A DNA stretch of 21,931 nucleotides from positions 1-21,931 of IMG/VR virus record IMGVR_UViG_3300032220_001237, one strand, 5' to 3'. Made by a program: the position numbers and the translations under genes. Under the pieces are notes generated by a model. It made no database searches. It was given only the letters and a program-made list of their open reading frames with translations, and was not told where the DNA came from. This document shows positions 1 to 21,931 of this stretch, one piece after another. Position 1 is the first letter of the stretch, and every line of letters begins with the position of its first letter. The DNA is from a virus.

Positions 1-919
1 GGGTTTTTCCTATACCTACGCTTAAATACCCCGTCTCCAAAAACTCTCCGTCCGGGCCACTTGACCAGTAATCCGGACCAACTACCCAGGACTGAGTCGA
101 GCCATTCCAGCAGATCGTAGCTTTTTCGTACAACCCCGCGCTAAGATCGACATCGCTGAGATCGTCGAGCCTGAACAGACCGGCCTCGTCGGTAACAAGT
201 AACGTACCGCTGCGGTCGGGAAGGCTGATCAGCCGATCCTCGCTCGGAGGTACGGCCTGAAGCGTAGTGGTGAATTCGGAGCCGGGCAGATTCAGCTCGC
301 CAAATACATCAAGGCCCGACCCGCTCACCGTGGCCTTCTTGACCCCACCGATCCCGACGGAGATGTTACTCGGCGCCGACCGGTACAGGCCGCTTCCAGG
401 CTCCGAGGTGAATGAGAGTGACGGGGCTGTAACCGTACCATCGGAGACTCTGGCCTGACCCTGCACGGTCAGTGACTGGGAGAGGGTGAGGTTGGCGAAC
501 TCGACGTTCGCGTTCGTTGCCACACCCTGGCCGATGGAGATTTGACCGTTTGAAAGTGTTACGCCCGTACCACCACTGAAATGTGCGCGGACCTCCGCCG
601 CGCTCGGGCCCGTGTACGTGAGAGCGCCGGTGACCGAGTTGTAAACCAACGACCCATCGCCACCGGCGTCGGTTACGCTCAGAACAGGTCCGCCACCCCC
701 TTCTCCCGTGGTCTTAAGGACCAGGTCGGTGTCCGCGATCCCCGTCTTCCACCAGTACTCAACGATCAGAGTCGTACCGATACCAACGGTCAGGCCGAGG
801 TGTCTGTTGACCTCGGCAACCGAATTCTTCGCCAGCTCCAGCGTGCTGTAGGGTCCGTATCTATTGTCTAGGGCCTTCGGCGCGTAGACCTGGACGTTAT
901 CGTTGAGTAGGATTGCCAT
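1..919 (-). CDS. Tail fibre protein, N-terminal part (runs off left edge)
   Basis: Open frame on the minus strand from an ATG at 919 to the window edge, about 306 codons, with no stop seen, so the C-terminus is missing. The first 70 residues begin MAILLNDNVQVYAPK and continue with YGPYSTLELAK and VEYWW. They match almost position for position the start of the gene at 2276-2974, which fixes this ATG and suggests a shared adapter that docks the fibre to the baseplate or to another fibre segment. After a Gly-rich linker near residue 75 comes a Ser/Thr/Gly/Val-rich beta region (VRAHFSGGTGVT, then an ATNANVEFANLTLS stretch) typical of trimeric phage fibres, including those of cyanophages. No strong Shine-Dalgarno is seen. 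It is the last visible gene of the leftward fibre cassette, 47 bases after the preceding stop. Fibre identity is well supported; the receptor is unknown. Confidence 0.85.
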   Translation of the reverse strand, partial: MAILLNDNVQVYAPKALDNRYGPYSTLELAKNSVAEVNRHLGLTVGIGTTLIVEYWWKTGIADTDLVLKTTGEGGGGPVLSVTDAGGDGSLVYNSVTGALTYTGPSAAEVRAHFSGGTGVTLSNGQISIGQGVATNANVEFANLTLSQSLTVQGQARVSDGTVTAPSLSFTSEPGSGLYRSAPSNISVGIGGVKKATVSGSGLDVFGELNLPGSEFTTTLQAVPPSEDRLISLPDRSGTLLVTDEAGLFRLDDLSDVDLSAGLYEKATICWNGSTQSWVVGPDYWSSGPDGEFLETGYLSVGIGKT

Positions 920-966
920 CGTTCTAGTTTTCTCTTAGCATTGGGGTTCGATACGTCGGAATTTTT

Positions 967-1311
967 TTAGCTATAACCTGCCGGCCAGATCTGACCGGTG
1001 TCGCGCAGAACCACGGTCAACTGGGAGACGATGACAGGGTCGAAACCCGCGGTTACGTACGTAATGGACGGTCTGAGTACGTCGGAATACACGGGGTTGA
1101 GTCCGCTTATCTGTCCACTGAAGCCAGGCGGAGAGTGCAGCCATGGAACCCCACCTGATTCTCTGAAATACTGGACCGGCCCGTCACTGAATGAGTAGTC
1201 CTGCCCACCACTTACGCTCTGAGCCGTGGTTATTGTGAAATGCTGGACCGGGCCGATAAGCCAGGAGTACGACTGGCCGCCACTTATACTCTGAGCCGTG
1301 GTTATTGTCAT
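967..1311 (-). CDS. Small virion-associated protein candidate with two tandem 24-residue repeats
   Basis: A 114-residue protein whose ATG overlaps the stop of the upstream gene as ATGA, so translation is probably coupled. Immediately after the initiator Met come two tandem 24-residue units (TITTAQS-x-SGGQ-x-YS-xxx-GPVQ-x-F). A Pro/Gly/Val-rich tail with the string GLNPVY follows. That string resembles GFNPVY near the end of the upstream 320-residue protein, and the residues after it are also loosely similar, so the two may share a small beta domain. No signal peptide or membrane segment is seen. I do not recognise the family. Its place between fibre genes suggests a fibre accessory or tip protein, which is inference. 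Confidence 0.7.
   Translation of the reverse strand: MTITTAQSISGGQSYSWLIGPVQHFTITTAQSVSGGQDYSFSDGPVQYFRESGGVPWLHSPPGFSGQISGLNPVYSDVLRPSITYVTAGFDPVIVSQLTVVLRDTGQIWPAGYS
1165..1308 (-). repeat. Two tandem 72-bp coding repeats
   Basis: Copies at 1237-1308 and 1165-1236 encode two adjacent 24-residue units in the 967-1311 gene. Fourteen of the first fifteen residues are near-identical (TITTAQS, SGGQ, YS) and both units end GPVQ-x-F. DNA identity is highest in the segment reading ctctgagccgtggttattg on the plus strand, pointing to a fairly recent duplication. Confidence 0.85.
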
Positions 1312-2273
1312 CAGATCGTACGAGCTAGGAACACAGGGTTAGATGTAACTCCCTGAGCCGCGTTTCCGTTAAGGAAGTGAAGGATCTCGTACTCCTCGAC
1401 CCCCGGTGTTACCGTAGCGTTATCTTGAATAGCAAGAAGATTGCTATTTTTGATCATAGTAACTCCGAAGTCGCCGGGAAGCGGCGTAGTGATAACCGAG
1501 TTGGGAACCATTCCGGTATACACAGGGTTGAAGCCAGATGGCGGGATAGAGGGGTTAGCAAACGTATTCCAGCTTGGCAAAATATAACCCGAATCTGGAG
1601 TAGTGTAGCCGCCATAGTCGGCGTAACTTGGGGCTAAAGCAAAAATGTTCATTGTTGCAGGACTGCCATAACCATTGGTGCCAGCATTTAGCTGACTCCC
1701 TAAAAACAGATCGCGCCTTGTTCGGTAAACTGACAAGAAATGTATGCTCTGAGAAGACGGGGCGACTCGCCAAATTCCGGAGTGGTAGCCGTAGTCCAGG
1801 TCGTAGAAAGATCTAAACGCTGTGTCCGAAGGATCGATCGTAAAGTTGTTGTGCGCAAATCCGCTCCGAAGGACGAAGAAGCTTCTGGTCCCCGAAGTGT
1901 ACCGGGTAAGTGAGCAACTGATAGAGTTGGAGATAGTCAGAAGTAGTGGGACATCGCTCATGTCCGTCATATTCTGAACTCTCCAGTCCACGTACTGAAC
2001 ACCGTCCGGGCGATGATTAAGCGCATCCCATACCGGCGCCGTTCTCATCCACACCCCGACTCCGTCGATCGTAAACCAGTAATAGGTCTTACCGTAATCC
2101 TTAGCAGCGTTATAGGTTACTTCGAGGATACGGTGCTCACGACCACCTCCGGTAAACGAGTCGTACCACGCGGTCATCAGACCGGCGTCTATGAACGCGG
2201 ACTCGAAAAAGTCGCAGACCGTAGTCACGGTCCAGGGTGCGACTGCTGCGTAAGCCTGCTTGTCAACTGCCAT
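1311..2273 (-). CDS. Hypothetical structural protein of the fibre cassette
   Basis: A 320-residue protein with a clear start: GGAGG lies 7 bases before the ATG at 2273, and this Shine-Dalgarno lies inside the last codons of the upstream fibre gene (stop at 2276). The sequence is rich in aromatic residues and Ser, with few charged clusters, and has no signal peptide or transmembrane segment. The N-terminal half carries VTTVCDFFESAFIDAGL, EHRILEVTYN and KTYYWFTIDGVGVW; the C-terminal third has PPSGFNPVY and a beta-rich stretch. This looks like a phage virion protein, perhaps a baseplate wedge or fibre-attachment component, but I cannot assign a family. Its close packing with fibre genes on both sides supports a structural role. 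Confidence 0.75.
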   Translation of the reverse strand: MAVDKQAYAAVAPWTVTTVCDFFESAFIDAGLMTAWYDSFTGGGREHRILEVTYNAAKDYGKTYYWFTIDGVGVWMRTAPVWDALNHRPDGVQYVDWRVQNMTDMSDVPLLLTISNSISCSLTRYTSGTRSFFVLRSGFAHNNFTIDPSDTAFRSFYDLDYGYHSGIWRVAPSSQSIHFLSVYRTRRDLFLGSQLNAGTNGYGSPATMNIFALAPSYADYGGYTTPDSGYILPSWNTFANPSIPPSGFNPVYTGMVPNSVITTPLPGDFGVTMIKNSNLLAIQDNATVTPGVEEYEILHFLNGNAAQGVTSNPVFLARTI

Positions 2274-2275
2274 GA

Positions 2276-2974
2276 TTATTCCTCCAGGGGTAGGGTGGTT
2301 AGGGTCAGAGTGATTTGAGTAGAACTGCCACTTCTGTTGATAATTCTACCGTAGACTAGGCCGGTATTATCTCCTCGCAGAGTGGGAATAGGGTTCTGGA
2401 CGATAATCTCCCCCGGAACAACCGTAACGTTCTCGGAGTAAGGTTTTGCGTCTCCGAGGTTAATCATCGACTGAAGCGGACCGCCCGGACCGCCTCGTGT
2501 GTCCGCTGAGCGCTGGGCGCTGGAGCGGTAGAATCTCAGCCAGGAAGGAACCGAGATCTCGACTGACAGGAGTTCGGAAACTTGACCGAGACCCGCGATA
2601 AAGTCCTCGGCTTCGAGGTTTGCCAGTACTGATGTTGTGTACGTAGTGGTGGCTGGGACGAGAACGTCTCCGCTCGAGGCCGCTACGATCCGCCCCTTCT
2701 GATCGACTGTGATATTCGCAAAAAGATATTCCCCCGGAGTCACCTCCGTATCCGGCAGCGGGGGGTTTTTAGGAACCAGGTCGTTATCCCCCACTCCGGC
2801 TTCCCACCAGTACTCCACGAGCGACGTGGTGCCCACGGCCACTGTCATTCCGACATGTCTTTCCACCCCGGGCACCGAACTTTTCGCCAGCTCCAGCGTG
2901 CTGTAGGGCCCGTACTTGTCGTCCATGATCTTAGGAGCATAGACATGAACGTTGTCGTTGAGTATAATTGCCAT
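2276..2974 (-). CDS. Short tail fibre with adapter domain and C-terminal beta tip
   Basis: The start is placed at the ATG at 2974 (MAIILNDNVHVYAPK) because it aligns with the paralogue starting at 919. A possible upstream start at 3004 would overlap the preceding gene by 26 bases and add residues the paralogue lacks. Residues 1-65 are the shared adapter (YGPYSTLELAK, VEYWW). A middle segment follows with an LFANITVDQKGRIVAASSG-like stretch, a pattern common in phage fibres. The last 100 residues form a tip domain (VPSWLRFYRSSAQRSADTRG, then GRIINRSG) that resembles the C-terminus of the coiled-coil fibre at 13200-14114. The protein is about 232 residues, short for a fibre, so it may be a tip or connector. 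It probably acts in host adsorption; the ligand is unknown. Confidence 0.85.
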   Translation of the reverse strand: MAIILNDNVHVYAPKIMDDKYGPYSTLELAKSSVPGVERHVGMTVAVGTTSLVEYWWEAGVGDNDLVPKNPPLPDTEVTPGEYLFANITVDQKGRIVAASSGDVLVPATTTYTTSVLANLEAEDFIAGLGQVSELLSVEISVPSWLRFYRSSAQRSADTRGGPGGPLQSMINLGDAKPYSENVTVVPGEIIVQNPIPTLRGDNTGLVYGRIINRSGSSTQITLTLTTLPLEE

Positions 2975-2978
2975 TGTG

Positions 2979-4484
2979 TTAGTTGTTCCGAAGTTCCATA
3001 ACACCGCCCGTAGTAGTGGCGTAGTTAGATACGTAGACCCTGTAACTCACCCCGGCCCAGTAGGACAACGAGCTATTAAACGCCTGAGTGGCCGATGCGC
3101 CGAATAGGTCGGTTGGAGAACCGATACTTCCGTTGTTTATCACCGTATTGTACCACTTTGTCTTGGTTGTCGACGAAGTTGGGTGGGCGAACCACAAGTA
3201 CTGAGCCGAAGCTCCGAAAGTAACGGAAAGAGTGTTGGCCGAAGACTCCACGACTTTGTTGGCCGCGGCGTTGCCACTACTCACCAGCACCGCAATCTGC
3301 GCTGCGGTCAGCGATGTGCTGGAGACTCCCCAGAAGTACGGGTATACGCCGGTCACGGTCGGCGAGCTGGTTGTGTCCGCCACACTTCCTGCGGCTCTGA
3401 GCGAATCGAGGTTAGTGGCTGGGACCAGGCCGGAGTCGTAGTAGACGCCCGTACCAACTCCGTGAAAAGCCGTCACCGCCCAGTTATTCGTCCCGCTCTG
3501 CACCGTATTGGTGACGGACAGCGTATTGCCGGGCTGATCGGTCTGGGAAATCCCGGTTCCCGTAAAGCTATACGAAGTGGCCGCACCGACCAGAACAGGG
3601 CCGGGGCTACCATCTCCGTTTACTATCTGACCCCGACCAAACGTCGCGGTCAGCACACGGGATATAGTACGTCCGATTTCCAGAGTTCCGGAGTCTCCGC
3701 TGACTGTCAGATTCACCGACTTACCCGACCCGACCGTGGCGGGTGAGACCGGGAAAAGTATGGCATCCAAGACCTCAACAATGTTCCGAGTTTTCCAAGT
3801 CGAGGCAAGGGTGGCCGGAGCTCCGCCAACCGGAACAGAGAGCCGGTTATCAGCGACAAGCGTATTGTACGCCGTACTTAACACATTACTGTTCAGTACA
3901 AGGCCGTGGTTTTGTAAAATGCTAATTGCCTGGCCATTCCCCTCCACATAAGACTGCAGGAATGAATACGGCACAGCGTCGGAATCATCGACCGGGTCGG
4001 CTACGCCGCTTATTCTTCTACTCTGCACGTCCAGAGCCACTGATCCGGCCAATGTAAGCTGCCCGATAGTGACTTTGTTCTCAAACGTAGCGTTTCCGCT
4101 GCTGCTTATGTATGCGACCGTGCTGCCCGAGCTATTTAACCACTCCGAGATTCGGAGGTTTGTAGCCGAACCTCTTATCGTAAGTGCGACGGTGTTGTTG
4201 TTACCCGGATTTATTATATTCGGCTGCAGAGTGGTTGGAACTTTGCGCAAATAGTTATTAAAATTCTGATTTATCGCACTAACTAACGAATTTACTTCGG
4301 ACTTCGTATATGTATTTGCCAGAGTCGCATACAGAGCGAACTGGTTGTCCAGATAAGTCCGGGTGTATACCTGGCTCAGGTTAGCTTTGGCATTTAAAAG
4401 CTGATTTATCTCAGCCTTGGTGTATAAATCGCTTATTCCGCCCAGGTTAGGGGTACAAGACTTGCTGAAATTTTTAGACGACAT
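2979..4484 (-). CDS. Large tail fibre protein
   Basis: A 501-residue protein starting at the ATG at 4484, which overlaps the upstream stop as TAATG. Residues about 20-80 contain repeated YTKAEINQLL / YTKSEVNSLV units, a common trimeric shaft motif of phage fibres. A central region has beta-repeat character (FPVSPATVGSG, LEIGRTISRVL, GTGISQTDQPGNTLSVTN). The last 130 residues (VTGVYPYFWGVSS through YLWFAHPTSS to a short RVYVSNY segment) look like a widespread fibre C-terminal domain. A GTTGAAAGC motif lies 26 bases before the start, inside the upstream coding sequence, so this gene may start a transcription unit that reads on into the genes to its left. Fibre identity is secure; the binding target is not. 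Confidence 0.88.
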   Translation of the reverse strand: MSSKNFSKSCTPNLGGISDLYTKAEINQLLNAKANLSQVYTRTYLDNQFALYATLANTYTKSEVNSLVSAINQNFNNYLRKVPTTLQPNIINPGNNNTVALTIRGSATNLRISEWLNSSGSTVAYISSSGNATFENKVTIGQLTLAGSVALDVQSRRISGVADPVDDSDAVPYSFLQSYVEGNGQAISILQNHGLVLNSNVLSTAYNTLVADNRLSVPVGGAPATLASTWKTRNIVEVLDAILFPVSPATVGSGKSVNLTVSGDSGTLEIGRTISRVLTATFGRGQIVNGDGSPGPVLVGAATSYSFTGTGISQTDQPGNTLSVTNTVQSGTNNWAVTAFHGVGTGVYYDSGLVPATNLDSLRAAGSVADTTSSPTVTGVYPYFWGVSSTSLTAAQIAVLVSSGNAAANKVVESSANTLSVTFGASAQYLWFAHPTSSTTKTKWYNTVINNGSIGSPTDLFGASATQAFNSSLSYWAGVSYRVYVSNYATTTGGVMELRNN

Positions 4485-5365
4485 TACGCGCTCGGCCCCG
4501 CTCCTAATCTGCTTTCAACTGGCGCGCAGATCAAATCATTGTTTCCCGAGCTAAGTGATACTTTGACCCGGCCCGGGCGATTACAGGGTGCGGATTCGGA
4601 CAAACACTTGTTGGGTTTGCCATTGACCACACAGTACAGCTTTTCCCAATACTGACGAGGGGGCGGACTATTGATCGACTGGGGCGGAACATCATCGGTC
4701 GCCACATAGACGCAGGTATAGTCTCCGCAGCCCGAGTCGTACAGTACGACCGAGCCGACTTCGTAGACATACGGCTTTTCGATCTTCGCATCCGACCACA
4801 TATCCGAGTCCGGGTCAGTCAGGTCGGACCCCCAAGCCGAATCAAACTCTTTCCAACGTGTCAGGAACGGGCGCGGTTCGTAATACCCGTAATCAGCCAG
4901 AACCTGGTCGATTGTTGGCAGACCGACCGGCTCGGTCGTACTGACCGAGCACACAACTTCCCACTGTGCGGGGTTAAATGCTCCGGCCGGCGGAGCTATG
5001 TTTACCAATGCGCGGTAGACCACGGTACGATAGCCGTCATTCTCCGATCTGACTATCTCGTCTCCGACTCTGTACGCGTACTGGTCGATATATTTTGCTA
5101 CACCCCACTTCTCATCGCTCAGCGAGTTTTCGTAACCCCAAGCAATATCGATATTGCCCCATTTCCTAAATATCCCGTTTGTCGGATCGTAAGACCGGTA
5201 GGTCTGAAACAACTCGTTAGCGTCTCGTTCGCACGTATTTAGGTACGCCGAAGTACACGAGGTGTCGACAATATCGGACACCTCAATACCCTTCGACGCC
5301 AAGGCCTGAAGCTGCGACGCAGTAAAGCAGCTAGGAGGCTGCCCTCCAAAAGCCTTGGCCGCCAC
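4484..5365 (-). CDS. Cys-rich virion protein candidate with duplicated carbohydrate-binding-like module
   Basis: A 293-residue protein with a GTG start at 5365 preceded by AGG about 9 bases upstream. It contains two copies of a module of about 75 residues, at roughly 67-139 and 170-245. Each begins with a W-x(n)-AWG segment, continues with Y-x-VG-(D/S)-x-V-x and a Y-rich strand, and ends Pro-rich then W-x-x-(V/L)-x-C. The last part (a GD or GS turn, Y-x-A, P, W) resembles CBM5/12-type chitin-binding or phage carbohydrate-binding folds. At least ten Cys residues are present, unusual for a cytoplasmic phage protein and possible disulphides in the virion. The final residues include VESR, encoded by the GTTGAAAGC motif that precedes the next gene. 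A baseplate or fibre-associated glycan-binding role is inference. Confidence 0.75.
   Translation of the reverse strand: MAAKAFGGQPPSCFTASQLQALASKGIEVSDIVDTSCTSAYLNTCERDANELFQTYRSYDPTNGIFRKWGNIDIAWGYENSLSDEKWGVAKYIDQYAYRVGDEIVRSENDGYRTVVYRALVNIAPPAGAFNPAQWEVVCSVSTTEPVGLPTIDQVLADYGYYEPRPFLTRWKEFDSAWGSDLTDPDSDMWSDAKIEKPYVYEVGSVVLYDSGCGDYTCVYVATDDVPPQSINSPPPRQYWEKLYCVVNGKPNKCLSESAPCNRPGRVKVSLSSGNNDLICAPVESRLGAGPSA
4503..4519 (-). promoter_or_regulatory. GTTGAAAGC motif upstream of the 501-residue fibre gene
   Basis: On the minus strand this reads GTTGAAAGCAGATTAGG, close to the best copies at 5844-5860 and 14765-14781. It ends about 18 bases before the fibre ATG at 4484 and lies inside the coding end of the upstream gene. 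Proposed late promoter or leader element; function is inference. Confidence 0.5.
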
Positions 5366-5375
5366 TTTTTAGACC

Positions 5376-5807
5376 TCAGGAGAACCGGAAGTTGTCGGAA
5401 ACCAGAGTTAATTCGAGCGTGCTCGGGTTACCACTGGTCCGGTCGACTTGACCGAAAGTGAGCGAAGAAAGCTGAGCGTCGAGCAGCAGAAGCTGACGGC
5501 TACCGAGACGCTGCGGGTTTTCACCACAGGTGACCGGAGTCACACTGACAGTGATGAAATCGCAATTTCCCGTAGTCCAGAAGTCGACGATTTCGTCGTG
5601 CTTTGTAGGATCGAAAGGAGTGGACAGAGTCATTTCCTTGATCACTTTGGGGCCGCGAAGATTGTAGATCCGCTGTCTAACACCATCAGCGTACTGAGTG
5701 GTGGTAGCGGTATCAGACAGCCCGGTAAACGAAGTGAAGTAAAGGGACATCCACGGAGAAGCCTGGACCAGATACTGTGACTGGGTAATCGGACGAATCT
5801 GTAGCAT
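5376..5807 (-). CDS. Probable tail tube protein
   Basis: A 143-residue protein of the usual tail-tube size. The N-terminus has a W-M-x-L-Y-F strand, followed by YADGVRQRIYNLRGPKVIKE and the string TPFDPTKHDEIVDFW at residues 63-77. Contractile-phage tube proteins of the T4 gp19-like fold often have this layout: a rotated beta sandwich with a helix after an FDP-type turn, then strands ending SS-x-LTFGQVD and LELTLVSDNF. The tube would form the inner channel of the tail inside the sheath encoded at the right end of the window. There is no clear Shine-Dalgarno next to the ATG; a GTTGAAAGCAGTTTAGG motif lies 36-52 bases upstream. The upstream gene is the portal, the downstream one the Cys-rich virion protein. 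A small baseplate or tail-completion protein is the main alternative. Confidence 0.65.
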   Translation of the reverse strand: MLQIRPITQSQYLVQASPWMSLYFTSFTGLSDTATTTQYADGVRQRIYNLRGPKVIKEMTLSTPFDPTKHDEIVDFWTTGNCDFITVSVTPVTCGENPQRLGSRQLLLLDAQLSSLTFGQVDRTSGNPSTLELTLVSDNFRFS

Positions 5808-5843
5808 TTTAATAACGAGGTTTTATGGAGTTGTGTATCTCCG

Positions 5844-5860
5844 CCTAAACTGCTTTCAAC
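5844..5860 (-). promoter_or_regulatory. GTTGAAAGC motif between portal and tail tube genes
   Basis: Minus strand GTTGAAAGCAGTTTAGG. The TGA inside GTTGAAAGC is the actual stop codon of the portal gene. The motif shares 16 consecutive bases (TGAAAGCAGTTTAGGC) with the copy before the 14473-14757 gene. It lies 36 bases before the tail tube start. Proposed late promoter or leader element. Confidence 0.55.
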
Positions 5861-7769
5861 TATAGTACGGAGCGAAATGTGACCAGTACCCTGTTGACTC
5901 GGGGTTCAGTACTACGCACTCATGATGTACGTGATGACGGTTGAGGCGGTAAGAGAGCAGGTAGATAGAAATGAGTCGGGACACCTGGTCAGGTGTAAAG
6001 TCCTCGCTACGAATAGCGATGTTCTCGAATTCCTGCAGGTCCCGACGAAGCTCGAAGTGCTCGGACGGAATTATACGATGAGACCCTCTGATCTCGTCGA
6101 GTAAACGCTTAGTAACAAAGACTATGTCGCCTGGCGAAGTATACTCGTCTATATCTATCCGTGAAGACTCGGCATTCGTACTACTTATACCCGTAGCAAT
6201 ACGGTCCCAGCCGACTTCATCAATACCGCCTTGCGAGAAACGCTCGGCGATGACCTTGGAAACTTTGTCCTTCGTAGTTTTGTCCTTGAGGTCACCGTTC
6301 TCATCGAATTCGGTAAAGTCGAGGTTCTCGGCCGAAACCGGGACCACACTGGACACCATTCGACCAATCGCGCTTTCTCCCAGAACCGGCCCGGTTTCCT
6401 TGCTCTCCGACATGCCCGGCATGCCCGCATCCATCGCGGGCATTTCCGATTTCTCAAGCGACGGGATCTCCAGCTTGTCTCTGACCCAGTCCAGGTCGGT
6501 GACCGTATAGCCGATAGCCTGAAGCTGAGTCAGCATCTGGACCACTTTGACCGGGTCTTCGCGCTGCTCAAGGTCTTCGAAGTTACGGCGAAGGCGGGGA
6601 ACCGAAGCGCCGGGGTAATTGAGCTCGACAATCCATCGTATCAGCGTGGCGTTAAGAGTTTCGTCGAGTTCTTCGCTAAAAGCCTTGGCCTTTCTCATCC
6701 TCACGCTGTCGGCCACGGAGTCACGCGCATACGACCCGGTCGAGCCGGTATCCTGGCCCACAGTCGACTCGCCGTTGACAAGAAAACTGATCTGCTGGTC
6801 GATGTAGGTTACCAGGCTTTGGTAGATTTCCGGCTTACCCGCACCGCCTTCCAGCCACTTCACATCCATTTCATCAGGCAAGACGATCGATGTCTCTTGC
6901 CCCAACCTCTGCAGCGCGGTCAAGAGCGAATTGATCTCTTCTTCCGGCGTACCCAGGCTAAACTTGCCCACCGCGGTCGGTGTGGTGTGTTTGTCGGCGT
7001 ACTGGAGCCAAAAACTCATCAGCGTACGGCGAAACTCTACGAGGCTGTAGAGTTGACGGCCCAGACCGGTGCCGTACGGGTCCATGTTGTTGCTGTAGGC
7101 CCAGTGCCGATGGATCACCATGCTCCGGAGCGGAACAGCCAGACCTTCTACGGCAGACTGAATCGTAATAACCCGCGGACTGATCGAACCGTCTTCGTTC
7201 AAAATGAACTGGATACGGCGAGGGTCTCGAATCTTGATTTCTGAAGGCACGATGTAGCTTCCCTGCCTCATCCAGCAGATCTCGCCAATACTGATTCCGA
7301 GGATCAGCGATTCGCACATTCCGCGTACAAAAGCATCGAAGCCGGAGTTCGAACTGACCAGCATGTCACGACCCCGGCTTTGCCTGGTGTTCGAACCCAT
7401 GTGATAGATGGCCTGACGAACAAACTCGGCCACTTCTTCGTCACGGTCGGTATCTGAAGCCGGAAATACTTCCCATTTACGCTGAATTATCTCGCCAACC
7501 AGCTTTTCCCAAGCCGCTATGACCGAACTGTCATTGAACAACCGAGTATAGTGCTCGATTGCACGCGGACCGCCGCCAGCCTCTTCGATGAGAATGTCAT
7601 CGCGCCGAGGCAGAATCGCTCCGGTCAGTACGGTCGGCAGTCCGCCCCAGGTGTACGGGTCGGATTTATAACCGGCCAGATTACCCTGACTTACCCCGAG
7701 CGAGTAAAGACGGTCGTTGTATCCAGTCTTTACGACACGTTTAGGGGTCTGATCTTCATCGGACGACAT
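5856..7769 (-). CDS. Portal protein, Mu gp29 / DUF935-like
   Basis: A 637-residue protein. Around residues 225-310 it has the hallmark portal segment: a HRHWAYSNNMDPYGTGLG string, then LYSLVEFRRTLMSFW, then a TPTAVGKF strand, then a predicted helix and SIVLPDEMDVKWLEGG. This order matches DUF935 portals, which form the dodecameric DNA entry channel at the capsid vertex. Upstream, a WEVFPASD strand and an EVAEFVRQAI helix fit the portal wing; downstream, GSYARDSVADSVRMRKAKAF fits the crown. The C-terminal 150 or so residues go beyond the typical core and contain a Met-rich linker (MPAMDAGMPGM) and a charged alpha-helical domain of unknown role. The start is ATG; a purine-rich GGAAGAG is about 16 bases upstream, far for a Shine-Dalgarno. 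A GTTGAAAGC motif lies 23 bases before the start. Confidence 0.85.
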   Translation of the reverse strand: MSSDEDQTPKRVVKTGYNDRLYSLGVSQGNLAGYKSDPYTWGGLPTVLTGAILPRRDDILIEEAGGGPRAIEHYTRLFNDSSVIAAWEKLVGEIIQRKWEVFPASDTDRDEEVAEFVRQAIYHMGSNTRQSRGRDMLVSSNSGFDAFVRGMCESLILGISIGEICWMRQGSYIVPSEIKIRDPRRIQFILNEDGSISPRVITIQSAVEGLAVPLRSMVIHRHWAYSNNMDPYGTGLGRQLYSLVEFRRTLMSFWLQYADKHTTPTAVGKFSLGTPEEEINSLLTALQRLGQETSIVLPDEMDVKWLEGGAGKPEIYQSLVTYIDQQISFLVNGESTVGQDTGSTGSYARDSVADSVRMRKAKAFSEELDETLNATLIRWIVELNYPGASVPRLRRNFEDLEQREDPVKVVQMLTQLQAIGYTVTDLDWVRDKLEIPSLEKSEMPAMDAGMPGMSESKETGPVLGESAIGRMVSSVVPVSAENLDFTEFDENGDLKDKTTKDKVSKVIAERFSQGGIDEVGWDRIATGISSTNAESSRIDIDEYTSPGDIVFVTKRLLDEIRGSHRIIPSEHFELRRDLQEFENIAIRSEDFTPDQVSRLISIYLLSYRLNRHHVHHECVVLNPESTGYWSHFAPYYS

Positions 7770-7780
7770 GGGTAATGCTA

Positions 7781-8005
7781 CTACTCTTCCGAGCTTTCAA
7801 CGCGAGAATGGTACACGACGTCGAGATTTAGTATGGTGTCGTACAATTGTTCGCGACTTATCTGACCGTTTTCGTACATTTCAATTGTTTCTTCCGCACC
7901 CTCGACACAGACTCCGTACTTCGAGTCGGTCAGCAGATTGACGCCCTCCATGATCTCTGTGCTGTTCGGAGACGGAGCTCCATCCTTTTTAAGTCGTCTC
8001 GCCAT
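7781..8005 (-). CDS. Small hypothetical protein upstream of portal
   Basis: About 74 residues from an ATG at 8005 (MARRLKKDGAPSPN). The frame is open further upstream to a TTG at 8050, which has GAGGG directly beside it and too close for good initiation; an internal ATG at 7951 is also possible. Whichever start is used, the gene overlaps the end of the preceding gene in another frame, by 76 bases from 8005. The C-terminal half is acidic and helical (EETIEMYENGQISREQLYD) and ends RVESSEE, where VES is encoded by a GTTGAAAGC motif. No family is recognised. Its position 11 bases before the portal suggests a head or packaging accessory, which is inference. Confidence 0.6.
   Translation of the reverse strand: MARRLKKDGAPSPNSTEIMEGVNLLTDSKYGVCVEGAEETIEMYENGQISREQLYDTILNLDVVYHSRVESSEE
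7793..7801 (-). promoter_or_regulatory. GTTGAAAGC motif upstream of portal
   Basis: Exact GTTGAAAGC on the minus strand, 23 bases before the portal ATG at 7769, inside the last codons of the preceding small gene. Only the core is conserved here; the second box is weak (CGGAAGA). Proposed late promoter or leader element. Confidence 0.5.
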
Positions 8006-8781
8006 TGGACTAGATAAGTAGGTAGGTGTTGTTGCCACCTTTGCTGCCAACCCTCAACATGGCTGAGTTCGGTAGGTGGGTGGTTCTTGAACTCTCTTCG
8101 TAACAAGTAAATCGCCGCTTCAACGAACTGTTCGTTATTCTGTTCGAACGAACGAGCAAACGCAGACGGTTCGATGTGTGCGTAGTGCTTTTGAAGCTCG
8201 ACGAATAACGGCGAGCTCGTTATGCACTGAGTCTTTATTGTATCACAATCGAGCCGTAATGCGTCGAGTTGTTCGTAAATAAGGCGTTGGTCCCAAGTGT
8301 CCTCGGACTCTCTGACCATGTCTGCCGCTTTCATGACCCTCAACTTCCCGTGCTTCTCGACCATCTTGGCCAGCTCGTCGGCGAAGCCGAGCGTGGTCTT
8401 GGAGTCCTTGGCTTTAGGCCAACGCCCCATACGCCGTCCACACCACGAAGCGGAGATGAAAAACGCAAGGATCTGGATTGAAACTTGATCGGGATTATCG
8501 ATCTGTTTCGCCCGTATCAACGCGCCGCTGCTGACCCGCGACTTCGCAATCGAACCAATATGGTTAGGATCGCACTGCCCGGCCGATGTGTCCGAGTTGA
8601 AGTCCAGGTCGTCGTTCGGATTAACCTCTGACGACCCGGTCTCCAAAGCTTTCATCTCCCTCTCATGTCTGTGATTCTCCCGAGTCTTCCACTTGTCGTG
8701 CTCGAGCACTTCTTTCAACATTTCTGGAGTCAGATTTAGCCGACTTAGGTCGGCTAGCTGCTTTAGCAGATCCGGTGTCAT
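7930..8781 (-). CDS. Hypothetical helical protein upstream of portal
   Basis: A 283-residue, mainly helical and charged protein (MTPDLLKQLADLSRLNLTPE, HEREMKALE, ELAKMVEKHGKLRVMKAADM, EQLDALRLDCDTIKTQCI). The C-terminus is rich in Trp, Gln and Arg (VEGWQQRWQQHLPTYLVQWRDDLKRM). It overlaps both neighbours in different frames: 119 bases with the preceding gene and at least 76 with the following one. The start at 8781 has GAGAG directly against the ATG; a second ATG at 8655 has a similar purine run. The N-terminal helix looks like genuine protein, so the upstream start is preferred. No DNA-binding or enzyme motif is evident. A packaging or head role is suggested only by closeness to the portal. 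Confidence 0.65.
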   Translation of the reverse strand: MTPDLLKQLADLSRLNLTPEMLKEVLEHDKWKTRENHRHEREMKALETGSSEVNPNDDLDFNSDTSAGQCDPNHIGSIAKSRVSSGALIRAKQIDNPDQVSIQILAFFISASWCGRRMGRWPKAKDSKTTLGFADELAKMVEKHGKLRVMKAADMVRESEDTWDQRLIYEQLDALRLDCDTIKTQCITSSPLFVELQKHYAHIEPSAFARSFEQNNEQFVEAAIYLLRREFKNHPPTELSHVEGWQQRWQQHLPTYLVQWRDDLKRMELRLRTAQRSWRASIC

Positions 8782-9193
8782 CTCTCAATCTTAGTGGGTC
8801 GTTCTGGGCCATGATGAGCACATCGCGGTAAGTCCAGGAAAAAATAAGACGAGTCACAGAATGGGCGGGCAGCCTGGCCGAGTCGACTCCGCGGAACATC
8901 AGGCTGTTCAGTTCGAACTGGGGCGAAGCGCCGGGTTCGTCGTACAGGATGATTCGGGTTGACTGGGGGTCCGTAACCGCCATAGCAGCGTGGAGATGGG
9001 ACAGAACGGCGTGGTCGTAGCCGCAGAACACGATGTACGCGTAATTGCCGTAGACCACGGGCTGACCGGGCAGAAGGTCGACCCTGACCACTTCGACTTT
9101 TTCGATTTGTTCCAGAGTTGTGTAGAGATGGTCGGTCATTCGAGTCAGATCGGGACTCCGATCTGCTGTAGACATAAGAGCGATACGGATCAT
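8663..9193 (-). CDS. Hypothetical protein with Rossmann-like N-terminal region
   Basis: A 176-residue protein. Residues 1-130 alternate hydrophobic strands and helices in a Rossmann-like order: MIRIALMSTAD, then VEVVRVDLLPG, then YAYIVFCGYDHAVLSHLHAAM, then TRIILYDEPGAS, then VTRLIFSW and DVLIMAQN. This recalls small nucleotide- or sugar-binding proteins (deoxyribosyltransferase-like or LOG-like folds), but I see no catalytic signature. The last 40 residues are Ser/Arg/Lys-rich, probably disordered, and are encoded in the 119-base overlap with the next gene. It is the first gene of the leftward block. A candidate extended -10 promoter (TGCTATAAT) lies about 40 bases upstream. No Shine-Dalgarno is visible. 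Confidence 0.65.
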   Translation of the reverse strand: MIRIALMSTADRSPDLTRMTDHLYTTLEQIEKVEVVRVDLLPGQPVVYGNYAYIVFCGYDHAVLSHLHAAMAVTDPQSTRIILYDEPGASPQFELNSLMFRGVDSARLPAHSVTRLIFSWTYRDVLIMAQNDPLRLRDDTGSAKAASRPKSAKSDSRNVERSARARQVEDSGESQT

Positions 9194-9211
9194 GGTGTAA
9201 ACAGGCTGGTC

Positions 9212-9228
9212 GTTGAAAGCCCTGTAGT
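9212..9228 (+). promoter_or_regulatory. GTTGAAAGC motif upstream of the 1057-residue gene
   Basis: Plus strand GTTGAAAGC followed by CCTGTAGT, 28 bases between the core and the GTG start at 9249. It lies in the 55-base divergent spacer, opposite a candidate minus-strand promoter. Proposed late promoter or leader element. Confidence 0.5.
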
Positions 9229-9231
9229 AGT

Positions 9232-9240
9232 ATTATAGCA
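9232..9240 (-). promoter_or_regulatory. Candidate extended -10 promoter for the leftward block
   Basis: Minus strand TGCTATAAT, a perfect extended -10 of the bacterial housekeeping sigma factor type. It would start a transcript near 9225 with a leader of about 30 bases before the ATG at 9193. No good -35 box is seen, which extended -10 promoters tolerate. TATAAT also occurs by chance inside coding DNA of this window; the intergenic place is what supports this one. Confidence 0.45.
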
Positions 9241-9248
9241 CGAGCCTT

Positions 9249-12200
9249 GTGGATCAAGTAACCGAACTGGTGCGCGAACGTATCGGTATTATCGTGACTC
9301 GCGGACTAGATTCTTATGGTTACTTTTCCGTAGAGACGGAGAAAAGAAAGTTTTACGACTTCGCGAGGTGGTTGGTACTGGAGATTACGGGTCGCATAGA
9401 CCGTGGCGAAGTTGTCACTCTGACTCCGTTAAAAAATAAGGTAATCATCGACCTTTTTACTACGGGTTTCGGACCGGCCTTCGCTTCCGAACTGTTCGGA
9501 CTGATCTGGTCAAAGCTGTACGCCGAAGTAGAATTCGAAGAAATAAGAGACAATCTGACCGTATCGAAATACAGACGGTACGAAGCTCTGCTGACCGAGC
9601 TATTGGCCGATCCGATCAATCTGTACAGGCAGAGTATAGCGGAGTATCTGGGCACGATAACCGAATACAGTGAGGCCGATGTGGCGATTGATCTGGGTCC
9701 GAGTAAGTCTAGACTGCTGAAATCGAACCGTACGGCGTCGTATCCCGAGCTCTTTAGGTCGCGGATACGTAAACCATTCGCACAAGTATTCAAATCGAAC
9801 GTAGAAAGTCGAGCGAAAGTGGTAAAAACAGCGGCCACCGACGTCAACTCGATAATCTCGGACTCTAAATTAAATACCGAACTGCCCGAAGTAAACGAAG
9901 ACCTACTCGTTGCGACTTTTTCGGGAGAGGGGAGGAAAATATACGCGGACATCAAGAATCTGTACAACTATTTTCTCGATTTTGGCGGGTATGGCGGGTC
10001 GATTAACGACTCGATCGAGTATCAGTTCAAGTACTACGAGTACTTTATGGCTATGTGCTACGGACGTACGTTGAGTAATACGGCGCTAGGCGGAGATTTT
10101 GGCAACTTTGAACAAATTTACGGGTCCCGTACCACAGAGCTTAAGATACACGGACTGAAATTTTTAGAGAACCTGTATTATACGAGGTCGGCCAATCAAT
10201 CTGACTCTCCGATCAACCCGGTGGCGTCTAAATATCTGAACGGAATTGCTGATCGCTATGTCGCAGAACAAACTGCTCGTACAGACATAATCTCGCTCGT
10301 TCTCGAATCGGTATACGTGGAGTGTTTGAAAGTTGGAGACGGGATCAAGGGTATACTGAACTTCCCACCTGAGGGTATCGGAGACACCACGCTGCATTTT
10401 GAGTCGTTGGCCCGAATATTTCCCGAATCCTTCGACATGAGTACGAGGTCGAGCGGTCTGACCGGGTCGATTAAGATGCTACTTAGCGCGTATAATTCAC
10501 TATACGCACTGCTGCAGAAACAGCCCGATATATCTGTATTGTCCGGTAAACTCGAGGGCATTGCGGGTTTACTGCAGAGTTTTACAAAAACAATACGGAC
10601 TGCAGGGTTTAAACCTGGCGGATATGTCGGATCGCTAAGGCTAACAAGCTACGAACCCCAGTCTGACAAAATACTGGAAAGATTGAAAAAACTAGGATTT
10701 AATGACTACGAGGCTCAGCAGATCATGAGTATCACCGACTTCAACGATCTCTTGACCAAATTCGCACCGATTACTGACTCTCAAGACGTAATTTCTTTCT
10801 TCCGATCCTACGATCTGACCAAACTTATCTACGAGTTTGGCGGACAAACCGCAATAGATCAGTATGTCGACTTTCTGTACGGAGTAGACGCGGAGAGTTC
10901 GTTGTTAAGGGTTCTTAAATTCCTCAATGTCAACCGGTCTGCTGCGTCGAAGATCCGAAGCAGAGAGTATCAAAGACTAATAGGCTACTTAATCACTCTG
11001 ACCTACGCGGTTGATGCCAATCAACTCGTTCTGCTCGAATCGGTATTGAATAAAAACGACCTTGACATATTCGACTCGATCACGCAGATCGTTCAGCGCG
11101 GCATACCTACTATTCTGAAGAAAAAAGAAGATATCGACGTGTTGTCCGGCGTGGTCGCTCAGATCGTAGTACCGGATAACTCGGGATATGAGTACCAAAA
11201 ACCTATCTGGAACAAGTTAATCGAGCAATCGGCCGGAAACGCAAAGCACGAAGATCTGAGCGGAATGTATGACCGTATGGAAGGGATTACGCCGGTCGAA
11301 CTGTACGAGATTCTCGGTCGACCCAGTCCGACTTCGCCGCTCGGTAAGATTTTGGACGGTGTGCGGGGCGGACGGCTCAGCTCGCTAATACGCTACTGCA
11401 ATCTGTTCGGACTTCTTTATTCAGTTTCGCCGTATAAAAACTCCGGACAACTTGTTAACGAGTCGGCCGACTCGTATGTTTCTATTCTCAACCTTGTCGA
11501 CAACATTGACAAGCTGGTCGACCAGCTTAACGTGGCCAGTTTGGTTATTGCGGAAACATCGAGTAACGAGCGCACAGAGTCTACGTATTCCGACCCCCTT
11601 ATCAAAGCGCAGAACAAAGAGTTTGCCGCACTAATCGACCTGGTAACCGGAGAGTCGACCAATCCGGGGATAGCGGAGTCTCCGGGGATCGGAAACTCCA
11701 GAGTACCGAATGGCGTGAAAATCTCCAACTCACTAACACCCGAAGAAGCCGCGGTGATAAGTCAGACCGGTAAGACTCTGGGTATTTTTACGTCTAAAGG
11801 GTCGGATAGTGCGGATGCAGGCAGTTATATCCGGATTTCCGTCTCCAACCTCCTCTCAAACGGAGTATTGGGGCTGCCAAGTAGTGCGGTTACGAGTGGT
11901 GAGAACGTATCCGAGTCGATGCAGCCGGTACCGGACTATTCAGTCACCCATACTGTTCCGACCACGACGGTACAGAACGACAAATCGTCGTTCGACCCGG
12001 TCGAATCGTGCAAAAAGTTTGGCAGTACGGATTGTACGGAACGAGGATATAATGCGTCGCTACTGTGTAATACAGGGTTCAATAAATCGCTGTACCCGGA
12101 AGTCGGGTATGGCCCGGATAGCCCGGACGCATCGGTTCTGCCGGTTGACCGGCCAGTAGGGTCGAAGCTTGAGCGTAACACTACGTATAATGCGGTTAAG

Positions 12201-12422
12201 CCGGTTCATCCGCAGTACGGGTTCAGTTCGTACGGATTATCCGAACTGAGCCGTAGCAATGTACTTAAGGATAGCGAGATGATGTGTGCGACACTGAAAA
12301 ACCCGCTCGAATACGGTGCGTGTATGTCAATGCTGAAGTGTAAAAAGTTCAATCCACCGTACGAGAAAAAATACTCTTTCGCCTTCTGTCCTTCTACGCT
12401 GCATGGGGGTAGATTAAGATGA
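9249..12422 (+). CDS. Large protein of unknown function, probable virion component
   Basis: A 1057-residue protein, the largest in the window, starting at a GTG (TTG one base earlier is out of frame). It opens the rightward block after a divergent spacer. The first 870 residues are mostly helical with many short hydrophobic segments and no signal peptide. The last 180 residues are different: Gly/Pro/Tyr-rich with seven Cys (from FDPVESCKKFGSTDC through a GACMSMLKCKKF string to FAFCPSTLHGG), so they could be metal-binding or disulphide-bonded. I recognise no lysozyme, protease, polymerase or tape-measure signature; the transmembrane stretches and long coiled coils expected of a tape measure are absent. 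The stop overlaps the next ATG as ATGA, so it is translationally linked to the LRR gene. A virion or baseplate protein is inferred from neighbours only. Confidence 0.75.
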   Translation: MDQVTELVRERIGIIVTRGLDSYGYFSVETEKRKFYDFARWLVLEITGRIDRGEVVTLTPLKNKVIIDLFTTGFGPAFASELFGLIWSKLYAEVEFEEIRDNLTVSKYRRYEALLTELLADPINLYRQSIAEYLGTITEYSEADVAIDLGPSKSRLLKSNRTASYPELFRSRIRKPFAQVFKSNVESRAKVVKTAATDVNSIISDSKLNTELPEVNEDLLVATFSGEGRKIYADIKNLYNYFLDFGGYGGSINDSIEYQFKYYEYFMAMCYGRTLSNTALGGDFGNFEQIYGSRTTELKIHGLKFLENLYYTRSANQSDSPINPVASKYLNGIADRYVAEQTARTDIISLVLESVYVECLKVGDGIKGILNFPPEGIGDTTLHFESLARIFPESFDMSTRSSGLTGSIKMLLSAYNSLYALLQKQPDISVLSGKLEGIAGLLQSFTKTIRTAGFKPGGYVGSLRLTSYEPQSDKILERLKKLGFNDYEAQQIMSITDFNDLLTKFAPITDSQDVISFFRSYDLTKLIYEFGGQTAIDQYVDFLYGVDAESSLLRVLKFLNVNRSAASKIRSREYQRLIGYLITLTYAVDANQLVLLESVLNKNDLDIFDSITQIVQRGIPTILKKKEDIDVLSGVVAQIVVPDNSGYEYQKPIWNKLIEQSAGNAKHEDLSGMYDRMEGITPVELYEILGRPSPTSPLGKILDGVRGGRLSSLIRYCNLFGLLYSVSPYKNSGQLVNESADSYVSILNLVDNIDKLVDQLNVASLVIAETSSNERTESTYSDPLIKAQNKEFAALIDLVTGESTNPGIAESPGIGNSRVPNGVKISNSLTPEEAAVISQTGKTLGIFTSKGSDSADAGSYIRISVSNLLSNGVLGLPSSAVTSGENVSESMQPVPDYSVTHTVPTTTVQNDKSSFDPVESCKKFGSTDCTERGYNASLLCNTGFNKSLYPEVGYGPDSPDASVLPVDRPVGSKLERNTTYNAVKPVHPQYGFSSYGLSELSRSNVLKDSEMMCATLKNPLEYGACMSMLKCKKFNPPYEKKYSFAFCPSTLHGGRLR
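11458..11528. repeat. Cluster of perfect palindromes inside the 1057-residue gene
   Basis: Perfect 18-bp palindromes at 11458-11475 (ACGAGTCGGCCGACTCGT) and 11511-11528 (AAGCTGGTCGACCAGCTT), with a 10-bp palindrome TTGTCGACAA at 11494-11503 between them. They encode residues around 737-760. They could be protein-binding sites, RNA hairpins or chance. Confidence 0.5.
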
Positions 12423-13195
12423 ACCGTACGCTTTTGTCTTACGCTAAGATGGTGGCGAACTCGGCTATTATCGAGTTCGGAGCTCAGCCCGGGTATTTTA
12501 ACGGAACTCGCTGCGAGTCGATAGACCGAGCCAGTATAAGGAAACAGCTAATCGATTCGATAGAGATCGAGCTGGCTCAATCGGGCAATATTCGTCCGAT
12601 TCAGGAGTTCAAATTGACGAATCAGTCGATTACTACGTGGGATGACTACTGGCTGGATAAGGAAGGAAGCTTCATAGTCGATCCGCTGATCGTTCGGGTA
12701 AATCTGCAGCGAAATAAGCTGGTCTACGTTAACATGAATACGCCGAGATCGGAGTTGACCGACCTAAACCTAGAAGGGAACACCGAACTTCAGCATTTGT
12801 ATATCCACGAAGCTCCGAAGCTCGAACGGCTCGATCTATCCGGCTGCACCGGCCTGCAGTACGTGAGTCTGGGCATAAACCGGTCTATAAAAGAGCTGAT
12901 TGTAAAAGACTGCGGGATGAGTACGGAAACTCTGCAGCAGTTGCTGCGAGACTTCACACCGACCATGACGGCCAACGCGAATCTTAGAGGGGTCGGGGCT
13001 TTTCGCAAGACTCATAACACTCTGCTTGACCTGCGAGGGAACCAGATAGACTGGAATAACAGAAAAATTGCGAGTAAAATTCGCCTTCTGCTGACCAATA
13101 ACTGGGTGGTCAAGTGGGACAATAATCCGCCTACCGAAATCATACCGATCCAGATGTACGGGTTTTTTGTTGAAAGCCGTATAGGAAGAAATTGA
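12419..13195 (+). CDS. Leucine-rich-repeat protein
   Basis: A 258-residue protein, ATG at 12419 overlapping the previous stop and preceded by GGGGG about 9 bases upstream. Residues about 90-210 show irregular leucine-rich repeats: LIVRVNLQRN (90-99), LTDLNLEGN (113-121), LERLDLSGC (135-143), a following LQYVSLG-type unit and LLDLRGNQI (202-210). LRR folds are curved solenoids used for protein or glycan binding. No catalytic domain, signal peptide or membrane segment is seen. It lies between a large unknown protein and a coiled-coil fibre in a rightward operon, so a virion role in attachment or complex assembly is plausible; an effector-like injected protein is the alternative. Its C-terminus FFVESRIGRN contains VES, encoded by the GTTGAAAGC motif of the next gene. 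Confidence 0.8.
   Translation: MNRTLLSYAKMVANSAIIEFGAQPGYFNGTRCESIDRASIRKQLIDSIEIELAQSGNIRPIQEFKLTNQSITTWDDYWLDKEGSFIVDPLIVRVNLQRNKLVYVNMNTPRSELTDLNLEGNTELQHLYIHEAPKLERLDLSGCTGLQYVSLGINRSIKELIVKDCGMSTETLQQLLRDFTPTMTANANLRGVGAFRKTHNTLLDLRGNQIDWNNRKIASKIRLLLTNNWVVKWDNNPPTEIIPIQMYGFFVESRIGRN
13169..13185 (+). promoter_or_regulatory. GTTGAAAGC motif upstream of the coiled-coil fibre gene
   Basis: Plus strand GTTGAAAGCCGTATAGG, matching the long consensus GTTGAAAGCnGTTTAGG at all but one fixed position. It lies in the last codons of the LRR gene, with 22 bases between the core and the GTG start at 13200. The AGGAAG run at its end may also serve as a distant Shine-Dalgarno. Confidence 0.5.
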
Positions 13196-13199
13196 ATTT

Positions 13200-14114
13200 G
13201 TGGCCGACCTAAGAACCAGATTTATAGAGGACTATGCGGGCGGTCTGCTGAATATCGCGCGTCAAGAACTCTCGAGTACGGGTGAAGTCTTGGCCCAGGA
13301 CGGGTTTGTAGACAACACCGCGTTGTTTGTTGAAGATGGTCGGGGCGTAAAAAGCGGACTGAGACTGGGTAGTTCGTTGGCCGAATGTATCGACCCGACT
13401 ACGGAGACCGGACTGCTGAATGTCCGGACTGCTGACCGAACCTATGCGAAGATCAAGGATCTTAAGATCTTCGCTACCGCGGTCGCATCGGCTCAGAGTG
13501 CGCTGACCGATTCGGTATCCGAGTCGGTTAGTAATTTTGAAGGTGCGTTTGAGTCGTTAGAGGTTGATTTTCAGTCGTTCCGGTCAGAAATCAATCTGTC
13601 AATTGAACAGATAAACAAGTCGTTAGAAGACCAGAGCTCGCTGATAAGCAAAATCAACACTGAAACGGTTCTGCGTATTGATTCGGACGCCGCATCGTTG
13701 TCGAACAGGGTCGATATTCTCGAAGAAACCGTAAAAGGCGTACAGATCGTGGCCTCTGAACTTAAATCGTCCGGTTCGACCTTTAAGCTCGAAGATGACG
13801 AACTACAGCGGTTCGATATTGAATCAAAATCAAAGTACTACGCGATAACAGAGATTTCAACCAACGTGCCAGCCTGGGTCACGCTGTATACCGATGCGGG
13901 GTCGCAAGGTAATGACATCAGAGCACAAGGCGACCCGGCCGCTGTTAACAGCGGAATTATAGTCGATGTGATCACAACGACAGATAACTACGTTCGTAAG
14001 TTCATGCCGCTGCTGATTGCGGGATCGGATGAACCGAAATTCTATATCCGCGCAGTTAACCGGTCCAACGTTACGGTTCAGGTCGCCGTAGTTATCAAAT
14101 ATATCCCGCTCTAA
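13200..14114 (+). CDS. Coiled-coil fibre or whisker protein with C-terminal beta tip
   Basis: A 304-residue protein with a GTG start at 13200, five bases after the LRR gene stop. Residues 1-90 form an N-terminal attachment region. Residues about 92-188 are a long heptad-type helix without Pro (FESLEVDFQSFRSEINLSI, IEQINKSLEDQSSLISKI, LSNRVDILEETVKGV), expected to form a trimeric coiled coil like fibritin or short fibres. The last 110 residues are a beta domain (EISTNVPAWVTLYTDAGSQG, FYIRAVNRSNVTVQVAVVI) resembling the C-terminus of the fibre at 2276-2974. A receptor-contacting or fibre-folding role is likely. Its stop overlaps the stop of the convergent gene by 3 bases, leaving no room for an intergenic terminator. 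Confidence 0.8.
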   Translation: MADLRTRFIEDYAGGLLNIARQELSSTGEVLAQDGFVDNTALFVEDGRGVKSGLRLGSSLAECIDPTTETGLLNVRTADRTYAKIKDLKIFATAVASAQSALTDSVSESVSNFEGAFESLEVDFQSFRSEINLSIEQINKSLEDQSSLISKINTETVLRIDSDAASLSNRVDILEETVKGVQIVASELKSSGSTFKLEDDELQRFDIESKSKYYAITEISTNVPAWVTLYTDAGSQGNDIRAQGDPAAVNSGIIVDVITTTDNYVRKFMPLLIAGSDEPKFYIRAVNRSNVTVQVAVVIKYIPL

Positions 14115-14470
14115 ATCCCCAACTCTAGCGAGTCGATAACCGACTGTATCGTCTCCGCCGACACTCTGATCACAACGGCCGGACCTATCTTTCTGAGGAC
14201 ATAGAACAGAATCCCTTCGCGTCTTTCTATGTCGTCGACAAACACGCTGCGGAAGGTTTTATCGTGAATGTCCTGCCCACCCAGCAACTCGTACACTGAG
14301 TTGGGATCAAAGACCCACATACAATTCGACTGATCGGCCGTAGCGATGTAGAGGGCGAAAGGTGTGTGATTTTTCTCGATATAGTACAAAGACTCCAGTA
14401 CACCGGCAGGGTCGCCGGACCGCCTGAGCGAATCGACCAGGGTTTTCTTCTCGTTCTCTGTATTAAACAC
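14111..14470 (-). CDS. Hypothetical 119-residue protein
   Basis: GTG start at 14470, directly after the stop of the preceding small gene; no strong Shine-Dalgarno, so translation may be coupled. The first half is helical and charged (NEKKTLVDSLRRSGDPAGVL). The second half is strand-rich (FALYIATADQSNCMWVFDP, EGILFYVLRKIGPAVVIRV) and ends with a helix. The overall pattern suggests a small soluble alpha/beta protein. I do not recognise the family. It ends tail to tail with the coiled-coil fibre gene, the two stop codons sharing bases 14112-14113. Confidence 0.65.
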   Translation of the reverse strand: MFNTENEKKTLVDSLRRSGDPAGVLESLYYIEKNHTPFALYIATADQSNCMWVFDPNSVYELLGGQDIHDKTFRSVFVDDIERREGILFYVLRKIGPAVVIRVSAETIQSVIDSLELGI

Positions 14471-14472
14471 GT

Positions 14473-14757
14473 TCAGATCCGAACAGACCGGGATTTACCA
14501 GAAAGTCCGAGGTTCTTTGCAATAGCTTGGCTCATTTTCTCAGCCAGCTTGCGATCCGACTCGGACAGAGCGGGCCGAGGCTTAACGGATTCGGCGACAG
14601 GCTTGACAACCTCGGCGCGGGTTTGGATAGTCGGCGGGAGCGCTAACTTCTCGGAGGAGCTGGGATTCTCGAGTTCCGTCTCCGGATTTTTGTCTTTTTG
14701 CCCACTCGTGCCAGGCTGCGATTTGGGCTTTGCTGAAGTTTCCATTGTGCATGACAA
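14473..14757 (-). CDS. Small disordered hypothetical protein
   Basis: 94 residues from a TTG at 14757, or 90 from the ATG at 14745. The TTG has an AGG about 7 bases upstream, the ATG has none, so the TTG is slightly preferred. Residues 5-65 are rich in Ser, Pro, Lys and Glu and almost certainly disordered (KPKSQPGTSGQKDKNPETE). The last 30 residues form a likely helix (SESDRKLAEKMSQAIAKNLG) with a basic end. Such proteins in phages can be assembly chaperones, scaffolds or regulators; nothing here decides. A strong GTTGAAAGC-type motif lies just upstream, which makes a real gene more likely. Confidence 0.6.
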   Translation of the reverse strand: MSCTMETSAKPKSQPGTSGQKDKNPETELENPSSSEKLALPPTIQTRAEVVKPVAESVKPRPALSESDRKLAEKMSQAIAKNLGLSGKSRSVRI

Positions 14758-14764
14758 TTAGTTG

Positions 14765-14781
14765 CCTAAACTGCTTTCACC
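14765..14781 (-). promoter_or_regulatory. GTTGAAAGC-type motif (GGTGAAAGC variant)
   Basis: Minus strand GGTGAAAGCAGTTTAGG: one core mismatch, but 16 consecutive bases identical to the copy before the tail tube gene. It sits in the 68-base spacer after the fibre gene at 14826-15929. A small inverted repeat (ACCGG-GACT-CCGGT) overlaps its upstream edge. The core ends 15 bases before the TTG at 14757 or 27 before the ATG at 14745. Confidence 0.55.
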
Positions 14782-14825
14782 GGAGTCCCGGTCTACGTTG
14801 ATTTTTACTTAAATCACAAAGCGTG

Positions 14826-15929
14826 TCAGTAGTCAGTCTCTAAGTAGCAGCTCATCAGCGCGATGCCGATGACGCTGCTGGTGCCGCCAACGCTCATCCA
14901 GCCACGCGGAGCCAGGAGCGTGGTGTTGGTTGGCATGTTGGTGTTGATCGTGCCAGAAGCTGTGGCTCCGGTGCCGAGATCGGTCACGGTGTAGCTCACC
15001 GACTGCGTGCTGCCGGGGGGTGAGAACATCACCAGCTCATAGACCTTGGTGCGGTCTGTTGTTGGCACAGGGAAGCTGGCGCCGAGGTTGACCTTGGTGA
15101 TTGCACCAGTGCCGCGGTGCATGATCTGGATGTTGGCGTCTGCTGCGTCCCAGCCCATGCCGACGATGTTGGTGATCGTGCTCGGCTCAACGTCGGTCGG
15201 CGCAGCAGTGGTGTTGGCCATGCCGACAAAGGCGCGGTTCGTGGTTGTTGCGACGCCGGTGGCTGGCCCCCAGCGGCAGACATAAAAGAAGCCGCCTTCA
15301 TCCGCAGCAGCGCCGCCGACCGTCCAGCCCAGGTTGGGGTAGCGCCAGCCTGCAACCGCTGTAGTGGCTGCGGCGGTGACGAGATACTCAAGGCGCTGCG
15401 TTCGCGTCTGCCTGTTGGTGGTGGCGATGTTGGCGGATGTTGCGGTGCCTGTTGCGGTCAGCGTGGCAGTGCCGACGACGACAGGGGCGTTCGATCCACA
15501 GGCGCCCTGCCAGATGCTCACGCGGTTCTGCGCAAATGTCGGCTGCAGTGCAGCAGCGGCCGATGTGGAGCTGTTCTTGAAGCACGGCATGGAGCGGCCG
15601 CCGATTGACAGCGCCGCGAGCTTGCTGCCTGCTCCCGGTGCGGTAGCTGCAGTGTTGTTCGCAAGAACCAGATCGCCCTCGTGGATAGTGACATCACTCG
15701 CACCACCAAACGCACCGGCATTGTTAAATTGGATCTGACCGCTACTGCCCCCAGGACTGCCACCAACACCCGCTCCGACCTCAACAATGCTCTCCACTCC
15801 CGAAACGTCTTTCTTCAGAAAGAGTTTTCCATCGTTCGTGTTAATGGCCAGCTCGCCCAGAGCGAGCTGCGTGGTTGTCGGAACTGCCGACGCAACCGAA
15901 CTGCGCCGTATTCGTATCGTATTTGCCAT
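14826..15929 (-). CDS. Tail fibre protein with imported-looking C-terminal domain
   Basis: A 367-residue protein; ATG at 15929 with GGGGAG 5 bases upstream. Residues 1-50 (MANTIRIRRSSVASAVPTTT, then LALGELAINTNDGKLFLKK) are a widespread phage fibre N-terminal domain, shared with the next fibre gene to the right. A Gly-rich linker near 55-65 leads to IQFNNAGAFGGASD, then a region from about 100 to the end with GWTVGGAAADEGGFFYVCRW, FVGMANT and the terminal LETDY. That domain recurs in phages of many hosts and looks like a lectin-like beta sandwich. The C-terminal part is strongly GC-rich: single 60-base lines counted by eye give 44/60 at 15301 and 39/60 at 14881, against 24/60 at 10681. Probable receptor-binding protein. 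Confidence 0.88.
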   Translation of the reverse strand: MANTIRIRRSSVASAVPTTTQLALGELAINTNDGKLFLKKDVSGVESIVEVGAGVGGSPGGSSGQIQFNNAGAFGGASDVTIHEGDLVLANNTAATAPGAGSKLAALSIGGRSMPCFKNSSTSAAAALQPTFAQNRVSIWQGACGSNAPVVVGTATLTATGTATSANIATTNRQTRTQRLEYLVTAAATTAVAGWRYPNLGWTVGGAAADEGGFFYVCRWGPATGVATTTNRAFVGMANTTAAPTDVEPSTITNIVGMGWDAADANIQIMHRGTGAITKVNLGASFPVPTTDRTKVYELVMFSPPGSTQSVSYTVTDLGTGATASGTINTNMPTNTTLLAPRGWMSVGGTSSVIGIALMSCYLETDY

Positions 15930-15964
15930 TTGGCTCCCCGTTGATTTCTATGTAGAAGGGTTAA

Positions 15965-15982
15965 GCCCCGTATGTACGGGGC
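15965..15982 (-). terminator. Hairpin after the 691-residue fibre gene
   Basis: Perfect inverted repeat GCCCCGTATGTACGGGGC, a 7-bp GC-rich stem with a 4-base loop, 9 bases after the stop of the fibre gene read leftward. In that direction it is followed by TTAACCC, a poor U-tract, so it may be a weak or factor-assisted terminator or an RNA stabiliser. Confidence 0.55.
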
Positions 15983-15991
15983 GATTTGGTC

Positions 15992-18067
15992 TTAGAAAGT
16001 TCCGCCGTCCAGATCGAAGCCGGAAGCCGTGCCGTCTTCGAGGAAGGTGACGAGGTCGCTGAGGGCGACCTGGACCATCGTCCCCGCGTCGTTGATAACC
16101 ATGCGGTCGGCCAGGACCAGGGTCGTCGCAGTCGCGGTGGTCGAGCCGTCGATTACCGCGGCCTCAGTCGAGGTCAGAGCGGCGAGCGAAGTGGCCGTGC
16201 CACTGGCCATACCGGCCAGAGTGGCCAGTTCGGCGTCGTAGGCCTGCACGTTCGTCCCGATCACCAGACCGAGGTTTGTACGAGCACCCGCCGCGTCAGC
16301 CGCACCCGTGCCGCCATTAGTCAGGGCGAGCGTGCCGGCCAGAGTGACCGCACCGGTCGTAGCGGTGCTGGGGGTCAGGCCGGTTGTTCCGGCGGAGAAC
16401 GAACTAACCCCGGTCCCGGAGACGGACGAGTTGAACGAGCTGTACCATTGCGTTGTCGACGCCGCATTGAACTCCATCACGCCGTTGACGGCGAGCTGGA
16501 TGCTGGCGTTGGCGCTTAGCGCGTCGATGATTGCGCCGGATGCCGGAAATATATTGACCGGGTTGGCGCCTTTGTTAACGACGACCACGCGCCGGCCGGT
16601 CGTAGCGGTGGGCAGAGTCACGCCGCTCGGGTTCGCCGCCGCTGTGGTAATAACGCTAAGGTCGCTGGTCAGAGCGCCCTGGCCTTGCGCGTTGGTCCCC
16701 GCCGTTACGTTGGCCGTTGTGCTGAAGGTCTCCGCGCTCAGTGACGGTGTGGTCAGAGACGGCGACGTACCGAACACCAGAGCGCCAGTTCCCGTCTCGT
16801 CGCTGATCGCCGCGGCCAAGTTAGCCGATGTGTCGGAAATACCGTAGCCCGAGAAAGTTGTCGGAGCGGTGCCTGCGGTAACCCGGCCGTAAGTGTCAAC
16901 AGTAACGGAGCGGTATGTGCCCGCCGTTGCGATACCCGATGTCAGGTTGATCGAATCGACCCCGATTGTCAGCGAACCGCCGCCCGTCGAGGCCACATCG
17001 AGTGTATTACCGGTCTTGGTCAGACCGGCCCCTGCCGTGATCTGGCCAGCCCCGGAGAACTGGGCGAATGTCAGCGCCGTAGTACCGAGAACAATGGTGT
17101 CGTTGGTCGTCAGTACCCAGCCGCTGTCAGCGTTAACCGTACCTTCTGTCACAAAAGTGAACATACCGCCGGTCACTTCGGAGCCCGGCGTGTTGTCCGC
17201 GTCGAGTGCGCGGGTCCAGGCCCCAGCGGCAACGACGTAGATGCCATTGCCAGACGCGGTGGTCTGATCCTTCACCAACACGCGGTCATTGGCCACCAGG
17301 ACCACGCCGTCGACAGTCTGAGTGCCGCTCAGCGTGATGTTAGCGGTCGTCGCAGCTCTTACGCTGTCCTTGACATCCAGACCGGTCTTAAGCGCATCGA
17401 CATACGCCTTCGTCGCTGCGTCCTGGGCCCCCGACGGATCGGCCAGGCCGGTAATCCGCTGGTTGTTCAAAGCCACCGACGCCGTAGGCGCCGTCATCTG
17501 ATCGAGGCGGTTAGTCCGTACTTGCGTATCGAAGTCGCTAATCTTCGCGGCGGTCAGTGTAGGAATATCAGCGGCAACGAGGGAGCGGAAAGTCGGGGCT
17601 CCGGCCGAACCGTCAGGCGCGATGAATACTGTATTTGCTGTCTGGCTGGCCAGAGTACCCGTAAGCGTACCCGTCGTGGTGACCGGCGAACCGCTGACCG
17701 TGATAAAGCTTGGCAGTGACAGCGCAACGCTGGTCACCGCGTTCGCGCTTGTCAAATACCCCTGCCCTTTGACAAAAGCCGTGCTCGCCGCTTTCGTGCT
17801 GTTGTCGGACAGAGTTTGTGTGGTGACGATTACGTCGCCGGTGAACGTCTTGTTGCCCGAAACGGTCTGCGTGCCGCTAAGGCTGAGAAACGCGCCGGTA
17901 CCGCCAATCGCCGGAATCGTAGTGGCCGTGCCGCCCGCACCGCCCGTACCCTTACCGTAGTAAAGAATATCATCTACTTCGTTAAAAGCCAACTCCGCGT
18001 TGGCTAAGCTGGCCGGTGCGCCAGCATTACCACTGGCTCGGCGTTTGATGCGCAGAACGTTAGCCAT
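15992..18067 (-). CDS. Long tail fibre protein
   Basis: A 691-residue protein starting at the ATG at 18067, with GGGGG about 12 bases upstream. The N-terminus [20 protein letters not shown] and [20 protein letters not shown] is the same domain type as in the neighbouring fibre. The rest is a classic modular fibre: repeated [99 protein letters not shown] and [19 protein letters not shown] units. It ends FDLDGGTF, a common cyanophage fibre ending. Nearly no Cys or Trp, with high Thr/Ala/Gly content, fits a trimeric beta shaft. It is probably the main distal or side fibre. Its stop is followed by a hairpin at 15965-15982; its start lies 2 bases from the stop of the preceding small gene. Confidence 0.92.
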
Positions 18068-18069
18068 AG

Positions 18070-18318
18070 CTAGAAATTGCCCCCGTCAGTGATGGTAAAT
18101 TTGGTATTAGTAGAGTCGGATAAAAACTTGCCCTGTCCGGAGTTATAAACCGGAATACTTCCTTCCACCGCCGCAGCGGTGTCAAAAATTTCTACTCTAT
18201 CCTCTAAAGCTTTCAACATTGCGAAAGTCACCGGCTCGTCGTCAGCCAGTGGTTCGGGCAGGTTGACAACTCTGCTGACCCCTCTGAAATCGTAATCTGT
18301 ATAGATCTCCTTGCTCAT
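18070..18318 (-). CDS. Short fibre-like protein ending DGGNF
   Basis: 82 residues; its ATG overlaps the stop of the preceding gene as ATGA. The N-terminus ([20 protein letters not shown], then [10 protein letters not shown]) matches the pattern in many phage fibres where FxG-x-SR-(V/I)-x-NLP-x-P precedes a hydrophobic helix. The protein ends [11 protein letters not shown], the same DGG-x-F ending as the adjacent 691-residue fibre. It may be a truncated fibre that kept both ends, a fibre connector, or a trimerisation partner. It encodes an internal GTTGAAAGC at 18209-18217 within the codons for MLKALED, possibly coincidental. Confidence 0.75.
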
Positions 18319-18947
18319 CAGATCAGCCTGGCATGTCCGCTAATGGGTAGGTTAAATTCCACACGCAGCGTGTTTCGGGTTATGTGAACTACATAGCCAT
18401 CAATCTCGTTCCAGTCATCACTGAACAACTCGACAGAAGGGTAGTACCCGAGGTTGTGCGTAATAGTCCAGGTCCTGCGCGGATCGATCTGGTCGTATTC
18501 GACAGCTTTGAGGTTATTCCGAACAGTCAGCACGCTAGACGGGGTCTGCGGAACCACAGGTTCGGGCGGAATGATTACGGGCGGACTGACTGCGACCGGC
18601 TGATTAAAGTCTTCATAAGACTCCTGGTCGATCGGGTTGATCGTATTCTCTTCTAACAAATTATCAGAATGTAGCGATTCGGAAAGCTGGCGCCTTCTCT
18701 CCGACCACGCCTGCCAACCCCAAACGTCTTCGTTCCACGTGACATGGGCGGACTGACCGGCCAAGTCGGCCTGATCTGCACGCTTGTTCCGTCCTGGCCC
18801 GGGGTTGACCCGGTTTCGGTTCTGGAAATACTCGGGCTGTCTAAGCATCTGTCTGGTCAACGAACTGGCCTGAGTCTGCTTTGACCGATAGTCGGCTCTG
18901 TCGCGCTCGTCGTCCCAATATTCAAATGGATTTTGCTGGACAGCCAA
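18318..18947 (-). CDS. Fibre or virion protein with C-terminal phage beta domain
   Basis: A 209-residue protein with a TTG start at 18947, supported by GGAG 7 bases upstream. The N-terminal 100 residues are hydrophilic, with many Arg, Gln and Asn (PFEYWDDERDRADYRSKQTQ). A Pro-rich linker near 120-135 (PVAVSPPVIIPPEPVVPQTP) follows. The last 70 residues are a recognisable phage structural domain: RRTWTITHNLGYYPSVELF, DWNEIDGYVVHITRNTLRVE and LPISGHARLI. This sandwich is common at the ends of phage fibre and baseplate-associated proteins. It heads a leftward operon of fibre genes and is divergent from the chaperone-sheath operon. A GTTGAAAGG motif lies 21 bases before the start. Confidence 0.8.
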   Translation of the reverse strand: MAVQQNPFEYWDDERDRADYRSKQTQASSLTRQMLRQPEYFQNRNRVNPGPGRNKRADQADLAGQSAHVTWNEDVWGWQAWSERRRQLSESLHSDNLLEENTINPIDQESYEDFNQPVAVSPPVIIPPEPVVPQTPSSVLTVRNNLKAVEYDQIDPRRTWTITHNLGYYPSVELFSDDWNEIDGYVVHITRNTLRVEFNLPISGHARLI

Positions 18948-18968
18948 GCTAATCTCCGCTTCTACCTA

Positions 18969-18977
18969 CCTTTCAAC
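18969..18977 (-). promoter_or_regulatory. GTTGAAAG motif upstream of the fibre operon
   Basis: Minus strand GTTGAAAGG (one change from the core), 21 bases before the TTG at 18947, in the divergent spacer. A perfect 7-bp hairpin lies just upstream of it. Proposed late promoter or leader element. Confidence 0.45.
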
Positions 18978-18985
18978 GTCTATTA

Positions 18986-19003
18986 CGGTTTTATGGAAAA
19001 CCG
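18986..19003. other. Hairpin in divergent spacer
   Basis: Perfect inverted repeat CGGTTTT-ATGG-AAAACCG between the leftward fibre operon and the rightward chaperone operon. It has no U-tract. It could be a regulator-binding site or separate the two promoters; function unknown. Confidence 0.4.
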
Positions 19004-19035
19004 GTTAAGGGTATATGTAAGACCGTTTGTCAACT

Positions 19036-19416
19036 ATGGCTTTATCCTCTAAATCTCTAAGAGACCTTGAAAACGTAGCTCAGCAGGAGGACGACGATTT
19101 CGATTTCGGTGACCCCGAGATCGTAACTGTCGAAATCGCGCCGGGTAAATTTCTCTCACTTCAAGAGCCCACGGCATCCGACTTAATCGAGATCGATAAA
19201 ATCAGTAAGGATAAAAATCTCGACGACATCGACCAGACCTTGAAAATTATCTGCATTCTGCATAGCCCGGAGCCCGGTCATCGCAAACTAAGCATGAAAG
19301 ATGCGAGAAGGCTGCGGTCAAAACAAATCAAGATGCTGGGTCAGCATATCGGCGACCTGATCGGCATGGAGCGGACCGAGTCCGACATGAAAAGTGACGA
19401 CGAAGCTGAATCATGA
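19036..19416 (+). CDS. Putative tail assembly chaperone
   Basis: About 126 residues from the ATG at 19036; an in-frame TTG at 19027 is also possible and neither has a good Shine-Dalgarno. The sequence is acidic: an N-terminal run with DDDFDFGDPEIVTVEIAPGK, then LSLQEPTASDLIEIDKISKD, then LKIICILHSPEPG, then a helical KDARRLRSKQIKMLGQHIGD end. The pattern of a V-x-x-L-x-EP-(T/S)-x-x-D-L turn followed by helices is typical of small phage tail assembly chaperones that bind the tape measure during tail assembly. It is the first gene of the rightward tail operon, two genes before the sheath. The next gene begins inside its end in the +1 frame. Confidence 0.6.
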   Translation: MALSSKSLRDLENVAQQEDDDFDFGDPEIVTVEIAPGKFLSLQEPTASDLIEIDKISKDKNLDDIDQTLKIICILHSPEPGHRKLSMKDARRLRSKQIKMLGQHIGDLIGMERTESDMKSDDEAES

Positions 19417-19831
19417 CTACACCATAACGTGTACGGATGGGCTTGGAAACTCCGTGTCTTTTCGGGACATCAGCGGTAACGATCTCGAGTATCTCGATTC
19501 CTTTAAAGAAGGTGATAAGTTCGTAATTTCAAACGAACGTATATTCGAGATACTCGGCCACCTAAGTACGCCGAGGCGGTTAAATTTTGAACGCATAGTT
19601 CCGCGAGCCGTAAGATCGCTGTTCGCCGAAGTTCATAGCCACATACTCTGTAATTACATGTCCAAAGAGATCTGGTTACGGCAGTGCTACTCGATTCAAA
19701 ACGGCTCGTTTCAGAATATATCGGAAATGGAACGAGTCCCTATGTCCAAATTTGTTGCCATGTGCATGATCCATAAGGAGGCCATGGACAATATAGGTAA
19801 TACGGAAAATGCCGACCCCTTTGCTGAATAA
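19394..19831 (+). CDS. Second tail assembly chaperone candidate or tail accessory protein
   Basis: 145 residues from a GTG at 19394, overlapping the previous gene by 23 bases in the +1 frame. The N-terminus (YTITCTDGLGNSVSFRDISG, then DLEYLDSFKEGD) is strand-rich, and the middle and end are helical (FERIVPRAVRSLFAEVHSHI, LCNYMSKEIWLRQCYSIQNG). A TGA stands two codons before the GTG in this frame and no close Shine-Dalgarno is present. Translation may therefore rely on coupling or on slippage at the AAAA just before the GTG. The size and place before the sheath fit a tail chaperone pair or a T4 gp26-like baseplate component; I cannot choose between them. Confidence 0.6.
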   Translation: MTTKLNHDYTITCTDGLGNSVSFRDISGNDLEYLDSFKEGDKFVISNERIFEILGHLSTPRRLNFERIVPRAVRSLFAEVHSHILCNYMSKEIWLRQCYSIQNGSFQNISEMERVPMSKFVAMCMIHKEAMDNIGNTENADPFAE

Positions 19832-20124
19832 TGTCTTCACCACAGCCCCACCTTCAAAAATTTACCGAAGAGCTAAAGTCTGACGAGCTAATACAGTTCA
19901 TGGTCATACTCTATTCAATCACACTAAGCCGTGACGTGATGGAGCTGAACCGGTTGGTCAGAATGATATCGAAAGTTATAGGGCCCGATGACTTTAATAA
20001 GCTGGTTCGAAGGGTTATAAGGATGATGGGCGATACGAAGTGTGGCGAAGATCTGTGCTCGGACTGGTTAATGACTCAGCTCTACGAACTCTACAGCGCA
20101 TTTGGTACGGAACAAGTGGTGTAA
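19831..20124 (+). CDS. Small tail operon protein
   Basis: 97 residues, ATG overlapping the preceding stop as TAATG. Entirely helical: KFTEELKSDELIQFMVILYS, then a MELNRLVRMISKVIG helix, then NKLVRRVIRMMGD and WLMTQLYELYSAF. Two Cys lie near KCGEDLC. I do not recognise it. Tight coupling to the chaperone-like genes and closeness to the sheath suggest a tail or baseplate assembly factor. Confidence 0.6.
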   Translation: MSSPQPHLQKFTEELKSDELIQFMVILYSITLSRDVMELNRLVRMISKVIGPDDFNKLVRRVIRMMGDTKCGEDLCSDWLMTQLYELYSAFGTEQVV

Positions 20125-20140
20125 ATACTCAGCCTGTTTA

Positions 20141-20149
20141 GTTGAAAGC
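20141..20149 (+). promoter_or_regulatory. GTTGAAAGC motif upstream of sheath
   Basis: Exact GTTGAAAGC, 35 bases between the core and the TTG start of the sheath gene at 20185, in a 60-base gap. It is the only intergenic space in this operon, consistent with a separate promoter for the sheath. Confidence 0.55.
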
Positions 20150-20184
20150 TTTAACGATAGGTCTGTCAACACGGAGAGTTAGCC

Positions 20185-21931
20185 TTGGCAACTTCGATTA
20201 CAGTGAACGCAGCCACGCTTAACCGACCCGGAGTGTTTGTCACTCAGTCGGCTACGGGTGCGTTGCCACAGCCCTTGGCCAGCCATGCTGTAGGTTATTT
20301 GTTCGGCTCAACTCCGGCCGAAGAGTACTATGGCGCGGGTAGCGAAGGGATTTACTCAGAATTTTTACCTTATACGCCGACCCAGATTGCGTCGACTGAT
20401 GACTACTTGCAGCGGATTGGTGGTTCGACTCCGACCGGCAGTCTTGGCGCACTGACAACCTACGACGCAGTCAAAGGTTTCTTCGACAACGTCGGCGTGA
20501 ACGGTATTCTGTACTTTACACGTATAACTCCGACCCCGGAAACCGTAATCGATTTGAGCGCCAGCTCGGCTGGTTCGGGCTACAACGCATTTGCGCTGAA
20601 GATCAATGGTCGTTACTTCGGTACGCCGATCAACGTCCCCGACCCGGACGGCGACGAGATCAAGGTAATCACTACGACTGGTATTGACAAGTTCGATAAC
20701 GCACTTGACCTTTTCAATTACCTGTCCAGTACGGAATCTGACGGTTTCTCCGACTTCTACAAGGTTGAGCAAACTGCGACCGAAGCGACTCAGGGTAAGT
20801 TCAGGATTTTTGCGCGCGATAACACTGTGCTGCCGGAAGTTGACCGGTTCGTGGCGTATAACTTCAGCGACACCGGCTATGTTTCGCCAGTCAACATCAA
20901 TGTTACCGGCGTAGTCAAACTCTACACTTCGATCAAAGACATCAACTTCCGCTGCAATAGCCGGGAGATTGAGACGGGCGAATCGATTCTGTATGTTGAC
21001 GGTTCAGCTCTTAGCTTGTTTATTGCCGACGCTAACGACGCAGTAGCCGGTACTTACGACCCGACCGTGATCGGCGATCTGTCCGACGCTCTGGTCGCAT
21101 ACCTTTCTTCGGTCGGCTTGAACAGCATTCCGGCCGACAAGGTCGTCGCAGTGTCCAAAGACTTCAGTTCGGGTGTCGGTGCGGGTGACAAATGGCCCGA
21201 CTCCGCCGCGATCTACTGGAGATACGACGGTCCGAATTTCATTCGCATCCTTAGCGCTGGTAACCCTGCTGTTCCGACTGGTACGGTGAGCATGGTGGGC
21301 GGCGTGCCGGAGCGGACCGGTTATCTGCCCGACTCGGTCCAAGTGTTTTACGTCTCGATTGCGGGTGAAAACCGCGCAGTCATTGTTAACGGTAAAGATG
21401 CCGACGAATTGGCCGGCAATCTTAGAAACGAGATCGTTTCGATCCTGACCGAAAAGAACCTGGAAGGTTTCTATACCGTCGAAGCAGTTTCGTCAGGTAC
21501 GAATTACAGCGGGAACAATCACGTCCCCAATAACGGTTTTGCCATAAGCAATCTGGTCTCAGTCGCCGGTGCGCCCTTTATTCGTCCTGACATCGAAGAC
21601 GTTGTGCTTGCAGGTACGGTGGGGATCAGCAGCGGTACGGTGACCGGTACGAACACACTGTTTACTCAGAAACTCGGCGTCGGTAGCGTAATCGTTGTAA
21701 ATGGTACGCGTTTTACTGTGACCAACGTTACCGATAACGATACTGCGACTGTAACCCCTAACAACGTCAACGTCGCGGCCGGTGCGACTGTACGGATCGA
21801 TAAGTCGATCCCTAACGGTTTTAACTCCTTCGACTATGTTTTGAAAATCCGTATCACCTCGAAGAACGGTCTGGTTAGCCCGATTCTTTCCGGTGTGAAC
21901 CGTCAAGGTCTGATCGACAGCAATGTGGTCA
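20185..21931 (+). CDS. Tail sheath protein (runs off right edge)
   Basis: Open from a TTG at 20185 (MATSITVNAATLNRPGVFVT) to the end of the window, 582 codons without a stop. GGAGAG lies about 7 bases before the TTG. The N-terminus with N-RPGVF-V-x-Q, followed by LASHAVGYLFGST and LTTYDAVKGFFDNVGVNGIL and an LYFTRI strand, is the classic contractile sheath start: a strand that laces into neighbouring subunits, then a PxGVY-like turn and a VGxFG-like segment. Sheath subunits surround the tube and contract on infection. Residues about 473-540 form an apparent inserted beta domain (GTVGISSGTVTGTNTLF, IVVNGTRFTVTNVTDNDTAT) of a type more common in fibres. The conserved C-terminal sheath core must lie beyond the edge. 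Confidence 0.88.
   Translation, partial: MATSITVNAATLNRPGVFVTQSATGALPQPLASHAVGYLFGSTPAEEYYGAGSEGIYSEFLPYTPTQIASTDDYLQRIGGSTPTGSLGALTTYDAVKGFFDNVGVNGILYFTRITPTPETVIDLSASSAGSGYNAFALKINGRYFGTPINVPDPDGDEIKVITTTGIDKFDNALDLFNYLSSTESDGFSDFYKVEQTATEATQGKFRIFARDNTVLPEVDRFVAYNFSDTGYVSPVNINVTGVVKLYTSIKDINFRCNSREIETGESILYVDGSALSLFIADANDAVAGTYDPTVIGDLSDALVAYLSSVGLNSIPADKVVAVSKDFSSGVGAGDKWPDSAAIYWRYDGPNFIRILSAGNPAVPTGTVSMVGGVPERTGYLPDSVQVFYVSIAGENRAVIVNGKDADELAGNLRNEIVSILTEKNLEGFYTVEAVSSGTNYSGNNHVPNNGFAISNLVSVAGAPFIRPDIEDVVLAGTVGISSGTVTGTNTLFTQKLGVGSVIVVNGTRFTVTNVTDNDTATVTPNNVNVAAGATVRIDKSIPNGFNSFDYVLKIRITSKNGLVSPILSGVNRQGLIDSNVV

Follow-up and report, generated by a model that had tools for sequence, protein, structure and literature searches.

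Two domains encoded on either side of a gene boundary, a C-terminal domain (T1) and an N-terminal module (M), probably act as socket and plug in a two-part, non-covalent joint between successive segments of phage fibres. We give this reading a probability of roughly 0.6. The physical binding, oligomeric state and assembly order of such a joint, and the identity of these proteins as tail (baseplate) fibres, are inferred; the gene order, co-divergence and fused relative described below are observed.

A shared N-terminal module in two fibre-like genes

The window, the whole 21,931-nucleotide stretch of viral DNA analysed here (an IMG/VR fragment), encodes two fibre-like proteins with module M, both on the minus strand. 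P0001 (positions 1-919) is truncated by the window end (its full-length relative in L003 has 505 aa), and P0002 (2276-2974) is complete at 232 aa. Their N-termini, MAILLNDNVQVYAPK (gene starting at 919) and MAIILNDNVHVYAPK (gene starting at 2974), align without gaps over residues 1-69, with 47 of 69 residues identical (BLASTP E 9e-33 for the single pair), and the local alignment score is 266, whereas 2000 shuffles scored no higher than 52. The common N-terminal segment proposed in the initial annotation is thus real, though its length, given as about 65 residues, was slightly short, as the two proteins stay similar up to residue 69 (K). Downstream of M (713-919 in P0001 and 2768-2974 in P0002), BLASTP gives no match between the two tails (of 237 and 163 aa) at E 1e-3, in agreement with the divergence that had been described. 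In P0001, an EGGGG linker (residues 73-77, positions 689-703) leads into the incomplete tail (1-688), which consists of a widespread phage fibre motif and then a fibre-like region. The C-terminal part of the P0002 tail (2279-2767) has phrog_9627/15343 in common with window positions 13200-14114. Between the two M genes lie minus-strand genes of 320 aa (1311-2273) and 114 aa (967-1311, with two internal repeats), both conserved in L003. Just upstream of P0002, also on the minus strand, is a 501-aa fibre-like protein (2979-4484) whose N-terminal half contains 'YTK.E...L' repeats; its C-terminal 285 aa (2982-3836) are T1, which is beta-rich with one Ig-like half.

The two M copies in the window are 73% identical in DNA and, as judged from a dS of about 1.15 against a dN of 0.19, are old and under purifying selection. 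A recent duplication is ruled out by the dS between copies (about 1.15-1.34) and by the presence of the same two copies in L003. The record itself contains no further M copies. Outside the window, where the initial annotation suggested a search for further copies, M is present in 157 viral ORFs and is N-terminal in all of them (157/157); a pattern search of bacterial genomes gave 8 matches and 0 relatives. Within loci, the tails behind M mostly differ, and in a close relative the P0001 tail type is found on another N-terminus. As in anchor-branched systems, a conserved N-terminal segment is therefore common to different fibre proteins of one phage, and the suggestion of a docking-type domain reused for different tails stands; these tails would presumably bind receptors. 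Homogenisation of M within genomes was rejected, as the nearest relative lay within the locus for only 4 of 62 copies (27 multi-copy loci, with the window rows and L041 left out). A glycine linker is enriched but not general as a junction behind M: of 97 ORFs, 23 have at least 4 G among the 12 residues that follow M, compared with 5% of other 12-residue stretches. An apparent tail swap behind an identical module in L015/L016 was dropped because both tails are Ser/Gly/Thr repeats.

M had no match in Pfam, PHROG, NCBIfam or PDB sequence entries that could be used to assign it to a known family, and the T1 searches of Pfam, PHROGs and NCBIfam likewise gave none. Pfam and PHROG searches with 28 members of M and 33 of T1 gave no match to T4 fibre families; M had no match to PF03906 (T7 tail fibre N-terminal domain), and T1 matched gp10 neither in Pfam nor among PDB sequences. 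The T1 gene of the window has a sub-threshold match to PF03906 over 32 residues (147-178; 17.4 bits vs. a cut-off of 25.2). Because neither domain has a match in Pfam, PHROGs or NCBIfam, annotation pipelines probably miss both. At the level of fold, Ig-like matches cover residues 34-162 of T1 (L087 relative). M of P0002 is predicted to have no secondary structure in residues 1-19, followed by a small strand-helix-strand-strand core. In the PDB, this model is closest to N-terminal parts of phage proteins (Z 3.7 and 3.4), followed closely by SH2 domains; these matches are too weak to name the fold. The N-terminal domain of the tail spike TSP1/Gp66 came at Foldseek rank 17 against the M model, with a weak E of 0.34 and no Pfam sequence match.

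Order of T1 and M across loci

T1 lies directly ahead of the first M gene in 60 of 61 deduplicated loci (grouped when 30% of the shorter locus aligned at 90% DNA identity; the window and L003 are counted separately, though close relatives). The relatives were the best 80 of 295 in one search and the best 80 of 562 in another, the survey of M within phages covered 32 chosen records, and L001 and L002 (copies of the window) and L043 (a crassvirus) were removed before M ORFs were counted. Considering all M genes, T1 precedes 90 of 97, on 81 proteins with T1 only and on 9 with both M and T1. Gaps from T1-only genes to M are 4-91 nt, and in 87 of 99 cases T1 stops no more than 10 aa short of the ORF end. 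There are 91 adjacencies of T1 followed by M, compared with 14.6 expected (sd 3.4, maximum 26, 1000 gene-order shuffles). Thirteen ORFs carry M in front and T1 behind; 9 are followed by M, 2 by the contig end and 2 by a gene other than M. The order in L055 is T, M-T, M-T, M. The numbers of T1 and M genes are equal in 47 of 61 loci, and two M genes accompany a single T1 in the window, L003, L005, L006 and L008.

The pairing extends to other records. In a Fulvivirgaceae bacterial genome (L244), T1 is followed by M after a 2 nt gap, with baseplate hub and wedge matches just upstream, and the cultured Tenacibaculum phages pT24 and PTm1 have T1-M pairs at the fold and profile level, formed by genes BPT24_124/123 and ORF-030/031 respectively. 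PTm1 reportedly bears head-fibre-like appendages, so the fibres with this pair may sit on either head or tail. As exceptions, L041 has M and no T1, and four T1-bearing ORFs (L063, L068, L081 and L082) precede genes unmatched by the M profile. In L063, L068 and L081, T1 is followed by a second N-terminal type, which was not counted as M (hhalign probability 8%, E 0.0043). The crassvirus cr107_1 encodes an M-like N-terminal sequence, and its upstream gene (E 0.48) is not recognisable as T1.

These patterns bear on a rival explanation, in which M is a classical virion adapter that places both fibres on the equivalent sites suggested by the initial annotation, directly on one tail or baseplate component, T1 being merely a neighbour in a conserved operon. 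Docking of different receptor-binding proteins through N-terminal anchors is described as common (PMC6872550, PMC11414711), and the top PDB matches of the M model, weak as they are, come from N-terminal phage protein parts. However, gene order alone does not account for T1 being followed by M in 45 of 45 loci when the scan was seeded on T1 alone. It would also leave unexplained why T-M units and M-T middle links recur in a single locus, the pair-specific co-divergence of T1 and M, and their joint absence from G033 (see below), and we consider this explanation unlikely.

Co-divergence of T1 and M and a fused relative

T1 and M co-diverge pair by pair, with a mirror tree correlation of 0.57/0.60 (87 pairs, leaving out the window and pairs with a short T1 or M) that was reached by 0 of 1000 within-locus reshuffles. 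Co-divergence also arises between gene neighbours through linkage.

G033 is 98.0% identical to L003 over 5,093 bases, upstream. Here, the first 205 residues of the upstream fibre are joined at an EGGGG linker to a P0001-type tail, making one protein, and the 42,829 bases of G033 contain 0 M and 0 T1. In L003, the linker homologous to the P0001 EGGGG marks the point at which the fused relative L180 joins its two halves. The fusion is known from one metagenomic contig.

A second explanation is that T1 serves its own fibre, as a receptor-binding tip or as a C-terminal folding domain, and that recombination mainly accounts for the T1-M boundary, a conserved cassette moved as one block of DNA between variable flanks. 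The Ig-like fold is common among surface-binding phage proteins, and T1 is Ig-like; linkage could yield the co-divergence, and a short EGGGG-coding stretch is shared at the G033 junction. Yet such a cassette predicts neither the middle links, which start with M and end with T1, nor the fusion of proximal part to tail when the block is absent. In addition, T1 and M sequences are mostly 20-55% identical to those of the window, too diverged for recombination across the family to be driven by DNA homology. We regard this second explanation as improbable. Finally, T1 and M could be made as one protein through programmed stop-codon read-through or frameshifting, which is very improbable: although the frames are parted by a single stop and one codon in L005, L007, L070, L088 and L095, in-frame adjacent pairs are no commoner than chance (27 of 91, with about one third expected), the gaps vary from 4 to 91 nt, and the T1 and M frames of the window differ.

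A proposed joint and known fibre systems

In the plug-and-socket joint, the C-terminal T1 of one product would hold the N-terminal M of the next gene's product, so that a chain could be assembled in which proteins with M in front and T1 behind would serve as middle links. Both sides would be exchangeable, with any proximal part before T1 and any tail after M. The docking site would then probably be the C-terminal T1 of the preceding fibre gene, rather than a site on the tail common to both fibres. The idea of the initial annotation that the two fibres compete for or occupy equivalent sites fails as a general rule: the closest relative of an M copy is in the same locus for only 4 of 62, and T1 and M are equally numerous in 47 of 61 loci. 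It may apply to the window and the four other loci with two M and one T1: here a single T1 protein (4484-2979) would carry both P0002 and P0001, and therefore the two fibres may occupy one socket together or take turns on it. An AlphaFold model of a fused read-through T1-linker-M monomer, which cannot test a trimeric joint, had no docking, and its linker and first M residues were disordered (pLDDT 34-47).

More tentatively, T1-M might be a general, portable joint cassette that crosses a gene boundary and divides phage fibres into links that are produced separately and can be exchanged. Repeated, it would lengthen the chain (L055); with a doubled plug, it would place two tips on one socket (the window); and where it is absent, the fibre would be in one piece (G033). 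If so, it would be one of the main rules by which fibres are organised in a large set of uncultured phages, which probably infect Bacteroidota and many of which have genomes of 200-340 kb. Fibre assembly in large uncultured phages is mostly obscure, and their fibre genes are usually annotated 'hypothetical'; a grammar of T1 ends and M starts would mark link boundaries and make fibre order readable from sequence. It also predicts one specific protein-protein contact, testable with two small recombinant domains, and competition of fibres for a site would become an experimental question of one socket and two plugs. We found no account of T1-M pairing in searches of open-licence papers.

Several known systems resemble parts of this arrangement. 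In crAss001, the trimeric tail fibre gp22 is docked in hubs by residues 1-26 (PMC10172136), a short N-terminal attachment like that proposed for M, and the M-like N-terminus of cr107_1 is also from a crassvirus; however, the crAss001 hubs are separate proteins (gp38/gp39), and T1 is not recognised upstream in cr107_1. In the T4 long tail fibre, whose genes are clustered, gp37 is bound through its N-terminal region by a trimer of gp36, and gp34 contacts the distal half-fibre with its C-terminal end (PMC3004832). The gp36-gp37 and gp34-gp35/36 joints are like the putative T1-M binding, and the gene order fits. No sequence relation to them was detected, and whereas each T4 joint is used once, T1-M units recur in combination with many different proximal parts and tails. 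In G7C, K1-5, Klebsiella and Ackermannviridae phages, a conserved short N-terminus docks different receptor-binding proteins on a partner fibre (PMC6872550, PMC11414711). M resembles these anchor-branched or adapter systems in placing one short N-terminus on different candidate receptor-binding proteins. Their partner has T4gp10-like domains, whereas the partner proposed for M, T1, is a C-terminal domain, at least partly Ig-like, of the protein encoded just upstream.

Two copies of a shared N-terminal module

The two fibre-like genes that share an N-terminal module, M, both lie on the minus strand of the window, an IMG/VR virus record of 21,931 bases: P0001 (919 to 1) is truncated at the window end, and P0002 (2974 to 2276) is complete and encodes 232 amino acids. 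The initial annotation described a shared N-terminus followed by divergence, and alignment bears this out. M aligns without gaps over residues 1-69, with 47 of 69 positions identical (score 266, compared with a maximum of 52 for shuffled copies), and comparison of the two tails beyond residue 69, the boundary, revealed no similarity. The two copies differ by a dS of 1.15 and a dN of 0.19, and both are present in the close relative L003, where orthologous modules show two non-synonymous changes (P0001) and none (P0002). The window's M copies are old, with purifying selection holding each. Assemblies may be broken at these repeats, as contig L004 (52,564 bases), which matches the window at 98.7% identity across 10,149 bases, stops within M.

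Further copies were sought outside the window and found: a protein scan of viral contigs yielded 40 M loci, and, with the best 80 of 295 relatives from a profile scan of viral contigs included, M occurs in 157 ORFs of 95 loci, always beginning within 10 residues of the ORF start. Across 32 selected records, some of 200-340 kb, there are one to four copies each. A tblastn search of 50,697 phage records gave only four weak matches, corresponding to two crassvirus genomes that are each entered twice, and scanning bacterial and archaeal genomes with the single peptide MAIILNDN returned no relative. Searches with M members found no Pfam or PHROG family, and a sequence search of the PDB found no relative of M. 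In three loci (L015, L016 and L017, from 10001), long Ser/Gly/Thr repeats (GSSGTSGSS...) follow M and reach the contig end. In crassvirus cr107_1 (L043, 11926-15387), an M-like opening lies on a gene annotated as a "phosphatase", adjoining an "internalin-like" receptor-binding gene; the gene upstream of the M-like gene has no recognisable T1, the domain described below.

Other segments of the window are also reused. Two fibre-like genes (14826-15929 and 15992-18067, minus) have a different N-terminus in common (MANTIRIRRS in one of them), differ downstream, and match PHROG tail and head-decoration families. The uncharacterised PHROGs 9627 and 15343 match the C-terminal parts both of P0002 (2276-2600, minus) and of a gene at 13200-14114 (within 13700-14114, plus), and thus a tail domain is also shared. 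For the 320-residue gene between the M genes (1311-2273, minus), L003 contains a second relative further downstream (13614-14717); both open MAV.KQ.Y...A.WT...SAFIDAGLMT.WYDSF, which, judged by sequence, reads as a third reused N-terminal segment. A 114-residue protein (967-1311, minus) contains two internal repeats, FTITTAQS.SGGQ.YS.

The T1 domain precedes M

The gene directly upstream of P0002 (4484-2979, minus) ends in a domain of about 285 residues, for which we coined the name T1. T1 members matched no Pfam or PHROG family, and the window's T1 had no match in phage records. Among 61 deduplicated loci (grouped at 90% DNA identity over 30% of the shorter locus, with the window and L003 counted separately though close relatives), there are 60 in which T1 lies on the gene that directly precedes the first M gene. 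The predecessors of 97 M genes comprise 81 T1 genes, nine genes with both M and T1, three other M genes (each followed by the second M copy of its locus, L005, L006 or L008), three unrelated genes (before P0001, its L003 counterpart and an M gene in L041) and one gene too distant to count. T1-to-M adjacencies total 91, compared with 14.6 +/- 3.4 (maximum 26) in 1000 gene-order shuffles. M comes next after 81 of 86 T1-only genes, and the 13 proteins with M at the front and T1 at the back are followed by M (nine), the contig end (two), a T1 gene with another N-terminus (one) or a gene too far away (one). In 87 of 99 cases, no more than 10 residues separate T1 from the C-terminus. After T1-bearing genes in L063 (11846), L068 (13283) and L081 (12065), a different N-terminal type occurs (MSR..GTF...PLDAR.LV), which may be another kind of plug besides M.

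Because these loci had been retrieved by M, we also searched with T1 only. This yielded 45 loci, all 45 with M on the next gene; most of the contigs had also been found through M, and those that, by contig name, were found by T1 only (L206, L215, L219, L223, L225 and L226-L231) likewise have M next. Querying with the window's own T1 brought up nothing beyond its close relatives apart from a more distant locus and a fragment. A T1 scan across bacterial genomes yielded a single relative, from Fulvivirgaceae bacterium JP3-4 (L244), where the T1 gene (3527-4741) is separated by 2 nt from an M gene (4744-6963) whose product matches a tail fibre family at its C-terminus; upstream of the pair, a baseplate hub is matched at E 3e-32 and a baseplate wedge at E 0.001. 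The same order occurs in two cultured Tenacibaculum phages: PTm1, with ORF-030 (T1, hhalign E 2e-7) before ORF-031 (M, E 6e-10), and pT24, with BPT24_124 (T1, E 2e-12) before BPT24_123 (M, E 3e-4, probability 39%).

T1 and M also diverge together. Across 87 adjacent pairs from 59 loci, their distances correlate, r being 0.57 by tree and 0.60 by identity; when M was reassigned to T1 inside the same locus, mean r was 0.31 and 0.36, and none of 1000 trials reached the observed value. Thus, genome history in common is not the whole cause, and linkage of neighbouring DNA is a possible contributor.

We propose that the C-terminal T1 of one fibre protein would grip the N-terminal M of the next. If T1 holds the next protein's M, successive genes would make successive links, and T1-M probably works as the joint between them.

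A natural fusion and predicted structures

Contig G033 (42,829 bases; locus L180) is 98.0% identical to L003 across L003 1-5093 and then resumes at the match to L003 base 8333 (80% identical), leaving out T1, the P0002 counterpart, two spacer genes and the P0001 module. The resulting ORF of 626 amino acids joins the first 205 residues of L003's upstream fibre to the tail of P0001. The junction falls inside an EGGGG linker, present at this place in both parents. No M or T1 was detected in G033 (E <= 1 for each), with L003 as the positive control in the same searches. The proximal part and the tail form a single chain where T1 and M are both missing and separate proteins where they are present, as would be expected of a T1-M joint. 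This evidence comes from a single contig; its tail differs by 20% in DNA from that of L003, so a misassembly of the L003 phage does not by itself account for it. In a third relative (L185, a contig of 118,537 bases; 4001-6500), the upstream fibre gene carries a frameshift, with a fragment of T1 coming directly after it and distant genes after that; here the fibre array seems to have collapsed.

The AlphaFold2 model of M (P0002 copy, 28 rows; mean pLDDT 77) has residues 1-19 without secondary structure (pLDDT 63-64) and a core of a strand (20-24), a helix (27-33) and two strands (44-47 and 53-56). A Foldseek search against viral models found nothing at E <= 0.001; the first rows, all above that value, were uncultured phage, crass-like and tail fibre proteins. 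The best PDB rows cover the N-terminal portions of two proteins, one from a Geobacillus phage and the other a Klebsiella capsule lyase, with Z of only 3.7 and 3.4. We also modelled a read-through T1-linker-M chain from locus L087 (mean pLDDT 83.8, pTM 0.65). T1 is well folded in this model (ten-residue blocks at 74 to 97), and its residues 34-162 resemble Ig-like domains, a common fold (Z up to 9.5, 87 residues, 2.8 A). The linker and the beginning of M are disordered (34-47), and the M core is at about 80. No docking of T1 with M is visible in this single chain, which cannot make the trimers expected of fibres; as a modelling result, this absence counts against the proposed T1-M joint but does not refute it.

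Proposed sockets, tails and known fibre joints

The tail of P0001 contains a widespread phage fibre motif. Among 85 ORFs with this motif in 80 loci (the best 80 of 562 relatives), only one, on the L003 contig, carries M, which argues that tails gain and lose M freely. The initial annotation took the shared N-terminus to imply that the two fibres compete for or occupy "equivalent sites". As a general rule this fails, T1 and M being equal in number in 47 of 61 loci. It may hold in the window, which like L003, L005, L006 and L008 has two M genes per T1: two distal pieces may share a single T1 socket there or take turns on it. The fibre may sit on the tail, as L244 and the tail tube and portal genes of the window itself favour, or on the head, as PTm1 is reported to have head-fibre-like appendages.

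T1-M is proposed to work like the T4 gp36-gp37 contact, and branched receptor-binding systems, like M, have conserved N-termini. No sequence relation between T1-M and either system was found, and membership in them was not detected. The partner site proposed here, T1, lies at the C-terminus of the upstream protein.
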